Source of the DNA: Chloroflexi bacterium bin125
GTDB taxonomy: Bacteria; Chloroflexota; Dehalococcoidia; Bin125
Direction: 5' to 3'
NCBI GenBank assembly: GCA_002239025.1
Contig: MPNM01000009.1
Span: forward strand, 1-64,000
Length of the DNA: 64,000 nucleotides
In this document: in pieces, positions 1 to 64,000 of the stretch
How the letters are laid out: every line of letters begins with the position of its first letter
Numbering within the stretch: position 1 is the stretch's first letter
The notes under the pieces: model-generated
Told to the model about the DNA's origin: nothing
Seen by the model: the letters and a program-made list of their open reading frames with translations, nothing else
Databases searched by the model: none
Program-made: the position numbers and the translations under genes

Positions 1-43
1 CCCCTCCGCCTTCGGCACCTCCCCCTGCGAGGGGGAGGAAAGA
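1..43. repeat. Family A intergenic palindromic repeat, fragment
   Basis: Partial copy of the A element: a C-rich run, the CTTCGGCAC(C) hairpin segment and a CCCCCTGCGAGGGGG hairpin. It lies just past the 3' end of ilvD. The left side is cut by the window edge. Confidence 0.6.
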
Positions 44-88
44 ATGCGAGCCACGCCAGCCTGCGCCAGCGGAGGAGTTGGACTCTGC

Positions 89-1771
89 CTAGCTCGTGAC
101 GGCTCCGCGTTCGGCTCCGCTGACCAGGGTGGCGTATTTGGCGAAGACTCCGTTTTCGTAGTTTGGACTTGGGGCTGACCAGTTGGCTCGGCGGCGGGCT
201 AGCTCGGCTTCGTCTACTTCGAGATTGAGTTGTCGGTTGGCGATGTCGAGAGTGATCTGGTCTCCCTCTTCGACCAGGGCGATTGGGCCTCCGACATAGG
301 CCTCGGGGGCGACGTGGCCGGCCATCAGGCCTCTAGTGGCACCGGAGAAGCGGCCGTCGGTGAGCAGGGCGACGGACTCTCCCAGGCCGGCTCCGACGAT
401 GGCGGCGGTGACTCCGAGCATTTCTCTCATGCCGGGGCCTCCCTTGGGGCCTTCGTAGCGGATGACGACGATGTCGCCGGCGTTGATCTCGTTGTTGGTG
501 ACGGCGGTCATGGCGTCTTCTTCTCGTTCGAAGACTCGGGCGGGGCCGCTTTGCAGGAGTCGTTCGTAGCCGGCGACCTTGACGACGCAGCCGTCGGGCG
601 CGAGCGAACCCTTGAGGATGACGAGGCCGCCGGTCTCCTTGAGCGCCTGGTCGACGGGCAGGATGACGTCTTGTCCGGGCGTTTCCACTGCGCCTTCGGC
701 GGCTTCAGCGATGGTCTGTCCGGTGACGGTCATGGCGTCTCCGTGCAGTTTGTCGGCCTCGAGCAGACGCTTGGCCAGCAGTGGAGTTCCTCCGGCTCGA
801 TCCATGTCGAGGGCGACGTAGCGACCGCCGGGTCGCAAGTCGCCGATCAGCGGGGTTTGCTCGGAGACGCGGTCGAAGTCGTCGATGCTGAGTTCGACTC
901 CGGCTTCTCGGGCGAGGGCGAGCAGGTGCAGGACGACGTTGGTCGAGCCGCCGGTCGAGGCGGCGCAGGCGATGCCATTCTCTAGCGCTTCCCTGGTCAG
1001 GAGGTCACGCGGCTTGACGCCTCGGCGGAGGACGTCCATGACGAGCTTCCCGGTCGCTTCGCCGACGTTGTGCTTGCGCGGGTCGGTGGCGCCAACGGTG
1101 GCTGAGCCCATCGGCGAAAGTCCGAGGAACTCGAGCGTGGTGGCCATCGTGTTGGCGGTGTACTGGGCGCCACATGCTCCTGCGCCGGGACAGGCATTGA
1201 GCGCGACCTGGTGCAGCTCGTCGTCGTCGATTGAGCCGGCCGAGTGCTGGCCGACGGCTTCGAACACATCCTGGATGGTGAGGTCGCGGCCGTCGTGGTG
1301 GCGTCCGGGGGCGATTGAACCGGAGTAGAGCGCGACCGAAGGAATGTTGATCCGCGCCATAGCCATGGCGGCGGCGGGGATGGTCTTGTCGCAGCCGCAG
1401 ATGACAACGGCGGCGTCGAAGGCGTAGCCGACGGCGCAGAGTTCGATCGAGTCGGTGATGATCTCGCGCGAGACGAGTGAGGCTTTCATGCCCTCGGTGC
1501 CCATGGTGATGCCGTCGGAGATGGAGACGGTGTTGACCTCCATCGGGGTGCCGCCGGCCTCGCGGATGCCGCGCATCACGTCCTGTGCGAGTTCGCGGTG
1601 GGAGAAGTTGCAGGGCATGGTGCCGATCCAGGAGTGGGCGACCATGACGAGGGGTTTGGAGAGCGCCTCGTCGTCGTAGCCGACGGAGTAGAGCTGGGAC
1701 CGGGCGGCGGCGCGGTTGGGGCCATCGACGAGGACGCTGGATCGTTCGCGGAGGTTGTCATTGGAGGTCAT
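89..1771 (-). CDS. ilvD: Dihydroxy-acid dehydratase
   Basis: Dehydrates 2,3-dihydroxyisovalerate and 2,3-dihydroxy-3-methylvalerate to the 2-keto acids of valine and isoleucine synthesis; a cytosolic Fe-S enzyme. The 560-residue product is normal length for the ILVD/EDD family. The three expected cluster cysteines are visible: Cys54 (MPCNFSH), Cys127 (GCDKTIPA) and Cys200 ([10 protein letters not shown]). The C-terminal [10 protein letters not shown] block is also present. I chose the ATG at 1771 ([10 protein letters not shown]); the frame stays open upstream to 1945, but that part overlaps the divergent MFS gene and has no family similarity. No other ilv or leu gene is in the window. Confidence 0.95.
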
Positions 1772-1892
1772 GAGGCTGCCTGCTCTGGATGGGATTGTTG
1801 GTGGTTTCGCGGACAGCGTACCGGCAGGACTGGTCAAGAACGTTCGCGAAGCCGTAACATGCGGAAGATTGAGCGAGTAAAGGCGGGGGCGG

Positions 1893-3344
1893 ATGAGCCA
1901 ACGCGTCGGGGCACCGACCAGCCAACCGGGATTTCTGCTTCGCATCTTCCCGGCGATGGAGTACCTCGAATATCGTCGGATGTTCTACGCCGCAGGGCTG
2001 TCGGCGATCTCTCTGTGGGCAATGATCACGGCACGCGGTTGGTTGGCCTACGACCTTACGGGCAGCCCATCGGGGACAGGGATCGTCACGTTCGCGGCGA
2101 TCGGCCCGTGGGTGTTGGCTCCGATCGGCGGAGCGCTGGCGGATCGGTTCGACCGGGCGAAGATCGTCATGCTTTCGCGCGTGGGTGCTGCGCTCTGCGC
2201 GCTGATACTGGCATATCTCGCCTTCTCTGGCGCTCTAGCGATGTGGAATCTGGTTCTGGTCACGCTGTTCTCGGGCATCATCCGCTCGGCCGAGATGCCA
2301 GCGCAGCAGGCGTTGCTGCCTAACACGATCAAGATGCATGCACTGCTCAGCGCAGTGACGATGGCTTCGATGATGCAGTTTGGCTCCAAAGTGATCGGCC
2401 CGGTGGCTGGCCCGGTCATCAAGAACTATGGCGCCGAGTGGGTGTTCGTAGCGACGGCCATGTTGCTGGCACTATCGATCTATCAGATGACGCGGATGAC
2501 AACGCGCTCGACCGGGGGCATCGCGGGCAGCACGAACGGGATCATGCGGGACACGGTGCAAAACGTACGGGTTGGGCTGCGCTATCTAGGCCGAGCGCCA
2601 TCTGTGCGGCTGATGATTGTCATGGTCTCCTTGCACTGCATGTTTACGATGGCGTTCGACTTTTCCTTGCTGCCGGCCTACGCGGATTTAATCCTGGGCG
2701 GAGGACAAGCTGAGTACGGCTACTTGTTGATGGCGATTGGAGGCGGGGCATTCGCGTCTACGATTGTGCTCTCAATGATGCCGGCCGGTCGTGTGCGAGG
2801 CCGGGTATTCCTCGTGGTCGGAGTGTTCTCGGGACTTTCCCTCATTTGGGTGGGCGTGGCGGATACGATGCTGCTCGCATTGATCGGCGGCGCGATGGCG
2901 GGGGCCAGCCAAGCAATGTTCATGGCGCTGACCTCAGCCATGATTCAGGCCGTCTTGCCCGACTCGGTGCGAGGCCGCGTGATGAGCCTGTACATGATGT
3001 TTGCCGGTGGAATCATGGCGGTCATGATCCTGGCCAACGGGCTGGCGGCGGACTACATCAGCATTCGTATTCTGTTGATCGGCCCGGGCATCATTTTCGC
3101 GCTGATCATGATCGCGGCACTGGTGCTTCCACGAATTCGCTCCGTGATTCGGAATGGCGGCATCGTCGAGGAAGGGCGCCGGATGGCGCAAGAGGTCGCG
3201 CGTACGGCGGCGACGGCGGCAGGCGCAGCGCTTCGTCCTGTGGTGCTGGCATCGCGTCCGGCGCCTCAGCGCAGCGTGGTTGAGGAGCGGCTCGGCAGTG
3301 GTGGAGGAGGCGGTGGCGGCGGTGGCGGCGGTGGCGGCGGGTAG
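1893..3344 (+). CDS. MFS transporter, EntS-like (MFS_3 type)
   Basis: A 483-residue major facilitator superfamily permease with about twelve hydrophobic segments. The MFS loop 2-3 signature appears as [12 protein letters not shown] (about residues 80-91). The overall pattern (MEYLEYRR start, GRV...D loops) resembles the enterobactin-exporter/macrolide-efflux branch, so a drug or siderophore exporter is likely, but the substrate cannot be read from sequence. ATG at 1893, divergent from ilvD with about 120 bp between. Oddity: the protein ends in an almost pure glycine tail of about 14 residues encoded by GGY repeats (about 3299-3341), a likely slippage-prone tract. Confidence 0.85.
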
Positions 3345-3722
3345 TACGACGCCGGTATCTGTCAGGAAGAGGCGTTCGTAGGCGCTTGCGCGGATGTGTT
3401 CGTGGCTGTGATTGCGTCGTTGCAGGGATCCAGTTGTGGAGCGTGTCTCGGCACGTTGTCCTGCCCGAGCGATTCAATGAGGTTCTGGTCAGGGCAGATT
3501 GGCTTGAGAAGTCAGTAACGAAGGATTGGCCTGGTCACCGGCGCATCCACTTGCTCCCGTTGGCAATCCACTTACGACAAGCATCTCCATCGTGATCGAG
3601 CCAGGGAAGGATCGGGTCCCCGCGTAAAGCGGGGACTGGAGATAGAGTCCTGCGTCGGTTTCCGCAAGGGGGGAGAAGGGGAATAGGAAAGGTGCATCGG
3701 CCAAGGTAGCGGGCAGTCTCGG
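3345..3722. other. Intergenic region with one family B palindrome
   Basis: 378 bp between the convergent ends of the MFS gene and the minus-strand permease. I see no convincing gene. It holds one B palindrome (3616-3636) and a family-A-like run (CCGCAAGGGGGGAGAAGG) near 3662-3680. Confidence 0.7.
3616..3636. repeat. Family B palindrome (single copy)
   Basis: Perfect inverted repeat: arms GTCCCCGC / GCGGGGAC around GTAAA. The same 21-bp unit occurs as facing pairs at 40347-40443 and 53260-53356, and degenerate at 63430-63450. Confidence 0.85.
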
Positions 3723-6700
3723 TTAGTCGGCGCCGATTCGGAGGATCTGGCCGATGGTCATTCTCATGTAGAGGGCGACGATGACGGCGATGGCTCCGAG
3801 GAAGACGAGGCCGAGGACTCCGTAGGCTCCACCGATGGTGGCCCAGTCAGTGACGGTGACGAAGGGTGGTAGGACGGTTTCTCCGGTCTCGACGAAGCCG
3901 ACGAACTCGAGCATCATCGTGCCGAGTTGGAGTCCGACGGCAGTGCCGAGCGCCATGGAGACGGCGATGATCAGGATCTTCTCGATGCCCACCACCAGCA
4001 GCACTTGTGGCAGTGAGAAGCCCATTGTTCGCAGGACGGCGAACTCGCCTTGTTGCTGCTGGGCGACGAGCACCGAGGCGACGAGGAAGCCCAGCGCAGC
4101 GAGCAACACGATGGCGATGAAGGTGAGGAATAGCAGACCTTCCCAGCCAGCGGCGACGAGTGGGTCTTCGTCCTGCAGATTGCGGATGGCGTCGACGTCG
4201 AAGGCGTCGTGTTTCCACGGTGGGGTGACCTCGAGGAAGGTTCTGAGCTGACGCAGGCCTTCGTCGTCGGTGGGTTGGATCCAGACTTCATTGGGCGCAA
4301 CGGCGCCGATCGTGGCCGGGTTGCGATTGACTCGGTAGTAGAGGTAGTCGCGGTTGGCGATGATTAGCGAGCGTGCATTCTCGGGGTCCCAGGTGGGGAA
4401 GAGGTCGAACGAGCCGACGATCTGCACGGGTACATAGACGCTGGACATGCTCAGCTTGATGATTGCGCCCATGTCGAGCGACGCCTCAGCGAGGAAATCG
4501 TTGCTGACGATCACCGGCACCGGCGCATCCGGCCCGGACAGGCGCACGCCGCGAGGCAGACCAGTGCGCACGTCCCGGTTCCAGATGTAGCGCATGCCGA
4601 ACTCGCCGTCGCGTGTTTGCTCGGGCGAGAGGCGCGCGTCGTCGGGCAGCGGTCCGTCGCGGCTTGTGTCGGTGAAGACGGTCCAGCGGCCCTGCTCCTC
4701 GAAGCTTTCGATGATCACGCTGTCCTCGAAGCCGACGTTGATGATGTCGTCGGGGATGGAGGTTTGATGCGTGTACTGGATGGCGTCGAAACCGACGGTT
4801 CCGGAGAAATTGGTCGCGCCGGCGGTGCGGATGTTGACTCCCTGCAGAGTCCAGGGGCCGACATGCGGCGCGCCTGAGCCGACGAACAGGTCACCGTAGA
4901 GGAATCGCCAGCCTTCTTCTTGTTCAGCTCCGACTCCGAAGCCGCGGCCTCGTGGCAGGCCGAGGAGGGCGACATCTCGGAAGCGGCCTTTCCCGTCCTG
5001 CATACGCAGGCTGGGGGCGATTGCGCCGCTCGTCTTGGGCAACCAGAGCCACATGCCTACGAATGTGGCGTCGGCCGGAATGATGATCTGCTCGGTCTCA
5101 AATTCTGGTCCGGTCGCTCGGGAGATGAGCTCGCGAGCGTCGTCGACGGCAAAGTCTTCGCGGAACCAGAGCACGTCGCCGAATGTCTCGGGATCGATGC
5201 CGAGCACGCTGGCGTCGGTGACGTCGAGCGCGCCTCGTGAGAAGGAGGCGTTGGCTCGTACGACATAGGCAGATTTCTCAATGCCGGGCGCGTCGGCGAG
5301 ATCTTCTTCCAGCATCTGCACGGATGCGCCGCCGGAGCGCAGATCGGCCAGACGTAAGGCCGCGCCGGATTGATACGCGGCACGATCGTCGAACGACTTG
5401 TCCAGGGTCGCGCCGAAGGTTCCTCCGAACATGCCGAGCGAGGTCGCCATGATCAGGAGTAGCGCCAGGCGGCCGGGTTGGACGGGCGCGCGAGTCAAGT
5501 GCCAGAGGACCATTTGCATCGATGCGCCACCGACGATTCGGGCGATGCCTCCGAAGATTGACAACACGAGCGGGAACAGTCGCAGGAAGAGCACGGCGAC
5601 GGTGACGACGAACACGGCTGGAGCGACGAGCAGTAACGGGTCTTGCTGGAGTCCGCCGAAGAGATCTTCCGTCACCAGCGAGCCGGACTCCTGGAGCTGG
5701 AAGAAGAGCAGGGCGCCGACGCCGACGACGACCAGATCGAGGTAGTAGCGCTGGAACACCGGCTTGTCTTCGGGCCGAGAGGTCGAGCGGGCGTAGTGCA
5801 CGACGGTCGCGCGGTTCGAACGCCAGGCGGGCCAGAGCAAGGCGATGAAGCTGAGCGCCGCGCCGACCGCGGCCCAGATGTAGACCTCGGTTGTCAGCTC
5901 AACGCTGAGCCGGGCGCCGCCGGTCAATCCTTCAAAGGCGGGCGAGTAGCCGAGGAAGGCGATCGCCTCTCTGGCGACCAGTGGACCCACTCCGAGCGCC
6001 AAGGCGACCAATATCAACCCTTCAATGGTCGAAATGGACATGATGTGGCCAAGTCCGGCGCCTCTTGACTTGAGCAGCGCGACCTCGGAGGACTGGCGCT
6101 CAACGACCATGGTCGAGACGAGCACCAGATAGAAGAGGACGATGCCGACGATCTGCAAGGTCAGTACCAGGAGTGGGATCGAGGAGAAGAATTCCTTCGT
6201 CTCGTAGTCGTTGAGGACGTTGACCACATCGGTCTCGATGCGGGCTCGATCTATCTCTTTAGCAATGGACTCGAACGCGGCGCGGAAGCGAACGGCGGCG
6301 AGACCCGCATCGTCGGCGACGAAGGCGCTGCGCTCGACCTGGGCGTAGACCTCGAGTCGAGCGCGCAGCTCGGGCATGTAGCCAGCCATGGCGTCGACAA
6401 CGGTGGCCCTGGGGGCGAAGAAGGCGAAGGCGTCGGTTTTTTCCACCGGGACGTGGAAATGGTCGCGTCTGACGCCCCAGTAGCGCTCGTTGTAGTCGAT
6501 TGGGCGCACGAGTCCTACGACGCGGATCTGAATCGGTAAGGCGTCGTCTCGCCAGGATGCGTGGATATCTCGGGTTTCGCCGAGCGTGAACCCGCCCGAG
6601 GCTGCGGCGTCGATGCCCATGGCGACATCGATGACGGGCGGCTCATCGGGCGTCGCGGCCGGCGCGGCGTCGGGCCAGCGGCCGTCAACGAGCTCGATGC

Positions 6701-7124
6701 GGTCTTGTACGCCCTCGAACCACAGCACTCTGGCGCGGTCGCGTGGGTCCTCCTCGGGTGGAATGCCGCCGACATCGGTCATGAAGAAGGTGGCGGAGGT
6801 CAGCGATTTCTTGACGTCGGAGATGTAGTCGCTAGGGATGCGGAGGCGGCGGTCGATGACATCGAAGGACTCCTCGGCCAAGCCGCCGGAGAGACCGTGG
6901 GCCGCGTTGAGGATGCGCACATCGAGGTCGGCGTCGGAGATGCGGCGAAGATCGGTCTGCAGTCCCAGGTCCTGCAGGGCGTTGCGATAGATCGAAGTAG
7001 AGGCCATCAGGGCGACGGCGAGGACGACGCCGACGGCGACGGCGGCCATCAGCCGTCGGTTGCCGTTGAGCCGGCGAACGGCGATGCGGAACGCCGTGGG
7101 AAGGGAACTGAAGATGCCGCCCAT
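3723..7124 (-). CDS. Large FtsX/MacB-type ABC transporter permease
   Basis: A 1133-residue membrane protein built like a fused, duplicated FtsX permease. It has one N-terminal membrane segment (about 24-43), a large extracytoplasmic MacB-PCD-like part, then a cluster of membrane segments (about 330-560). A second large external domain follows, and a C-terminal FtsX block has the typical QQQQGEFAVLRTMGFS cytoplasmic loop. Such permeases work with a LolD/MacB-type ATPase in lipoprotein, lipid or peptide export, but no such ATPase is adjacent. Start chosen at the ATG at 7124 (MGGIFSSL); the upstream open frame to 7628 is antisense to the divergent gene. Paralogous to the divergent neighbour. Confidence 0.85.
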   Translation of the reverse strand: MGGIFSSLPTAFRIAVRRLNGNRRLMAAVAVGVVLAVALMASTSIYRNALQDLGLQTDLRRISDADLDVRILNAAHGLSGGLAEESFDVIDRRLRIPSDYISDVKKSLTSATFFMTDVGGIPPEEDPRDRARVLWFEGVQDRIELVDGRWPDAAPAATPDEPPVIDVAMGIDAAASGGFTLGETRDIHASWRDDALPIQIRVVGLVRPIDYNERYWGVRRDHFHVPVEKTDAFAFFAPRATVVDAMAGYMPELRARLEVYAQVERSAFVADDAGLAAVRFRAAFESIAKEIDRARIETDVVNVLNDYETKEFFSSIPLLVLTLQIVGIVLFYLVLVSTMVVERQSSEVALLKSRGAGLGHIMSISTIEGLILVALALGVGPLVAREAIAFLGYSPAFEGLTGGARLSVELTTEVYIWAAVGAALSFIALLWPAWRSNRATVVHYARSTSRPEDKPVFQRYYLDLVVVGVGALLFFQLQESGSLVTEDLFGGLQQDPLLLVAPAVFVVTVAVLFLRLFPLVLSIFGGIARIVGGASMQMVLWHLTRAPVQPGRLALLLIMATSLGMFGGTFGATLDKSFDDRAAYQSGAALRLADLRSGGASVQMLEEDLADAPGIEKSAYVVRANASFSRGALDVTDASVLGIDPETFGDVLWFREDFAVDDARELISRATGPEFETEQIIIPADATFVGMWLWLPKTSGAIAPSLRMQDGKGRFRDVALLGLPRGRGFGVGAEQEEGWRFLYGDLFVGSGAPHVGPWTLQGVNIRTAGATNFSGTVGFDAIQYTHQTSIPDDIINVGFEDSVIIESFEEQGRWTVFTDTSRDGPLPDDARLSPEQTRDGEFGMRYIWNRDVRTGLPRGVRLSGPDAPVPVIVSNDFLAEASLDMGAIIKLSMSSVYVPVQIVGSFDLFPTWDPENARSLIIANRDYLYYRVNRNPATIGAVAPNEVWIQPTDDEGLRQLRTFLEVTPPWKHDAFDVDAIRNLQDEDPLVAAGWEGLLFLTFIAIVLLAALGFLVASVLVAQQQQGEFAVLRTMGFSLPQVLLVVGIEKILIIAVSMALGTAVGLQLGTMMLEFVGFVETGETVLPPFVTVTDWATIGGAYGVLGLVFLGAIAVIVALYMRMTIGQILRIGAD

Positions 7125-7283
7125 GCTGCGCTCTGCCGCCCGTCTTGCTGCGTGCCCTGCTGCGCGTCCTGTGACCTGCCCCGCATGGCGCTGCGTGTTC
7201 CGACGTACAGCGTCTGTAGGGGTATGTTCGACCGCGTTGCCTTCGTAGACTACTAGGCGATACGGAATTATCAGCGTCGCGTC

Positions 7284-10200
7284 GTGCAAACGGCGGGGGC
7301 GGAATCTGAGCGAGTTGCGGGGGTCTGGGTGGAGACGTTTGGGTCCGTACTGGCCTTTGTCCTGCGCCGCATGCGTGATAGCTGGCGGCTGCAGTTGGTG
7401 ATCGCCGCGGGCATTCTCGTCGCCGCGGTGTTGATGTCCTCCACGACGATCTACACCCGGGCGGTCTCGGACCTCTCGCTGACGGTCACGCTGCGTGAAG
7501 ATCTGACCGAGCGCCGCCAGATGTTCACGTATATGTGGGGCTTGCCGATGTCGGGCGGGCCGAACGAATCGGCACGCGGCTATGCCGAGGAGTCGATCAC
7601 GGAGCGATTTGGCGACGTGGAGTCGCAACGATTGCGCTATCGCTCGACGATTCCAATGCGCATCGATCTGCCGTCACGACCGGGTCAGGTGATTCCGGCG
7701 ACCGCTTACTTTGCTGCGCTCGATGATGCCGACGAGCATGTCAATCTGCTGGAGGGTCGGTATCCGGAGCCGCCATCGATGACGGCGGACGGTCAGCTGG
7801 CCGGACCGATTGAGATTGCGATGCCGGAACAGGCGGCGCGGATTTATCGGGTAGGCGTCGGCTCGGAAGTGAACATCGTTGACGGCTTCGACGAGTGTGA
7901 CCGCGAGCCGGATCCGCCGCCGGGCGGTCCGCCGCCGCCGCCGCGTCCTCCGTGTGAGCCGACGATGTTGATCACGCGCCTGATTCCGGTCGTGATCACC
8001 GGGATCGTCGAGCCGGACAACGTCGAAAGCAGCTATTGGAAGCGCGTTCCTCGGGATATCACCTTCGGCGTCTACTCGGGGCCGCCGCAGCCGCAGACCG
8101 TGCCGCTGATCGTGGCCTGGCAATCGTTCGATGAGGGGCTGCCCAATGTCATGGGCGGCGACCTGGTCAACACGAACTGGATCTCGGAGATCGACACCGA
8201 CCAATTCAATGTGGCGGTGCTGGACGAGACTCGGGCCTCCTTCGATCTGTTGCGCGAGGACTTGCGCTCCGTCGGCGGCGGTATGCGATCACCGATCGAG
8301 CCTCGGCTTGAGTCGTTCGTCAAGGACCTCAACTTCACCACGGTGCCGATCCTGATGCTGCTGGCGCAGGTCGTGGGAATTGCGCTGTTCTACGTCGTGA
8401 TCGTGTCCGGGGTGCAAGTGGCGCAGCGGCGCGAAGAGCTGTTCTCGATGCGCTCACGTGGAGCGTCGATCTTCCAGGTGATCTGGCACACGGCAATCGA
8501 GGGGGTACTGCTCGCGGTGATCGCAGCGGCGGTCGCGCCGTTCATTGCGGTCGCAGTGATCGGACTGTTGGGCTACACGCCCGTCTTCGAGCCGCTGACC
8601 GGCGGCAACACGATTCCGACGACGCTGACCGATATGGCCTTCCTGCTCTCTGCAGCGGGCGCGATTGTGGCGGTGCTGTTCACGCTGGCGCCGTTGGTGA
8701 TCGCGAGCCGGACGCGAGTGTTATCCGAGCGGCTACGCGGGGTGTCGCGACCGGCCGGACCGAACGCGTTGCAGCGCTACTTCCTCGATGTCGCCCTGGT
8801 GCTGGTCGCGGTGGGGTTGATCTTTGAGGCGGACCTGAAGGGCACCGTGTTCGAGCGCAACAGCGTTGGCGGTCTGTCGGCCGATCCGTTGCTGCTGAGC
8901 ACACCGATCTTGTTCGCTCTAGCGGCCACGCTGGTGATCCTGCGCTTCCTGCCCTACTTCTACCGATTCTTCGCCTGGCTGACGTACGACCGGTTCCCGT
9001 TGTCGGTCGCCTCGACGCTTCGTTATGTGAGCCGAACGGTCGGACCGGCGGCGCGGCTGACCATCCTGCTGATGCTGGGCGCGGCGCTGGGTACGTTTGC
9101 GGCGTCGTATGCGGACACGGTTGAACGTTCGCTCGAGGAGCGGATTGAGTACGACGCAGGGGTGGAGTTCCGTGTCGGATTGGGCGAGACCGGATACTCG
9201 TCGGCCAGCGGCGTGCGTTCACGTCTCGGGCCGATCGAGGGAGTTGAGGCGGTAGCGGCCGTACACCGGAGCAAAGTGTCGGCGGGCCGGGCGGTCGGTA
9301 CGACGACGACAGTGACTGTCCTAGGCGTCGAACCGAAGGCGGCAGTCGAGATGATGTGGTTCCGCGAGGACCTGTCGTTGATGACGTTCGAGGACCTGAT
9401 CAGCACCATTGATGTGCCTCCGGTCGGGCGCGGCGTCGGAATTCCTGCCGAGACGGAGACGCTCCGAGTCTGGGTGCGCATGGGTCCAGGTGAGTCGGAC
9501 CAGTCGCTCTGGTTGCGGGTGCGCGATGGCGATGGCAAGTACCACACGGCCGGCGGTCTGGCGATGCCGACTCCGAGCACGCCCTGGACGGCGATGGAGA
9601 TCGATTTCCAGTCGGAGATTGTCGGCTCAGGCGGCACCGCGCCGTTCTCGCTGCATTCGATCGTAATGAGCGAACCGTTCGGCCTATTCGCCTCGGAGCC
9701 GTCGACGGTGTATTTCGACGCGGTGACGGCGATTCAGCCGGACGGGCGCGAGCTGATTGTCGAGGATTTCGAGAATCGAGGTTGGCTGGAGTTTGTTCAG
9801 CGTCGTGGATCTGGAGATGATATCGAGTTCGAGGAAGACGACGACCCGATCTCAGGCGAACATGTGATGGCCTTCTATCCGGGAGTCGGACAGTCGCCGG
9901 GCTTGCGCGCGGCGCACTTTGCCGATCCGTCATTCTGCACGAACACTCGCTGCACGGTGCCAACGATTGTCGGCGCGGACTTTGCCGAGCGGCAGCGCCT
10001 GGAAGTGGGTGACCGGTACACCCTGCGCATGGACGCCATGGTTCTGACGGCGCGGGTATCGAGCATCGTCGAACTGTTCCCCACGTTGCGGCCCGATGAG
10101 CTGCCGTTCATCGTGGCGGACTATGACGCGCTCTACCACATGGGATCTGTGACTGCGCTCCGTCCATCGGTGACGCCGACCGAGACCTGGCTCGACCTAC

Positions 10201-10748
10201 CCGACGATCCAGAACTTCGCCAGGCGGTGAAGGATGAGCTGAGTCGGCCTCGGTACTCATTGGGCAGGTTCAATGACCGGATCGAACGACTCGATGACAG
10301 CGGTCGTGATCCGCTGACAACCGCTGGAGGCTCGGGAATTCTGCTGGTGGCGTTTATCGCGATCTCGCTGTTGCTGGCGCTGGCGTTCCTGGTCTCGATG
10401 GCGGTGGCGGCGCGTCAGCGTCGCCTGGAGATGGCGTTGCTGCGAACGGTCGGGGTAGGCAACTTCAGCATTCTGATTCAACTGTTCCTTGAGTACGCGA
10501 TCATTACCGGGACCGGACTGGTACTGGGTGTAGTCCTGGGCAACCGGATCTCGTTGTTGCTACTGGCCTACCTGGAGATCGACGAGACGGGTCGGACGGT
10601 CTTGCCGCCGTTCCAGATCGAGACGGACTGGCAGATTCTCGGGGTGGCGTTTGCGGTGCTGATCAGTGTGCTGGTGGTCGGTGTGTTGGCAACCTGGCGC
10701 TGGTTCCTCAAGCTGGAGCTGAACCGAGAGTTGCGCCTGACGAACTAG
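7284..10748 (+). CDS. Large FtsX/MacB-type ABC transporter permease, paralogue of the divergent gene
   Basis: 1154 residues with the same layout as the 3723-7124 gene: an N-terminal membrane segment, an external domain with a Pro-rich stretch (PPPGGPPPPP, about residue 212), a central membrane cluster, a second external domain and a C-terminal FtsX block (RQRRLEMALLRTVGVG loop). Shared local motifs support paralogy: WFREDL versus WFREDF, and the 'TVLPPF' segment before the last membrane helix. The start is GTG at 7284 or GTG at 7329; neither has a clear ribosome site. The 159-bp gap between the two genes must hold both promoters. Substrate unknown, and no ATPase gene is nearby. Confidence 0.85.
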   Translation: MQTAGAESERVAGVWVETFGSVLAFVLRRMRDSWRLQLVIAAGILVAAVLMSSTTIYTRAVSDLSLTVTLREDLTERRQMFTYMWGLPMSGGPNESARGYAEESITERFGDVESQRLRYRSTIPMRIDLPSRPGQVIPATAYFAALDDADEHVNLLEGRYPEPPSMTADGQLAGPIEIAMPEQAARIYRVGVGSEVNIVDGFDECDREPDPPPGGPPPPPRPPCEPTMLITRLIPVVITGIVEPDNVESSYWKRVPRDITFGVYSGPPQPQTVPLIVAWQSFDEGLPNVMGGDLVNTNWISEIDTDQFNVAVLDETRASFDLLREDLRSVGGGMRSPIEPRLESFVKDLNFTTVPILMLLAQVVGIALFYVVIVSGVQVAQRREELFSMRSRGASIFQVIWHTAIEGVLLAVIAAAVAPFIAVAVIGLLGYTPVFEPLTGGNTIPTTLTDMAFLLSAAGAIVAVLFTLAPLVIASRTRVLSERLRGVSRPAGPNALQRYFLDVALVLVAVGLIFEADLKGTVFERNSVGGLSADPLLLSTPILFALAATLVILRFLPYFYRFFAWLTYDRFPLSVASTLRYVSRTVGPAARLTILLMLGAALGTFAASYADTVERSLEERIEYDAGVEFRVGLGETGYSSASGVRSRLGPIEGVEAVAAVHRSKVSAGRAVGTTTTVTVLGVEPKAAVEMMWFREDLSLMTFEDLISTIDVPPVGRGVGIPAETETLRVWVRMGPGESDQSLWLRVRDGDGKYHTAGGLAMPTPSTPWTAMEIDFQSEIVGSGGTAPFSLHSIVMSEPFGLFASEPSTVYFDAVTAIQPDGRELIVEDFENRGWLEFVQRRGSGDDIEFEEDDDPISGEHVMAFYPGVGQSPGLRAAHFADPSFCTNTRCTVPTIVGADFAERQRLEVGDRYTLRMDAMVLTARVSSIVELFPTLRPDELPFIVADYDALYHMGSVTALRPSVTPTETWLDLPDDPELRQAVKDELSRPRYSLGRFNDRIERLDDSGRDPLTTAGGSGILLVAFIAISLLLALAFLVSMAVAARQRRLEMALLRTVGVGNFSILIQLFLEYAIITGTGLVLGVVLGNRISLLLLAYLEIDETGRTVLPPFQIETDWQILGVAFAVLISVLVVGVLATWRWFLKLELNRELRLTN

Positions 10749-10776
10749 GTATGATGCAGTCAGCGCTGGAGGCGTA

Positions 10777-10989
10777 ATGAAACGTAAGATGGGCCGACTC
10801 AAGAGCGCGGTGAACTCGGTGACCGACCGACTGCCGGGCGGCGAGCGGCGCCGGGTGCTTCGCGGACGACCCAAGACCAATGGGTTGTCGGACGGTGAAC
10901 TGGCTCGGCTGAAGGGCTATTCCGAGCACCAGGCGGGTGTCGCGCATACGCCGCACATCGGCAATATCGGTGGTCCCGGAGTTGGTTAG
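10777..10989 (+). CDS. Small basic protein, unknown function
   Basis: 70 residues, rich in Arg/Lys at the N-terminus and Gly/His at the C-terminus. I do not recognise a family. It is supported by a good ribosome site (GGAGG about 5 nt before the ATG) and by its place 28 bp after the permease stop in the same direction. Another small gene with a ribosome site follows 19 bp later. It may be an accessory protein or simply co-transcribed. Confidence 0.55.
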   Translation: MKRKMGRLKSAVNSVTDRLPGGERRRVLRGRPKTNGLSDGELARLKGYSEHQAGVAHTPHIGNIGGPGVG

Positions 10990-11008
10990 CAGAGCAGGGA
11001 GAAGCGAT

Positions 11009-11200
11009 ATGAGCGATCTCTACGCACGATTCAAGGATCTGTTGGCAACCGTTACTGGTCGGCGAAACTCAGGCGCTCGACCTGCTAGTGAGTCTCAGAC
11101 TCAGTCCGCTGACGTCAATCGGCGAGGTGAGGCTTCTCAGATGGCGCAGATCGTGGGCAAAGTCAACCAGCACGGCGGTGGGATGTCGATCGACCGGTAG
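11009..11200 (+). CDS. Small hydrophilic protein, unknown function
   Basis: 63 residues starting at the ATG at 11009 (MSDLYARFKD), preceded by GGGAG at a workable distance. No recognised domain. The N-terminal 15 residues could form an amphipathic helix; the rest is polar and Ser/Gln/Gly-rich and probably flexible. It sits 19 bp after the preceding small gene, so the permease and both small genes may form one transcript. Confidence 0.5.
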   Translation: MSDLYARFKDLLATVTGRRNSGARPASESQTQSADVNRRGEASQMAQIVGKVNQHGGGMSIDR

Positions 11201-11222
11201 GGGACGGCTCTAGGACTAGAGG

Positions 11223-11570
11223 CTACAAGCGCCGGAGAGGGCGTTTCCTGGAGAGCCAGTTGCGGATGTCGGGGACGGCGAGGGTTGCGGCGGCGGCGGG
11301 GGTTCCCCAGGCGATGCAGGCGACTCCACAGGTGGCTCCTGAAGCGGCGATGCCGAGTAGTGCAACGACGATGGCCATGGGCGTCAGGGCGTACCAGGGC
11401 GCTGACGCGACGCCTCGAGAACGGACGACGTGCAGCAGCATCAGGGCGAGACCTGCAGTGGCGATGACGGCGCAGATGATGTAGAGGCCGGTTGAATCCT
11501 GGTTGATCAGGGTGGCGATGAACGCGGCGGCGATGCCCCCGACGGTGAGTGATCCGGCGATGAATGTCAT
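11223..11570 (-). CDS. Small integral membrane protein, unknown function
   Basis: 115 residues with three hydrophobic segments (about 8-23, 28-48 and 64-90) and a basic C-terminal tail (NWLSRKRPLRRL). ATG at 11570. No family recognised. It converges on the small-protein genes from the left and is followed upstream by a repeat cluster. Confidence 0.55.
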   Translation of the reverse strand: MTFIAGSLTVGGIAAAFIATLINQDSTGLYIICAVIATAGLALMLLHVVRSRGVASAPWYALTPMAIVVALLGIAASGATCGVACIAWGTPAAAATLAVPDIRNWLSRKRPLRRL

Positions 11571-11587
11571 GAGGTCATGGTAGCGCG

Positions 11588-11832
11588 GGATGAGAGGGAC
11601 CCCCCTCTGCCTTCACATCAGGTGCGGGGCAGGCATTCAGCTTCTTAGCTTGCGAGGCGACCCAACAACATTCCCCTTCTCCCCCCTTGCGGGGGAGATG
11701 CCGAAGGCAGAGGGGGGTTCTCTGTTTGTCAGCCCTATCTCGTCGTCGCCAACCGACCCCCCCTCTGTCACTCCGTGACATCTCCCCCCGCAAGGGGGGG
11801 AGAGGGGAGAGCGAGATAGGGGCTCTGGGCGT
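11588..11832. repeat. Family A repeat cluster with a nested D palindrome
   Basis: About 245 bp with no gene. The full A composite spans 11671-11811. Its half-elements are a CCCCC-TTGC-GGGGG hairpin with GATGCCGAAGGCAGAGGGG, a conserved linker with TCGTCGTCGCCAACCGA, and a TGTCACTCCGTGACA hairpin ending in a second C/G hairpin. A further half-element (11600-11640) is interrupted at 11612-11635 by a 24-bp palindromic insert containing GTGCGGGGCAGGCA. Confidence 0.8.
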
Positions 11833-14800
11833 CTAGCCCGTGAGGCGGCGGTAGAGGGCTGGCAGGCGGCGGGGCAGGGATTCGATGTCGGCGACGACTT
11901 CGTAGGCCATGTCCTGGCACATCTGCTTGAGGTAGTCGTGACCGGCTCGGTCGACGGTCAAGGCGAAGGGGATCATGCCTTCGCGTCGCGCCTCGGTCAG
12001 GGCCATCTTGGTGTCGTGGATGGCGTATTCCTTCTCGGTGCGGTCGCGTCCGTAGCCGTGGTCCTGGGGTCGGCCGTCCGAGAGCAGGATCAGGATTTTG
12101 ACCTTGGCGTCGGTGTTTTGCAGCTTCCAGATGCAGTGTCGGATCGCCGGGCCCATGCGGGTCGAGCGGACCGGGGCGATCTTGTCGATGCGCTCCTTGA
12201 TCCGGTCGCCGAAGGGCTCGTCCATGTCCTTGTAGACAAAGAACTCGACGTTGTCGCGGCCGTAGCCGGAGAAGCCGTAGACGCCATATTTGTCGCCGAT
12301 GGTCTCGAGCGCCTCGATCAGCAACACGACGGCCTCTTTCTCGAGGTCGATGATGCGCTTGCCCGGGTGACGGGCGGCCTCGGCACGACGCTGCGCCCAC
12401 CAACTGAGGTACTTGCGCGGATCGTCGTCGAACTGATCGTCCTGACGCTGATCGTGGTGCTTCTGGATTTCCTCGTCGGTTGAGGCGGAGACATCAAGCA
12501 GGAAGGCGACGGCCACATCGCGCTCGACCTTGTTGCGCCGGTAGAAGAGCTTGGTCTCGGAGGCGCCACCGGCGATTTTCTCGGTGTACCACTCGATCAC
12601 GGCGTCGAGGTCGTAGTCCTCGCCGTCGGTCAGGCGCTTCATCTTGCGGAACATTTCCGGTCGCAGCATCTCGAACTGCTTGCGCGTTTCCTGGACGAGC
12701 TGGGTGTGCTCGTGCAGGGTCTCGGCGTAGTAGTTGGTCGTGCCGGCCTCGCCGCGCTGCTCCTGAACACGGCACCAGCGCGGCTTGTAGTCGGCGGCGC
12801 GGAAGTCCCACTCGTCGTAGTAGAACGACGCGGCCTCGACCGGCAACTCCTCGCCGTCTTCGGCGCCAGTGGAGTCGTCGCCCATGGCCTGCTGGCCTTC
12901 CTGGCGCTCGCCCTGGATCTGGTTGACCTCTTTGAGCAGGTTGTCGAGGAACATGCCAGACGACTCGGCCAGGTCCATGTCCATCAACTCGTTGATCGAG
13001 ATCTCGACTGACTTCTCAAGCAGCTCTTGCAGTTGCTCCTTGGTCAGCGGGATTGGCGGTGCGTCGCCGGAGCCGGTTTCGCCCTTGAGTTTCATCAGCA
13101 ACTGGACGAGTTCGGGCTTGAAGTCGCCGCGGAAGTCGACTGGGTCGGGGCTGTCGTAGGGCTGCTCTTCGGAACCAGGCATGAAGGGCATGAACGACTC
13201 TTCAAGGCCTGAAGAGCCTGAGCCGGGCATCATGTCGGAATCTTCGCCGGAGTCGGGGTCGCCCGACATTTCCTGTTCGAAGTCGGACCAGTCTTCGGTG
13301 TCCAGCTCGACGTTGGGGATGTTTGACAACCACTCGTAGAGCAGCGCGGTCGCGGCGGCGCTGTCCTGAACGGTCGCGCCTTCCTGTCGGATGCGGTTGA
13401 GGACGCGCAGCGGCGAGCGCATTTCTTCGGCCAGTTCGCCCGGCCAGCGGATGCGGCCGATTTCGTCCAGCGAGGCACGGAGCAGATTCTCGACCATGGC
13501 CTGGCGGGCGGGCATGTCCTCGACCGGTCGGCGGCGATCGATCGCCGCCTGCTGCAGACGCGAGAAGGCGCGGCGCACGCCAGCGTACTCACGCTTGACG
13601 ATCGTGTCGATGCGCGTGTCCTCGACGATGGTAAAGAGGTCGTGGGCGAGGCGGCGATCTTCGAACTGGTCGAAGAAGATCTCCATGTCGGTGTGGATCT
13701 CGGGCGCTTCGCCTTCGACGCCTGCAGGGGCGACGCCGGCGACGCCATTGCCGGAACTGGTTCCGTGTCCGTTCTGCGTGCCATTCGACTCGGAGGCAAA
13801 GAGTTCCGGATTGATCTGGGACTGGTACTCGAATGAGCCGAACTCGAGTCGTCCGGCCTGGTGCGTCGCGAAGACCTTGTAGACCGCGAAGTTCTCTTCC
13901 TTGGTCGGGTAGCGCTCGACGTTTTCGGGCAGGTAGATCGTGGTGCCCTCGGTCGTCGGGCTGCTCTCGTCGACCCAGCCGACGCCCTTGGCGGTGAGTT
14001 CTTCGGACGCCTTGACTCCGACGTCGACGCCGGTCAGGGCCTTGCAGTACATGCGAATCAGCTCGGAGACGCGGTCGAGGTCGACGCGGCTGCTGAGCGC
14101 TTCCATGACCTCTTCGCCGCGGGCGGATTCGAGGCGGAAGAAGGCCTCACCACCGTCGCGTGACTGCTGCAGGATGTTCAGTCCGAACTCCTGCCAGCGG
14201 GCGATGTCGTCGATGCCGAGTCGCTCGGCGACGCGCGGCGAGGACTTGATGAACTCCATAGCGGCGTCACCGGAGTGCTGGGCGAGCTGCTCGGATAGCT
14301 CGAGTAATCCTTCGTGGATGTCCTTGTCGACCTCCGAGAGGGCCTGAGCGGCCTCGATGAAGTATGGGTGGCCGAGGCGGCCAACCTGCATCGCGACCTG
14401 TCCGGCGAGTGAGAGGTAGCGCGGGCGCTGCTCTTCGCCGACCTGGCGCAGTGCGCCCGGTCCACGCTCGAAGTAGACGCGCGCGTCGACCCATGCGGTG
14501 TGGGCGACGATCCCGCCGAACTCGAGGAAGGGCGCGCGGTCGGCGCGGTCGAGCTGAGCCAGGACGCCGGGAGCCATGCCGAGGCAGGCTGAGGCGAGTT
14601 CGTAGGAATGCGATGCAAGTGAGTCAATCAGGTCAACCAGCAGGCGCATCTGGGAGAGCGGCAGGTGCGGGAGGATCTGCGGGGAGACATCGAAGTACTG
14701 CGCTGAGAGCGAGCCGGACTTCCAGGTGCCCTTGTAGAGCGACTTGCCCTGTGCGGCCCAGTCGTTGGCCTGGGGTACGGAGAGATGCGGCAGCACTGTG

Positions 14801-15117
14801 GGGGAGGCACGGAAGAGTGCGCCCGACAGCGCCGGGGAGGTTTCCATCAGCTCAATGCCGACCGCGCACCATTCGCGCATGCGGTCGTAGGTGATCTGCT
14901 CGAGCACGGGGCCTGAGGCACGGAAGTACTCGGAGGCAGCTTCCCAGCTACGCAGCGAATGACGGGCAATGTCGAGGCCATCTCGCAACCATTGGGCGAG
15001 TTCGTCCGGCTCAAGCACAGGCTGGACCGTCTCGAGGGCAGACTCGAACTCCTGGGCGAGCGCGGGAGGGAACTGGCGCAATCCCTCGCGGGCCTCTTCG
15101 ACTAGTTGTGTCGTCAT
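11833..15117 (-). CDS. VWA-domain protein with N-terminal helical repeats (NorD/CbbO-like)
   Basis: A 1094-residue protein. Residues about 60-335 form eight degenerate helical units with a period near 37; anchor positions are Phe65, Phe102, Phe142, Leu179, Phe216, Phe253, Phe289 and Phe327, usually followed by a small residue and Pro. A long acidic middle follows. The C-terminal VWA domain has an intact MIDAS: Asp875-Ser877-Ser879, Thr986 and Asp1014. NorD/CbbO relatives act with MoxR-type ATPases to activate metalloenzymes, and such an ATPase is two genes upstream. No nitric oxide reductase or Rubisco gene is present, so the client is unknown. Start is the ATG at 15117; the frame's upstream extension is made from a repeat. 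Confidence 0.85.
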   Translation of the reverse strand: MTTQLVEEAREGLRQFPPALAQEFESALETVQPVLEPDELAQWLRDGLDIARHSLRSWEAASEYFRASGPVLEQITYDRMREWCAVGIELMETSPALSGALFRASPTVLPHLSVPQANDWAAQGKSLYKGTWKSGSLSAQYFDVSPQILPHLPLSQMRLLVDLIDSLASHSYELASACLGMAPGVLAQLDRADRAPFLEFGGIVAHTAWVDARVYFERGPGALRQVGEEQRPRYLSLAGQVAMQVGRLGHPYFIEAAQALSEVDKDIHEGLLELSEQLAQHSGDAAMEFIKSSPRVAERLGIDDIARWQEFGLNILQQSRDGGEAFFRLESARGEEVMEALSSRVDLDRVSELIRMYCKALTGVDVGVKASEELTAKGVGWVDESSPTTEGTTIYLPENVERYPTKEENFAVYKVFATHQAGRLEFGSFEYQSQINPELFASESNGTQNGHGTSSGNGVAGVAPAGVEGEAPEIHTDMEIFFDQFEDRRLAHDLFTIVEDTRIDTIVKREYAGVRRAFSRLQQAAIDRRRPVEDMPARQAMVENLLRASLDEIGRIRWPGELAEEMRSPLRVLNRIRQEGATVQDSAAATALLYEWLSNIPNVELDTEDWSDFEQEMSGDPDSGEDSDMMPGSGSSGLEESFMPFMPGSEEQPYDSPDPVDFRGDFKPELVQLLMKLKGETGSGDAPPIPLTKEQLQELLEKSVEISINELMDMDLAESSGMFLDNLLKEVNQIQGERQEGQQAMGDDSTGAEDGEELPVEAASFYYDEWDFRAADYKPRWCRVQEQRGEAGTTNYYAETLHEHTQLVQETRKQFEMLRPEMFRKMKRLTDGEDYDLDAVIEWYTEKIAGGASETKLFYRRNKVERDVAVAFLLDVSASTDEEIQKHHDQRQDDQFDDDPRKYLSWWAQRRAEAARHPGKRIIDLEKEAVVLLIEALETIGDKYGVYGFSGYGRDNVEFFVYKDMDEPFGDRIKERIDKIAPVRSTRMGPAIRHCIWKLQNTDAKVKILILLSDGRPQDHGYGRDRTEKEYAIHDTKMALTEARREGMIPFALTVDRAGHDYLKQMCQDMAYEVVADIESLPRRLPALYRRLTG

Positions 15118-15152
15118 GAGTGTCTCGTTTCCTGGGGCGCTCCGCCTCGGAC

Positions 15153-15194
15153 GCCCCCCCTTTGCCTTCGGCATCTCCCCCAGCAGAGGGAGAA
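15153..15194. repeat. Family A repeat fragment
   Basis: Contains the CTTCGGCATCTCCCCC half-element, between the VWA gene start and the phosphoesterase stop. If read as protein it wrongly extends the VWA gene. Confidence 0.65.
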
Positions 15195-15214
15195 CGTGGC
15201 TGTCAGGGGAGTAG

Positions 15215-15790
15215 CTAGCTTGTCAATCGGATCTCATGAATCTCGGCGTGATCGTCGGACGTATCCAGCACAGCATAGGTCAGGACCTGGTCGGTCCCGC
15301 GCATTTCGCCTGCTGATCCAGGGTTGACAATCAGCGCCCGGCCAATCCGCTTGACCAACGGCGCGTGAGTGTGCCCATAGATGATGAAGTCGGCCTCTTC
15401 CTCGGCCAATCGCTGAAGCTGCGGGTCGTGCGGGAAGAGGTAGTCGCGGAACGGTGCCCAGGGCGTCGCGTGGAACATGAGCAGCTTCTTTGCGCCGACA
15501 TCGGCACGGATCAGGTGCGGTTGATCGCGCGTCCACTCGAGCAGCGACTTGTCGACGCTGGGCGAGGCCTGGGCGCGCGCGCCGGCCTCGGAGAGCAGAA
15601 TCTCCTCGTGGTTGCCGAGCACGTAGCGTCCGCCAAGCTGCTTGATGCGCTCGGCGACATCGTTGGAGAAGCGGTACTGGTAGCAGGCGTCGCCAGCGCA
15701 GAGCAACTCGTCAATGTCACCCATCTGCTCGACGGCGCGATCAAGCGCGGCCGCGTTGCAATGGATATCGGAGACGATGCCGATCCGCAC
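15215..15790 (-). CDS. Calcineurin-like metallophosphoesterase (YfcE/MJ0936 type)
   Basis: 191 residues with the full dimetal motif set in order: SDIH (residues 7-10), GDA (about 33), GNHE (about 59), a lone His (MFHATPW) and GHTH (about 138). This matches small cytosolic phosphodiesterases/phosphatases; the substrate is not predictable. The start is GTG at 15790. It lies only 18 bp after the AAA ATPase stop and 97 bp before the VWA gene, all on one strand, so it is probably co-transcribed with that chaperone pair. That is an unusual position for a phosphoesterase. Confidence 0.88.
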   Translation of the reverse strand: MRIGIVSDIHCNAAALDRAVEQMGDIDELLCAGDACYQYRFSNDVAERIKQLGGRYVLGNHEEILLSEAGARAQASPSVDKSLLEWTRDQPHLIRADVGAKKLLMFHATPWAPFRDYLFPHDPQLQRLAEEEADFIIYGHTHAPLVKRIGRALIVNPGSAGEMRGTDQVLTYAVLDTSDDHAEIHEIRLTS

Positions 15791-15808
15791 TGGCAGCTCT
15801 GTCCGGTC

Positions 15809-16705
15809 CTAGTCCTCGAAGATCGAGGAAACGACTTCCTCGATCGAGCGCTGGACTTCGCCGTCGTCGGTCAGCGGCCAGACGATAGAGACCTGGCAGG
15901 CGCGGCGCGGGGAGACGCCCTGGGCAATCATCCGGCCGGCGTAGATCAGCAGACGCGTTGAGGCGCCCTCGGCCAGGCCGTGCTCGCGCAGGTTGCGAAT
16001 CTTCTCGGCCATCTTGGCCAGGTTGAGCGCGATTTCTGGCGAGCAGCCGGCCTCGTGTTGGACGATTTCGGCCTCGGTCTCGCGCGGCGGGTAGTCGAAT
16101 TCGACTGCGACGAAGCGCTGTCGGGTGGACTGCTTCAGGTCCTTGAGCGCCGACTGGTAGCCAGGGTTGAAGGAGATGACGAGCAGGAAGCCGTCGCGCG
16201 CCTGGAGCAATTGCGACTTCTTCTCGACTGGCAGAATGCGGCGGTGGTCGGTCAGCGGGTGAATCAGGACGGTCGTGTCCTTGCGCGCCTCGACGACTTC
16301 ATCGAGGTAGCAGATGGCACCGGCCTTGACTGCACGTGTGAGCGGGCCGTCGATCCAGACTGTCTCGTTGCCCTCGAGCAGGTAGCGACCGACGAGGTCG
16401 GAAGCGGTCAGGTCCTCGTGGCAGGCAACGGTCACGAGCGGCAGGTTGGACTCCTCCTCGATCTCGGTCTTACCGTCGCGGACGACAGCCAGGGGCCGAT
16501 TGAGGTGGTAGGCCATGTACTCCACGAAGCGAGTCTTGCCGCAACCGGTCGGACCTTTTAGCAGAACAGGAATCTTGTTGTTCCAGGCGGCCTGGAAGAT
16601 TTCGATCTCATCGCTGACAGGGACGTAATACGGCTCTTCCTCGAGCCGAAATTCCTCAACAGCCCAACTCTTGTACTCAGTCAACGGTGCGGATGCAGTG
16701 GTCAT
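15809..16705 (-). CDS. MoxR/CbbQ/NorQ-family AAA+ ATPase
   Basis: 298 residues. Walker A is GPTGCGKT (51-58), Walker B is ICYLDE (131-136, Asp135-Glu136), with a CbbQ_C-like C-terminal region (about 230-298). Members pair with a VWA protein to insert metals or remodel target enzymes. The VWA partner here is the 1094-residue gene two positions downstream. ATG at 16705, with a TTG codon directly before it. A 108-bp space separates it from coaE and probably holds its own promoter. Confidence 0.9.
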
Positions 16706-16813
16706 CAAACGCTCTCCCCCTCTGCCGCATGGTCTGCGACGAGTTTGTTCCTGATTTATCCCTGGCCGGTGGCCTGTTTGGTGGAAGGTGACGGGTTGAT
16801 TATCGGGTTCAGC

Positions 16814-17413
16814 CTATGAGTCGGCCTGCATGCCGGCCCAGGCGCGATCAACGCGCTGTGCAGCGACCTCCATGCTGCAGTCGTTGGAGATCAGCACATC
16901 GGCGTGCTTGAGTCGCTCGTCGTTGGTGATCTGCGAGTCGATGCGCTTGTCGGCTTCTTCGGCGGGGAAATTGTTGCGAGCCATCAGGCGCTCGCGTGCG
17001 GTGTCGCGACTCACGGCGACGACCCAGACCTCGTCGACGAGGTCTTGCCAGCCGGCCTCGATCATGACAGCCGCTTCGAGCACGGCGACCTCCGTGCCAG
17101 CTGCTTCGAGCCGCGCCAATTCGGCCTCAGCCAGAGCGCGAATACCAGGCCAGACGATGTCGGTCAGGCGCTTCATGCCGTCGGGATGGCCGAAGACCTT
17201 GGGACCGAGCTTGCTGCGATCGATCGTGCCGTCCTCGGCGACCAGATCATCGCCGAAGGCGGCGACGACCTGTTTGAAGGTCTCGGTGCCCGGCTCGTAG
17301 GTCTGGTGTCCAAGAATGTCGGCGTCGATGGTGGCCGCGCCAAGTTCTCGCAGTTGGTTGACGACGGTCGATTTGCCCGAGGCAATCCCGCCGGTAAGTC
17401 CAATCGAACGCAT
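16814..17413 (-). CDS. coaE: Dephospho-CoA kinase
   Basis: Last step of coenzyme A synthesis: ATP-dependent 3'-phosphorylation of dephospho-CoA. The 199-residue product is normal length. The N-terminal P-loop GLTGGIASGKS (residues 5-15) is followed by the DAD motif and the CoA-domain segment. The ATG at 17413 places the P-loop correctly; the longer open frame upstream to 17533 has no support. First gene of a minus-strand run leading to the AAA/VWA cluster. Confidence 0.93.
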   Translation of the reverse strand: MRSIGLTGGIASGKSTVVNQLRELGAATIDADILGHQTYEPGTETFKQVVAAFGDDLVAEDGTIDRSKLGPKVFGHPDGMKRLTDIVWPGIRALAEAELARLEAAGTEVAVLEAAVMIEAGWQDLVDEVWVVAVSRDTARERLMARNNFPAEEADKRIDSQITNDERLKHADVLISNDCSMEVAAQRVDRAWAGMQADS

Positions 17414-17795
17414 AGTGAGTTGGCGTCCCCGCAACTGTGGTGTCGTCCAGCCGCTTCTAACCAACCGATCGCGAATTGGCCACGCGGACGCACGCTGAGC
17501 CACAAGGCTATTCCTGAGGTTGGGGCTGGTCAACCGGTGGGGCCATGTGTCGGCAGCGTTACACGATTCTGCCGACGTGCGAACTGTGTCACAGTCAGCA
17601 TGAGGGCCCTGACCAGATTGCTAGGGTTAACAACCAATCGACGAATTATGCGGACGCGGCACGGGTTACCCGGTAAGCGTCCGCATCGGTGTTCCGCGTT
17701 GATGCCGGGTCCATCGCCAGGCATCTCACGCAACCACCGCGCACTCTGAACGACACAGTTCGCTGCGCCTTCAACGAGCAAGCGGGGAGCCTTCA
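17414..17795. other. Intergenic region with one hairpin
   Basis: 382 bp between the divergent coaE and DinB-like genes. No gene is convincing. It contains an 8-bp inverted repeat GTCGGCAG / CTGCCGAC with a 12-nt loop (17549-17576), and probably both promoters. I could not fix the promoter positions. Confidence 0.6.
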
Positions 17796-18272
17796 ATGGT
17801 TGCCGAAACCAAATCCGAGACGATCGACTGCACCGACGGCCGAAGTTGCTTGTTGGAAGCTGTTGAAGGGCTATCGGAGAAGGCGTTCGAGATCCCCGAT
17901 GTCGTTGGCGATTGGAGCGTGCGGCAGTGCCTGGCGCATCTCGTGGGCTGGGACGCCTGGACAGTGAACGCCTTTGACCGATCGGCCGCAGGCTTGCCGC
18001 TCGGGCCACTGCCGACCGAGCGAGAGATCAACGACGCAGCGCCGGGGGATTGGGCGGGACGCCCCATCGGCGAGCTGCTGGCGACGCTCAGAATGATGCG
18101 CGACAACATGGCAGATCGGGTGAGTCAACTGACCGATGAGGAACGTGATCAGAAGTCGCTGTCGATGGACGGGACACAGATTTCCGTCAATGAGCTGGTT
18201 GATGCGCTGATCGAGCACGACATGGAGCACGCCGGTCAGATCCGGACCTGGCGCAAAACGCAGGGCGTTTAG
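17796..18272 (+). CDS. DinB-like (YfiT-fold) protein
   Basis: 158 residues of the DinB/YfiT four-helix superfamily, which bind a divalent metal through three His. The typical CLAHLVGWD segment (about residues 46-54) and the C-terminal EHDMEHAGQI segment (about 142-151) supply the His ligands. Family members include thiol-dependent transferases (bacillithiol or mycothiol S-transferases), so a thiol-linked detoxification role is possible but not shown. The ATG at 17796 has GGGGAG about 6 nt upstream. Confidence 0.8.
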   Translation: MVAETKSETIDCTDGRSCLLEAVEGLSEKAFEIPDVVGDWSVRQCLAHLVGWDAWTVNAFDRSAAGLPLGPLPTEREINDAAPGDWAGRPIGELLATLRMMRDNMADRVSQLTDEERDQKSLSMDGTQISVNELVDALIEHDMEHAGQIRTWRKTQGV

Positions 18273-18701
18273 CTCTCAACCTTTCCACTGATTATCGTCA
18301 GAAGCCCTGGATCAGGGAGCCCATTGGGCGGCACGCGCCGTGCCAAAATCCGTAGCTGCCCCGCGCCGTCGCGGCAATCTCGCCTGGCGACACCAGGGCG
18401 TCAGCACTCGACTTGGCGATGGGATCGGGACCCCTTCTCCCCACGCAAGAGACTGATGCTGAACTCCCCTTCTCCCCCTTGCGGGGGAGATGCCGAAGGC
18501 AGAGGGGGGTTCCCCGCCTGTTGGCTCTATCTGGTCGTCGCCAGCCGACCCCCCCCCCGACCCCCCCTCTGTCACTCTGTGACATCTCCCCCCGCAAGGG
18601 GGGGAGAGGGGAATCGGAGGATACGCATCAGACTCCCGCAAGGGGGAGAGGGGAACGGGGATGCACCTTTAAGGGATTCGCGCCGTTCAGATGAATGCGG
18701 C
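18273..18701. repeat. Repeat-rich intergenic region: hairpin, decayed C copy, full A copy
   Basis: 429 bp between two convergent genes. A perfect hairpin GGCACG-CGC-CGTGCC lies at 18330-18344. A decayed C element with GCGGCAATCTCGCC lies near 18357-18410. A full A composite spans 18463-18613 and a further A half-element follows to about 18655. The A composite keeps the linker TGGTCGTCGCCAGCCGA. No gene is supported. Confidence 0.75.
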
Positions 18702-19676
18702 CTAATCGAGTGCCGCGGCGAAGGCTGACTCGAGGGCCGGCAGGACCTTCTTGTAGTCGTCAACGATGCCGAAGCGGGAGAAGCCGAAGATGGGCGCGTC
18801 GGGGTCTTTATTGATCGCGATGATGTTCTTTGAACCGCCGCAGCCGGCCATGTGCTGGCTGGCGCCGGAGATGGCGATAGCGACGTAGAGCGTCGGCGAG
18901 ACGACGGTGCCGGTCAGCCCCACCTGTTGGGAAGGCGGATACCAGCCGAGGTCGCAGGCGGCGCGTGACGAGCCAACAGCGGCGGTCAGTACACCGGCCA
19001 GTCGCTCGAGATCGGCGAATGCCTCGGGACCACCCAGTCCACGACCGCCGGAAACGACGATCTCGGCGTCCTCAAGGCGGATGCCATCGGATTCGGCCTG
19101 CTCTTTGCCTGTCGTGCGGGCGCGCAGCGTCGGCTCGGCGATATCGATGGCAATGACGTCTGCGGAGCGTGATGCGTCGGCTTCCAAGGGATCCTGTGAC
19201 TTGGGGCGAACGGTGATGACCTGCGGGTCGGTCTGGACGGTCACAACCTGGCGGGCGTTGCCGCCGTAGCAGCTGCGCGTCGCCTTGACGCGGTCGCCAT
19301 CGACCTCGAGGCCGAGCGAGTCCATGATGGCGGCTGAACCGAGTCGCGTGGCCAGCCGAGGCGCCAGGTCGCGTCCCATGCTGGACTGCGACATCAGCAC
19401 GACTGCGGGCGAGTCCTGCTCGACGATGCCCTGGGCGATGGGCAAGTAGCTGTCGGTCTGGTAGGTGGCGAGGGAGTCGGAGTCGGCGGTATAGACGGTG
19501 TCGGCGCCGGCGGGTCCGGCTGCGGCTGCGGCGTCACCGAGACCGGAGCCGATCAGCGCGATGGCGACGCCGCCGCCGAGGTCGCCGCTCAGTCGCGAAG
19601 CTGCGCCGAGCAGTTCCAGGGTGGGAGCGGTCAGGCCGGCGTCGTCGGTTTCGCCAATGACAAGGATGGAGGTCAT
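18702..19676 (-). CDS. etfA: Electron transfer flavoprotein, alpha subunit
   Basis: FAD-binding subunit of the EtfAB heterodimer, which accepts electrons from acyl-CoA dehydrogenases. 324 residues, normal length. The C-terminal FAD domain is clear: [34 protein letters not shown] and the [16 protein letters not shown] segment. ATG at 19676. It follows etfB with an 83-bp gap that holds a family A repeat fragment. Confidence 0.95.
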
Positions 19677-19708
19677 AGTGGGGTTCTTTCGTTGATCAGA
19701 GTGGCGAG

Positions 19709-19750
19709 TCCCCCTCTGCCTTCGGCATCTCCCCCATTGGGGGGAGAAAA
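19709..19750. repeat. Family A repeat fragment between etfB and etfA
   Basis: CCCCCTCTGCCTTCGGCATC followed by a CCCCCAT-TGGGGGG hairpin, inside the presumed etfBA transcript. It could affect the ratio of the two subunits if it attenuates transcription or protects the mRNA end. Confidence 0.7.
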
Positions 19751-19759
19751 GGAAGACAG

Positions 19760-20563
19760 CTAGAGAATCTTCGCTTCGCGGAGCGCGTTGACGAGGCCGG
19801 CGGCCTTTTCTTCGGGGGTATCACCCTCGATGATCTCGACCTCAACGTCGCTGGTCGGCTGGAAGAGGGCGTGCATCTGCACGCGCGCGCCGGCTGCGCC
19901 GACTTCCGAGGCGTCGAGACCGAGGTCGGCAGCGGTCAACTCCGTGACCTGCTTGCGGGCGGCCTGCATGATCTGCCGGAGCTGGGGGTAGCGCGGATCG
20001 CCGAACTCGTTCGAAATGGTCAGTACGCATGGCGTCGGCAGTTCGATGTTCTCGAAGCCGTCGGCCACGACGCGCGAGACGGTGATGCTGTCGCCACTGA
20101 GTTCGACGGCTCGGAGGACAGTGGCGGAAGGCAGATCGAGCAGCTCGGCAACGATGCTGCCAACGGTGCCCTGGTCCCAGTCGGCGGCCTGGCGGCCGAA
20201 GATGAGCACGTCGGGCGTGCCGATGTGCTGGATCGCTTTGGACAGCGCCAGCGCGGTTGTCCAGGCGTCGCCGCCTTCGAACGCGTCGTCCTTGAGGTGA
20301 TAGCCCTCGTCGGCACCCATAGCCAGCGAGTGCTTGATTGCATCACGGGCGGAATCGGGGCCAAGTGAGATGATGTTGACGCTGCCGTCGCCGGAGACGT
20401 CCTTGATGCGCAGTGCGGCCTCAACCGCCTGGGCGTCGAACGGGGAGATGACGGGTGAGATGCCCTGCGCGGGCAGCACTTGCATGGCCTGCTCGTCGAC
20501 TTTGAAGGCGGCGGCGGGCGTTTCGGGATCGGGAATCTGCTTCACGCAGACGATGACATCCAT
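19760..20563 (-). CDS. etfB: Electron transfer flavoprotein, beta subunit
   Basis: AMP-binding subunit of EtfAB. The 267-residue length is typical. The N-terminus is MDVIVCVKQIPDPE, followed by the FGRQAADWDQGTVGSIVAELL signature (about residues 120-140). The ATG at 20563 has GAGGAAC just upstream; the frame's earlier extension to 20656 is not family-like. Gene order fadF, etfB, etfA on one strand matches a membrane-linked Etf route. Confidence 0.95.
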   Translation of the reverse strand: MDVIVCVKQIPDPETPAAAFKVDEQAMQVLPAQGISPVISPFDAQAVEAALRIKDVSGDGSVNIISLGPDSARDAIKHSLAMGADEGYHLKDDAFEGGDAWTTALALSKAIQHIGTPDVLIFGRQAADWDQGTVGSIVAELLDLPSATVLRAVELSGDSITVSRVVADGFENIELPTPCVLTISNEFGDPRYPQLRQIMQAARKQVTELTAADLGLDASEVGAAGARVQMHALFQPTSDVEVEIIEGDTPEEKAAGLVNALREAKIL

Positions 20564-20774
20564 CGGTTCCTCACTGACTGGAAGATGAGCTCGTGGCGGT
20601 TTCAGTTGGACGAAAATCTGGTCGCGCGTCCAATTGGCTATTGTGTCGCTCCACAAGAAGTCGGGCAGTCAGATGGGATACAGATTGACGTGGAGATTGA
20701 ATGCGGCCCCTCATCCAGGAGGTCAGCCACATCAGGCTCGACGGCACTACTCTCTGAGCCATGGAGCGGAATCG

Positions 20775-20987
20775 ATGGCCACTCAGCGAGACGCATTCGA
20801 CGAACACTTGACCCGCCTCGAATCTGAGGTTTCCGATGTCAAGACGGATGTCGCTGCCATCAAGAGCCTGGTCGGTGAAAACGCCACGCTCCAAGCGCAG
20901 ATGCTGAGCATGCTTGACCAGGTCCACCGCCGAACAGAAGACATCGCACGTCATCTCGGCGTTCCCCGACGCAATGGGACCGGCTAG
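20775..20987 (+). CDS. Small coiled-coil protein, unknown function
   Basis: 70 residues starting at the ATG at 20775 (MATQRDAFDE). Residues about 8-58 show heptad-like spacing of Leu/Val/Ile and many charged residues, consistent with one long coiled coil. GGAGCGG lies about 6 nt upstream. It resembles the small coiled-coil proteins often left unannotated, but I know no function. It is divergent from etfB. Confidence 0.5.
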   Translation: MATQRDAFDEHLTRLESEVSDVKTDVAAIKSLVGENATLQAQMLSMLDQVHRRTEDIARHLGVPRRNGTG

Positions 20988-21065
20988 TCGCAACCATTGC
21001 GTTGCGCAGTGCCATTCCATCGATCCGTACCTCAGCCCTTTCCGGGAAGGGAACCGATGTATGAC

Positions 21066-21242
21066 TCTCCTTCTCCCCCTTTGCGGGGGAGAAGCCGAAT
21101 GCCTGCCCCGTACTTGATGCGGAGGCAGAGGGGGGGTTGCGGATTGTCAACCCTGTCCGGTCAGCACCGGCCGCCCCCCGCTGTCACTCCGCTTTCCACT
21201 CTCCCCCCCTTGCGGGGGGGGGGAGAGTGGAAAGCGGAGTGA
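21066..21242. repeat. Family A composite with nested D insert
   Basis: A copy with the left half interrupted at 21100-21123 by a 24-bp insert (contains TGCCTGCCCCG). The linker is diverged. On the right the usual TGTCACTCCGTGACA hairpin is replaced by one long perfect hairpin, listed separately. Confidence 0.75.
21184..21242. terminator. 26-bp perfect stem hairpin, possible bidirectional terminator or mRNA end structure
   Basis: Left arm starts CACTCCGCTTTCCACTCT at 21185 and runs into seven C. The right arm is ten G then AGAGTGGAAAGCGGAGTG, ending at 21241, with one more A-T pair outside. The loop is only a few nt. It lies between the small plus-strand gene and the 3' end of fadF. There is no clean T tract, so an intrinsic terminator is not certain. 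Confidence 0.6.
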
Positions 21243-21275
21243 TGCATCGGTCTCTGTAGGGGTCCTGTGGGAGTC

Positions 21276-23483
21276 CTAGTCGGACTCCGAAACAGCTGCA
21301 GCCTGGAGAAGTTCGGCGACATCGAGAACCTTGAGCTTGTCCTCATCCTCGACATCGAGCTGCACTGTTCCGATGCCGGAGTCGAACATCTGGATGCAGA
21401 AGGGGCAGGCGGTGCAGGCGGACTCGGCTCCGGTCGCGACGGCCTCTTCGACCCGGACCTCGTTGACGCGGCTCTTGCCCTGCTCTTCCATCCACATGTT
21501 GCCGCCGCCTGCGCCGCAACAGAGGCCCTGCTCGCGGTTACGCGGCATTTCGATCAAGGTGACGTTCGGCACCTGCTCGAGGATGCGTCGCGGGGCCTCG
21601 AAGATGTCGTTGTGTCGGCCCAGGTAGCAACTGTCGTGATAGGTGATGGTCTGCTCGGGACCGTCGCTCCTGGGTACCAGGCGACCCTCGTTGACGAGTT
21701 GCTCGAGGAGCTGGGTGTGGTGGATCACCTTGAACTTCGCGCCCATGTCGGGGTACTCGTTGAGGAAGGTGTTGAAGCAGTGCGGGCAGTGTGTGATGAC
21801 AGTCTTCTGCTCGTCGTTGACGCCGGTCTCATTGAAGAGTTCTATCAATCCCTCGGCGAGGATTTGGTAGAGGTATTCGTGACCGAGGCGACGGGCTGGG
21901 TCGCCGTTGCATGATTCCATGCCCTTGATCACACCGAAGGAGACGTTGGCTTCGGACAGTAGCGAGACGACTGAGCGCGTGATGTCCTGCGCTCGATCAA
22001 CGAATGCGCCCGTGCAGCCGACGAAGTAGAGATAGTCCTGCTCGCCGGTCCACTCGGGCACCTGGTCTTCGATGCCTTCCATCCATGTCTCTCGGGTGTA
22101 CGGCGTGCCGCGCCAGGGGTGGCCCTGACGTTCGAGGGTCTCCAGCGTCCCCTGGACGGTGTCGGGCATCCGCGCCTCTTCCATGACCAGGGAGCGGCGC
22201 ATGTCGACGATGGTCGGCACGTGCTCGATGAAGACAGGACAGGCCTCTACACAGGCGCCGCAAGTTCGGCAGGCCCAGAGCGACTCGTCGCGGATCACGC
22301 CGCCGACCATCGGCGTTTCGTCGTCGAGACCGAAGTTGAGGTCGTTGCCCTCCACCAGGTTGGCGACCTTTCGCTCGCCGACAGCGGTGGCATAGGACTT
22401 GAGGTCCTGGATGATGTGCATCGGTGAGAGCGGCTGACCGGCGATGTCGGCCGGGCAGTTGTCGGTGCAGCGGCCACAGCGAACGCAGACATCAAGCTCG
22501 AAGAGCTGCTTCATCGAGAAGTGTTCAAGCTGTGAGACGCCGAAGTGCTCCTGCTCTTCGATGTTCTCGATCATGTCGAGCTTGCCGGGCGCCGTGGTGC
22601 GCTTGAGGAAGGCGTTGGCCGGCGCGAGGACGAGGTGGTTGAGCTTGGAGTATCCGAGCAGCGTGATCCAGGAGAGCGCGCCGATCATGTGGATCCACCA
22701 GAACGTAGTGTGAATGTCGAGCGCGGCCGAGATGCGCACGCCGGAGAACATCAAGGCGACGACATAACCGACCGGGGACCAGTAGGACCATTCAGGATGT
22801 ACGTCGATCTCGGAGGTGTGGATGCGCAGGCCTTCGACCAGGAATCCGGTGATGAGTAGTGCGCCAAGTCCACCGACGATCAACCAGTCTTCCCAGGTCG
22901 GCAGCCAGGCTGTCCGTGGTCGTACCCAGCGATGCGCGACCGCCATAGCGACGCCGATAATGCCGACAAGTCCGAAGATGTCGGCGACGAGCGAATAGCC
23001 GAGGTATCGCGGTCCGACGAGGATGTCGACGGGGACATAGTCGTCGATGGCGAGCAGCGCCGTGACGAGGAAGAGCACGATCATCGAGGTCATGATGCAC
23101 ATGTGCATGACGCCCGAGTACGGGTCGTTGAGGACGCGTTCTGTGCCTGCGCCGCCTTTGAGGACACGTGCCAAGCGCTGGGGCATGTTGTCGAAGTTGA
23201 AGTTGGGTTTACCCAGCCGCCAGATGCGGGAGCGTCGGACGAGACCGTAGATGATGATCCCGATCACAAACGGGAGCAGCATGTAGAGCACCCAGAAGTG
23301 ATCGATGTTGAAGAACAGCTCGCGGTGCGCGCCGGTGACGCGGACCGTCTCAGCGCCGGAAACGATCAGGATGCCGCCCAGCGGCAGCCAGGCCGGAATG
23401 GCCAGAGCCGAGACGCGTTTTCCCGTTGACGTCGTCGTCGTCCGGCGTTTGTCAGAGTCTGATTTGACAGCCGATTTCGTCAC
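21276..23483 (-). CDS. fadF: FadF-like Etf:menaquinone oxidoreductase (NarI-like membrane domain plus Fe-S domains)
   Basis: A roughly 735-residue membrane Fe-S protein that would pass electrons from EtfAB to menaquinone. The N-terminal half (about 30-290) has five to six membrane segments with conserved His, like nitrate-reductase gamma. Two 4Fe-4S motifs follow: CVRCGRCTDNC (about 333-343) and CRTCGACVEAC (about 405). Two CCG-type cysteine domains come next; the first has the SCNGDPARR form and the second has CCGAGGGN and CTACPFC. The order matches Bacillus YwjF/FadF. Start is probably GTG at 23483, with GGGGGTG upstream; a TTG at 23516 is the alternative. It precedes etfB-etfA. Confidence 0.88.
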   Translation of the reverse strand: MTKSAVKSDSDKRRTTTTSTGKRVSALAIPAWLPLGGILIVSGAETVRVTGAHRELFFNIDHFWVLYMLLPFVIGIIIYGLVRRSRIWRLGKPNFNFDNMPQRLARVLKGGAGTERVLNDPYSGVMHMCIMTSMIVLFLVTALLAIDDYVPVDILVGPRYLGYSLVADIFGLVGIIGVAMAVAHRWVRPRTAWLPTWEDWLIVGGLGALLITGFLVEGLRIHTSEIDVHPEWSYWSPVGYVVALMFSGVRISAALDIHTTFWWIHMIGALSWITLLGYSKLNHLVLAPANAFLKRTTAPGKLDMIENIEEQEHFGVSQLEHFSMKQLFELDVCVRCGRCTDNCPADIAGQPLSPMHIIQDLKSYATAVGERKVANLVEGNDLNFGLDDETPMVGGVIRDESLWACRTCGACVEACPVFIEHVPTIVDMRRSLVMEEARMPDTVQGTLETLERQGHPWRGTPYTRETWMEGIEDQVPEWTGEQDYLYFVGCTGAFVDRAQDITRSVVSLLSEANVSFGVIKGMESCNGDPARRLGHEYLYQILAEGLIELFNETGVNDEQKTVITHCPHCFNTFLNEYPDMGAKFKVIHHTQLLEQLVNEGRLVPRSDGPEQTITYHDSCYLGRHNDIFEAPRRILEQVPNVTLIEMPRNREQGLCCGAGGGNMWMEEQGKSRVNEVRVEEAVATGAESACTACPFCIQMFDSGIGTVQLDVEDEDKLKVLDVAELLQAAAVSESD

Positions 23484-23612
23484 CGCAACACCCCCAACCG
23501 ACAAGTCGATCCTCAATCTTGCGTTGGGGCATTATCGCATGAGTCGGAGGGCCTGTCCCTGCGTGCATGCGCCCGTTCGCATGCGATCGGATCGAGGCCC
23601 GTGACGGGCGGG

Positions 23613-24602
23613 CTAACGGCCGCAGTATGAGAAGTTTGCGAGCACTTCGTCGGGAACGATGTTCTCGATCGTGAAAGTCAAATCGGCGCCCCCGATCCGG
23701 ATCCAGAGGTCCCTGGTTCCTTCGACTTCGTCCAACCTGTGCAAGAACGGACACCAGCGGATTGATTCGACCCGATCCTCGTGTGTTTCCCAGAGATCCG
23801 TGTTCAAAGTGCCGCCATCGAATCGCCAGTAGAGGCGCGCCTGGTCGCCCGACGTAGGCAGTCCCATGATGTACGTTCGGCGGACGCCGTCGACACAGGC
23901 TTCCACCAGCCAGATCGTGGAGTCCGACTGAGCCAAGGCAATGCTGGCCGTGTTGATCACGCCCCGCTCGTGGTCGTGAATTGTGCCGTAAACGATTCCA
24001 TCTTCGGTTATGGAAGGGATGACTTCTTCTGGTTCCCAGATGGATTCAGGCTCATTGACGTCAGGCTCAGTCGCCGCCTCGAGCGGGATGGTCAACTCTT
24101 GTCCAACGTGGAGCTGGTCAGGCGAATCGAGTTCGTTCGCGGCGATCAGATCGTCCAGTTTCAACTCGAACTGCGCAGCGATGTCGGCGAGCGTGTCTCC
24201 TGCTTCGATGATGTAGGTGGTGAACGCAGGTGGTGGTGGCTGGAACGCCTCTGGCTCGATTTCGGGTCGCTCGATCTCTAGCGCTCGAATCAGCATGTCT
24301 GCGGGCGTCTGGGGCGAGCGGATGGTCTCGACAGGTTCCGACTCATCCGATTCAGACAGCGATTCAGATGCCTCCTCGTCGGACGGTTCTTGGTCCGCCG
24401 ATTCCTGTTCTTCGCTTTGCTCGTCCGGGTCAGGATTGGGCTCAGTTTGCGATTGCTGCTGCTGTGCCTGCTCATCGTCGCGAGGCAGGTGCTCGGCGAC
24501 TGGCAAGGGCTGAGGATCGGTCTGGGCGTCGATTACCAGCCATGTGGAGGCGGCGATGATCGCGGCAACGACCAGAGCGGTGAGGACCGGGAGACGTCGC
24601 AT
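23613..24602 (-). CDS. Membrane-anchored LysM-domain protein
   Basis: 329 residues. An uncleaved signal anchor (about 6-25) is followed by a very acidic Glu/Asp/Ser/Gln-rich spacer (about 35-110). One LysM domain (about 127-173: YIIEAGDTLADIAAQF ... LHVGQELTIP) would bind peptidoglycan glycan strands. The C-terminal roughly 120 residues form an unrecognised domain with three Cys. It is probably at the outer face of the membrane or in the wall. ATG at 24602. It lies 129 bp upstream of fadF on the same strand, with no functional link evident. Confidence 0.75.
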   Translation of the reverse strand: MRRLPVLTALVVAAIIAASTWLVIDAQTDPQPLPVAEHLPRDDEQAQQQQSQTEPNPDPDEQSEEQESADQEPSDEEASESLSESDESEPVETIRSPQTPADMLIRALEIERPEIEPEAFQPPPPAFTTYIIEAGDTLADIAAQFELKLDDLIAANELDSPDQLHVGQELTIPLEAATEPDVNEPESIWEPEEVIPSITEDGIVYGTIHDHERGVINTASIALAQSDSTIWLVEACVDGVRRTYIMGLPTSGDQARLYWRFDGGTLNTDLWETHEDRVESIRWCPFLHRLDEVEGTRDLWIRIGGADLTFTIENIVPDEVLANFSYCGR

Positions 24603-24729
24603 GGCGCCACGCTAGGGAGGCAGGCGTACGCAGGTCGATCCGTCAGTGAACATCGCTGTGGATAGTGTTGGCAGCTCTGGGGGAGGTTCGCCCTTTGTGA
24701 GTCAGGCAAAACTCCCAGTGCGCGGTCAG

Positions 24730-26301
24730 CTAGCCGTTCTTGGCTTCTCCGTGGGTCTTTCGCAGGTCGTTCTTGAGGACCTTGCCCATGTGATTTCGGG
24801 GCAGGCTGTCTACAACGGCCATGTAGGTCGGCGCCTTGTAGCTGGCGAGCTGGCTCTTGGTATGGGCGACGGCGTCGTCCAGACTGAACCTGTGGCCCTC
24901 GTGCAGGATGACGACAGCCTTGACGACTTCGCCCCACTCGAGGTCGGGCGCGCCGATCACGGCAGCTTCGGCGACGGCCGGGTGGCCTTCCAGCACCTGC
25001 TCGATCTCGCCCGGGGCAATGTTCTCGCCGCCGCGAATGATCAGGTCCTTGGTCCGGCCGGTGATGAACAGGTAGCCCTCGTCGTCGAGATAGCCGACAT
25101 CGCCGGTGTGCAGGACACCGTCTCGAATGGCTGATGCAGTGGCCTCTTCTTGCTTCAGGTAACCGCTCATGATGCGGTCGCCGCGGACGCAAATTTCGCC
25201 TTCCTCACCGGCGCCGACCGGCTTGTCGGCCGGGTCGAGAATGAGGACTTCAATGTCGGGCATGACCTTGCCGACCGAACGCAGACGGTGCTCCTTGACG
25301 GCGACCTCCTCAGGGCTGCCATCCAGACGGTGATCGTCGGGGCCGAGGAAGGAGATCGTGCTGGTTGACTCGGTCTGACCGTAGGCGTTCATGAAGCCGA
25401 CGTTGGCGGGGAAGACGTCAACCGCGGCGCGAATAACGTCGTAGGGCATCGGCGCGGCGCCGTAGGTGAGCACTTCCAAGGTGTCGCCCTTGAAGTTGGC
25501 GAAGTGCTCGTCCTCCATGGTGCGCTTGAGCATCGTCGGGACGACCATCGAGTGCGTGATGCCGTGGGTGTCGACCGCGTCAATCCAGCCGGCAGGGGAG
25601 AACTGCGACAGAATCACGAGCGTGCGTCCGCCCCAGACGGAGGAGATCATGGTGGTCGCGCCGGCGATGTGGAAGAGCGGCACCGAGAGCAGGGTCTTGT
25701 TGTGTGTGCCGGCCGGGTCGGCCATCTCGATCGTATTCATTGCATAGCTGGAGAGGTCGCCGTAGGTGACCTGGACGCCCTTGGGCATTGCGGTGGTGCC
25801 GGAGGTGTAGATGATGACGGTCGCGTCGTGGTCCTCAACCGGGGCGTAGAGGAAGTCATCGGAGCCGGCCTCGATCAGATCGCGGTAGTGCTTCTGGCCC
25901 AGCGGGACATCGTTCTCGAGAGCGATGTAGTGCTCGACCGAGGGACAGTCGTCGCTGATCGCTCGGACGAGGTCCTGATAGCGGTCGGAGACGAAGATCG
26001 CTTTGGCCTCGACGGTGTTGATCATGTAAGTCAGCTCTTCGCGCTTGGCGCGGTAGTTGAGCGGCACGAAGGTGACGCCAAGCTTGGCGCAGGCGTAGTA
26101 GATGATCACGTACTCGGCCGAGTTGACGGACATGACGCCGACGTGGTCGCCATGTGAGAGGCCGATGCCCTGCAGGGCGTTGGCCAGCACGGTGACATCG
26201 GCGGCGAGCTCGGCGAAGGTCTTGCTGGTCTCGTCGCAGAGCAGGGCGATGCGATCGGGGACATTGGCTGCGGCGATATCGAGCATGTCGGCAGTGTTCA
26301 T
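24730..26301 (-). CDS. Fatty-acid/acyl-CoA synthetase (ANL superfamily)
   Basis: 523 residues. Activates a carboxylic acid to its acyl-CoA through an acyl-AMP. Motifs in order: P-loop IIYTSGTTAMPKG (about 161-173), YGQTEST (about 301), GDVGYLDDEGYLFITGR with the hinge (about 390-407), and the catalytic Lys in GKVLKNDLR near the end. This is a medium/long-chain FadD-type or related ligase; the exact acid is unknown. ATG at 26301 has AAGGAG about 7 nt upstream. An enoyl-CoA hydratase lies just upstream on the same strand (45-bp gap), supporting a joint role in acyl-CoA breakdown. Confidence 0.92.
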   Translation of the reverse strand: MNTADMLDIAAANVPDRIALLCDETSKTFAELAADVTVLANALQGIGLSHGDHVGVMSVNSAEYVIIYYACAKLGVTFVPLNYRAKREELTYMINTVEAKAIFVSDRYQDLVRAISDDCPSVEHYIALENDVPLGQKHYRDLIEAGSDDFLYAPVEDHDATVIIYTSGTTAMPKGVQVTYGDLSSYAMNTIEMADPAGTHNKTLLSVPLFHIAGATTMISSVWGGRTLVILSQFSPAGWIDAVDTHGITHSMVVPTMLKRTMEDEHFANFKGDTLEVLTYGAAPMPYDVIRAAVDVFPANVGFMNAYGQTESTSTISFLGPDDHRLDGSPEEVAVKEHRLRSVGKVMPDIEVLILDPADKPVGAGEEGEICVRGDRIMSGYLKQEEATASAIRDGVLHTGDVGYLDDEGYLFITGRTKDLIIRGGENIAPGEIEQVLEGHPAVAEAAVIGAPDLEWGEVVKAVVILHEGHRFSLDDAVAHTKSQLASYKAPTYMAVVDSLPRNHMGKVLKNDLRKTHGEAKNG

Positions 26302-26346
26302 GGATGGCTCCTTCGCGGTTGGCTGGGCGAGCGGGCGAGTTTTCGG

Positions 26347-27081
26347 TTAACAATCAGTTAGTGTATGGCTCAATCGCCGTGCGGTCAGCGTGTCCTGACC
26401 GATCGCTGCTGACATAGGCAGATCAAGGCCCCGTCTGATACTGCGTTTGACGGCTGAAATGAGTTCTGGGTCGGCCTGCGCCAGTTGCTGCGCAACGGCA
26501 AAGACGGTCCCGTCGAGGTCATCGGCCGGAACCACACGATGGACGATGCCCCATTGCAACGATTGCTGTGCGTCGATCGGGTCGCCGCTGAGGATGAGTC
26601 CTCTAGCGGCAGCCGGCGGGGCGATTCGGGGTATGAGCTGGGTGCCACCGGCGGAGGGAATGTAGCCGAGGCTGACCTCGGGTAGACCGATCTGAGTGTT
26701 GTTGGCGGCGATCCGCAGATCGCAGTAGAGCGGCAGCTCGATACCTGCGCCAAAGCAGAATCCGTGCAACGCAGCGATCGTTGGTATTGGCAGGTCTTCC
26801 AGCAATGCCCAGAGGTCGCGTTGGCGTCGTGCCTCGCGCGATTCATGCAGTGATGGAGCGCTGCCGAACTCGGAGATGTCTGCACCGGCTGAGAATGCGC
26901 GCGGCCCCTCGCCGCGAAAGATGAGCACGCGAACGTCGGGGTCGATCAGCGCAGCCTGGACGAATGTCCAGAGATCGTCGCGCATGGCCATGTTGATCGC
27001 GTTGAGCGCCTCGGGACGATTCAGCGTGATGCTGGCGACACCGTCAATGGGTTTGTCGTAGAGGATCAGCGGATCGGGCAT
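26347..27081 (-). CDS. Enoyl-CoA hydratase/isomerase family protein
   Basis: 244 residues of the crotonase family. The oxyanion-hole segment FSAGADISEF (about 63-72) and both catalytic glutamates are present, in GAGIELPLYCD and GLPEVSLGYIPSAGGTQ. This supports real hydratase activity on 2-enoyl-CoA. ATG at 27081, without a strong ribosome site. It is next to the acyl-CoA synthetase and likely in its transcript. Confidence 0.9.
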   Translation of the reverse strand: MPDPLILYDKPIDGVASITLNRPEALNAINMAMRDDLWTFVQAALIDPDVRVLIFRGEGPRAFSAGADISEFGSAPSLHESREARRQRDLWALLEDLPIPTIAALHGFCFGAGIELPLYCDLRIAANNTQIGLPEVSLGYIPSAGGTQLIPRIAPPAAARGLILSGDPIDAQQSLQWGIVHRVVPADDLDGTVFAVAQQLAQADPELISAVKRSIRRGLDLPMSAAIGQDTLTARRLSHTLTDC

Positions 27082-27160
27082 TTGGAGGACAGGCGTTTCG
27101 CAGCTGGAACGCCAGTTGTTTCCTTTCGACGGGGCAGAGTTGACTTGCTAGGCTCGCGCC

Positions 27161-27520
27161 ATGACGACTCCAAGTACAGAGCGATACACCAATCTCAGCT
27201 CAGAATATCTCCGACGAGCGAGAGCCTATCTTGCCGACGGCGACCTGACGCAGGCATCGGAAAAGGGCTGGGGTGCCGCAGCCACAGCGGTGAAGCCTGC
27301 AGCAACTGCGCGAAGCCTCAATCACTCAACCCACTACCAGATCCGGCTGGCGGTTCAAGAATTGGCCAGGGAAGCGGAGGACGATGAGATCCGTACGTAC
27401 TTCGGCAGTGCAAGCGACTTGCGCATGAACTTCTACGAAGGCTGGCTCGACCAAGAGACAGTGTCGCTCTATGTCTCGCAGGAAGAGCGTTTCGTCGAAA
27501 AGCTGAACGAACTCGCTTAG
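27161..27520 (+). CDS. PaREP1/HEPN-like protein
   Basis: 119 residues with the SEKGWGAAATAVKPAA segment (about 33-48) typical of the PaREP1 family, an all-helical fold related to HEPN proteins. HEPN relatives are often RNases or partners of nucleotidyltransferases, but the RX4-6H catalytic motif is not clear here, so no activity is assigned. ATG at 27161. Its stop overlaps the stop of the convergent small gene by 4 bp. Confidence 0.65.
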   Translation: MTTPSTERYTNLSSEYLRRARAYLADGDLTQASEKGWGAAATAVKPAATARSLNHSTHYQIRLAVQELAREAEDDEIRTYFGSASDLRMNFYEGWLDQETVSLYVSQEERFVEKLNELA

Positions 27521-27759
27521 CGCCAGTCGGGCTTGCGGATTTCGCTCTTGCGACGGACATTCCAGAGACGCTCGATGTCGTCGTTCATCTTCTCGTGGAG
27601 GGCGTCCATTTCCTCGCGGCCGGGACGCATTTCGCTGGACTTCCAGCGGCGGATGGCCGCTTTGTCGGACTTGTCCAGGTCGACTTCGTCGAGCATGTGA
27701 TTGACCACATTGCTGAACACCGCCCACGCTTCTTCGATGTCGAGTTCGACTTTGACCAT
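27517..27759 (-). CDS. Small acidic helical protein, paralogue of the next gene
   Basis: 80 residues, highly charged and probably helical. It aligns by eye with the 82-residue protein encoded at 27812-28060. Shared pattern: a short beta-like start, DxEExW, VxxxxLDxVxLxxxxxxAIRxW, then a charged second half. ATG at 27759 with AGGATC upstream. No family recognised. The two paralogues lie in tandem 52 bp apart. Confidence 0.65.
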   Translation of the reverse strand: MVKVELDIEEAWAVFSNVVNHMLDEVDLDKSDKAAIRRWKSSEMRPGREEMDALHEKMNDDIERLWNVRRKSEIRKPDWR

Positions 27760-27811
27760 GATTGTGATCCTGTCTGGGTTTCCTATCTGGGTTTGAATGA
27801 GAAATCAGTGG

Positions 27812-28060
27812 CTAACGGACGGTGCGGTAGTAGTCGCGTCGCCGGACGGTGCGGGTCAACTCTTCGTCGAGCGTGTTGCCCAACGCCTCGTTGACGCCGT
27901 TGGACACGGCTTCCATGGCTGCGTTGCCCTCGACGACGGTCGAGCGCCAGTCGCGGATCGCTTTGACGGCTTCGTCGGACAGTTCGACCTGATCGAGCAC
28001 CTGCGCGGTGATCAGGGTCATCAAGGACCAGGTTTCCTCTTCGTCCAATATCAATCGCAT
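27812..28060 (-). CDS. Small acidic helical protein, paralogue of the preceding gene
   Basis: 82 residues starting at the ATG at 28060 (MRLILDEEETW), which has GAGGAGG about 8 nt upstream, an unusually strong ribosome site for this window. The frame stays open to 28093, but that extension lacks a ribosome site. Similar to the 80-residue protein at 27517-27759 along its whole length. Function unknown. Confidence 0.65.
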   Translation of the reverse strand: MRLILDEEETWSLMTLITAQVLDQVELSDEAVKAIRDWRSTVVEGNAAMEAVSNGVNEALGNTLDEELTRTVRRRDYYRTVR

Positions 28061-28107
28061 CTCTCGAGCCTCCTCTGCGGGGTTAACCCCCACGGTTGCT
28101 GGGTTGT

Positions 28108-28815
28108 TCAGGTACCGCTGAACGTTGGTGTTCGCTTGTTGACGAAGGCGTCAACGCCTTCGGCGCGGTCGTCGGTGTCCTGGAGCAGGATGGTCAGTTC
28201 GGTCTCATAGTGCAGCGCCTGGGCTAGCGGCATGTCCAATCCGTGGCCGATCGCGTCCTTGGCATATCGAGTCGCGATTGGCCCGCGTGACGCGATCGAA
28301 CGAGCGATTGTCATCGCTGCTCCCAGAGGATTCGCGTCAACGGCATTGACGAGTCCCCAGTCGAGAGCGGTATCCGCGTCGACGTCGCCCTCAAGCAGAA
28401 GTAGTTGCGTGGCGCGTGAACGGCCAACTGCGCGGGTCAGGCGCTGCAGGCCTCCTGCACGGGGAAACCCGCCGGCCGCGAGATCGAATCCGATCACGCT
28501 GTTCGGCGAAGCGACACGCAGGTCGGCTGCAAGGGCCAGTTCCAGACCACCGCCTCGTGTCGGACCGGAAAGTACGGCAATCGACGGCTGGGGATGTTCC
28601 GCCAGGCCCGAGAACAGGTCACCGACATTCGTCACGCCGTCGAAGCCCAGCCAGACGGAAGGATTCGGGTTGAGGATCACCGCTCGCACATCTTCGTCGA
28701 TTGCCGGAACTACGTCCGCGAGTTGAGCCACACAGTCTGCGTCCAGCGACCCACCACCGTTGATCACGGCAAGGTCGTCGATTCGCTCGAGGGCGAGCTG
28801 TGGACTATTGGTCAT
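28108..28815 (-). CDS. Crotonase-fold protein missing one catalytic Glu
   Basis: 235 residues with the crotonase core. The first acidic site is kept (GGGLELALAADLR). The second, normally Pro-Glu before GG/SLG, is replaced: the segment reads GFDLAAGGFPRAGGLQRL with no Glu. The oxyanion-hole region is also atypical (VWLGFDG). It may act on another acyl-CoA reaction, or bind without hydrating. ATG at 28815 (MTNSPQL). The upstream open frame is antisense-like extension over the next gene and was rejected. Confidence 0.8.
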   Translation of the reverse strand: MTNSPQLALERIDDLAVINGGGSLDADCVAQLADVVPAIDEDVRAVILNPNPSVWLGFDGVTNVGDLFSGLAEHPQPSIAVLSGPTRGGGLELALAADLRVASPNSVIGFDLAAGGFPRAGGLQRLTRAVGRSRATQLLLLEGDVDADTALDWGLVNAVDANPLGAAMTIARSIASRGPIATRYAKDAIGHGLDMPLAQALHYETELTILLQDTDDRAEGVDAFVNKRTPTFSGT

Positions 28816-28847
28816 CGAATTGATCGTCTCAGGTGCGTCTAAGTGAT

Positions 28848-31259
28848 TCAGTGTACCGAAGCTCTGGGAATGAGCTGAAGTCGCGCTGCTCGGCTGGTGG
28901 GCGTGGCCTTTGCGGCGGCCTCGATCTCGGCACGATCGCGGAGCAGCGGCAAGTAGCGATCTTTCAGCCAGGCGTCGGTCAACGGACCGTTGGCGTGCAG
29001 CGGATCGTGGATCTGCTCCCCGGCAAGCGCGAACCGTGCTTGCGGTGGATCGCTGAGCTTGACGATCAGGCGCAGTGCAGGGATGGCGCTGGAAGAGTCG
29101 AAGTGCCGAAGCCCGAGGACGCCGGATTGGGCGATGGTGTCGGCCTCGCCGCCCACAGGGAATGGTCCAGGTGAGAGCAAGGGCCCGATCACCGGCGCAT
29201 CGGACAGGCTGTGCTTGAGGATCAGTTGGCGGCAGCGACCCCAGGTCCAAGTCGAGCGGTCGGGGCCCAATCTGCGCCGCAGGACTTCTGTAGCACGGGC
29301 ATGAGCGTCGACAAGATGTTGACGTGCTGCGACCGGATCAGCCGTAATCCGCTTGAGTGCCCATGACGTGGCATGCGCAGCAAAGATATCCAGGGTGGGG
29401 ATAGCCAGCAAGGGCGCGAGCAGTTCGGTTCCATTCGGACCAAGCAGGTCAGTTAGTGCCTGGCGGCGGTATTCGACCAGCGTCGCGCCGACAACCGCTG
29501 CCTGGACGGAGTCGACGGTCATCGCCCCATCCCAGTCGGACAGCGAGTCGTCCGGTATGTGCCGGGCAAACTCTCTTAGCGGCAATGACGTGCGGTCGGT
29601 TTGAATCGCGGCGAATGTGTCGGGAGTGTGTGGCGCGGTTTCCAGGAGCAGGTCGTGGATTCGCGAAGCTCGTGCGGGATCGAGGTACTCGGCACCGAAT
29701 CGCGTGTCTTTAGATGGAGCCAGGGGCGCATTCGCGCTGACGACCATGCCGCTGGGCGGATTGATGACATTCGGAAGCTCATCTCCGCAAAGCGCGTTGA
29801 TCGGCGCACCGCCGCGTTCGATAGGCGCCCAGCCTGCGGCAGGGAAGCGAAGCGCCACCATGTCGCCTTCGGGAACGTCGGCGCTCACTCTGAGCCCGAC
29901 CTGTCGTTTGTCGGCATAGGCGTAACAGAGGTTGAAATCTGCCATGTCGCCGGCAGCATCGCTGAACTCGTCCCAGTTCGAGGCGGAGAGCATGTCTGCA
30001 ATTCCTCCGCCGCCGTGACGGGGAGCGAGGATACGTGAGTGCAACGAGATCGCGCGTCCGGCATCTGCGGGCTGACCAATACCAGCCTTGAGGACCTCGG
30101 AGACGATGGGCCCATTGACCGTAGATCGCAGCTTGATCCGTTCGCTTGGGTAGCCTCGAACCTCGATCGTTTCCTCGATCTCGTCGATATCAGCCCAACC
30201 GTCCGGCGTGAGTGACTTGGTTCCGTCGTCGGACAACTGCTCGACGACGGCGACGTGCATGGCCATCAGCGCGGCGGTTGGCCCCCAGGCGATGTGTTCG
30301 TTGAACCCCCAGACGATTCCTGGCAGGCCGGGGACGCTGGCTCCGGCGGCATTGAACTCCGGGCAATGCAGATGAACGAAGTATGTGTGCGGAGGAGTGA
30401 CCGGATTGAGATGTGGATCGCATGCGAAGAGTGGAATCCCATCAACCGTGTGCCGACCGTCGACTGCCCAGTTGTTGGATGCGCCGTTCTGCAACCCGAG
30501 CAGTTCGCTCGCGGCTGCTGCAGCTTCATGCAACGGTGCGGCGAGTTCTCCATAGGGCGCCTCAGGCGGGACGGCGACTGCGGTGTCGGGTGGCAGTGAT
30601 GGGTCGAGTTCGGCCAGGGCGTCCAGCCCGGCAGCCTCGACGACGCGAGCGCGCATGAGTTGTTGCTCCCAGGCAGGCGAGAGCAGGCTGGAGAGCAACT
30701 TACCCCAGGCGATGCTGTCGGAGGCCTGCCAGGGACCAACCCAGTCGCCCAACACCTGAGCCTCGAATGGCTTTGGCGCACGGGCGATCGCGGCGTTGAT
30801 CCCAGCGATGTACGGAACAAGCTGGTCGCGTCGCTGTGGTGGTGTCGCCGCCCAGGCCTCTTCAGACGCGCGTCCGATACCGATCGTGCGGCAGAACCTG
30901 TCGACCGGCAGCGCCTGGGGTCCAGCGACCTCCGAGAGCCGGCCCGTTGCGGCTCGGCGACTCCACTGCATCTGCCAGAGCCGATCCTGGGCCTGTACAT
31001 AGCCCAGCGCGAAGAGCGCGTCGGCGGCAGACTCGGCGAAACAATGCGGAACGTCGTAGCGATCACGAATGATCTCGACCGGTGCGTCCAGTCCGGCAAC
31101 TGTGGTCTTACCGCGTCGCTTGTGCGTCTGCGGCATCTGCAGCGCATTGGACAGCGTGGTTCCGGCTAGAGCACGCACGAGCGAGCCCGCCTGGCGCGCG
31201 GACAGCGCCATACCTCGCCAATCGATGCCAAACAGGGTGTCGCCGGTTGAGACGTCCAT
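28848..31259 (-). CDS. Penicillin acylase family Ntn hydrolase
   Basis: About 803 residues. An alpha region is followed by the autocatalytic nucleophile Ser in NGASNNWAV (Ser261 from the chosen start), which becomes the N-terminus of the beta chain. Downstream landmarks include FACDPHLNP and GLPGIVWGFNEHIAWG. The family hydrolyses amides such as beta-lactams, acyl-homoserine lactones or N-acyl amino acids; the substrate is not readable. Most relatives are exported, but I see no signal peptide. Start uncertain: ATG at 31259 (MDVSTGD) or 31280. It is divergent from the SDR gene. Confidence 0.87.
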   Translation of the reverse strand: MDVSTGDTLFGIDWRGMALSARQAGSLVRALAGTTLSNALQMPQTHKRRGKTTVAGLDAPVEIIRDRYDVPHCFAESAADALFALGYVQAQDRLWQMQWSRRAATGRLSEVAGPQALPVDRFCRTIGIGRASEEAWAATPPQRRDQLVPYIAGINAAIARAPKPFEAQVLGDWVGPWQASDSIAWGKLLSSLLSPAWEQQLMRARVVEAAGLDALAELDPSLPPDTAVAVPPEAPYGELAAPLHEAAAAASELLGLQNGASNNWAVDGRHTVDGIPLFACDPHLNPVTPPHTYFVHLHCPEFNAAGASVPGLPGIVWGFNEHIAWGPTAALMAMHVAVVEQLSDDGTKSLTPDGWADIDEIEETIEVRGYPSERIKLRSTVNGPIVSEVLKAGIGQPADAGRAISLHSRILAPRHGGGGIADMLSASNWDEFSDAAGDMADFNLCYAYADKRQVGLRVSADVPEGDMVALRFPAAGWAPIERGGAPINALCGDELPNVINPPSGMVVSANAPLAPSKDTRFGAEYLDPARASRIHDLLLETAPHTPDTFAAIQTDRTSLPLREFARHIPDDSLSDWDGAMTVDSVQAAVVGATLVEYRRQALTDLLGPNGTELLAPLLAIPTLDIFAAHATSWALKRITADPVAARQHLVDAHARATEVLRRRLGPDRSTWTWGRCRQLILKHSLSDAPVIGPLLSPGPFPVGGEADTIAQSGVLGLRHFDSSSAIPALRLIVKLSDPPQARFALAGEQIHDPLHANGPLTDAWLKDRYLPLLRDRAEIEAAAKATPTSRAARLQLIPRASVH

Positions 31260-31335
31260 CCCATGAGCGTACGCGGTCATAGACTGTTGGCCGACGAATT
31301 CACGAGCATCGAGTGTCAGCAGCAGGGAGGCGGCC

Positions 31336-32115
31336 ATGGATCTGGGCCTGAACGGCAAACGAGCGCTGATTACGGGCGCGTCGGAAGGGATCGGGTTGTA
31401 TTGCGCGATCTCACTAGCCGCAGAAGGCGCTCACGTCTCGATCTGCTCGAGACGAGCCGAAGCGCTCGAGCAGGCAGCGACGAAGATCGATGCGGCCGGT
31501 TCTGGCCAGGCGCACTGGACCGTCGCCGACCTCGGCGACGCCGACGCCGGGGACCATGCGGTCGGCGCAGCGGTCGATGCCTTCGGTGGTCTTGACATCG
31601 TGATCAACAACATGGGCGTATCGCTGCGCGGCGAGGGCGACGAAGTCTGGCAGGACATGTTCGACTTGAACCTGATGGCAGCGGTGCGCACGACGCGAGC
31701 GGCCTTGCCTCACTTGACTGAGGCGGCATCGGGCGAGGCTGCAGACAGCGCGAGCATCGTCCACATCGGTTCGATCTTTGGTCGTGAAGCCGGCGGGTCG
31801 GCGCAGTACAACGCGATGAAGGCAGCGATGCACAGTCATGCCAAGTCGCTGTCGCTCGAGCTCGCGCCGCGCAACATTCGTGCCAACGCCGTGGCTCCCG
31901 GCTCAATTGCCTGGCCCGATTCTCGCTGGCAGACGCGATACGAGGCTGATCCCGAGGGCATTCAGCGCAGCGTCCTGGACACGATTGCGTTCAACCGCTT
32001 CGGGCGACCTGAGGAGGTGGCTGATGTGGTGGCGTTTCTTGCGTCGCCGAGAGCGAGCTGGGTCACCGGCGCCTGCCTGAACGTTGACGGCGGTCAGACT
32101 CGCTCCAACATCTAA
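31336..32115 (+). CDS. Short-chain dehydrogenase/reductase
   Basis: 259 residues, classical SDR. NAD(P)-binding TGASEGIG (residues 14-21), a structural NNMG (usually NNAG, about 91), catalytic Ser in HIGSIFG (about 145) and YNAMK (about 158-162). The C-terminal GRPEEVADVVAFLAS ... TGACLNVDGG is typical of FabG-like enzymes. ATG at 31336 with GGGAGG about 7 nt upstream. Substrate unknown; a beta-hydroxyacyl or small ketone/alcohol substrate is plausible. Confidence 0.9.
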   Translation: MDLGLNGKRALITGASEGIGLYCAISLAAEGAHVSICSRRAEALEQAATKIDAAGSGQAHWTVADLGDADAGDHAVGAAVDAFGGLDIVINNMGVSLRGEGDEVWQDMFDLNLMAAVRTTRAALPHLTEAASGEAADSASIVHIGSIFGREAGGSAQYNAMKAAMHSHAKSLSLELAPRNIRANAVAPGSIAWPDSRWQTRYEADPEGIQRSVLDTIAFNRFGRPEEVADVVAFLASPRASWVTGACLNVDGGQTRSNI

Positions 32116-32161
32116 ACTACTCACAACCGAGAGCAGTCGAGGCGAGAACCGGGAGCGAGTC

Positions 32162-32635
32162 ATGGACGAGCACCGTTACGAGCACAGCCGCACTCAGCTT
32201 GGCGCGTTGCCGTCACGCGCCTGGGATCTCATGGGTCCGCGCATGCTGCGTCCGCTCGTCGGAGGCGCGGTCGGTGCGGCGATTGTCGTGCTGTTTCTCG
32301 CAATTCGGGGCGGCACTGCGGCCGAACTGAACGAACTCACCGGGACCGCATGGGGCGGCTGGAGCCGTCACGCCGATGTGCATTTGCTGATTGTGGTCAA
32401 CCTGGCGGTCGGAGTGGCGATCGCTGTCAATTTCGCGGCCGAATGGATCCACCACTGGCTCTACATCTCGTTGATGGTTGTGAGCGCCGCTGTATTGATT
32501 GCGTTGCGCCAGCTCGCAGAGATCGAGGGCACCGGCGGCAACATCCTGCTTGGGCTGATCGCGTTGTTCCTCTTCGCAGGAGTCGTGATCGCCGCCTGGG
32601 ACGTTCGCTCAATCGGCCGCCGCAGCGGATACTGA
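32162..32635 (+). CDS. Membrane protein, four predicted segments, unknown function
   Basis: 157 residues with hydrophobic segments at about 31-49, 72-93, 97-114 and 125-145. The start is ATG at 32162 with GGGAGCG before it, 46 bp after the SDR stop, so probably co-transcribed. The layout resembles PsiE-type small membrane proteins (phosphate-starvation inducible), but this is only a weak resemblance. Its last 27 bp overlap the 3' end of the convergent RelE-like gene. Confidence 0.65.
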   Translation: MDEHRYEHSRTQLGALPSRAWDLMGPRMLRPLVGGAVGAAIVVLFLAIRGGTAAELNELTGTAWGGWSRHADVHLLIVVNLAVGVAIAVNFAAEWIHHWLYISLMVVSAAVLIALRQLAEIEGTGGNILLGLIALFLFAGVVIAAWDVRSIGRRSGY

Positions 32636-32956
32636 GGTCTCACGTTCCGAGTAAGGAACAGCCAGTTCGCCAACTTCGTGCGATCCTGGATGCTCAATGC
32701 CCCTGTAGGCGTCGTGTCGACGTCGAATCCGCTTGACCTGGATGTGTCGACCAGGCCCAACATCGTACACGACCCGCCATCTCCGACCGGCTTTTGCTCG
32801 CCACATGCGTTCCTGATTCTGCAGACGCAGATCGAGCGTGTGATCGGGCCCGGCTCGAAGACGCCTGAGAACCTTGTTGACTTCTTCCCTCGGGCCTGGA
32901 CTCAACGCGAGGAGTTCCTTCTTGGCTTCAGGGTCCAAGTCGACAGTGTGGTTCAT
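32609..32956 (-). CDS. RelE/ParE-superfamily toxin-like protein
   Basis: 115 residues. The core (about 1-82) shows the family pattern: an N-terminal strand and helix (LDPEAKKELLALSPGPREEV), then a basic strand set WRAKAGRRWRVVYDV and HIQVKRIRRRHDAY. RelE/ParE proteins cleave mRNA at the ribosome or poison gyrase; which type is unclear. A roughly 30-residue tail beyond the fold is unusual. ATG at 32956 overlaps the stop of the upstream gene by 4 bp (ATGA), so the two are translationally coupled. Confidence 0.75.
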   Translation of the reverse strand: MNHTVDLDPEAKKELLALSPGPREEVNKVLRRLRAGPDHTLDLRLQNQERMWRAKAGRRWRVVYDVGPGRHIQVKRIRRRHDAYRGIEHPGSHEVGELAVPYSERETSVSAAAAD

Positions 32957-33324
32957 CCGCCTGCAACGCTCCCATTGTTCCAGTCCGGGAACCTCCTGCC
33001 AAACCATCGCCAGAACTCCTGCAACCGTTCTTCATTTGGGCCGCCATTGTTGTTTCTGACGTAGCGAATGTCATCCTCATCTTCCTCAGGGGGCGCCTCG
33101 AGGTCATACCTTGCATTGCGGGCCATCTCCTGCATTTCAGGATCACCTTCGCAACTGGCGATGTGCCACTCACGCCAGATCTCCGACTCGTGCTCCCTAG
33201 ATTCGGCGACTCGCAGCACCGCAAGCATGTCGGGATAGTCGGCAAACACGCGCATCCGATGGGCACGCCAGTCTTCGCCTGGACGCGGCCCCCATTCTCG
33301 AGTCGAGCGTTCTTCAGTCACCAT
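32953..33324 (-). CDS. Possible antitoxin partner of the RelE-like protein, no known family
   Basis: 123 residues, rich in Trp, Arg and acidic residues (EAPPEEDEDD near residue 80). It is coupled by a 4-bp overlap to the RelE-like toxin gene downstream, the usual antitoxin position. It shows no ribbon-helix-helix, AbrB, Phd or HTH signature that I can recognise, so the antitoxin role rests on position only. ATG at 33324 with GAGGATC upstream. Confidence 0.5.
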   Translation of the reverse strand: MVTEERSTREWGPRPGEDWRAHRMRVFADYPDMLAVLRVAESREHESEIWREWHIASCEGDPEMQEMARNARYDLEAPPEEDEDDIRYVRNNNGGPNEERLQEFWRWFGRRFPDWNNGSVAGG

Positions 33325-33360
33325 GATGGATCCTCACTCATCATCACGGTAACCCGGTCG

Positions 33361-33747
33361 TTAGTCTTCGGTGACCTCGGTGACTGAGTCTCGCCGGGTG
33401 ATGGCCAGGTGGGACATGGGCGAGCCCGTGTCGGCTGCTCCGTGGAAGTGATCCTCACCGGCCGGGATGATGGCGAAGTCGCCGACTGAGATCGTGTGCT
33501 CCTCGTCGGCGGTGCCGACCTTGCCGATGCCGGAGACGACGTAGAGCATCTGCTCGGACGAGTGGGTGTGCATCTTCGTCCGCGCTCCCGCGCCGAACTG
33601 GACCACGGCGAGATTGAAGTCGGCGTCATCGGCTGCGTCCTGGCCGCCGATCGAGCCGGCCAGCGCTCGCACCCAGACGTCACCGCCGGTAAAGATCGGT
33701 GCGTTCGCCTGGTTGGTGTCGCCGTCGGATGATTTCGTCACGCGCAT
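33361..33747 (-). CDS. Cupin-domain protein
   Basis: 128 residues, a single cupin barrel. Motif 1 is HTHSSEQMLYVVSG (about 60-73) with His, His and Glu for metal. Motif 2 is GDFAIIPAGEDHFHG (about 89-103) with the last His. Probably a small metal-binding enzyme or sensor; function not assignable. ATG at 33747 with GAGAGAGG upstream. Confidence 0.85.
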   Translation of the reverse strand: MRVTKSSDGDTNQANAPIFTGGDVWVRALAGSIGGQDAADDADFNLAVVQFGAGARTKMHTHSSEQMLYVVSGIGKVGTADEEHTISVGDFAIIPAGEDHFHGAADTGSPMSHLAITRRDSVTEVTED

Positions 33748-33775
33748 GGTGTTGAACCTCTCTCTGATTTGGTCG

Positions 33776-33826
33776 GGGGGACTCTGCCTTCGGCATCTCC
33801 CCCCGTTCTGTGGGGGGAGAAAGGAG
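33776..33826. repeat. Family A repeat fragment
   Basis: Half-element with TGCCTTCGGCATCTCC and a CCCCCC-GTTCTGT-GGGGGG hairpin, between the cupin gene and the first dienelactone hydrolase. Confidence 0.7.
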
Positions 33827-33828
33827 AC

Positions 33829-34584
33829 TTATTTGTTGGCTGCGATGAAGGACTGGATTCGTTGCCAGGCGTCGTTGCAGGCGTCCACGTGTTCATCGTA
33901 GGAGCGGTCGAAGAAGCTGTGCGGGGCGCCTTCGTAGGTGACGATCTCGCGGCTGACGCCGGCGGCCTGGAGTGCAGCGTCCCATTCGGCGACAGCGTCG
34001 GCTGGGATCATCTCGTCAGCTCCGCCAAACAGACCGAGGATGGGACACTCGATCTCGGCGACTGTGCCAGAGGGAGCGGGCCCGTGGAGGCCATCAACGG
34101 TTGGTCGACCGTAGAATCCGATCGCGCCAGCGAGTCCGTGTCCGGACGACGCCTGGAGCCAGCTATTGCTGCCGCCGAAGCAGAAGCCAACAGTAAACAC
34201 CTTGCGCTCGGGGACATTGGCGCGCAGGACGGCGACAGCGGTTGCGGTGTCAGCCACGATGCCGTCGGGCGTCGTCGCATGGACGTGCGGCATGAAATCG
34301 AAGTCCGCGTCGCGTTTGGAGACGCCGGCGGTGCGGCCGAAATAGTCGATCGCGACGGCGTCGATGCCGATCTCGGCGAACCGAATGGCCAGCTCCTCGT
34401 AGAAACGGAAGAGTCCGCGCACGTCGGGCAGGATCACCATCCCTGGACCTGTGGGCGATTCTGCCTTGGCGTGGAAGGCCGCAAACTGGACGCCGTCGGA
34501 CGCGGTCAGGGTCAGGTCTTCAACGTAGACGGCTGCTCCGGCGATTGGAGTGATGGCGGGCAGGGCATGATAGCGGTGACACAT
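33829..34584 (-). CDS. Dienelactone hydrolase family protein, copy 1
   Basis: 251 residues, alpha/beta hydrolase of the DLH family. The catalytic triad is visible: Cys in GFCFGGSNSW (about 133), Asp in GGADE (about 190) and His in GAPHSFFDRS (about 222). The family opens dienelactones in chlorocatechol breakdown, but many members act on other esters or lactones. It is about 87% identical by hand alignment to the next gene upstream. ATG at 34584. Confidence 0.88.
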   Translation of the reverse strand: MCHRYHALPAITPIAGAAVYVEDLTLTASDGVQFAAFHAKAESPTGPGMVILPDVRGLFRFYEELAIRFAEIGIDAVAIDYFGRTAGVSKRDADFDFMPHVHATTPDGIVADTATAVAVLRANVPERKVFTVGFCFGGSNSWLQASSGHGLAGAIGFYGRPTVDGLHGPAPSGTVAEIECPILGLFGGADEMIPADAVAEWDAALQAAGVSREIVTYEGAPHSFFDRSYDEHVDACNDAWQRIQSFIAANK

Positions 34585-34636
34585 CTTCGGCGACCTCTTT
34601 GTCGCTGGTTGGGCTCAGCGTTGAGAGCAAGGGAGT

Positions 34637-35395
34637 TTAGCTGTTGGCTGCGATGAAGGCCTGGATTCGCTGCCAGGCGTCGTTGCAGGCGTCGACGTGC
34701 TTGTCGTAGCTGCGGTCGAAGAAGCTGTGCGGCGCTCCTTCGTAGGTCACGATCTCGCGGCTGACTCCGCCCGCCTCGAGCGCGGCGTCCCACTCGGCGA
34801 CGGCTTCGGCAGGGATGCTCTCATCTGCTCCACCCATCAGACCGAGGATGGCGCCTTCGATCTCTCCCACTGTGGCCGAGGGAGCTGGTCCACCGTTGAG
34901 CCCTTCGGCTGTAGGACGTCCATAGAAGCCGATGGCGCCGGCGAGGCCGTGTCCGGCGGAGGCCTGCAGCCAGCTATTGCTGCCGCCGAAGCAGAAGCCG
35001 ACAGTGAAGACGGCGCGGTCGGCGTCATTGGCACGCAGGACGGCGACTGCGGCAGCGGTATCTGCTGCGATGCCCTCGGGCGTGGTGCCGCGCACGTGCG
35101 GCCAGAAGTCAAACTCGGCGTCGCGCTTGCCGACGCCGGCGGTGCGGCCGAAATAGTCGATCGCGACGGCGTCGATGCCGATCTCGGCGAACCGAATGGC
35201 CAGCTCTTCGTAGAACCGGAACAGTCCGCGCACGTCGGGCAGGATCACCATGCCCGGACCAGTCGGTGATTCGGCGCGGGCGTGGAAGGCGGCGAATTGG
35301 ACGCCGTCGGATGCGGTCAGGGTCAGATCTTCGACGTCGACGGACGCTCCAGCGATCGGGGTGATGGCCGGCAGCGCTTCGTATCGGTGGCACAT
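34637..35395 (-). CDS. Dienelactone hydrolase family protein, copy 2
   Basis: 252 residues with the same Cys-Asp-His triad as copy 1 and only one single-residue indel (an extra Gly before PAPS). I count about 32 substitutions, mostly conservative, grouped at surface segments such as VRGTTPEG and NDADRAV. The 52-bp gap and shared direction indicate a tandem duplication, probably one transcript. ATG at 35395. Confidence 0.88.
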   Translation of the reverse strand: MCHRYEALPAITPIAGASVDVEDLTLTASDGVQFAAFHARAESPTGPGMVILPDVRGLFRFYEELAIRFAEIGIDAVAIDYFGRTAGVGKRDAEFDFWPHVRGTTPEGIAADTAAAVAVLRANDADRAVFTVGFCFGGSNSWLQASAGHGLAGAIGFYGRPTAEGLNGGPAPSATVGEIEGAILGLMGGADESIPAEAVAEWDAALEAGGVSREIVTYEGAPHSFFDRSYDKHVDACNDAWQRIQAFIAANS

Positions 35396-35471
35396 GATTG
35401 TTGACCTTTCAGGCAGTTATCAGCCCAGCGAGGATAACCCGCTTCTATTTGAGCGCGGTGATTGGACGGGA

Positions 35472-36710
35472 TTAGATGATTCCGGCCTCGCGGAGCTCTG
35501 CTCTGGCGGCCTCGTCGAGGCCCAGCAGTTCGCCATACACATCATCGTCGTGCTCGCCGCGATTAGGAATCGGACCGCTGAGTGCGGCTGGTGTACGAGC
35601 CATTTTCCAGGGAGTCCCGGTGTAGAGCGCGCCGCCTCGTACTGGAGCCGCCGCTTCGGCTGTCAGATTGATCTGGGCATTGGATAGGGCGCTGTAGTCC
35701 TCATCGATCAACAGCGCCGTCGGGTCCATCATCGGGAAGGCCGGCACGCCCAGCCCCTGGAGTTGGATGCTCAGTTCCATCGCGTCGTGATTTCGCGTCC
35801 AGTTAGAGACTGCACTGTCGAGCGCATCTTGACCATTGAGGCGACCGCTCATCGTTGACCACTCAGGCTGCTCGAGCTGTGGGGCGACGCTACACAACGC
35901 CGACCACTCAGCGTCGCTGCGCACGACGATGGCGAGCCAGGCGTCGTCGCCAAGGGCCGGGTAGACGCCGTGCGGCGCCATGGCCGTTCCGCGATTGCCC
36001 CGCGGCCCGGCATCTCGTTGGTTGAGCAGCCAGTCCATCAACGGCGCGGCCGCGCGCTGCAGCGTCGCCTCTCCCTGGGCGAGGTCGATGAACTGACCTC
36101 GGCCGCTGCGCTCGCGATACTCAAGCGCCGCCAACAATGCCACGAACGCGTGTCCGGCGGCGGTCGGGTCGAGGTCGGCAGTGTCCTCGCGGGGCTGGGG
36201 ATCGTCGGGGTAGCCAAGCAACGACTTGAGGCCATACAGCGCCGCCAGTGACGGTCCATAGGTGACCAGGTTGCGCCAGGGACCTTCGGTCGCGCCGGAT
36301 GCGGACAGCGCGACCATGATGATCCGCGGATTGACCTCAGCGAGCACGTCGTAAGACAGCCCCAGCGAGGGCATCACGCGGGGCGAGAAGTTCTCCAGGA
36401 CGACATCCGATTGCTCAATCAGGCGCAGATACAACTCGCGCCCACGCGGATCGCCAAGATGAATCGCTATCGACTTCTTGCCTCGGTCCAGACCATGAAA
36501 GGCACGCGGATCGTCGACGGACGTTGAACCACGGTCACCACCGATCGAGCCGACCGGAGCTCGTTGTCCACCAATCGAAACCCCCGACATCCGGTGGGGA
36601 GCGCCCACCTTGATCACCTCAGCGCCCAGGTCGGCCAGGAACAGTCCCAGCAGAGGCCCAGCCCAAACATGACCATGGTCAAGCACACGGATTCCAGTGA
36701 GGGGCGGCAT
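35472..36710 (-). CDS. Class III CoA transferase (CaiB/BaiF family)
   Basis: 412 residues. The N-terminus MPPLTGIRVLDHG and GADLGAEVIKV-type segment (LADLGAEVIKVG, about 26-37) are typical. The catalytic Asp is in the ADLDPTAAGHAFVALL segment (about residue 180). The family moves CoA between carboxylic acids such as formate/oxalate, carnitine derivatives, bile acids or succinate. The specific acid is unknown. ATG at 36710. It lies 10 bp before the GIY-YIG gene stop, but is functionally unrelated to that cassette. Confidence 0.9.
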   Translation of the reverse strand: MPPLTGIRVLDHGHVWAGPLLGLFLADLGAEVIKVGAPHRMSGVSIGGQRAPVGSIGGDRGSTSVDDPRAFHGLDRGKKSIAIHLGDPRGRELYLRLIEQSDVVLENFSPRVMPSLGLSYDVLAEVNPRIIMVALSASGATEGPWRNLVTYGPSLAALYGLKSLLGYPDDPQPREDTADLDPTAAGHAFVALLAALEYRERSGRGQFIDLAQGEATLQRAAAPLMDWLLNQRDAGPRGNRGTAMAPHGVYPALGDDAWLAIVVRSDAEWSALCSVAPQLEQPEWSTMSGRLNGQDALDSAVSNWTRNHDAMELSIQLQGLGVPAFPMMDPTALLIDEDYSALSNAQINLTAEAAAPVRGGALYTGTPWKMARTPAALSGPIPNRGEHDDDVYGELLGLDEAARAELREAGII

Positions 36711-36720
36711 GGGTAGATTG

Positions 36721-37398
36721 CTACTCCACTTCTCGAAGGCGAGATTCGGACAGGTGCAGGAGGCGCTTGGCTTGAACGACCAGGGTGGCGCGGAGACCCG
36801 GCTTCACTTGACGGCGGCTGATGACATCAGCCAATCGCGCGATCGTCGCCGCTCGCTGCGCGATCCGGATGTCTGGATGCACACGCCGGCGGTAGATGTC
36901 CGGCGGAACGATGCGACGGCGGAACGACGAGGGCAGTTCCATCATTTCCGCTTCATCAGGCGGCTTCTCATTCAAGACCGCGCCGAATTGCGAGGCGTCC
37001 AGGACGCTTTGAAAGAGTGAGTACTCCGCAGAGTTGAGCCGCTCCTTGGCCCATTCCCGGACCTTGGCCTTCTGCTCGTTCTGCTCTGCCAACTGCCAGG
37101 CATCGTGCAGATCCCAAAACGGCCACATCTCGACGTCGGCTACTTCAAACGGATCGAGGACGTTCATCGCCACCGCGTCGGTGCGTTGGTTGGTCAAGTG
37201 ACGACGGATCCTGACACGTAGCTGCTCTGTTGTTTGCCCAACGTAGATCGGCTCATCGTCGTAATCAAAGAAGGCATAGACACCGTACTTCGCATCCCCG
37301 ACCTTTCTCCCATTTGCCGGATCGATGACATCCAGGGCCTTGATCAGCTCGCGCAGAATGGCGGCAACCTCGTCGGGCGGTCCGCGGCGTTTGACCAT
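36721..37398 (-). CDS. GIY-YIG nuclease-domain protein
   Basis: 225 residues. The GIY-YIG core lies at about residues 38-75: KYGVYAFFDYDDEPIYVG, then Arg in RVRIRRHL. The remaining 150 residues are charged and unfamiliar, with many Arg. It starts at ATG 37398, 2 bp after the Vsr stop, or at an overlapping GTG at 37407. Its place behind a cytosine methyltransferase and Vsr suggests it is the restriction nuclease of that unit, since some type II enzymes (for example Eco29kI, Hpy188I) use this fold. Full-length similarity to those was not evident. Confidence 0.75.
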   Translation of the reverse strand: MVKRRGPPDEVAAILRELIKALDVIDPANGRKVGDAKYGVYAFFDYDDEPIYVGQTTEQLRVRIRRHLTNQRTDAVAMNVLDPFEVADVEMWPFWDLHDAWQLAEQNEQKAKVREWAKERLNSAEYSLFQSVLDASQFGAVLNEKPPDEAEMMELPSSFRRRIVPPDIYRRRVHPDIRIAQRAATIARLADVISRRQVKPGLRATLVVQAKRLLHLSESRLREVE

Positions 37399-37400
37399 CG

Positions 37401-37862
37401 TCAGCACCTGAACATTTCGACGCCGGGTGGGGGATACATCTCGAATCGGCCTTCAACGGCATCGCCAATGAAGTCCGCGATCGAGGCGACGTCTCCATGC
37501 ACGGCCCGATCGGAGACGCGGATCACTGTCCAACCGAGGTCGCGCAGCTCTCCGTTGACGCGGCGGTCTCGGTTCACGTTGCGAGCGATCTTGTGGCGCC
37601 AGTACTCGCTCATCTCGGCGTAGCGTTCGGCGGTGTGTTTCTTGCCGTGCCAGAATTCTCCATCGACGAAGATGGCGAGTTTACGCCCGACCATAGCGAT
37701 GTCTGGACGGCCAGGGGCTTTCGCGTAATCGACCCGATATCGGAGACCGCGCCGATGCAGTTCCTTGCGCAAGGCGAGTTCGGGCTTGGTGTCCTTACGC
37801 CTGATTCTGCGCATCGTCTCGGATCGGGCTTCTGGACTGAGCGGATCACGGCGCACTGCCAC
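37401..37862 (-). CDS. vsr: Very short patch repair endonuclease
   Basis: 153 residues. Nicks 5' of the T in T:G mismatches created by deamination of 5-methylcytosine. Motifs: TKPELALRKELHRRGLRYR, GRPDIAMVGRKLAIFVDGEFWHG (catalytic Asp and the FWH His), then NVNRDRRVNGELRDLGWTV. The start is GTG at 37862, 4 bp after the methyltransferase stop and with GGGAGG upstream; the longer open frame overlaps the methyltransferase. Its presence predicts that the neighbouring enzyme makes 5-methylcytosine. Confidence 0.9.
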   Translation of the reverse strand: MAVRRDPLSPEARSETMRRIRRKDTKPELALRKELHRRGLRYRVDYAKAPGRPDIAMVGRKLAIFVDGEFWHGKKHTAERYAEMSEYWRHKIARNVNRDRRVNGELRDLGWTVIRVSDRAVHGDVASIADFIGDAVEGRFEMYPPPGVEMFRC

Positions 37863-37866
37863 GTCT

Positions 37867-39033
37867 TCAACCTCCCGCGGCGACAGCGTCGAAGGGATCG
37901 TTGGCGAAACGAGCGCGGATCGGTTCTGCCTGAGAAAACTCCTGGAGCAGGAAGCCGAATGCCGCGTCGACCAGCCAACGGACCGCCGGTACGCAAACGG
38001 CATCGCCGAAACCGCTTTGGGCTTGTCGCCGACCCGCGGCGATGGGGAAATCGTCCGCTCCCTGGAGGCGAGCGTACTCGCGGCCGGTCAGCGGTCGGAT
38101 ACGCGGCCTACCGAGCCGGCAGTCCACCAGGAACTGGACACTGCTACCACCATTGGCAGTGCGGAGACATCCGGCAATGGTGTCGCTTCGAAGCTCTCCC
38201 ACTGTCCTTCCCTGCCTCACCCGGCGGTACATCGTGGCGACACCATCTCGCTTACCAAGCAAGAGCTCGCCAACACGGGCTGCGTGGCGTCCATGCATTC
38301 CATTCAGCAACGTTCGTACCCGATCTTCCGGCCACCAAGACTGATCGTGTTCGGAAACACGGTCGAGCACGTGCACGAGGCGCCGGTTGGACGCGTGAGG
38401 AGGTTCGGGGAGGCCAATCTCAACCAAGGGGAGCTCGCGGTGCGTTGCCTGGAACTTGCGGATGGCTCCAGTTCGCAGACGGGTTATCTCTCCAGTCGGC
38501 GGTAGCGCATGATTGAGCAAGTCCGTGCGGACGGCAACCACAAACAGTCTTGGTCGGCTCTGCGGCGTGAACCACTTTGCGTCCACTACCACAACGTCAA
38601 TGAGGTAGCCAAGTTCGCCGATGCAAACGCACACCTCCTCCAGATCGCGCCCGCCGTGCGACGTGACGAATCCGGTGACGTTTTCCAGCAGCAAGGCCTT
38701 TGGTGGCGTTCCTTCCTTGACCAGTCCAGCGGCAAGCTCAAGAAACGGCCAGACAGCACTCGAATGTTCGCCTGCAAGTCCACGACGATTTCCAGCGAGC
38801 GATAGGTCAATGCACGGGAATGAGGCCGTCAACAGATCAAGATCGGCGGGCAATTCGGAGCGTTTGAGGTTGTTGATGTCGTCGATCAGCAAATGCTCGG
38901 GGCCAAAGCGCTCGGAATACATCCTGGCCTTTTCTGCTGAAATGTCATTCGCGAAGGCGCAGTCCCAGCCAAGCGGCTCAATGGCCTCTCGGATTAACCC
39001 GATCCCTGAGAAGAACTCCGCGAAGCGCGCCAT
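37867..39033 (-). CDS. DNA (cytosine-5-)-methyltransferase
   Basis: 388 residues. C5-methyltransferase motifs in order: I FAEFFSGIGL (4-13), IV SFPCIDLSLAG with the catalytic Cys, VI LLLENVTG, VIII FTPQSRPRLF, a variable target-recognition region, IX RPLTGREYARLQG, X GDAVCVP. Start at ATG 39033 with AGGGGAC upstream; an earlier in-frame ATG at 39066 is possible. First gene of the methyltransferase, Vsr, GIY-YIG run. The target sequence cannot be read from the protein. Confidence 0.92.
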   Translation of the reverse strand: MARFAEFFSGIGLIREAIEPLGWDCAFANDISAEKARMYSERFGPEHLLIDDINNLKRSELPADLDLLTASFPCIDLSLAGNRRGLAGEHSSAVWPFLELAAGLVKEGTPPKALLLENVTGFVTSHGGRDLEEVCVCIGELGYLIDVVVVDAKWFTPQSRPRLFVVAVRTDLLNHALPPTGEITRLRTGAIRKFQATHRELPLVEIGLPEPPHASNRRLVHVLDRVSEHDQSWWPEDRVRTLLNGMHGRHAARVGELLLGKRDGVATMYRRVRQGRTVGELRSDTIAGCLRTANGGSSVQFLVDCRLGRPRIRPLTGREYARLQGADDFPIAAGRRQAQSGFGDAVCVPAVRWLVDAAFGFLLQEFSQAEPIRARFANDPFDAVAAGG

Positions 39034-39129
39034 TATGTCCCCTGTGGCAGATGATAGACGTGACATTGATTAGCACGCCCATTCTAACACCGAGAGATAT
39101 CCTTCCAGTGGATAGAGGAGTCCGACACC

Positions 39130-39954
39130 ATGCGCATCACCTTTTGTGGGACTGGGGCGGGGGCGGCGGTTAACCCGAGACGGGGGGCTTCTTCGATTCA
39201 TCTGTCTCATGGCGATACCCAACTCCTGGTCGATACCGGGCCGGGGTTTATGGAGCGTATGGCTGATTCCGGCCTCGACGCGGACGCGGTCTCCGGTGTG
39301 GTGTTCTCTCATCTGCACTTTGACCATGCGATGGGCGTGGTTGAGCTGTTCTCTCGACTGATCGTGCGACGTGGTGCGCCGGTAACCGTGTTCGGGCCTC
39401 GCGACACTGACTCCTACATCGAAGCCGCGCTGGCCTTTGCGCGGGTCAATGCGACCAGTGACTACACCCGCAACTGGCTGGACGGCGTCTCGGTCGAACT
39501 CACCCGCCCTGGAGACGAGCGAGAGCTGGGCGGGATGCAGGTGCGCTCCGTCGAGGTGCCGCATGCGCCTGCCCTGGAGTGCCTGGCGCGCAGGTTCGAG
39601 GCAGGCGGACGGACGCTGGTCTACTCGGGCGACACGACCTACGCGCCGGACGCGATGGTGCCCCTGTGTGAGGGTGCCGATGTGCTGGTGCATGAGGGGT
39701 ATACCGACCTCGTGTTGGAGCGAATGGCTTCCGGTTTGTCGGAAGCGGGACGGGCCGGATTGTACGCAGGCGTGCGCGGAACCCACTCGACGGCGTTCGA
39801 GGCAGGACAGATCGCCCGCGAGGCCGGAGTCAAAACGCTCGTGCTGACGCACCTGATGCCCGACGAACGCGATGATGAACTGGTCGCAGATGCGCGACGG
39901 GCGTTTGCTGGCACGATCGTTGTGGCCTCGGACGGGCTCTCGCTGGAGGTCTGA
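39130..39954 (+). CDS. Metallo-beta-lactamase fold hydrolase (RNase Z/arylsulfatase-like)
   Basis: 274 residues. HLHFDH motif (about 61-66), VPHAP, SGDTTYAP and HEGYT, and a late THL give the expected two-zinc ligand set. The overall plan resembles tRNase Z-like proteins, but the exosite insertion is not obvious, so tRNA processing is not claimed. ATG at 39130 with GAGGAG about 10 nt upstream. The VOC gene follows after 10 bp and is probably co-transcribed. Confidence 0.85.
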   Translation: MRITFCGTGAGAAVNPRRGASSIHLSHGDTQLLVDTGPGFMERMADSGLDADAVSGVVFSHLHFDHAMGVVELFSRLIVRRGAPVTVFGPRDTDSYIEAALAFARVNATSDYTRNWLDGVSVELTRPGDERELGGMQVRSVEVPHAPALECLARRFEAGGRTLVYSGDTTYAPDAMVPLCEGADVLVHEGYTDLVLERMASGLSEAGRAGLYAGVRGTHSTAFEAGQIAREAGVKTLVLTHLMPDERDDELVADARRAFAGTIVVASDGLSLEV

Positions 39955-39964
39955 GGTAAGCGTG

Positions 39965-40330
39965 ATGGAAGTGCGCGAACTGACAATCATGGTCGGTACA
40001 GACCAGCCAGAGGCGATGACCCGCTTCTACGGTGATGCGCTGGGCCTGGCGCGGGTGGCCAAGTTTCGCGACCCAGTCTTCGTAGCATCAGGCGGATTCA
40101 TCCGCATCCTCGATCACTCCGCGATTACGGGTCCGACGCTGGAACCGGCGCGGATGCAGATCAACCTGTTTGTCGACGATGTGTCGGCCGAGTATGAACG
40201 AGTGATATCCGCCGATCCCAACATCCGGGTGCATCGCGAGCCGGAACGGGAATCGTGGGGCGGGCTGGTGACGACGTTGCTCGATCCGGACGGCAACTTT
40301 GTCCAACTGTTGGAGCTCGTGGCGGAGTAG
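39965..40330 (+). CDS. VOC (glyoxalase/dioxygenase) family protein
   Basis: 121 residues, two beta-alpha-beta-beta-beta units. The pattern includes PEAMTRFYGDALGL near residue 15-28 and LDPDGNFVQLLEL at the C-terminus, typical of vicinal-oxygen-chelate proteins. Metal ligands are incomplete by eye, so function is open (glyoxalase, antibiotic-binding or epimerase-like). ATG at 39965, with a GTG one codon earlier; GAGG lies upstream. Confidence 0.85.
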   Translation: MEVRELTIMVGTDQPEAMTRFYGDALGLARVAKFRDPVFVASGGFIRILDHSAITGPTLEPARMQINLFVDDVSAEYERVISADPNIRVHREPERESWGGLVTTLLDPDGNFVQLLELVAE

Positions 40331-40346
40331 GAAGCACTCGATCCCA

Positions 40347-40443
40347 GTCCCCGCTTCACGCGGGGACCTGCCCCTTCCCCGCACGGGAAATCGCCAGCAG
40401 ATAGGCCGCGCCGCCCGAGCGGGTCCCCGCGTGAAGCGGGGAC
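40347..40443. repeat. Family B composite: two facing palindromes
   Basis: Two copies of the B palindrome in inverted orientation (40347-40367 with TTCAC loop, 40423-40443 with GTGAA loop), about 55 bp apart. The flanks also mirror (CCCAG.. / ..CTGGG). It lies between the VOC and SRPBCC genes. Confidence 0.85.
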
Positions 40444-40512
40444 TGGGAATCTGGTCTCAAAAGGGTCATACAAGGCTTGAGTCGGTCAGAATGGCTGCAT
40501 TGGAGTTCAACG

Positions 40513-40944
40513 ATGGCACGAACGATTTCAGTCACGGAGACGATCAACCGACCTCCCGAGCACGTCTGGGAAGTGCTCACCGACTGGCCCGGCGCCGTTC
40601 GATGGATGAATGGCATCGAGTCGATGTCGATCGACGGTGAGACGGCTGAGGGCGCTCGTGTCCGGTTCTTCACGCGCGGTCAGGAACGTGACTCACTGAT
40701 TACCCATTGCGAGCCAGGTCGGTCGATCACCCTGCGTTCCCAACAAGGCGGTGTGAGTGCCGACTACACGTATTCGATTGAACCTGCGGGGCAGTCCAGC
40801 AGCCGCGTCAGCCTTGAGGCGGAGTGTCACTTCAGCGGGTTCCTGTTTCGGCTGCTGGGACCGTTGATCGGGATTGCGATTCGCCGGACGGACGGCGGGC
40901 AGATTGCGGCGCTGAAGCGGGTGATTGAGGATGACGAGTCGTAG
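40513..40944 (+). CDS. SRPBCC (polyketide cyclase/START-like) protein
   Basis: 143 residues starting at the ATG at 40513 (MARTISVTE). The first segment INRPPEHVWEVLTDWPGAVRWM (about 9-30) and the C-terminal long helix (RRTDGGQIAALKRVIE) are typical of the SRPBCC hydrophobic-cavity fold. It probably binds a lipid or aromatic ligand. No catalytic residues are assignable. Confidence 0.82.
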   Translation: MARTISVTETINRPPEHVWEVLTDWPGAVRWMNGIESMSIDGETAEGARVRFFTRGQERDSLITHCEPGRSITLRSQQGGVSADYTYSIEPAGQSSSRVSLEAECHFSGFLFRLLGPLIGIAIRRTDGGQIAALKRVIEDDES

Positions 40945-41029
40945 GGGCGCTTACGGCGGTTGTCGGGTGGCGTCGCGGGTCGAGCAGACAGGCATAGCGA
41001 GGTACCCCACGCCCCGCCCTTATCGGGGA

Positions 41030-41110
41030 TAGCTCGCTGATTCGTGCTTAGACGTCGGTGCTGGATGCGGCGAGATTGCCGCGTCGGAGCGCGGCAATGA
41101 CGGAAGGCGT
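41030..41110. repeat. Family C repeat
   Basis: Core palindrome ATTGCCGCG-TCGGAG-CGCGGCAAT at 41075-41098, preceded by a conserved left part including GACGTCGGTGCTGGATGC. The same roughly 70-bp element occurs at 53408-53480 and, reversed, at 47130-47192. Confidence 0.85.
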
Positions 41111-41136
41111 GCTTCCGCAGGGGGGCGTATAGATCG

Positions 41137-41970
41137 CTAGCGAATGTAGGCCGGGGCGTCGTCGGTGTCGGCGGCGATCAGGGCCATGTCTTCGGCGTCG
41201 AGATCGTCGAGTTCTCCCTGGCGGTAGGCGTCGTAGAGATTGAACAGTTCGTTCTTGTGCGGACGCTTGCGGCCAATTGGGCATTCTTCCCAGGCCTCGT
41301 AGTCCTCATCGCAGTAGCCGAGGCGGCGTTCACCGCACTTGGGCTGCAACTGACGCCCTAACTCGGGCGCGACTCTGACCACTTCGGCCCGCATCAGCGA
41401 GACGACCTTGCGGAACTCCCACTGGGCGCGGGTGCAGAGTCGCAGATCGGAGATGTGGAGCAATGAGGCGAAGTTGACGGTGATTTTGAAGTTGGTGTTG
41501 GTCGCGTTGGGCAGCAGGAATCGGGCGTCCTCAGCCGGGATGCCAGCTTCGACCATCTTCTCGTAGAGCGCACCCGCCTGGGCGAAGAGCGCTGCCATGT
41601 CATCTTCGAGTCCGGCCCGCTCAACGGTCTTGGGCACGGTGTAGGGAAACTCGCCGCCGGGGAAGGTGACATAGCGCTGGCTCTGCTGCTCGAAGCTGAT
41701 TCCGATGCGGTGGCGCACGAACTGGTGCGAGAACGCACGAGAGACGCCGGAGATGCCGAACTCGAAATGGACCTGCTCAAGCGGCGACATGTGGCCGGTC
41801 AGCAGCCGCGCCTCGACGAAGTCGAGCATCTTTTCTGGTGCGATGCGCTCGTCGTCGATCCGGTCGAGCACCTGCTGCGGCGTCAGCGCCGAGTAGCAGA
41901 CCCGGTACGCCATGTAGAGGGCCCGGATTGGGTCCTTCGTATGGTCAATCAGCTTGACAGAAATCGCCAT
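41137..41970 (-). CDS. thyX: Flavin-dependent thymidylate synthase
   Basis: 277 residues. Makes dTMP from dUMP with FAD and methylene-tetrahydrofolate. The ThyX motif begins at Arg86-His87-Arg88 (RHRIGISFEQQSQRY); eight residues separate RHR from the Ser, against seven in the classic RHRX7S pattern. The EDARFLLPNATNT substrate segment and the NFASLLHISDLR region are present. The C-terminal part carries four cysteines (CGERRLGYC, EEC). ATG at 41970. No thyA is seen in the window. Confidence 0.93.
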   Translation of the reverse strand: MAISVKLIDHTKDPIRALYMAYRVCYSALTPQQVLDRIDDERIAPEKMLDFVEARLLTGHMSPLEQVHFEFGISGVSRAFSHQFVRHRIGISFEQQSQRYVTFPGGEFPYTVPKTVERAGLEDDMAALFAQAGALYEKMVEAGIPAEDARFLLPNATNTNFKITVNFASLLHISDLRLCTRAQWEFRKVVSLMRAEVVRVAPELGRQLQPKCGERRLGYCDEDYEAWEECPIGRKRPHKNELFNLYDAYRQGELDDLDAEDMALIAADTDDAPAYIR

Positions 41971-42038
41971 TTGAACAGGCTATGACAATCGATTCGTTGA
42001 GGAGTCGTTTCTTATGTCTTGTTGTGTAGCGAGCGACT

Positions 42039-42356
42039 TCAAGCGACGTATCGCGCAGTGCTCCACGCCTTCCAGCCGCGTTTGCGCCAGATACGCAGGG
42101 CGTAGCGGGCGTTGTAGAGCGGGCGCAGCGCCAGGGTCGAGTCCAATGCCTCCCCGATCTCGATGTCCCCGTAGTACTTCCACCAACCGTTGATCTGAAA
42201 CAGGCCGTAGCTGCCGCCGGAGGGATCCTTCTTGTTGATCGCCCGCGGATTCCAGCGACTCTCCAGATATGCGATTTCCAATGCCCGATTCAGCTCTCGT
42301 TCCGGCCAACCGGCGGCACGCAGGACTTCACGGAGACGCGGCTCAGCAATCTTCAT
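42039..42356 (-). CDS. Lysozyme-like/transglycosylase-fold protein
   Basis: 105 residues. YLESRWNPRAINKKDPS followed by GSYGLFQINGWW matches the start of the soluble lytic transglycosylase fold, with Glu in YLESRW as the likely catalytic residue. The later NARYALRIWRKRGWKAWS fits the end of such a domain. There is no signal peptide, which is odd for a wall enzyme. ATG at 42356. Confidence 0.7.
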   Translation of the reverse strand: MKIAEPRLREVLRAAGWPERELNRALEIAYLESRWNPRAINKKDPSGGSYGLFQINGWWKYYGDIEIGEALDSTLALRPLYNARYALRIWRKRGWKAWSTARYVA

Positions 42357-42398
42357 AGTTTGCGTACGGCATTCGAGGCTGGCGAGGCAGGCGAGCGG

Positions 42399-42824
42399 CT
42401 AGGCGAACGACGTCTCAATCGATGAGGAGGCGTCGAAGAAGTCCTGCAGTGTCTGGTTGAAGCGGTAGAAGAGGTCGCGACGGTTGTAGTCGTCGCCCTT
42501 GGCCAGTTCCTCGGGACTCTCCAGGTCGATCGTGTTGAGCGTGTGATGCAGATCGGCGTGGCCGTTGGTCTGGATGTTCTCGATCATCTCCTGCCAGCGC
42601 TCGGTCGGCATGACGAGCGTGAAGTCGAGGTCCTCGGCGTCGGCCGACTTCGAGATGTCGGCGATTTCCGGAATCTCGTAGCCGTCGAAGACGAGCTTGA
42701 TCGTGGTCTCGCCGACATTGACGCCCATGGCGCAATCCATCATCCCGAAGTCGCGCCAGTGCGGGTCGTCAGCCACGGTGTCGCGAAGCGCTTCAAACCA
42801 CTCAACGGATGGGAACTGCGGCAT
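42399..42824 (-). CDS. SCP2-like sterol-carrier-fold protein (tentative)
   Basis: 141 residues, acidic, no membrane segments. A central pattern of VNVGETTIKLVFDGYE ... DFTLVMPTERWQEMI followed by a helix loosely matches SCP-2 sterol-transfer folds, which bind acyl chains. The match is by pattern only. ATG at 42824. It stands alone between the lysozyme-like and CbiB-like genes. Confidence 0.55.
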   Translation of the reverse strand: MPQFPSVEWFEALRDTVADDPHWRDFGMMDCAMGVNVGETTIKLVFDGYEIPEIADISKSADAEDLDFTLVMPTERWQEMIENIQTNGHADLHHTLNTIDLESPEELAKGDDYNRRDLFYRFNQTLQDFFDASSSIETSFA

Positions 42825-42942
42825 GATGGTCTCCGGTTGGTCAACTAGGTCATGTTGGTCTGTTCGTCGCTGATCTTAGCAACAGCGCCCATATGAGGGC
42901 GCACGTCGCGCTCGACGGGCCCAGTGCGCCCTGTAGGCAGCG

Positions 42943-43869
42943 TTACTCGCTCCACTCCGAGTCGTCCGACGAACGCACCGGACGGAAGAGATCGCCGAGG
43001 GCGACGACTCCGGCAGCGGTCAGGGCGAGCAGACCCATGGACTTGAGATGCATCCGGCGAGCGCGGCTGAGATCGTCGATGTCGGGCGCCGGGCGTTGCC
43101 AGCCGACTGCTCGGCCATTCCATGATGTGCGTCGATCCAGCGCCACTGACATAGCCGTGACCGGAATCGGCGTCTCCGAGCCGAGCGCCAACTCTTCCAG
43201 TTCCGGCGGCTGCAGATCGGACCGTCCACGCGCCGCCAGGGTCGCGGCAGCCGCGATGGCGTCGCGGACGCGACGGACGGAGACCAGCCGGCGTCCCGGA
43301 TCGAGCATGGCGGTCAATGGACCCTCGGAACCGGGTCCGGCCATCGGTCCGCCCAACGACTCGACGGCGGCATAGGCGACCGCGCCGGAGAGATCGAACG
43401 CGGCGTAGGCGGCCCAGGGGCCGACGACGCTTTCGGACGGCGCGTTGGCCAGGCGGCCGATTTCCGCTTCGATGCGTTCGCTGTCGAGCGCGGCGATCGG
43501 CCGGCCATCGTCGTCCAATGGCGCGTCGGCCAACTGTCGTTGCACTGTTCCCGATGTACGCAGACCTCGCCAGGCATCGAATGTCGCCGCCAGGATGATG
43601 GCCTGGATCAGGATCGATGCGGCTCGTCCGCTGCCACCTGGACGAGATCGTTCAATCAGCGCTGCCGCTCGGATTGAAGCGGCCGAGGCGGCGAACGGTG
43701 CAAAGACGCGCAGCCGCGGAGGCAAGGATTCGAGGTAGCGGCTCCTCGACATCGCCCAGGCCAGCCAGGTCGGCCGACCATCGGGCGGCGGGCCGAGCAG
43801 GTACTGCAGCGCGGCCTGCAGGATCAGCGCCAGGGCGAAGACGGAGAGTCGGTCGGCTGTGCGTCGCAT
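42943..43869 (-). CDS. Divergent CbiB/CobD-like membrane protein
   Basis: 308 residues, close to the usual 310-320 of adenosylcobinamide-phosphate synthase. Matching landmarks are a membrane start with LLGPPPDGRP (like the LLGDP..HP of CbiB), a SILIQAIILAATFDAWRGL helix, a GRPIAALDSERIEAEI segment and SESVVGPWAAYAAFDLSGAVAYAAVES (like the SDGVVAPLF..aYravNtlD block). Several residues conserved in active CbiB (the Glu-Asn and the NTLD acid) are missing, so cobalamin synthesis is doubtful. No other cob gene is nearby. Start is ATG at 43869. Confidence 0.5.
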   Translation of the reverse strand: MRRTADRLSVFALALILQAALQYLLGPPPDGRPTWLAWAMSRSRYLESLPPRLRVFAPFAASAASIRAAALIERSRPGGSGRAASILIQAIILAATFDAWRGLRTSGTVQRQLADAPLDDDGRPIAALDSERIEAEIGRLANAPSESVVGPWAAYAAFDLSGAVAYAAVESLGGPMAGPGSEGPLTAMLDPGRRLVSVRRVRDAIAAAATLAARGRSDLQPPELEELALGSETPIPVTAMSVALDRRTSWNGRAVGWQRPAPDIDDLSRARRMHLKSMGLLALTAAGVVALGDLFRPVRSSDDSEWSE

Positions 43870-44004
43870 TGAGCTTTGAGCATATCTCTCAGTCTGCCCG
43901 GCTCGTACATGTGTCGTAGAACACACTTTGGGCGAGGCGAAGGTAGATTTCGAGAGGTGCTCTTCCACGAACGCCCGCGATTTCCGATCGAGTTCGTGAA
44001 AAAG

Positions 44005-44034
44005 TTGACAAGCGAGGTTTCACAGGCGCATAAT
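44005..44034 (+). promoter_or_regulatory. Probable sigma-70-type promoter
   Basis: TTGACA at 44005-44010, an 18-nt spacer and CATAAT at 44029-44034. It points at the zinc-ribbon gene 87 bp downstream. This is one of the two clearest housekeeping promoters I can see in the window. Confidence 0.6.
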
Positions 44035-44120
44035 GTGCATCGTTTCACAAACTCCCGTACGTGCGGATATTCACAAGCGAAATCCGCCGTCCAGGTTGAG
44101 TCAGAAAGCGAGTTGGACCG

Positions 44121-44330
44121 ATGCCCGTTACTCCTCCGTCGAAATGCCCGCGCTGCTCAGGCATGATGCTCGTCGAATCCGATGCGCATAGCGTCTATTC
44201 CAGTTGCCTGTCTTGCGGGTACGTCTACGAGAGCAGCATCATCTCGGTCTTCGAGCTCGAGCGCGAGCAGGCCGTCGAGGAAGGCCGCCAGCGCCGCCGC
44301 CAGCCGTCGCACGGCAAGCTTCGCCTGTAG
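44121..44330 (+). CDS. Small zinc-ribbon protein
   Basis: 69 residues. Two Cys pairs, CPRC (about 9-12) and CLSC (about 29-32), form a zinc ribbon in the first half. The second half is helical and Arg-rich with a cluster EEGRQRRRQ, suggesting nucleic-acid contact. ATG at 44121, downstream of a good promoter. No specific family. Confidence 0.65.
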   Translation: MPVTPPSKCPRCSGMMLVESDAHSVYSSCLSCGYVYESSIISVFELEREQAVEEGRQRRRQPSHGKLRL

Positions 44331-44497
44331 GCAAAACACCAGCCAACTGGCCCCAACCGATCCCCTTCCGGCGCGCGGCACGCAGTACCCATAGCTGCCA
44401 TCGCAGTATGCTGCCGCGCTGACCCCGCGCTAGCCTGAGGCAAGTGTGTGCCCCATTCCCTGAGGGGCGGGCAGCGCGCTGAGCGAGGATCGGTCGC

Positions 44498-44923
44498 GTG
44501 GAGATTCGCGAGTATCACAAGGCGACGCGCTGCGCCCATCGCGGACGCCTCCGCCGCTGCCGCGAACCGCTACTCGGTCAATGTCAATACTGCGCCAGGG
44601 GATTTTGCGCCCGCCACGGACGCATCCAAGACGACGGTCAAGAAATTTGCATCACCGATCGTTGCGAGCGGCTCCGCGTCGATGTCGAGCAACACCTGAT
44701 CTTCAAAGCCGCGGCGAAAGCATTCAATCAAGAACAGCGCTGCGGCCAGCCTGATTGTCCCCTGCCCCACTCCCTGATTTGCGACCGCTGCAGTTGTCGT
44801 TACTGCGAGGATCACTTGCGTCAGGTGATCATGACCCGTCCCCGGGGCGGGGAACTGATGACCGAGGCAGTGGCGATGTGCGACCACTGTCGCGCGCGGC
44901 TACCGCTCTGGAGCGAGGAATGA
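44498..44923 (+). CDS. Cys/His-rich protein with two AN1-like zinc motifs
   Basis: 141 residues. Two matching CX2CX4CX2H motifs: Cys29-Cys32-Cys37-His40 and Cys95-Cys98-Cys103-His106, with more Cys between (51, 56, 82, 87). The spacing is like AN1/B-box-type zinc fingers, common in eukaryotes and archaea and sparse in bacteria. Function unknown. GTG start at 44498 with GAGCGAGGA upstream. The 3' end overlaps the convergent Nudix gene by 24 bp. Confidence 0.65.
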   Translation: MEIREYHKATRCAHRGRLRRCREPLLGQCQYCARGFCARHGRIQDDGQEICITDRCERLRVDVEQHLIFKAAAKAFNQEQRCGQPDCPLPHSLICDRCSCRYCEDHLRQVIMTRPRGGELMTEAVAMCDHCRARLPLWSEE

Positions 44924-45382
44924 CTGCAGGATCTCGGCGTCGTGCGCAAAAACCGGCCGGGGAAGCCGATCAGGTGGGGCCATCGGGATCCAGGCCGCGG
45001 CGAGCGCTTCGGGTCCTGGTCTCAGCGATCCGCCGGAGACGACGGCGCGATAGGCGATCACGACGACCTGCTCGCCGGTGGTGGACCAGACACCAAGCAG
45101 CTCGCCGATTTCGACTTCGATTCCCGTCTCCTCACGAACTTCCCGCGCTGCGGCGTCCTCGACCCGCTCGCCGGCGTCAACGAACCCCGATGGCCAGCTC
45201 CAGCGGAACATCGCGGGTTCGTGGTTGCGGCGGATGTAGAGCAATCGCCCCTGCTGATCGGTTGCCAGGACCACGGCGGCGACCTTGGGATCGCGGTAGT
45301 TGATCCAGTCGCAGGACGCGCAGCCCTCTGCCGACTCCAACGGAGTGGCGCATTGCGGGCAGAATCGCGGGGGCGGCGACAT
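44900..45382 (-). CDS. Nudix hydrolase with N-terminal zinc ribbon
   Basis: 160 residues. An N-terminal zinc ribbon (CPQC ... CASC, about 8-24) precedes a complete Nudix box GFVDAGERVEDAAAREVREETGIEV (GX5EX7REUXEEXGU). The arrangement is NudC/ADP-ribose-pyrophosphatase-like; it would cleave a nucleoside diphosphate linked to another group. ATG at 45382. Confidence 0.88.
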   Translation of the reverse strand: MSPPPRFCPQCATPLESAEGCASCDWINYRDPKVAAVVLATDQQGRLLYIRRNHEPAMFRWSWPSGFVDAGERVEDAAAREVREETGIEVEIGELLGVWSTTGEQVVVIAYRAVVSGGSLRPGPEALAAAWIPMAPPDRLPRPVFAHDAEILQSFLAPER

Positions 45383-45418
45383 CGCGTCGTGCCGACCGGA
45401 TCGGTCCGGAGCCTACGG

Positions 45419-46171
45419 CTAGAAGACCGGCAGCGAGACTCGCTCGAAATGCTCGTAGTAGCGGCCGTCGGCCGAGCTCCAGCGCTTTTCGACGTTGGCG
45501 ATGAAGTCCTCGCCGCGGTCGCCGAACTGCGACACGTGTCGAGTCAGGGCGCGAATCTTGGTCTGGATCACATCGGTGATGTCGATGTCGTAGTTGGCCT
45601 GCTGGCTGCCCCAGATGAACAGCTCGGCCACCTTATGACACTCGAGCCCCTCTTCAAGATGCTCCGGGTAGTTCAGGCGGTCGCGGGCCGTGGGGTAGAC
45701 CGCATCGACGGTCATTTCACCGGTGCAACGGTGGTCGCGGTGATTGATGAAGCCTCGCCACTCCGAGAGCGGGTCGGACGGGTCGGCCTCGAGCGCTCGG
45801 CGATGGATGACATCCATTGAGTGCGTGAATACCGCGTGCGGCTGGAACTTGCGGATCGCCTTGACGATGCCGCCCAGGTACTCGCGCGTGTACTCAAGCT
45901 CGCCGTCTTCGCCACCGAGGAATGTGCAATCGACGACACCAAGTTCTTCGGCGGCGTTGCGCTGCTCGACTTCGCGCATCGGAACGAGGCGCTCGGAGGT
46001 CATCTCCGGATCAGCCGTGCCCTTGGCGCCGTTGGTCACGACCAGATAGTGCATCTCCCAACCGAGGGTGGTCCACAACGCGGCGGTTCCGCCTGCACCG
46101 AAGTCGGGATCGTCAGGATGGGCAGCGACCACCAGGCCGACCTTGTTGTCGGTTTCGGGAGGCATGTTCAT
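45419..46171 (-). CDS. PIG-L/LmbE-family deacetylase
   Basis: 250 residues. AHPDDPDFGAGG (about 17-28) supplies the zinc His-Asp-Asp set, and NHRDHRC (about 142-148) supplies the further His. Relatives deacetylate GlcNAc-inositol or GlcNAc-malate in mycothiol or bacillithiol synthesis, or other GlcNAc derivatives. A DinB-like protein of the thiol-transferase superfamily occurs at 17.8 kb, a weak hint at a low-molecular-weight thiol. Start at ATG 46171 or 46165. It is divergent from lexA. Confidence 0.87.
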   Translation of the reverse strand: MNMPPETDNKVGLVVAAHPDDPDFGAGGTAALWTTLGWEMHYLVVTNGAKGTADPEMTSERLVPMREVEQRNAAEELGVVDCTFLGGEDGELEYTREYLGGIVKAIRKFQPHAVFTHSMDVIHRRALEADPSDPLSEWRGFINHRDHRCTGEMTVDAVYPTARDRLNYPEHLEEGLECHKVAELFIWGSQQANYDIDITDVIQTKIRALTRHVSQFGDRGEDFIANVEKRWSSADGRYYEHFERVSLPVF

Positions 46172-46209
46172 TGGGCTGGTCTTTCAGAACGGAGCTGTAG
46201 TGCAGGGGG

Positions 46210-46238
46210 TTGACAGGACAAGCGTATACGCGCAGAAT
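46210..46238 (+). promoter_or_regulatory. Probable lexA promoter
   Basis: TTGACA at 46210-46215, a 17-nt spacer and CAGAAT at 46233-46238. The predicted start of transcription is near 46245, just before the SOS box. Confidence 0.55.
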
Positions 46239-46252
46239 GAACAGGAACACGC

Positions 46253-46266
46253 AGAACGGACGTTCC
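46253..46266. promoter_or_regulatory. Gram-positive-type SOS (LexA/DinR) box
   Basis: AGAACGGACGTTCC matches 13 of 14 positions of the Bacillus consensus CGAACRNRYGTTYC, with only the first base different. It lies directly downstream of the predicted lexA promoter, where LexA binding would block its own transcription. Confidence 0.7.
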
Positions 46267-46296
46267 GCACACGTGCGCGGAGAGATGATGTAATAC

Positions 46297-46311
46297 CTTA
46301 TGTCACATAAG
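46297..46311. promoter_or_regulatory. 15-bp perfect palindrome in the lexA leader
   Basis: CTTATGT-C-ACATAAG. AT-rich against a GC-rich background and 66 bp before the lexA start. It may be an operator for a second regulator; it does not match the SOS box. Confidence 0.45.
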
Positions 46312-46377
46312 CTATTTCAATCGCACCGGCGCGCGTGACACGTGAATGGCGATACAGAACGATCGGGGGCGACAGCA

Positions 46378-47106
46378 ATGACAGAACAGACGACTCCCAG
46401 CAACGACCCGGACAGCACGCTGCCTCCGCGACGAGGCAAGCGTGGCCCGCGCTCGGACAAGCCCGAACGCATCATGGCCTTCCTCCAAGACTATTTTGCC
46501 CGCTATCACTATCCGCCCTCGGTGCGCGACATCGTTGAGGGTTGCAAGCTGTCATCGACATCTGTGGCCGACTACAACCTCAAGATCCTCGAGCGCGAGG
46601 GCCACATCCGCCGCGACCGTGAACGCGCACGCACAATCTCGTTGACCCAGCCGGTCTCGCCGGTTCAGCCCACGCGTGTTGAACCTACTGTGTCGCCGTT
46701 GAAAATCCCCCTGCTCGGCTCAATTGCAGCGGGCACTCGCTCTCTGGTCCCTGAAGGCGTGGACGTCGACCACGCCGAGGGCCGGATCAGCGTCACCTCA
46801 GACATGCTGGCTGGTCGCGACCCAGAGCGCGTGTTCGCCCTGACCGTGCGCGGCGATTCGATGATCGACGCGCTGATCGCCGACAACGACACGGTGATCC
46901 TGGAAGAGACGCCAAATGTCTCCAACGGCCAAATGGCCGCGGTCTGGTTGCGCGAAGAGAACATCTGCACGCTCAAGCGGCTCTACTACGAGCAGGGACA
47001 GGTCCGGTTGCAGCCCGAGAATCCGACCATGGATCCAATCTTCACCGACGAGTCGAACATGCAGATCCAGGGACGCGTGGTCTCAATCATCCGCCGCCCG
47101 CACTAA
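46378..47106 (+). CDS. lexA: LexA repressor
   Basis: 242 residues. The N-terminal winged helix-turn-helix (about 27-78) includes YPPSVRDIVEGCKLSSTSV. The self-cleavage site is Ala118-Gly119 (LLGSIAAGT). The catalytic pair is Ser161 (RGDSMI) and Lys200 (CTLKRL). RecA-stimulated cleavage lifts repression of DNA-damage genes. I chose ATG 46378, which has a GGGGG run upstream; GTG 46342 in frame is an alternative. A 20-residue basic N-terminal extension precedes the HTH. Confidence 0.93.
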   Translation: MTEQTTPSNDPDSTLPPRRGKRGPRSDKPERIMAFLQDYFARYHYPPSVRDIVEGCKLSSTSVADYNLKILEREGHIRRDRERARTISLTQPVSPVQPTRVEPTVSPLKIPLLGSIAAGTRSLVPEGVDVDHAEGRISVTSDMLAGRDPERVFALTVRGDSMIDALIADNDTVILEETPNVSNGQMAAVWLREENICTLKRLYYEQGQVRLQPENPTMDPIFTDESNMQIQGRVVSIIRRPH

Positions 47107-47129
47107 TCGGCAGAGCCGAGCCTGACAAA

Positions 47130-47192
47130 CACTGAATGTCGTCATTGCCGCGCTCCGTCGCGGCAATCTCGCCGCGTTCAGCACAGACATCA
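47130..47192. repeat. Family C repeat, reversed
   Basis: Core ATTGCCGCG-CTCCGT-CGCGGCAAT at 47144-47167, followed by CTCGCCGCGTTCAGCACAGA, the reverse complement of the left part of the other copies. It lies between lexA and the ABC ATPase gene. Confidence 0.85.
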
Positions 47193-47289
47193 TTGCAGCA
47201 CACTGCGAGATACCCGCTACAAGCGCGGGCATGACGATGGACTGCGGCGCAGAAGGAGCGGTTGCGCCACAAGTGCGTAGACTGAGCCT

Positions 47290-48282
47290 GTGCCTCCTGT
47301 TCTGAGCATCAACGATGTGAGCATTGAGTATCGGACTCGCGAAGAGCCGGTTCGCGCTGTTCGTGGCGCCTCGTTGACCCTGGAGCGCGGCGAGATCGTC
47401 GCGCTGGTTGGCGAGAGCGGGTCCGGCAAGACCACGCTAGGCCTGGCCATCCTGCGAATCCTGCCGCGTAACGCCGAGCAAACCACCGGCACAATCCATT
47501 ACGAGCATCGTGACCTCGGCGAACTGGATCGCAACGAGTTGCAGCGCATCCGCGGCGACCAGATTTCGATGATCTTCCAGGACCCGATCGCCGGACTGAA
47601 CCCGATCATCACGGTCGGCCAGCAGGTCGAGGAAGTGATCACATCGCACCGAGACGTGAGCAAGCAACAGGCACGGGAACGCGCACTCGAGGCGCTCAAT
47701 GCGATGCAGTTGCCCGACCCGGTCAGAATTGCCAAGTCCTACCCCGGAGAGCTCTCCGGCGGTATGTGTCAGCGTGTGATGATCGCTATTGCGACCGCGC
47801 TTGACCCTCAGCTCTTGATCGCCGACGAGCCGACCGCATCGCTCGACGTGACCGTGCAAGCGCAAATTCTCTACGAACTCGAGCGTCTGCGCGATGAACG
47901 CGGCACGGCGATTCTGCTGATTACGCACGACATGGGCGTTGTCGCACAGATCGCCGACCGTGTCGCCATCATCTATGCGGGCAAGATGATGGAAGTCGAC
48001 GACGTCATTCCGCTCTATCGGCAGCCTCGTCACCCATACACCTGGGCGCTGCTCGACACGTTGCCGCGCCTCGACCGCCGACGGCGCTCGCGTCTGCGGC
48101 AGATTCCCGGCGGGCTGCCTGACCTGACCAGCGAAGAGATCGGCGAGCACTGCGCGTATCTCTCGCGCTGCCCGAAGGCGCTGACCCAGTGCCGAACCGA
48201 CGATGAGCCCAAGCTCTCTGAAGTGATCGGCGGCCGAATCGGCCAACGCCTCGCGTGCTACAACCCGGTACTCGAGGTTTAG
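47290..48282 (+). CDS. Oligopeptide/dipeptide ABC transporter ATP-binding protein (DppD/OppD type)
   Basis: 330 residues. Walker A GESGSGKTT (about 41-49), Q-loop MIFQDP, signature LSGGMCQRV, Walker B LLIADEPTASLD and switch His in LLITHD. The C-terminal oligopeptide extension has HPYTWALLDTLPRLD and later Cys residues. These proteins normally sit beside two permease genes, a binding protein and a second ATPase; none is here. GTG start at 47290. Its end overlaps holA by 4 bp, tail to tail. Confidence 0.88.
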   Translation: MPPVLSINDVSIEYRTREEPVRAVRGASLTLERGEIVALVGESGSGKTTLGLAILRILPRNAEQTTGTIHYEHRDLGELDRNELQRIRGDQISMIFQDPIAGLNPIITVGQQVEEVITSHRDVSKQQARERALEALNAMQLPDPVRIAKSYPGELSGGMCQRVMIAIATALDPQLLIADEPTASLDVTVQAQILYELERLRDERGTAILLITHDMGVVAQIADRVAIIYAGKMMEVDDVIPLYRQPRHPYTWALLDTLPRLDRRRRSRLRQIPGGLPDLTSEEIGEHCAYLSRCPKALTQCRTDDEPKLSEVIGGRIGQRLACYNPVLEV

Positions 48283-49283
48283 CGGCCCGCCGCGCCCGCG
48301 AGTTCGGCGACCAGCAACTCCACGGCCACGTCCTCGGGCAATCCACCAGCGTCCGTGCGGTACTCGATGATGGCCACCTCAGCCTCGAGGATGCGAGCCA
48401 GCGCGGCATCGGCCGACGCCTGCGAGTAGGACTGCGCCTGGCGGCGCACGCGCCGTGCCAGCCACTCCATGTTTGTTTTCAGTGCCGACTGAATGTCTTC
48501 ATTCGAGCCTTTTCGGTCCAGCACCTCGCGCGTGATCACGATCTGCCGGTACGTCCGAGCCAGCATCTGGATGATGCGGGTCTCCGGTTCTCCCTCGGCC
48601 CGCACACCGTCGAGCGCACGCATGGCGTCGGCCAGGCGGCGTTCCGCCACTGCGTCAACCAGATTGAAGATGGTCACCGAACGCACGGCCGGGACCATCA
48701 TCTCGACGACCGTCTCATCGACGTTGGCGTCGCCGGCATAGAGCGCTAGTTTATCCACCGCCTGCGTCAGGGCTCCGCGATCGCCGCCGGCGCGGTCGAC
48801 CAGCGCCTGCGCGGCATTGCGAGTCAAGTGCAGTCCCCGTCGGCGTACCTCGCCACGCAACCACTGGATCGCTTCCTTCTCTTTCAGCCGGGCAAACTCT
48901 CGGACATCGGCCAGCGGTTGAATCAGTTGCAGCATCGGATTGCCGCGCCGCAGCTCCTCCTCGACAAAGACCAGCACCGTGGTCGGCGGGAGCTGCTGCA
49001 GGACATCGGCCAGTCCATCCCAGTCGCCGAGCTGTCTGCCTCGGCGTCCGCCGGGCTGGAAGCCGAATCTTCCGCACAATCCGTCAACTCGGACCCAGCG
49101 AACTCCGCCGAGAAATGGCGCCGCCGACACAGCCGCACCTAGCTCGCCCAGCGAGACGCGCGCTCCGTCGAACGACATGGAGTTGTTGCTGAGCGCGCCG
49201 TCGCCGTCGTGCTCACGACGCAGCGCGGCCACGGCCTCAAGCCGCGCGAACCGGTCCTCGCCGTGGAAGAGATATACCGCCAT
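48279..49283 (-). CDS. holA: DNA polymerase III, delta subunit
   Basis: 334 residues, usual length. Clamp-loader subunit that opens the beta clamp (dnaN, at the right end of the window). The N-terminal VYLFHGEDRFARLEAV, the central LRGEVRRRGLHLTRNAAQALVDRAGGDRGAL and the NLVDAVAERRLADAMRAL regions match the family. Start at ATG 49283 (MAVYLFHGED); the open frame continues to 49328 without support. It is divergent from nirA. Confidence 0.9.
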   Translation of the reverse strand: MAVYLFHGEDRFARLEAVAALRREHDGDGALSNNSMSFDGARVSLGELGAAVSAAPFLGGVRWVRVDGLCGRFGFQPGGRRGRQLGDWDGLADVLQQLPPTTVLVFVEEELRRGNPMLQLIQPLADVREFARLKEKEAIQWLRGEVRRRGLHLTRNAAQALVDRAGGDRGALTQAVDKLALYAGDANVDETVVEMMVPAVRSVTIFNLVDAVAERRLADAMRALDGVRAEGEPETRIIQMLARTYRQIVITREVLDRKGSNEDIQSALKTNMEWLARRVRRQAQSYSQASADAALARILEAEVAIIEYRTDAGGLPEDVAVELLVAELAGAAGR

Positions 49284-49333
49284 TGGCTCAGAGCCTATCG
49301 ACACAAGATTCGGCGTAGCACCGAACACAATTC

Positions 49334-49347
49334 GTGAATCGGTTCAC
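49334..49347. promoter_or_regulatory. Small palindrome upstream of nirA
   Basis: GTGAA-TCGG-TTCAC, perfect 5-bp arms, 69 bp before nirA in the holA-nirA gap. It could be an operator for a nitrogen regulator; the sequence alone cannot show this. Confidence 0.35.
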
Positions 49348-49415
49348 ATGGCGTTCATCTGAGGCAATCTGACGGCAACTCAGGAAGCGTAGGTTGGCTT
49401 TGACAGGAGCTGACC

Positions 49416-50954
49416 ATGCCTGTGAACAAGATCGAAGTTTTGAAGACGGCCAAGGACGGCCTCGACGTCCTGCCCGACATCCAACGCTATGCAGCGATGG
49501 CTGCGGCGGGCGAGGATCCGCAGATTCCCGCTGAGGACTTCGAGCGATTCAAGTGGTACGGACTCTTTCATCGCAAGCCGACGCCGGGCTACTACATGCT
49601 GCGCATGCGGATTCCTGGCGGTGTTCTGACTGCCGAGCAGATGGCCGCCATCGGAGAGATTGCCAACCAGGTTGGTCGCGGCCATGCCGATATCACGACG
49701 CGTATGAACATTCAGCTCCGCTGGATCACCATTGAGGATGCGCCCTGGGTGCTGCAACGACTCTCGGCCGCCAGACTGACTTCTCAGCAGTCGGGCATGG
49801 ACAACGTGCGCAATATCGTCACCTGTCCGCTTTCCGGCTTGACCGAGGACGAGGTGCTCGACACCCGACGCCTGGCCGAGCGCATGCAGCAGGCGATTGT
49901 CGGCGGCAAGCGATTCTCCAACCTCCCGCGCAAGTTCAATCTCTCGGTCGTGGGTTGTCGTGAAGATTGCGGACATGCACAGACGCACGATCTCTCGTTC
50001 GTCCCGGCCGAGCGTGACGGCAAGCTGGGGCTCAACGTGTTCGTTGGTGGCGCTCTCGGTGGGATGTCGCCTGAGTACGCGCGACCACTGGACGCTTTCG
50101 TGACCGAGGACGACGCCGTCGACCTGACCACCGCCATCCTTGATGTGTTTCGCGACCACGGACTACGCGAGAAGCGCAAAGAATCGCGGCTCAAGTGGCT
50201 GTTGCGCGAGTGGGGCATCGAACGATTCCGCGATGTGGTGGAGCAGCAGTTTGGACGCAGGTTGCTGCGTGCCGGAACATCACTGACAGAACGGCACGGC
50301 GGCGACCACATCGGCGTCACCACTCAGAGCGAACCTGAGCTGCGCACGATCGGTTGTGTTGTGCCGGTTGGCCGGATCACGGGCGACGACCTGATTGAGT
50401 TTTCGCGACTGGCCAAGGCATACGGCTCGGCCGAGTTGCGGCTGACCGTGCAGCAGAACGTGTTGATTCCGAACGTGCACGCCGAACGCGTCCCGGCGCT
50501 GCTGGCAGAGCCTCTGCTGCAGAAGTACTCGCCCACGCCTTCCGCATTCATCCGCTCGATGGTCACCTGCACCGGAAACGACTACTGCGCCTTCGCCTTG
50601 ATCGACACGAAGGGCGAAGCGCTGAAGCTGGCCGACGAACTCGAGCAGCGATACACCGTCGACCCAGACGCTGCGCCGGTACAGATTCGGATGTCGGGCT
50701 GCCCGCATGCCTGCGGTGTTCATCGCTCCGGCGAGATCGGCCTGCTAGGCGGACGCAAGCGAATCGATGGGCAAATCGTCGATGTCGCCGACATCTTCGC
50801 CGGCGGACGGCTCGGCGACGACCCGAAGTTTGGCGAGGTTGCCGAGCAAGCTGTCCAAACCGCAGAGCTGGCCGATCACGTCGCCGAGCAGATTCGCGCC
50901 GTGCGCGGCGACGACGCGCTGACCGACCGTCGAGCGCCGGCACTCCTGGACTGA
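49416..50954 (+). CDS. nirA: Ferredoxin-type assimilatory nitrite reductase (siroheme)
   Basis: 512 residues. Six-electron reduction of nitrite to ammonium. Two ferrodoxin-like half domains and the siroheme/4Fe-4S ligand set Cys385, Cys391, Cys429 and Cys433 (CTGNDYC and GCPHAC). The central segment LPRKFNLSVVGCREDCGHAQTHD is also characteristic. A sulfite reductase would look similar, but the nitrate reductase 7 bp downstream and the transporter decide for nitrite. ATG at 49416 with AGGAG about 7 nt upstream. Confidence 0.9.
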   Translation: MPVNKIEVLKTAKDGLDVLPDIQRYAAMAAAGEDPQIPAEDFERFKWYGLFHRKPTPGYYMLRMRIPGGVLTAEQMAAIGEIANQVGRGHADITTRMNIQLRWITIEDAPWVLQRLSAARLTSQQSGMDNVRNIVTCPLSGLTEDEVLDTRRLAERMQQAIVGGKRFSNLPRKFNLSVVGCREDCGHAQTHDLSFVPAERDGKLGLNVFVGGALGGMSPEYARPLDAFVTEDDAVDLTTAILDVFRDHGLREKRKESRLKWLLREWGIERFRDVVEQQFGRRLLRAGTSLTERHGGDHIGVTTQSEPELRTIGCVVPVGRITGDDLIEFSRLAKAYGSAELRLTVQQNVLIPNVHAERVPALLAEPLLQKYSPTPSAFIRSMVTCTGNDYCAFALIDTKGEALKLADELEQRYTVDPDAAPVQIRMSGCPHACGVHRSGEIGLLGGRKRIDGQIVDVADIFAGGRLGDDPKFGEVAEQAVQTAELADHVAEQIRAVRGDDALTDRRAPALLD

Positions 50955-50961
50955 GAAACAT

Positions 50962-53109
50962 ATGCCGCGCCTGCAGCTACTGCGACGCGAGGGCTGGAAG
51001 CGCTCCGTCTGCTGCTACTGCGGCGTCGGTTGCGGGGTCAAGGTGCAAACCAAAGATGGCGTCGTCTCGGCGGTCAGGGGCGACGAGGACCATCCCGTCA
51101 ACCGGGGCAAGCTCTGCGCCAAGGGCGCGCTGCTCTCGGACATTTTCGGTGAAGAGGGTCGCCTGCTCTATCCGCACGTCCGGGATGAGAAGGGCGCGAC
51201 CGAGCGGCGGACATCGTGGGACGAAGCGATCGAGCGAGCCAGCGGCGCCATTCGCCGGGCCGTTGACGAGCACGGGCCACATAGCGTCATGCTCTACGGC
51301 TCGGGACAGCTCGTGACCGAGGACTACTACCTGTTCGGCAAGCTGGCCAAGGGTTACATCGGGACCAACAACCAGGACACGAACTCGCGGCTCTGCATGG
51401 CCTCTGCCGTGACCGCCTACAACCTCAGCTTCGGCGCCGACGCCCCGCCGGCCAGTTACAGCGACATCGAACAGGCCAACACATTTCTGATCGTCGGCGC
51501 CAACATGGAAGCCTGTCATCCCATTCTGTTCGAGCGCATCCGTGCCCGCAAACGCGTAGCCCGGGATGCCGTCAAGGTCATCGTCGTTGATCCACGAGCG
51601 ACACGAACGACGGAGATCGCCGACATCCACCTGGCTCTACGTCCGGGCAGCGACGTGGCGCTGCTGCAATCGCTGCTCTTCGAGGTACGACTCTCGGGCG
51701 GCATCGATGAGGACTATCTGAGCAATCACGCCAACGGCTGGGACGATGTGGCGTCGTCGCTGAGCGGCTGGTCGGCTGAGCGTGCGGTCGAGGAGACCGG
51801 TCTTGACGCGGTCGACATTCTTGAGGCGGCGCGGGTCATCGCCCACAACGGACCGATGCTCACGTTCTGGACGATGGGCGCCAACCAATCGACATCCGGC
51901 GTCGACAAGAACTTCGCCCTGATCAATCTGTCGCTCGCAACCGGCAACATCGGCAAGCCGGGCGCCGGACCGTTCTCGCTGACCGGTCAACCGAATGCCA
52001 TGGGCGGTCGCGAGCAAGGCGGTCTGGCGACGACGCTGCCCGGACACCGGCTCGTCGCCAACCCCGAGCATCGTGCCGAGATTGAGCGAGCCTGGGGAGT
52101 TGAGCCAGGCGCGATCTCGGAGAAGCCGGGAGTGACCGCGATTGAAATGGTTGAGCGACTGGAGCGCGGCGAGATCAAAGTCGTCTGGGTCGCGGCGACG
52201 AATCCCGTCGCCTCGCTGCCGAACAGCGACCGCGTCCGCGCCGCCTTCGCGCAGGCGGAAACCGTGATCGTTCAGGATGCCTATCACCCGACTGAGACGT
52301 CACAGCTAGCCGACATCCTCCTACCGGCAGCGCAATGGTCGGAGCGGGACGGCACGATGACCAACTCGGAGCGCCGCATCTGCCTGCTTGAGCAGGTCTC
52401 GGAACCGCCGGGTGAGGCGCTGGCCGACTGGCGAATCATCGTCAAGATGGCCCAGGCGCTGGGTTACGGCGACGGGTTTCGCTATGACAGCATCGAGGAG
52501 ATCTTCTACGAGTACCGCGAGCTCTCGCGCGGACGCGACATGGACATCACGGGACTCTCCTATCCGTTGCTGGCACAACATCGAGCGGGCGTGCAATGGC
52601 CCTATCCCGTGGCGTCGCGGTCGGGTCCGCCTGAAGACAATCGACGTCTGTTCGAGGATGGACAGTTCCACACGCCCGACGGTCGGGCGCAAATGCACGT
52701 CCCGGCCTGGACGCCGCCGGCGGAGTCGCTGGACGACGAGTACCCACTGGCCCTGATTACTGGGCGAGTCAAGGATCAGTGGCACACGATGACCCGCACC
52801 GGTCGCTCGGCCAAACTGATGAAGTCGGAGCGCGAGCCGTTTCTCGAGATCAATCCTGCCGACGCCACCGGACTAGGGGTCCGAGATCGCCAGCCGGTTC
52901 GGGTCACCTCAAGACGCGGCAGCTTCGAAGCGCCGGCCAGGGTGACCGACAAAATCCGAGCCGGATCGGTGTTCGCACCGTTCCACTGGGGATCCCTCTG
53001 GACCAGCAATGGCGTCTCCAACGCCTCAGCCAGCGAAGCCGTCGATCCGCGCTCGAAGCAGCCGGAGTTGAAGTTTGCGGCGGTCCGGGTTGAGCCGGTC
53101 GTCGCGTAG
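50962..53109 (+). CDS. nasA: Assimilatory nitrate reductase, molybdenum catalytic subunit
   Basis: 715 residues, close to cyanobacterial/bacterial NarB/NasA. An N-terminal 4Fe-4S site (Cys17, Cys20, Cys24, Cys52), the predicted Mo-ligand Cys145 (NSRLCMASAV) and the C-terminal bis-MGD domain (ITGRVKDQWHTMTRTG, HWGSLWTSNG) are present. It has no signal peptide, fitting a cytoplasmic assimilatory enzyme rather than periplasmic Nap. It starts 7 bp after nirA, so the two are one operon. The electron donor is probably ferredoxin, as no NADH subunit is present. Confidence 0.92.
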   Translation: MPRLQLLRREGWKRSVCCYCGVGCGVKVQTKDGVVSAVRGDEDHPVNRGKLCAKGALLSDIFGEEGRLLYPHVRDEKGATERRTSWDEAIERASGAIRRAVDEHGPHSVMLYGSGQLVTEDYYLFGKLAKGYIGTNNQDTNSRLCMASAVTAYNLSFGADAPPASYSDIEQANTFLIVGANMEACHPILFERIRARKRVARDAVKVIVVDPRATRTTEIADIHLALRPGSDVALLQSLLFEVRLSGGIDEDYLSNHANGWDDVASSLSGWSAERAVEETGLDAVDILEAARVIAHNGPMLTFWTMGANQSTSGVDKNFALINLSLATGNIGKPGAGPFSLTGQPNAMGGREQGGLATTLPGHRLVANPEHRAEIERAWGVEPGAISEKPGVTAIEMVERLERGEIKVVWVAATNPVASLPNSDRVRAAFAQAETVIVQDAYHPTETSQLADILLPAAQWSERDGTMTNSERRICLLEQVSEPPGEALADWRIIVKMAQALGYGDGFRYDSIEEIFYEYRELSRGRDMDITGLSYPLLAQHRAGVQWPYPVASRSGPPEDNRRLFEDGQFHTPDGRAQMHVPAWTPPAESLDDEYPLALITGRVKDQWHTMTRTGRSAKLMKSEREPFLEINPADATGLGVRDRQPVRVTSRRGSFEAPARVTDKIRAGSVFAPFHWGSLWTSNGVSNASASEAVDPRSKQPELKFAAVRVEPVVA

Positions 53110-53689
53110 TCCCTCGAGCTCCTCCTGGAATCCCTCACTTCCCCTCTATGACAAGACCCTGCATATGATTCGGAGTTCCAGAAACAGCTCCGTCACACCT
53201 GCGCTTGTCGCGGAGCCTGCCCCCGGCATGACAGGATGTCTCAGAAATCAAGTTTCCCAGTCCCCGCTTTACGCGGGGACCTGCTCCCTCCCTGTAGGGG
53301 ACTCCACCACCAGATTTCCCGTGCTGCCAGAGCGGGTCCCCGCGTAAAGCGGGGACTGGGGATTCAACCAACTAATGGGACTTCTGAGACACCTTCATGA
53401 ACGGGGGTATCTCGCTGACTCGTGCACAGACGTCTGTGCTGAATGCTGCGAGATTGCCGCGTCGGAGCGCGGCAATGACGGAATCAATTCCCTTGCGAAG
53501 TCTCCACAAGAGGGGAAAGGGGAACTCAGCGCGTCGGGACATGCATCTGCGGCGTAGCCGGAGACACACGACACCCAACGGCAATCTTCGGTTCACCGGT
53601 GCGAAACATGCTGCAACCGACGTGTAACCGCGCCTCCATAGCGTTCATCCCAGTGACAAGCCGACGCGTGCAGCTATTGGAGGTGCCCC
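53110..53689. repeat. Repeat-rich 580-bp gap: B composite and C element
   Basis: No gene is convincing between nasA and narK. The B composite has facing palindromes at 53260-53280 and 53336-53356 with a 55-bp spacer. A C element spans 53408-53480 with its core at 53453-53476. The narK ribosome site and promoter must lie in the last 150 bp. Confidence 0.8.
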
Positions 53690-55036
53690 TTGAACCAGAA
53701 TGAACTGACCGGCAAAGCAACGTCGATCAATCTCAAGAGCTTTGCCGGTCCACACATGCGGACGTTTCACCTGACCTGGCTGGCGTTCTTTCTCTGTTTC
53801 TTTGGCTGGTTTGGGATCGCTCCGCTGCTCGGCGAGGTGCGTGAGGACCTGAACCTGACTAACTCCCAGGTCTTCACTTCGCTGATCGCATCGGTCTTCA
53901 TCACCATCTTCGCCCGCGTCGCGATCGGCTGGGTGCTCGACCGGGTCGGGCCGCGCCGCACGTACACCGGACTGCTGATTCTCGGCTCGTTCCCGGTGAT
54001 GCTGATTGGACTGTCCCAGAACTTCGAGACGTTCGTCATGTTCCGCCTGCTGATCGGCGTGATTGGCGCGTCGTTCGTGATCACGCAGTACCACACGTCG
54101 GTGATGTTTGCGCCCAACGTGGTCGGCACCGCCAACGCGACGACCGCCGGCTGGGGCAACCTGGGCGGCGGCGTGACCCAACTCGTGATGCCGCTGGTGA
54201 TGACCGGCGTGCTGTTCTTCGTCGCCAATGAAGAGCTGGGCTGGCGTGTCGCGATGGTGATTCCTGGCGTCGCGCTCTTCCTGATGGGCATCGTCTACTA
54301 CAAGTTCACCCAGGACGCGCCGGAGGGCGACTTCGCCGAGCTCCGCGCTCAGGGCAAGGTGACCAAACAAACCGAATCTGGCGCGTTTGCAAACGCCGCG
54401 CGCGACCCTCGAGTCTGGCTGCTGTTCGTGATCTACGGCGCTTGCTTCGGGATCGAGCTCACGATCAACGGCATGGCCTCGCTCTACTTCCAGGACCGCT
54501 TCGGACTGGACATCGTGCTGGCGGGCGTGATTGCGTCGCTCTTTGGCCTGATGAACATCTTCGCTCGCACGACCGGTGGCATGTTCTCTGACAAGTTCGG
54601 CATCCGCACCGGACTGCGCGGCCGCACGCTACTGCTGGGCGGCTTGCTCCTGCTCGAGGGCGTGGCGCTGATGATCTTTTCGCGGATGGAAGTGCTGATC
54701 CTCGCCATCCCGATGCTGATTGTGTTCAGCATCTTCGTGCAGATGTCCGAGGGTGCAACCTTTGGCGTCGTTCCCTTCGTCAACAAGAAGGCGCTGGGCG
54801 CGGTGGCAGGGATCGTCGGCGCTGGCGGTAACGCCGGAGCAGTCGCTGCAGGATTCCTGCTCCGAGCGGAAGGCGTGGCCGTGGAAGACGCCTTGCTCTA
54901 TTTCGGCGTCATCGTCGTCTGCATCGCGCCGCTAGCCCTCTTCGTGCGCTTCCCCAAGCGAGTCGAAGCAATCGAGCGACGCCGCATCCGGGAAGCGTTG
55001 GAATCACCTACAGCACCCGCCAGCGTGCTCGACTGA
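53690..55036 (+). CDS. narK: Nitrate/nitrite transporter (NarK/NasA, MFS)
   Basis: 448 residues, about twelve membrane segments. Both nitrate signatures are present: GWGNLGGGVTQ (about 156-166) and GAGGNAGAVAAGF (about 381-393). The N-terminal RTFHLTWLAFFLCFFGWFG is typical. The start is TTG at 53690, decided by GGAGG 7 nt upstream; the next in-frame Met is at residue 23, just before the first membrane helix. It follows nirA-nasA across a repeat-filled gap. Confidence 0.92.
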   Translation: MNQNELTGKATSINLKSFAGPHMRTFHLTWLAFFLCFFGWFGIAPLLGEVREDLNLTNSQVFTSLIASVFITIFARVAIGWVLDRVGPRRTYTGLLILGSFPVMLIGLSQNFETFVMFRLLIGVIGASFVITQYHTSVMFAPNVVGTANATTAGWGNLGGGVTQLVMPLVMTGVLFFVANEELGWRVAMVIPGVALFLMGIVYYKFTQDAPEGDFAELRAQGKVTKQTESGAFANAARDPRVWLLFVIYGACFGIELTINGMASLYFQDRFGLDIVLAGVIASLFGLMNIFARTTGGMFSDKFGIRTGLRGRTLLLGGLLLLEGVALMIFSRMEVLILAIPMLIVFSIFVQMSEGATFGVVPFVNKKALGAVAGIVGAGGNAGAVAAGFLLRAEGVAVEDALLYFGVIVVCIAPLALFVRFPKRVEAIERRRIREALESPTAPASVLD

Positions 55037-55080
55037 GGTCGAGATCACCTCGCCGTGCCGGCACCCCGGCCCGGAGCCTC

Positions 55081-55237
55081 CCCTCTCCCCCCTTTGCGGG
55101 GGGAGATGTCACGGAGTGACAGAGGGGGGGTCGGCCGGCGACGACCAGATAGGGCCAATAGGCAGGGACCCCCTCTGCCCCCGGGTCAAGCCCGGGGCAG
55201 GCTTTCGGCATCTCCCCCGCAAGGGGGAGAAGGGGAG
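55081..55237. repeat. Family A composite (reversed) with nested D palindrome
   Basis: Reversed A copy with the GTCACGGAGTGAC hairpin and the linker TCGGCCGGCGACGACCAGAT. In its right half, CTCTGCC and TTCGGCATC are separated by a 23-bp insert (55180-55202) whose core CCCGGGTCAAGCCCGGGG is itself palindromic. It lies between the convergent narK and addA genes. Confidence 0.8.
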
Positions 55238-55311
55238 TTTCTCAAAGCTCTCCTTCACGCGGAGACATGCTCAGAACGGGAAATGATTCGTCATTGCCAG
55301 CGCTGGCGGAA

Positions 55312-58300
55312 TCAGTCTTCGCTCTTGAGCAAGCTCCGCACCTCACCAAGCGCCCCACGCAGGTCTGAAATCTCTCGTGCCACCTGTGGATGCAGGAAGA
55401 GCAGCACACAGCGCTCGACAGTTCGCTGCAGCGATTCCTCCAACATCAACGCGTAGGAGGCGGCCTGCAATCGGTAGCGGCTCACGGCCGCGTCGAGCAC
55501 TTCCCCCGCTCGTAGAGCGTCGGTTTTGTAGTCGACGACCACGAGATTGCCGTTGGGCAACTCGTAGAGCAAATCGACAAACCCATCGAGCAGCACACCG
55601 TCAATCTCCACGGCTGCGTAGAGCTCGCGCCAGTATCGATCCTCACTTACTGCTTCACGCACCGTGTCGCTGCTTGCTGCCCAGACCGTGAGCCGCTCCA
55701 CCTCTGCGGATGCTTGAGTGCCGAGTGATTCCGCCGCAGCCTGCGCTCTCGCGGCGTTCCTGATCTCGTTGTCATCGGGATGCTTCAGGTCAACCACCTG
55801 CAGCGCGCCATGCGTCGCGCGACCGATCGCCGTACCGGCGCGGCCTCGGCGCCAGGGCGGGAGGTCGTCGTCGGGTTCAAAGTTGCGGTCGGCACCTCGC
55901 TCGGGCGGTTCCGACGCGTAGCCTGCGGCTCGCTTGGCCACGCCGGTGGCCGACTCTCGCGGCAAGGATGTCATCTGCTTGATCAGTTCCTCGCGTCGCT
56001 CGATCCATGCCTCTCGGTCTACGGCGGACCCGGACCCGTTGTCCGGCTCTGCGACACGCTCCACAATCGGTGGATTGGGAATCTCCTCCTCGGTCAGACG
56101 GCGATAGGGCGCGACCGCTGTTTCCAGGACTGCATCGATCAGTTCGGCATCGCTCTTTCGTGTGCCTCGATAGAGGCTCAGGATCAGGTGATCTCTGGCA
56201 CGCGTCGCGCCGACATAGTTGCGCCGCACGTATTCGTCCGCCTGCATCTGTTGCTCCTGCAACCACAGGTGAGTAAATCCCGGCGTTGCCAGGCCCTTGC
56301 GGAACTGGATCTCCGGTCGGCCGCCGACGTCCCAGAGCAGAGTGGGCGCGTCGTTTCGCGGGGCGGAGTTGAGGCCGGTGAAGACGACGATGGGAAACTC
56401 CAGCCCCTTCGCCGCGTGGATAGTCATGATCCGCACGGCGTCGTGATCTTCCTCGGGCACGACCGACTCGATCACGCGGGTGTCCGCCTCGGCCTGGTGT
56501 TGCGCCCAGGCGAGGAACTCGCTCAAGGTCGATCCGCCGCGATCGCAGAAGGCCCGCGCTTGATCATGCAGGAAGCGATAACGCGCCCAGTGTTCACGCG
56601 GCTGGCGCTCGATGACTGCCAACTCCATCAGCCGGCGGTCGCGAATCGCGTGACCGACCAGCTCGCTGACGGTCATTTCCCAGCGTCGCGCAGCAGCGTC
56701 GCGCAGCCACGCCAGTGAATCGGCGACCGGATCGTCGGTCGGGATGGCGGCAGGCGCAGGCTGTCGATAGTCCCACTGTCCTCGTGCCTGCCTCCATCGA
56801 TAGAGCGCGTCATCGGGACAGGCGAACGCCGGCGACTTGAGCGCCGCCACCAGCGCAATCTGGTCGGTCGGATCGTCAATCGCACGAAGCAGGTTGAGCA
56901 GGTCGCGGATTTCACGCGTGTGATAGACCAGCGAACGGCTCTCAAGCCGATAGGGAATGTCGCGTTCCTCGAGCGCAGGCAGCAAGTGAGTTAGACCGGT
57001 CCGCGTGGGCACCAGGACCGCGATGTCGGCGAAGTGAGCGTCGCGAGTACAGTTTCGGCCTTTATCGAACACTTGAGTATGTGATGCCGTGACGTCTGCG
57101 ATCATTCGCACCAGCGTGTCGGCTTCCGCTCTTCGGGTGGCGTTGATGGGTCCTTCAAGCTGATCGCCGACGACAGTGACCGTGTGCTCCACGCCCTCCA
57201 TCACCTCGCGATGGGCGTTGAGGTCGTCCCATTCCGCCTGACCCTCGCCGCCGTCCAGCATCAATGGCTGAAACACGGCATTGACGAACTCCGTCACGCC
57301 AGGCGTCGAGCGGAAGTTCTGACTCAATCGGGTGAGTCCGGCGGCCTGTTGGCGCTTGACCTGGTTGAACTGCTGGATGTCAGCACGGCGGAAGCGATAG
57401 ATCGACTGCTTCGGATCGCCGACGTAGAAGGCTCGGCCGGCTTCGCCTTGCGCGATCGCGTCGATGATCCGGGTCTGTAGCGGATCGTTGTCCTGGAACT
57501 CGTCGATCAGCAGCCGCTTGAAGCGATCACGCAGCAATGTTGCAGTTGACTTGTCCAGCTCCAGCAGTGTGCTCGCGCGGACCAACAAGTCCTGGAACTC
57601 GAGGCGTCCCTCGCGCCGTCGCTCCTCCGAGTACTCGACAACAAACCGTCTGAGTTCGTTGTGGATCGGCACGAGCACCGGCTCGAGCGCCGCAGCAGCC
57701 AATCGAGCAGGGACATCCGCGAGCAGCCTGATCGCGTCCTTGATCTCCTTGACTCGCTCCGTACCACCCCAGTTCTTGCCTGAGCCACCACGTCCGGGTC
57801 CCACTTTGAACTCAGACCCTGCAAGAAACTGGCGCAGCATCTCGCCGCTCGGATCGGCATCGGCAGACTGACGGACTCGGTCAAGGATTCGTTCTATCTG
57901 TTCGAGGTTGACTGCGAGCTTGTCTTCCGGATCGCTGCATTCGCGACGGAAGGCTGTGATCTCTCGCAACGGCGCCGAGATCTCGGCAACTCTCTGAGAG
58001 AGCTCCGGAAACGGCAATTCAGCCGCATCAGCGGCAGCCCGATCCCAGTCCGTATGCAGTGCCCAGGCCAGGTCGCGCAGGTGCTTCAGCTCCAGACCGG
58101 CGTCGAATGCCGCCAGCAGCGGTTCGGCGAGATCGTCGTCCTCGAGCAGGAGGTCGAGCTCCTCCTCCCATCGCTCCGTAAACCTGAGCAGCGCATCCGA
58201 CTCATCGACGATCTGAAATCCCGGCGGCAATCCTGCCTCGATCGGATACATCCTGAGGATGCGAGCGGCGAACGCGTGCAGGGTCTCAATCGCGGCATGA

Positions 58301-58590
58301 TCGAGCTGTTCGGCCGCTTCCGCGAACAGGCGCTGCTGTGCTGGATCAGTCTCTGCTTCGCGACGCTGATCCAGACGCTCCAGGACTCGGTCGTACAGTT
58401 CGGCAGCGGCTTTCTCCGTGAACGTGATCGCGGCAATCTCGTGAGCCCCGACGTCACCGCTTGCGATCAGGTTGACGATCCGTCCAACCAGCGCCTCGGT
58501 CTTGCCAGTGCCCGCACCTGCCTCGACAAACAACGTCTCGTCAAGATTGTTCGCAATACGATCACGATCCTGCTGGTCGGCGAGCGTCAT
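55312..58590 (-). CDS. addA: AddA-type helicase-nuclease (UvrD/RecB family)
   Basis: 1092 residues. Superfamily 1 helicase motifs: I EAGAGTGKT (23-31), II LLIDEFQDNDP, III VGDPKQSIYRFRRAD, IV LSQNFRSTP, V MTIHAAKGLEFP, VI YVGATRARDH. The C-terminal PD-(D/E)XK nuclease has GFVDLL ... LVVVDYKTD and QAASYA. It unwinds and trims double-strand DNA ends for RecA. ATG at 58590 overlaps the addB stop by 4 bp. Confidence 0.9.
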   Translation of the reverse strand: MTLADQQDRDRIANNLDETLFVEAGAGTGKTEALVGRIVNLIASGDVGAHEIAAITFTEKAAAELYDRVLERLDQRREAETDPAQQRLFAEAAEQLDHAAIETLHAFAARILRMYPIEAGLPPGFQIVDESDALLRFTERWEEELDLLLEDDDLAEPLLAAFDAGLELKHLRDLAWALHTDWDRAAADAAELPFPELSQRVAEISAPLREITAFRRECSDPEDKLAVNLEQIERILDRVRQSADADPSGEMLRQFLAGSEFKVGPGRGGSGKNWGGTERVKEIKDAIRLLADVPARLAAAALEPVLVPIHNELRRFVVEYSEERRREGRLEFQDLLVRASTLLELDKSTATLLRDRFKRLLIDEFQDNDPLQTRIIDAIAQGEAGRAFYVGDPKQSIYRFRRADIQQFNQVKRQQAAGLTRLSQNFRSTPGVTEFVNAVFQPLMLDGGEGQAEWDDLNAHREVMEGVEHTVTVVGDQLEGPINATRRAEADTLVRMIADVTASHTQVFDKGRNCTRDAHFADIAVLVPTRTGLTHLLPALEERDIPYRLESRSLVYHTREIRDLLNLLRAIDDPTDQIALVAALKSPAFACPDDALYRWRQARGQWDYRQPAPAAIPTDDPVADSLAWLRDAAARRWEMTVSELVGHAIRDRRLMELAVIERQPREHWARYRFLHDQARAFCDRGGSTLSEFLAWAQHQAEADTRVIESVVPEEDHDAVRIMTIHAAKGLEFPIVVFTGLNSAPRNDAPTLLWDVGGRPEIQFRKGLATPGFTHLWLQEQQMQADEYVRRNYVGATRARDHLILSLYRGTRKSDAELIDAVLETAVAPYRRLTEEEIPNPPIVERVAEPDNGSGSAVDREAWIERREELIKQMTSLPRESATGVAKRAAGYASEPPERGADRNFEPDDDLPPWRRGRAGTAIGRATHGALQVVDLKHPDDNEIRNAARAQAAAESLGTQASAEVERLTVWAASSDTVREAVSEDRYWRELYAAVEIDGVLLDGFVDLLYELPNGNLVVVDYKTDALRAGEVLDAAVSRYRLQAASYALMLEESLQRTVERCVLLFLHPQVAREISDLRGALGEVRSLLKSED

Positions 58591-61500
58591 GCCTCAGCCT
58601 CTGCTTCAGCTTCGTCCTCTTCTTTGTCGGGACCTTCGCTGAGGCGTACATAGTCGGTCAGACGCGGATCAAGCTTGATCTGCTGCCAGTTCGTGCGGCG
58701 GTCGGCAGGACAGATTGCGTCGAAGCTGCAAAAGGCGCAGTTCTCGGCCGTTGCGCGATGGTGATCGCCTCCCGGATTCGCCGGGAAGTGGCCTGCCCGT
58801 ATGTTCTCGACGATCAGATTGATCGCGTCTTCAAACCTCTGAACGTTCTCCTCGTCCCAGTCCACCGGGTTGTACTTGAACTCGCCCCGTCTTGTGATGT
58901 ACCAGTAGGCCGATTGCACGGGCGACTCGTCACTATGCTCGTACAACTGGCGAGCAGCGTGTGCGTAGATCGGCAACTGGAGGAATCGACCTCCGACGAT
59001 GGCGTCCTTCCTCAATTCGCTGCCTCTGGGAAACTCGCCGCCGGTCTTGTAGTCGATCACGATCAGTTGCTGGCCCTCAATCGATCGGTCGATCCGATCG
59101 ATCATGCCGCGCAACTCAAGCGTTGTGCCATCGTTCAGCCTGAAAGCGACCCGACCCTGGCTCTCTTCCAGCGCGCCAAAGACCAGTTCGCTGGCGATCT
59201 GCTCCGCCTTGAATCTCGCCCGATGCGTGTCGTCCTTGTCCAGCAACGTCTCAAGGTCGTCGAGGATCCGACGACTGTCACGCTGCCAGAGCAGATCGCG
59301 CCCGGTCAGCCCGCGATCATGGGCTTGCTGCAACGCGGTTTCGGCGATGCCCTTGAGGCGCTCTCGATCCTTGTCCGACCAGCGCTGACCTAGCGCTGGT
59401 TGGTCATTGCCTTGCTTGAAAAATTGCTCAAGGATTCCGTGAATCAGCGAGCCCTTGTCGAGCGGCGTGATCTGTAGATCATCGCGAGATTCGTCGCGCT
59501 CTTCAATGCGCAACACGCGACCAAGGAAGTATCGATACGGGCAAGTAGCCCAATCCTGCAGGGCACCCGCCGAGTGCGGACGAGCAGTTGCTCCGGCTGC
59601 GCCATCGGAGATCAGTCCGTCCCAGCGGGTCATCTGCCCTGTCCAGCGTTCACGTCTCTGGATCAATCCTCGCTCCAGCGAGGGATACCCGTTGGTCAGG
59701 TAGTGACTGAAGGCGCTCGGGCTCGACCGAATCTGCTGTAGCTCATACTCGTGGATATCGGCAGACACTCCGGGTCGCATCACCGCCGATTCGAACGATG
59801 GCGTCGCCTGCAACACCTCGCCGGCTGCCTCATCGACCTTTGATGCGTAGACACGCTCGCCGGCGTTCAACGCCGTCGCCGATTCGAGCAGCCATCGGCC
59901 CGGCAGCCTGGCCTGTTGGGCACGGACATCGGCTCGCGGATAGCTGAGCACTCGATGCTTGGCGGCGTGCATGGCGATCAGGTAATCGGACCGCTCACGA
60001 CGCAGATGATCGCGGCCGGTCGGCAGTGATGCGCGGCTCCGCAGTTCGTCAGGCAGCAAAGGATCATCGCTTCGTGTCTGCGGCAACGACCGCTCCGCCG
60101 CGCCGACGATATAGACCGCGTCCCACTCCATCCCGACGGCCGATCGCAGCGAACCCACGTAAACGCCATCGCCGACTCGACCATGGTGACCGGTCGTTCG
60201 TTCGAGTCGTCGCCGCAGGGCCGATACAAATCGTTCCCGCGGTGCTTCTCCGAGTTCATCGAGCCACTCCAGCGAGTCGAGCAGGGCCTGGACATCATCC
60301 CAACGCGCCAACTGCAGGTCGTCTTCGCCGGTCTCGGTGGACAGCGCGAATCTGGTTCGGTCGCCGAGCAGCAATCTCAGCTGCCGACGCAGTCGTTGCG
60401 CATGGTCGGACCAGAGCGCCCGCTCCGGCGTCTCGCCGATGAACTGGTTCAGTTGGTTCGTGAACGCCATCAAGTCCTTGACCTGCTGGACCTCGGCCCG
60501 GACCCAGGGCAACCGACCGGGCTTGTCGTCGTCGGGCACTCGTGAAAGCCGCTGAAGATCGTCTTCACAGGTGGACAGATACTGTCGCAGCCGCTCATCC
60601 CAGCGATCGGATCCTCGATGCAGGTTGGCCCGGCGCGCCAACTGATTCCATCGCGCCGTGGGCGCTGCTTCGCCGTTGGCATCCAGAATCGGCGCTGCAG
60701 CTAGCCAGGGCGCGACATCCACCGACCAACTCATTGTCGACCCGGACATCAGTCCCAGCAGCCCATCGAGCGTGCGGCCGGCGATCGATTGCTTCAGCGT
60801 TTGCGCATTGACGCCGTTCCAGGGGAGGCCCGCAGCATCGAGCTGCTCGGCGAAGATCCGGGCATACGGGCGTTCCTGTCGATAGAGCATCGCTGTGCGA
60901 TGCAGCGGCGTTGGCGAAACCGAGTGCAGCGCCGAGACGATCGCTCGAATCGCAAAGAGAACTTCCTCCTCGGGATCGGGCGATTGCACGATGTGTTGGG
61001 CAGTTGGAACCTGTTCCGTGTCTCGGTCACCTTGCGGGTCACTGGGCGGGTCACTGGGCGGGTCCCAACTCTGCAATGTGTGCTCGTCGACCGCCTCAGC
61101 GTCGCCGGTCAGCCCCAGGATGACCTCGATGGCAGCGTGCCCCGACAACGCGTCGAGAAACTCACGCTGCGCCGTTGTCAGGTCAGCAGGCAGATAGACG
61201 ATGACCGAGCCAATGTCCTTGAGCACACTGGGTTGGGAGTCGAGCGCCTTTCTTGCCGATTCAGCCAGGTCTTGGTTCGTGTAGAACTGCGCCGTGCTTC
61301 GCTGGTACTCGCGATATCTGTCGACCAGGTACGCGGCATTCCTGCCACCGGCTGCGATAGCTGCCAGATCATCGTCCCTGCAGCGATCAAACTCATCAAA
61401 CGCCGACTCCAGCGTTTGCAGGACGGGTCCGTCGATGGGAACGTCACCAAAGATTGACCCCCCAGCCTCGGCCACATCACGAATCGCCTCAGACCGATAC

Positions 61501-61778
61501 GTCTCCGGCAGTGGGCGGCGGCCCGCATTGGCCAGCGACGCCGCACCTATCAGCTCCAGCAAGGCCTGCAGCGGTTTGAACTGCACATTGACAATGCCGC
61601 CGCGCTGTCGGCCCAGCGTGCGTCGGATGTGATAGCCCGCCAACGAGGACGGAACCACAATCGTGACCGGCGCGAGCGGATCGTATGCGCCGCCGGCAGA
61701 CTTGACCCGGCGCACCGCTTCCGACAGCGCTGTCTGCGCTGCGTTGCCATAGATATGCGCCGACACGTTCAGAGACAT
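58587..61778 (-). CDS. addB: AddB-type Fe-S nuclease subunit
   Basis: 1063 residues. An inactive helicase-like N-terminal half precedes a C-terminal nuclease with MIDRIDRS ... LIVIDYKTGGEF and LQLPIYAHA. Four Cys suited to a 4Fe-4S staple flank it: one in WATCPYRYFLGRVLRI, three in CAFCSFDAIC. The very C-terminus is an acidic EA-rich tail. A short repeat SDPPSDP (about residue 240) comes from a tandem DNA duplication near 61040-61060. ATG at 61778. Confidence 0.88.
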   Translation of the reverse strand: MSLNVSAHIYGNAAQTALSEAVRRVKSAGGAYDPLAPVTIVVPSSLAGYHIRRTLGRQRGGIVNVQFKPLQALLELIGAASLANAGRRPLPETYRSEAIRDVAEAGGSIFGDVPIDGPVLQTLESAFDEFDRCRDDDLAAIAAGGRNAAYLVDRYREYQRSTAQFYTNQDLAESARKALDSQPSVLKDIGSVIVYLPADLTTAQREFLDALSGHAAIEVILGLTGDAEAVDEHTLQSWDPPSDPPSDPQGDRDTEQVPTAQHIVQSPDPEEEVLFAIRAIVSALHSVSPTPLHRTAMLYRQERPYARIFAEQLDAAGLPWNGVNAQTLKQSIAGRTLDGLLGLMSGSTMSWSVDVAPWLAAAPILDANGEAAPTARWNQLARRANLHRGSDRWDERLRQYLSTCEDDLQRLSRVPDDDKPGRLPWVRAEVQQVKDLMAFTNQLNQFIGETPERALWSDHAQRLRRQLRLLLGDRTRFALSTETGEDDLQLARWDDVQALLDSLEWLDELGEAPRERFVSALRRRLERTTGHHGRVGDGVYVGSLRSAVGMEWDAVYIVGAAERSLPQTRSDDPLLPDELRSRASLPTGRDHLRRERSDYLIAMHAAKHRVLSYPRADVRAQQARLPGRWLLESATALNAGERVYASKVDEAAGEVLQATPSFESAVMRPGVSADIHEYELQQIRSSPSAFSHYLTNGYPSLERGLIQRRERWTGQMTRWDGLISDGAAGATARPHSAGALQDWATCPYRYFLGRVLRIEERDESRDDLQITPLDKGSLIHGILEQFFKQGNDQPALGQRWSDKDRERLKGIAETALQQAHDRGLTGRDLLWQRDSRRILDDLETLLDKDDTHRARFKAEQIASELVFGALEESQGRVAFRLNDGTTLELRGMIDRIDRSIEGQQLIVIDYKTGGEFPRGSELRKDAIVGGRFLQLPIYAHAARQLYEHSDESPVQSAYWYITRRGEFKYNPVDWDEENVQRFEDAINLIVENIRAGHFPANPGGDHHRATAENCAFCSFDAICPADRRTNWQQIKLDPRLTDYVRLSEGPDKEEDEAEAEAEA

Positions 61779-61806
61779 GAGCGACCAATGTTCACTCAGT
61801 CGTCAG

Positions 61807-62067
61807 TCAACATGGTGGAAGTTGTGGCAACAGATCGTCGCCGACGTTGGGATCGGAGCGAATGATCTTGCCTCGTTCGGAGATTTCGGTCACGACCTCG
61901 ACCCGCTGTCCATATTCGCCCGTCACAAAATAGGTGTGACGCCGACCCTCAATGTCGTCGATGATGTCGTGGATCCACACCGTCCAGCGAAACGGGTCGT
62001 CGCCGCGATAGGCGAGCGCATTCCCGGCAGGATCACGGGACACACACTTGATTTCCCAGTCACCCAT
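61807..62067 (-). CDS. DUF3892-like small protein
   Basis: 86 residues. The C-terminal pattern (KIIRSDPNVGDDLLPQLPPC) matches the DUF3892 ending of 'D...DNLL.LP.C'. The N-terminus MGDWEIKCVSRDPAGN would carry the first strand. Function of the family is unknown. ATG at 62067 with GAGG upstream. It sits between dnaN (30-bp gap) and addB (28-bp gap), apparently in one operon. Confidence 0.65.
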   Translation of the reverse strand: MGDWEIKCVSRDPAGNALAYRGDDPFRWTVWIHDIIDDIEGRRHTYFVTGEYGQRVEVVTEISERGKIIRSDPNVGDDLLPQLPPC

Positions 62068-62097
62068 TGCGCGACCTCAGATCGACCTCAGGCCGTC

Positions 62098-63246
62098 CTA
62101 GGCGTCCTCCCACTGGACGAACATCGGCATCAGGACATGTACGTAATTGTCGCGGCCGACGACCCGGAAGACGCCCGGATTGCTGGGCCCGCTAGTCTCC
62201 ATAGCAATCTCCGCCGCCGCCGGACCGCTGGCAATCTGCAGCACGTCCTGCAGGTAGCGCACGTTGTAGGCGATTCTCGATGTCTCGCCCTCGATCACTG
62301 CATCAACGCGGCCTCGGTGATTGCCGAGCTCCTCGGCACGGGCCGTCAGCGTGATGCTCTGGTCGGAGGCTTCGCCACTGAAGATCAGCCGGATAATCCC
62401 GCTCGACTCACGAGCAAAGACCGCCGCCGAGCGGACGCCTCCTTGCAGGACCGCGCCTGGCAGAATTGCCCGCGTCTGGTACTCGGCGGGAATCAGTTGG
62501 TCGTAGCTGGGGTAGTTGCCCTGGATTAACTGCGCCGTCATCTGTACTGATCGGATGTGGAAACGGACGTAGGTGCGGTCCGCGTGGATGTACATCTCGA
62601 CAGCGGAGTCGTCGTCGGTCAGCAAGCGCTCGAGCTCTGTCAGCGCCCGAGCCGGAACCGTAATCTCCAGCCGCTCGGTCAGCTCGGAGGCGACATTCAT
62701 GTCGTACACCGCGAGGCGGAAGCCATCGGCTGCCGCCAGCGTCATCTTGTCGGCCTCAAACCGGAAATGGACACCGGTCAGCACCGGCCGGCCGTCGTCG
62801 GTCGCAGCGGCAAACACCACGTGACGTAGGGCGTCGCGCAGATCCCGGGCAACAATCTTGATCCAATCGCCGTCGCCGATGCCGGGGATGTTGGGATACG
62901 TCGTTGGTGACATGCCGTGAATCGACGACTCATTCGCATCCGAGGCGCGGATCTGTGCGACGAGCGAATTCTCGGCAACGTCAATCGTGATCTCGGCGGA
63001 GGACAACGCCGAGACGAGATCGTTGATGAACCGGTGCGGAATCGTGATCGCGCCGGGCTCCGAGACCACTGCATCGATACCGCAGATCATCGCGATCTCA
63101 GTGTCGGTCGCGGTCAGCCGCACGCCGTCGTCGTCGGCCTGCAAGTGAACATGGCGAAGTTGATCGAGCGAATGACGAGCCGCCACTGCCCGCGAGACAA
63201 CGCTGAGCCCATGCTGCAGCGCCGCCTGAGATGTTTGAATACGCAT
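62098..63246 (-). CDS. dnaN: DNA polymerase III beta sliding clamp
   Basis: 382 residues, three clamp domains in normal order. Recognisable segments are LRHVHLQADDDGVRLTATDTEI, DDGRPVLTGVHFRFEADKMTLAAADGFRLAVY and a C-terminus ending in VHVLMPMFVQWEDA, close to the usual VLMPMR end. It forms the ring that tethers polymerase to DNA. ATG at 63246 with CGGAG upstream. Unlike the common dnaA-dnaN-recF order, it leads a dnaN-DUF3892-addB-addA run. Confidence 0.95.
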   Translation of the reverse strand: MRIQTSQAALQHGLSVVSRAVAARHSLDQLRHVHLQADDDGVRLTATDTEIAMICGIDAVVSEPGAITIPHRFINDLVSALSSAEITIDVAENSLVAQIRASDANESSIHGMSPTTYPNIPGIGDGDWIKIVARDLRDALRHVVFAAATDDGRPVLTGVHFRFEADKMTLAAADGFRLAVYDMNVASELTERLEITVPARALTELERLLTDDDSAVEMYIHADRTYVRFHIRSVQMTAQLIQGNYPSYDQLIPAEYQTRAILPGAVLQGGVRSAAVFARESSGIIRLIFSGEASDQSITLTARAEELGNHRGRVDAVIEGETSRIAYNVRYLQDVLQIASGPAAAEIAMETSGPSNPGVFRVVGRDNYVHVLMPMFVQWEDA

Positions 63247-63438
63247 CGCGCCGCTCCGATTTCGATCCTGTGATCCGTGTTCAAGTATTGATCACTTAGG
63301 TTATCGATATATTCACATTTTAGCTGATACGTGCGCTACGCCAGTTTTCAGGGCCGTCCTCGGTTGATGCTCGGTGGACAGGCTGTGGAAATGCTGGCTA
63401 CAACTACGCTTCGCTCACCTGATTTCCCAGTCCCGGCT
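63247..63438. other. AT-rich region upstream of dnaN
   Basis: About 190 bp; the part 63270-63330 is distinctly AT-rich (GTTATCGATATATTCACATT) and probably holds the dnaN promoter on the minus strand. I see no DnaA-box cluster, so I do not call an origin. Confidence 0.5.
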
Positions 63439-63450
63439 TCACGCGGGAGC
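63430..63450. repeat. Degenerate family B palindrome overlapping a gene end
   Basis: GTCCCGGCTTCACGCGGGAGC, a diverged B unit. It contains the stop codon and last codons of the HAD-type gene, so the repeat has become coding. Confidence 0.65.
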
Positions 63451-64000
63451 CTGTTCCGGCAACGCCTCGAGGATTCCCGTAAGGTCGGGACCGCTCCAGG
63501 TTGGATGCGAGCGCATCATTTTCTCGCGGTCGGGATCGGGATAGCGCGAGACCCAGTAGACCGGTAGTCCTGCGTGATTGGCTCCGGTGACGTCGGCCCA
63601 CGGGCTGTCTCCGACATAGAGCACTTCGCAGGGCTCAAGCTCCAACCGCTCGCAGAGCTGCTCGAAGAACGGCTTGCGCGGCTTGTAGGACTGCGCCTCT
63701 TCCGATGACAGCACCATTTCAACTTCGATGCCGGCTTTCTCGAGCGCATGCTCCAGGTGGTCATCGTCGGCATTGCTGCCAATCGCCACTCGGTATCCGC
63801 GCTGGTTCAGCTCCGAGAAGACGCTGTCCACTTCGGGATAGGCAGGCGCCATCGAGAGCACGTCCCAGAGATGCTGGAATGCTGTCGCCGGCGGGATCGT
63901 TTCGACCGAGTGATGCTTGAAGGCTTCGCCGAAGAAGTAAGGCCAGGTCTCGGAAAACGGACGGAACGTAGGCTCAGGACCCTCAAGCGGGCGCTCCGGA
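63439..64000 (-). CDS. HAD-superfamily hydrolase, partial (5' end outside the window)
   Basis: At least 187 residues; the frame is open to the right edge, so the N-terminal DxD motif and true start are missing. Visible motifs: II RVAIGSNADDDH, III Lys in SYKPRKPFFEQL, IV LYVGDSPWADVTGANHAG. This fits a phosphoglycolate-phosphatase-like or REG2-type HAD phosphatase. The last residues (EQAPA) come from a B repeat. Confidence 0.85.
   Translation of the reverse strand, partial: PERPLEGPEPTFRPFSETWPYFFGEAFKHHSVETIPPATAFQHLWDVLSMAPAYPEVDSVFSELNQRGYRVAIGSNADDDHLEHALEKAGIEVEMVLSSEEAQSYKPRKPFFEQLCERLELEPCEVLYVGDSPWADVTGANHAGLPVYWVSRYPDPDREKMMRSHPTWSGPDLTGILEALPEQAPA

What the first reader, a model, noticed from the sequence alone, without database searches (positions are those of the whole stretch)
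36721..39033. Compact methyltransferase, Vsr, GIY-YIG cassette
The three genes are joined by gaps of 4 and 2 bp. Vsr predicts a 5-methylcytosine product. The GIY-YIG protein has no close resemblance, by eye, to known GIY-YIG restriction enzymes and has a 150-residue unexplained C-terminus, so it could be a restriction enzyme with a new specificity or a repair nuclease working with Vsr.
Basis: partly seen in the sequence, partly recalled or inferred. Interest (0 to 1): 0.5.

Follow-up and report, generated by a model that had tools for sequence, protein, structure and literature searches.

The report
GIY-YIG restriction–modification cassette with Vsr
Three adjoining bacterial genes look like a restriction–modification defence (a DNA methylase, a repair nuclease for the mutations it causes, and a DNA-cutting enzyme of an uncommon fold) whose cutting enzyme belongs to a widespread family that these searches did not find described.

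Summary
The cassette is real: on the minus strand a C5-cytosine methyltransferase, a Vsr nuclease and a GIY-YIG nuclease lie 4 and 2 bp apart. I read it as a Type II restriction–modification system whose restriction enzyme is the GIY-YIG protein. Its six active-site positions are invariant in 82 aligned sequences. Of 57 fetched relatives with full flanks, 56 have the same methyltransferase type beside it and 43 have Vsr, so the nuclease travels with the methyltransferase. In a congener the same chromosomal site keeps methyltransferase and Vsr, but an unrelated 174-aa PD-(D/E)XK-like gene replaces GIY-YIG; in two or three others the site holds a GmrSD-type defence gene. The methyltransferase type also pairs with two other restriction-enzyme families. 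The protein does not match the Eco29kI family (Pfam), and its methyltransferase's target domain differs from that of Eco29kI-type systems (CCGCGG). A rhizobial relative with the same target-domain core lies in a genome whose GGCGCC sites score about 98% methylated, so GGCGCC is my best guess; corrected site-avoidance counts do not support it. No activity has been shown, and a few loci fit poorly. Ordinary in kind; new as a nuclease family and for its swapped partners.

The parts
37867..39033 (-). C5-cytosine DNA methyltransferase (388 aa), M
   Evidence: PF00145 2.2e-40, TIGR00675 4.3e-40, PADLOC MTase_II 5.1e-95; PC, ENV and RxR motif residues conserved in 92-93 of 93 aligned MTases
38134..38262 (-). 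Core of the methyltransferase target-recognition domain (residues about 258-300; R271, R273, E280, R282, D284, G288, L290-R291-T292, G295-G296-S297, Q300)
   Evidence: Positions unchanged in 93 of 93 aligned MTases (D284 in 92; C289 and S298 vary) across four kinds of nuclease partner; which bases they read is inference
37401..37862 (-). Vsr-type mismatch endonuclease (153 aa, GTG start), V
   Evidence: TIGR00632 1.5e-36; phmmer to E. coli Vsr structure 1cw0 1.1e-18; E. coli D51/H69/D97 correspond to D54/H72/D99
36721..37398 (-). GIY-YIG nuclease (225 aa, ATG start), predicted restriction endonuclease, R
   Evidence: PF01541 1.8e-6; Y41, Y52, R63, H67, E125, N143 invariant in 82 sequences; AlphaFold2 mean pLDDT 91.6, best Foldseek match UvrC GIY-YIG domain
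36724..36948 (-). C-terminal region of the GIY-YIG protein (residues about 151-225): strand 159-162, helices 166-172, 175-195 and 200-224, Arg-rich; proposed DNA-reading or dimer part
   Evidence: H174, D176, R178, R182, R203, R212, R220 invariant in 82 sequences; secondary structure; function is inference
39034..39129 (.). 96-bp gap between the divergent hydrolase gene (+) and the methyltransferase gene (-); likely promoter region
   Evidence: Gene coordinates; promoter function is inference

Best explanation
A Type II restriction–modification system in the order M-V-R. The C5 methyltransferase marks a short site in host DNA. The GIY-YIG protein cuts the same site in incoming unmethylated DNA; its likely chemistry is that of other GIY-YIG nucleases (metal bound by E125, a Tyr as general base, R63/H67/N143 assisting), probably as a dimer, with the Arg-rich C-terminal helices reading the site. 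Vsr nicks T:G mismatches left when 5-methylcytosine deaminates at the methylated site. Shown here: gene identities, intact active-site residues, linkage, and replacement of the nuclease by an unrelated gene at the same locus. Inferred: cleavage, dimerisation, C-terminal role, Vsr action. Weakly inferred: the site is GGCGCC or a close variant (my probability about 0.45).
For: Active-site residues invariant in 82 sequences, with the R-x3-H spacing of R.Eco29kI, whose Y49, R104, H108, E142 and N154 mutants keep 0 to about 10% of activity (PMC1952068, passages). The same MTase type in 56 of 57 full-flank loci; in 66 of 77 loci the longest frames of MTase and GIY-YIG overlap or are at most 22 bp apart. 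Mobile distribution: 384 loci in genome contigs, 80 fetched; 15 plasmid records, 9 covering 80% of the query; 7 viral contigs. Same-site replacement: congener G013 keeps M (76%) and V (81%) but has a 174-aa protein with an EVK motif in place of GIY-YIG; that protein was found in 3 of 245 class genomes, all 3 beside this M and V in the same order. The site behaves as a defence slot: among 15 genomes of the genus it holds M-V-GIY in 4, M-V-174aa in 1, a GmrSD_N-type gene in 2 with a nucleotide-similar gene in a third, none of the cassette genes in 5; 2 not decided. Same MTase core paired with two PADLOC REase_II families. GGCGCC: the rhizobial relative carries the core in a genome with about 98% GGCGCC methylation, assigned to it through REBASE similarity (PMC8709438, passages).
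Against: I found no activity, methylation or phage data for any GIY-YIG member. No palindrome is avoided specifically by the three carriers sampled; GGCGCC O/E is 0.82, 0.76, 0.84 in them, 0.92 in G011 (GIY-YIG with another MTase subtype) and 0.66-1.07 in four genomes treated as non-carriers, one of which (G013) was later seen to have the MTase. One full-flank locus (L082) has GIY-YIG and Vsr but only a different C5 MTase with its own neighbour. Two loci show an intact GIY-YIG beside a broken MTase: interrupted (L036), and frameshifted on a low-coverage contig (L072); unexpected for an active restriction enzyme unless these are assembly errors or another MTase protects. The rhizobial paper called 4mC at GGCGCC, not 5mC, with average C methylation calls of 38-46% elsewhere (so noisy), and the GIY-YIG copy on that plasmid is broken. 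Our MTase is only 34% identical to the rhizobial one over aligned positions.
Confidence: 0.88

Rival explanations
1. The GIY-YIG protein is a repair nuclease that works with Vsr on deaminated 5mC, for example cutting the second strand or excising the nicked patch.
For: Vsr lies within the fetched stretch in 43 of 57 full-flank loci, and the closest structural match is the UvrC repair nuclease domain. L082 has GIY-YIG and Vsr without the family MTase.
Against: 14 of 57 full-flank loci lack Vsr in the stretch while 56 of 57 have the family MTase. At one site GIY-YIG is replaced by an unrelated PD-(D/E)XK-like protein with Vsr retained. Two other nuclease partners of this MTase type are REase_II families in PADLOC.
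Confidence: 0.05
2. A variant of the best explanation: a divergent Eco29kI-type system that recognises CCGCGG.
For: Eco29kI-type systems are the best-known GIY-YIG restriction systems, and some of 310 predicted m5C systems for CCGCGG carry Vsr elements (PMC10855626, passages). CCGCGG is sparse in the window (22 seen, 49 expected) and lowest per Mb in G000 among 15 genomes.
Against: No match to Pfam RE_Eco29kI at E<=1. The GIY-YIG family HMM found no ORF in 12 Eco29kI-family loci at E<=10, and the four MTases beside them whose core could be compared carry a different target-domain core (AKTLKAG-HGVPGGEN); their site is taken from the family, not tested. After Markov correction CCGCGG O/E is 0.62-0.75 in carriers and 0.66-0.72 in the others.
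Confidence: 0.05
3. The cassette is no longer restricting: the MTase and Vsr are kept as an epigenetic or orphan pair and the nuclease is inactive or modification-dependent.
For: Broken GIY-YIG copies beside intact MTases exist (L013, L016); intact GIY-YIG beside damaged MTase in L036 and L072; no specific avoidance of any palindrome; in Caulobacter a Vsr-like protein stabilises a solitary MTase (PMC12907096, passages).
Against: In this window the open frame and all active-site residues are intact, and the GIY-YIG genes at this site diverge (57-61% in five of six pairs) while keeping them.
Confidence: 0.1

Closest known systems
Eco29kI / Cfr42I-type GIY-YIG restriction systems (CCGCGG; Pfam RE_Eco29kI PF09517)
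   Same: Type II layout, a C5 MTase beside a GIY-YIG nuclease, sometimes with Vsr (PMC10855626); same active-site set including R-x3-H
   Different: No sequence-family match; different methyltransferase target-domain core; longer spacing between active-site His and Glu (58 here, 34 in Eco29kI by the published numbering)
R.Hpy188I (TCNGA), GIY-YIG restriction enzyme
   Same: GIY-YIG fold used for restriction (PMC4081073, passages)
   Different: Not found by sequence search of PDB chains; reported to have an unusual active site (title only)
UvrC N-terminal GIY-YIG domain (1yd6, 1ycz)
   Same: Best structural match: Foldseek prob 0.99, E 0.025; VIA-align Z 8.9, 93 residues, rmsd 2.5, model residues 11-146
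   Different: Repair enzyme without an MTase partner (recalled); the match does not cover the Arg-rich C-terminal helices
GGCGCC methyltransferases of Rhizobium RCAM1026 / M.CcrNAIV type with the PADLOC PDLC03501 REase
   Same: Same MTase target-domain core and in several loci a Vsr gene
   Different: The nuclease partner is an unrelated 285-aa protein; in some plasmid or phage-collection loci both nucleases are present
DUF4928 (PF16280, PADLOC PDLC03543 REase_II) plasmid systems
   Same: Same MTase type with the conserved core
   Different: Unrelated nuclease; no Vsr annotated in the two regions read

Membership tests
Type II restriction–modification system | DNA methyltransferase gene with intact motifs | tested here: met
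   PF00145, TIGR00675; motif residues conserved
Type II restriction–modification system | Separate linked nuclease gene with intact active site | tested here: met
   GIY-YIG residues invariant in 82 sequences; family MTase in 56 of 57 full-flank loci
Type II restriction–modification system | Nuclease and methyltransferase act on the same short DNA sequence | not testable with these tools
   Needs methylome and cleavage assay; same-site nuclease replacement is indirect support
Type II restriction–modification system | Avoidance of the site in host DNA (frequent, not defining) | tested here: inconclusive
   No carrier-specific avoidance among 4- and 6-base palindromes in 3 carriers against 4 others, one of which has the MTase
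GIY-YIG nuclease superfamily | PF01541 match and Tyr, Tyr, Arg, Glu, Asn active site | tested here: met
Eco29kI restriction-enzyme family | Match to Pfam RE_Eco29kI | tested here: not met
   Not listed at E<=1; family HMM does not find Eco29kI-type ORFs in 12 loci at E<=10
Eco29kI restriction-enzyme family | Companion methyltransferase with the target domain of Eco29kI-type systems | tested here: not met
   Different core from the four MTases compared
Vsr mismatch endonucleases | TIGR00632 match and catalytic Asp/His residues | tested here: met
   the E. coli H64 position is Asp here (D67), as reported for VsrA and V.NgoAXIII (PMC12907096, passages)

The most novel reading that the evidence does not exclude
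A methyltransferase–Vsr chassis with one fixed recognition core accepts interchangeable restriction nucleases of at least four unrelated families (this GIY-YIG family, a 174-aa EVK protein, the 285-aa PDLC03501 family, DUF4928). All would cut the same GGCGCC-like site, and this GIY-YIG family would be a new and widespread GIY-YIG restriction enzyme family with a specificity not known for that fold.
Probability: 0.45. Interest if true: 0.6.

Novelty: new variant of a known kind. Interest (0 to 1): 0.45.

Why it matters
The passages I saw of a 2014 review name three GIY-YIG restriction enzymes (PMC4081073), and a 2024 paper adds R.DraR1 of the Eco29kI kind (PMC10855626). A family with 384 detected loci over many phyla, matched in Pfam only as generic GIY-YIG and by no curated NCBIfam or clear PADLOC model, would add a sizeable, directly testable set of enzymes. 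The same-site swap of a GIY-YIG nuclease for a PD-(D/E)XK-like one offers a natural experiment: two unrelated folds that should read the same DNA site because one methyltransferase must protect against both. It also yields an unannotated 174-aa candidate restriction enzyme.

Tried and rejected
Site avoidance to find the target: pooled 80 loci and three carriers against four others gave no specific signal. Raw GGCGCC per Mb (computed, genome sizes as printed) is 819 (G000), 829 (G014), 901 (G006), 950 (G003) in carriers of M-V-GIY, 1181 in G011 (other MTase subtype with GIY-YIG) and 946-1139 in the other ten, one of which (G013, 1123) has this MTase without GIY-YIG. So the four carriers are the lowest or near-lowest in raw density, but the corrected O/E does not differ and my G000 sample has lower G+C. 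The low raw CCGCGG count in G000 also vanished after correction.

Structure prediction without an alignment was useless (pLDDT 41). Phmmer hits of the GIY-YIG protein to ribosomal proteins in PDB had E of 0.075 or worse and were ignored, as was one topoisomerase hit of the profile at E 0.57. For the 174-aa protein the best PDB hits were designed TIM barrels, ignored; Pfam, PADLOC and PHROGs gave nothing. C-terminal matches are generic long helices. Eco29kI is not among the 50 VIA-align rows shown and stands at Foldseek rank 10 (E 0.41); I use neither as evidence. The N-TL/C-TL motif scheme for reading specificity (PMC2413257, parts 1-3 of 4 read) was considered, but by its own account it does not carry over to six-base sites. 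The Azospirillum GGCGCCGG motif (PMC4706337, passages) was m4C with no gene assigned and not used.

A first conservation count of the target domain dropped 13 of 86 rows by a filter on the motif itself; it is replaced with all 93 rows. The 16 positions listed there were picked; the 93 rows include one identical pair (L004/L060), close pairs such as L050/L054, and locus-edge fragments. A2 left out 7 of the 80 loci (L033, L037, L054, L055, L073, L080, L081), partial, split or near-duplicate. One search counted a non-family MTase at L082; searches corrected this to 56 of 57.

Literature: nine searches in open-licence PMC papers; of their hits I saw listings (for example 25 of 79, 20 of 528, 8 of 22) and passages of eight papers besides PMC2413257. 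In what I saw, this GIY-YIG family is not described as a restriction enzyme; the 2006 GIY-YIG survey (PMC1564403, 12 of 21 places shown) does not mention Vsr. REBASE was not available and may well list members as putative: RCAM1026 Table 4 lists two unnamed 'restriction enzyme' genes beside a chromosomal GGCGCC MTase that I could not inspect.

Full report
What is there. The three genes lie on the minus strand: methyltransferase 39033..37867, Vsr 37862..37401, GIY-YIG 37398..36721, with gaps of 4 and 2 bp. Profile searches confirm the identities. The genome is a Dehalococcoidia bin: the closest named match, 89% identical in the GIY-YIG protein, is 'Dehalococcoidia bacterium' JAJDYG010000040.1, whose contig length equals that of congener G014's contig.

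The nuclease family. Of 61 genomes searched, the own genome and four others of its genus have a relative over most of the length; a sixth hit was weak. A pattern-and-tblastn scan of genome contigs gave 384 relatives, of which the best 80 were fetched; titles name Chloroflexi, Acidobacteria, Verrucomicrobia, Planctomycetota, Myxococcales, Acidimicrobiia and others. Plasmids: 15 records with a match, 9 covering at least 80% of the query. Phage collection: 3 records, 1 covering at least 80%. Viral contigs: 7 loci, with the MTase in 6 and Vsr in 3 within the stretches held. In 82 aligned sequences (A2, the window included) Y41, Y52, R63, R66, H67, E125 and N143 are invariant, together with a C-terminal set H174, D176, R178, R182, R203, R212, R220. 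By pattern and spacing (R-x3-H) I map Y41, Y52, R63, H67, E125, N143 to Y49, Y76, R104, H108, E142, N154 of R.Eco29kI (PMC1952068, passages); the mapping is mine, not a tool's alignment. The model built from 74 sequences has mean pLDDT 91.6. Its best solved matches are UvrC GIY-YIG domains.

Linkage. Of the 80 loci, 57 have at least 3 kb before and 1.5 kb after the GIY-YIG gene. All 57 have a C5 MTase; in 56 it is of the window's family (HMM score 406 bits or more), while L082 has another type. Vsr is found in 43 of the 57. Orders over the 77 loci with an MTase: V-M-G 28, M-G 22, M-G-V 17, M-V-G 4 (one of them L033, where V and M are fused in one frame), others 6. Three loci have no MTase match by HMM: L037 and L091 begin at a contig end (L091 shows the last 40 residues of an MTase there); L048 ends 1.3 kb after the gene at a contig end but has 5.6 kb before it without one, and another contig of the same assembly (L057) has a complete cassette.

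Same-site comparison in the genus. The cassette stands between a CoA-transferase and a hydrolase gene. Among 15 genomes: M-V-GIY here in G000, G003, G006, G014; M-V-174aa in G013; a gene of 556-558 aa with Pfam GmrSD_N in G004 and G008, and a related frame of 562 aa in G012 (64-66% nucleotide identity over about 700 bp); no cassette gene in G010 (93 bp apart) and G001, G002, G005, G011 (462-503 bp); G009 is cut by its contig end, and in G007 the orthologous hydrolase was not found. G011 has its GIY-YIG cassette elsewhere. The GmrSD_N gene is a known kind of restriction gene, so this site is used repeatedly for defence genes.

The replaced nuclease. In G013 M (76%) and V (81%) are kept, but GIY-YIG is replaced by a 174-aa open frame with an EVKS motif. 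It has no Pfam, PADLOC or PHROGs match, but is 39% identical over 134 residues (E 3.7e-28) to a 184-aa protein beside a same-type MTase on a Photobacterium plasmid. In 245 genomes of the class it occurs in 3, each time beside this MTase and Vsr in the same order. Its PD-(D/E)XK assignment rests on the motif and is inference.

Independent turnover of the nuclease gene. G000 and G014 share 89% identity in GIY-YIG but 77% in the MTase; the other five GIY-YIG pairs are 57-61% while all ten MTase pairs are 74-81%. By the hydrolase gene G014 is nearer to G003, G006 and G013 (91-92%) than to G000 (80%). Exchange of the nuclease gene alone would give this; differing selection is not excluded.

Other partners of the same MTase type. 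A 285-aa protein (PADLOC PDLC03501) accompanies it in L008, L014, L016 and L218, and in two pieces with an annotated IS256 transposase between them in L009. DUF4928 (PDLC03543) accompanies it in L219 and L220. L008 and L014 carry both the 285-aa protein and an intact GIY-YIG frame; in L016 the GIY-YIG gene is a remnant. In 93 aligned MTases, covering all four partner types, 13 of 16 positions examined in the target domain never change, D284 changes once, and C289 and S298 vary. Constancy of these residues argues for one recognition mode; it does not name the bases.

Which site. L016 is plasmid pRL11 of Rhizobium RCAM1026. In that strain GGCGCC scores about 98% methylated by nanopore against average C calls of 38-46%, and two MTases, one on pRL11, were assigned to it through REBASE similarity (about 52% to M.CcrNAIV) (PMC8709438, passages). 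The software called 4mC at position 3, whereas the gene family is 5mC; I take this as a miscall, which is inference. Matching the paper's genes 005751, 005752 and 005755 to M, the 285-aa gene and Vsr in L016 is mine, by order. Against CCGCGG: MTases beside Eco29kI-family nucleases in the same phylum (family in 20 of 301 genomes, 18 over the cut-off; 12 loci read, four MTases compared) have another target-domain core. Avoidance tests were inconclusive.

Results against my reading. L082 lacks the family MTase in 12.6 kb. L036 and L072 have an intact nuclease frame beside a damaged MTase gene, which should be lethal if the damage is real and the enzyme active, unless another MTase protects. No sampled carrier specifically avoids a palindrome. 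I found no experiment on any GIY-YIG member.

Verdict. A predicted Type II restriction–modification system with Vsr: known in kind (Eco29kI-type systems with V elements; PMC10855626, passages), with a nuclease family that has no model of its own in the libraries searched here, and with an interchangeable nuclease slot.

Noticed in passing
L236:6047-6568 (minus strand), G013 contig 5: Unannotated 174-aa EVK-motif protein in place of the GIY-YIG gene; relatives in G107, G243 and a Photobacterium plasmid, in these four loci always beside the same MTase type.
   Followed up: partly
L237:4146-5813, L238:8766-10439, and G012 (L239): At the cassette's site three congeners carry a 556-562 aa gene, GmrSD_N by Pfam in the two scanned (also HEC-05-like in PADLOC). 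In G012 the first 52 codons of the CoA-transferase are present twice, as if duplicated by the insertion.
   Followed up: partly
L033:535-2199: Vsr and methyltransferase fused in one 554-aa frame (Vsr about residues 15-157, MTase 170-539).
   Followed up: partly
L008, L014 (both nucleases intact), L009, L016 (one damaged): Loci with two candidate restriction nucleases, the 285-aa PDLC03501 protein and GIY-YIG, for one methyltransferase.
   Followed up: partly
L240, L241, L243, L244, between the CoA-transferase and hydrolase genes; also after the nuclease gene in G013 (L236): In four congeners without the cassette a 462-503 bp stretch with repeated CCTGAAA-like words and an imperfect inverted repeat (GCACGATCTCCAG / CTGGAGATCGTGC-like) fills the site; a similar-looking stretch follows the nuclease gene in G013.
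   Followed up: no
window 33829-34584 and 34637-35395 (minus): Tandem duplicated genes of about 252 aa, dienelactone-hydrolase-like by eye.
   Followed up: no
window 36700-36721: The CoA-transferase gene starts 10 bp after the nuclease gene, so in carriers it may be transcribed from the restriction operon; in G010 it is divergent from the hydrolase over 93 bp.
   Followed up: no
L082:5258-5989: A 243-aa frame after a different C5 methyltransferase, possibly its restriction enzyme, directly before the GIY-YIG and Vsr genes.
   Followed up: no
window and samples of 8 genomes of the genus: CAGCTG is under-represented in these genomes (O/E 0.11-0.81) irrespective of the cassette.
   Followed up: no
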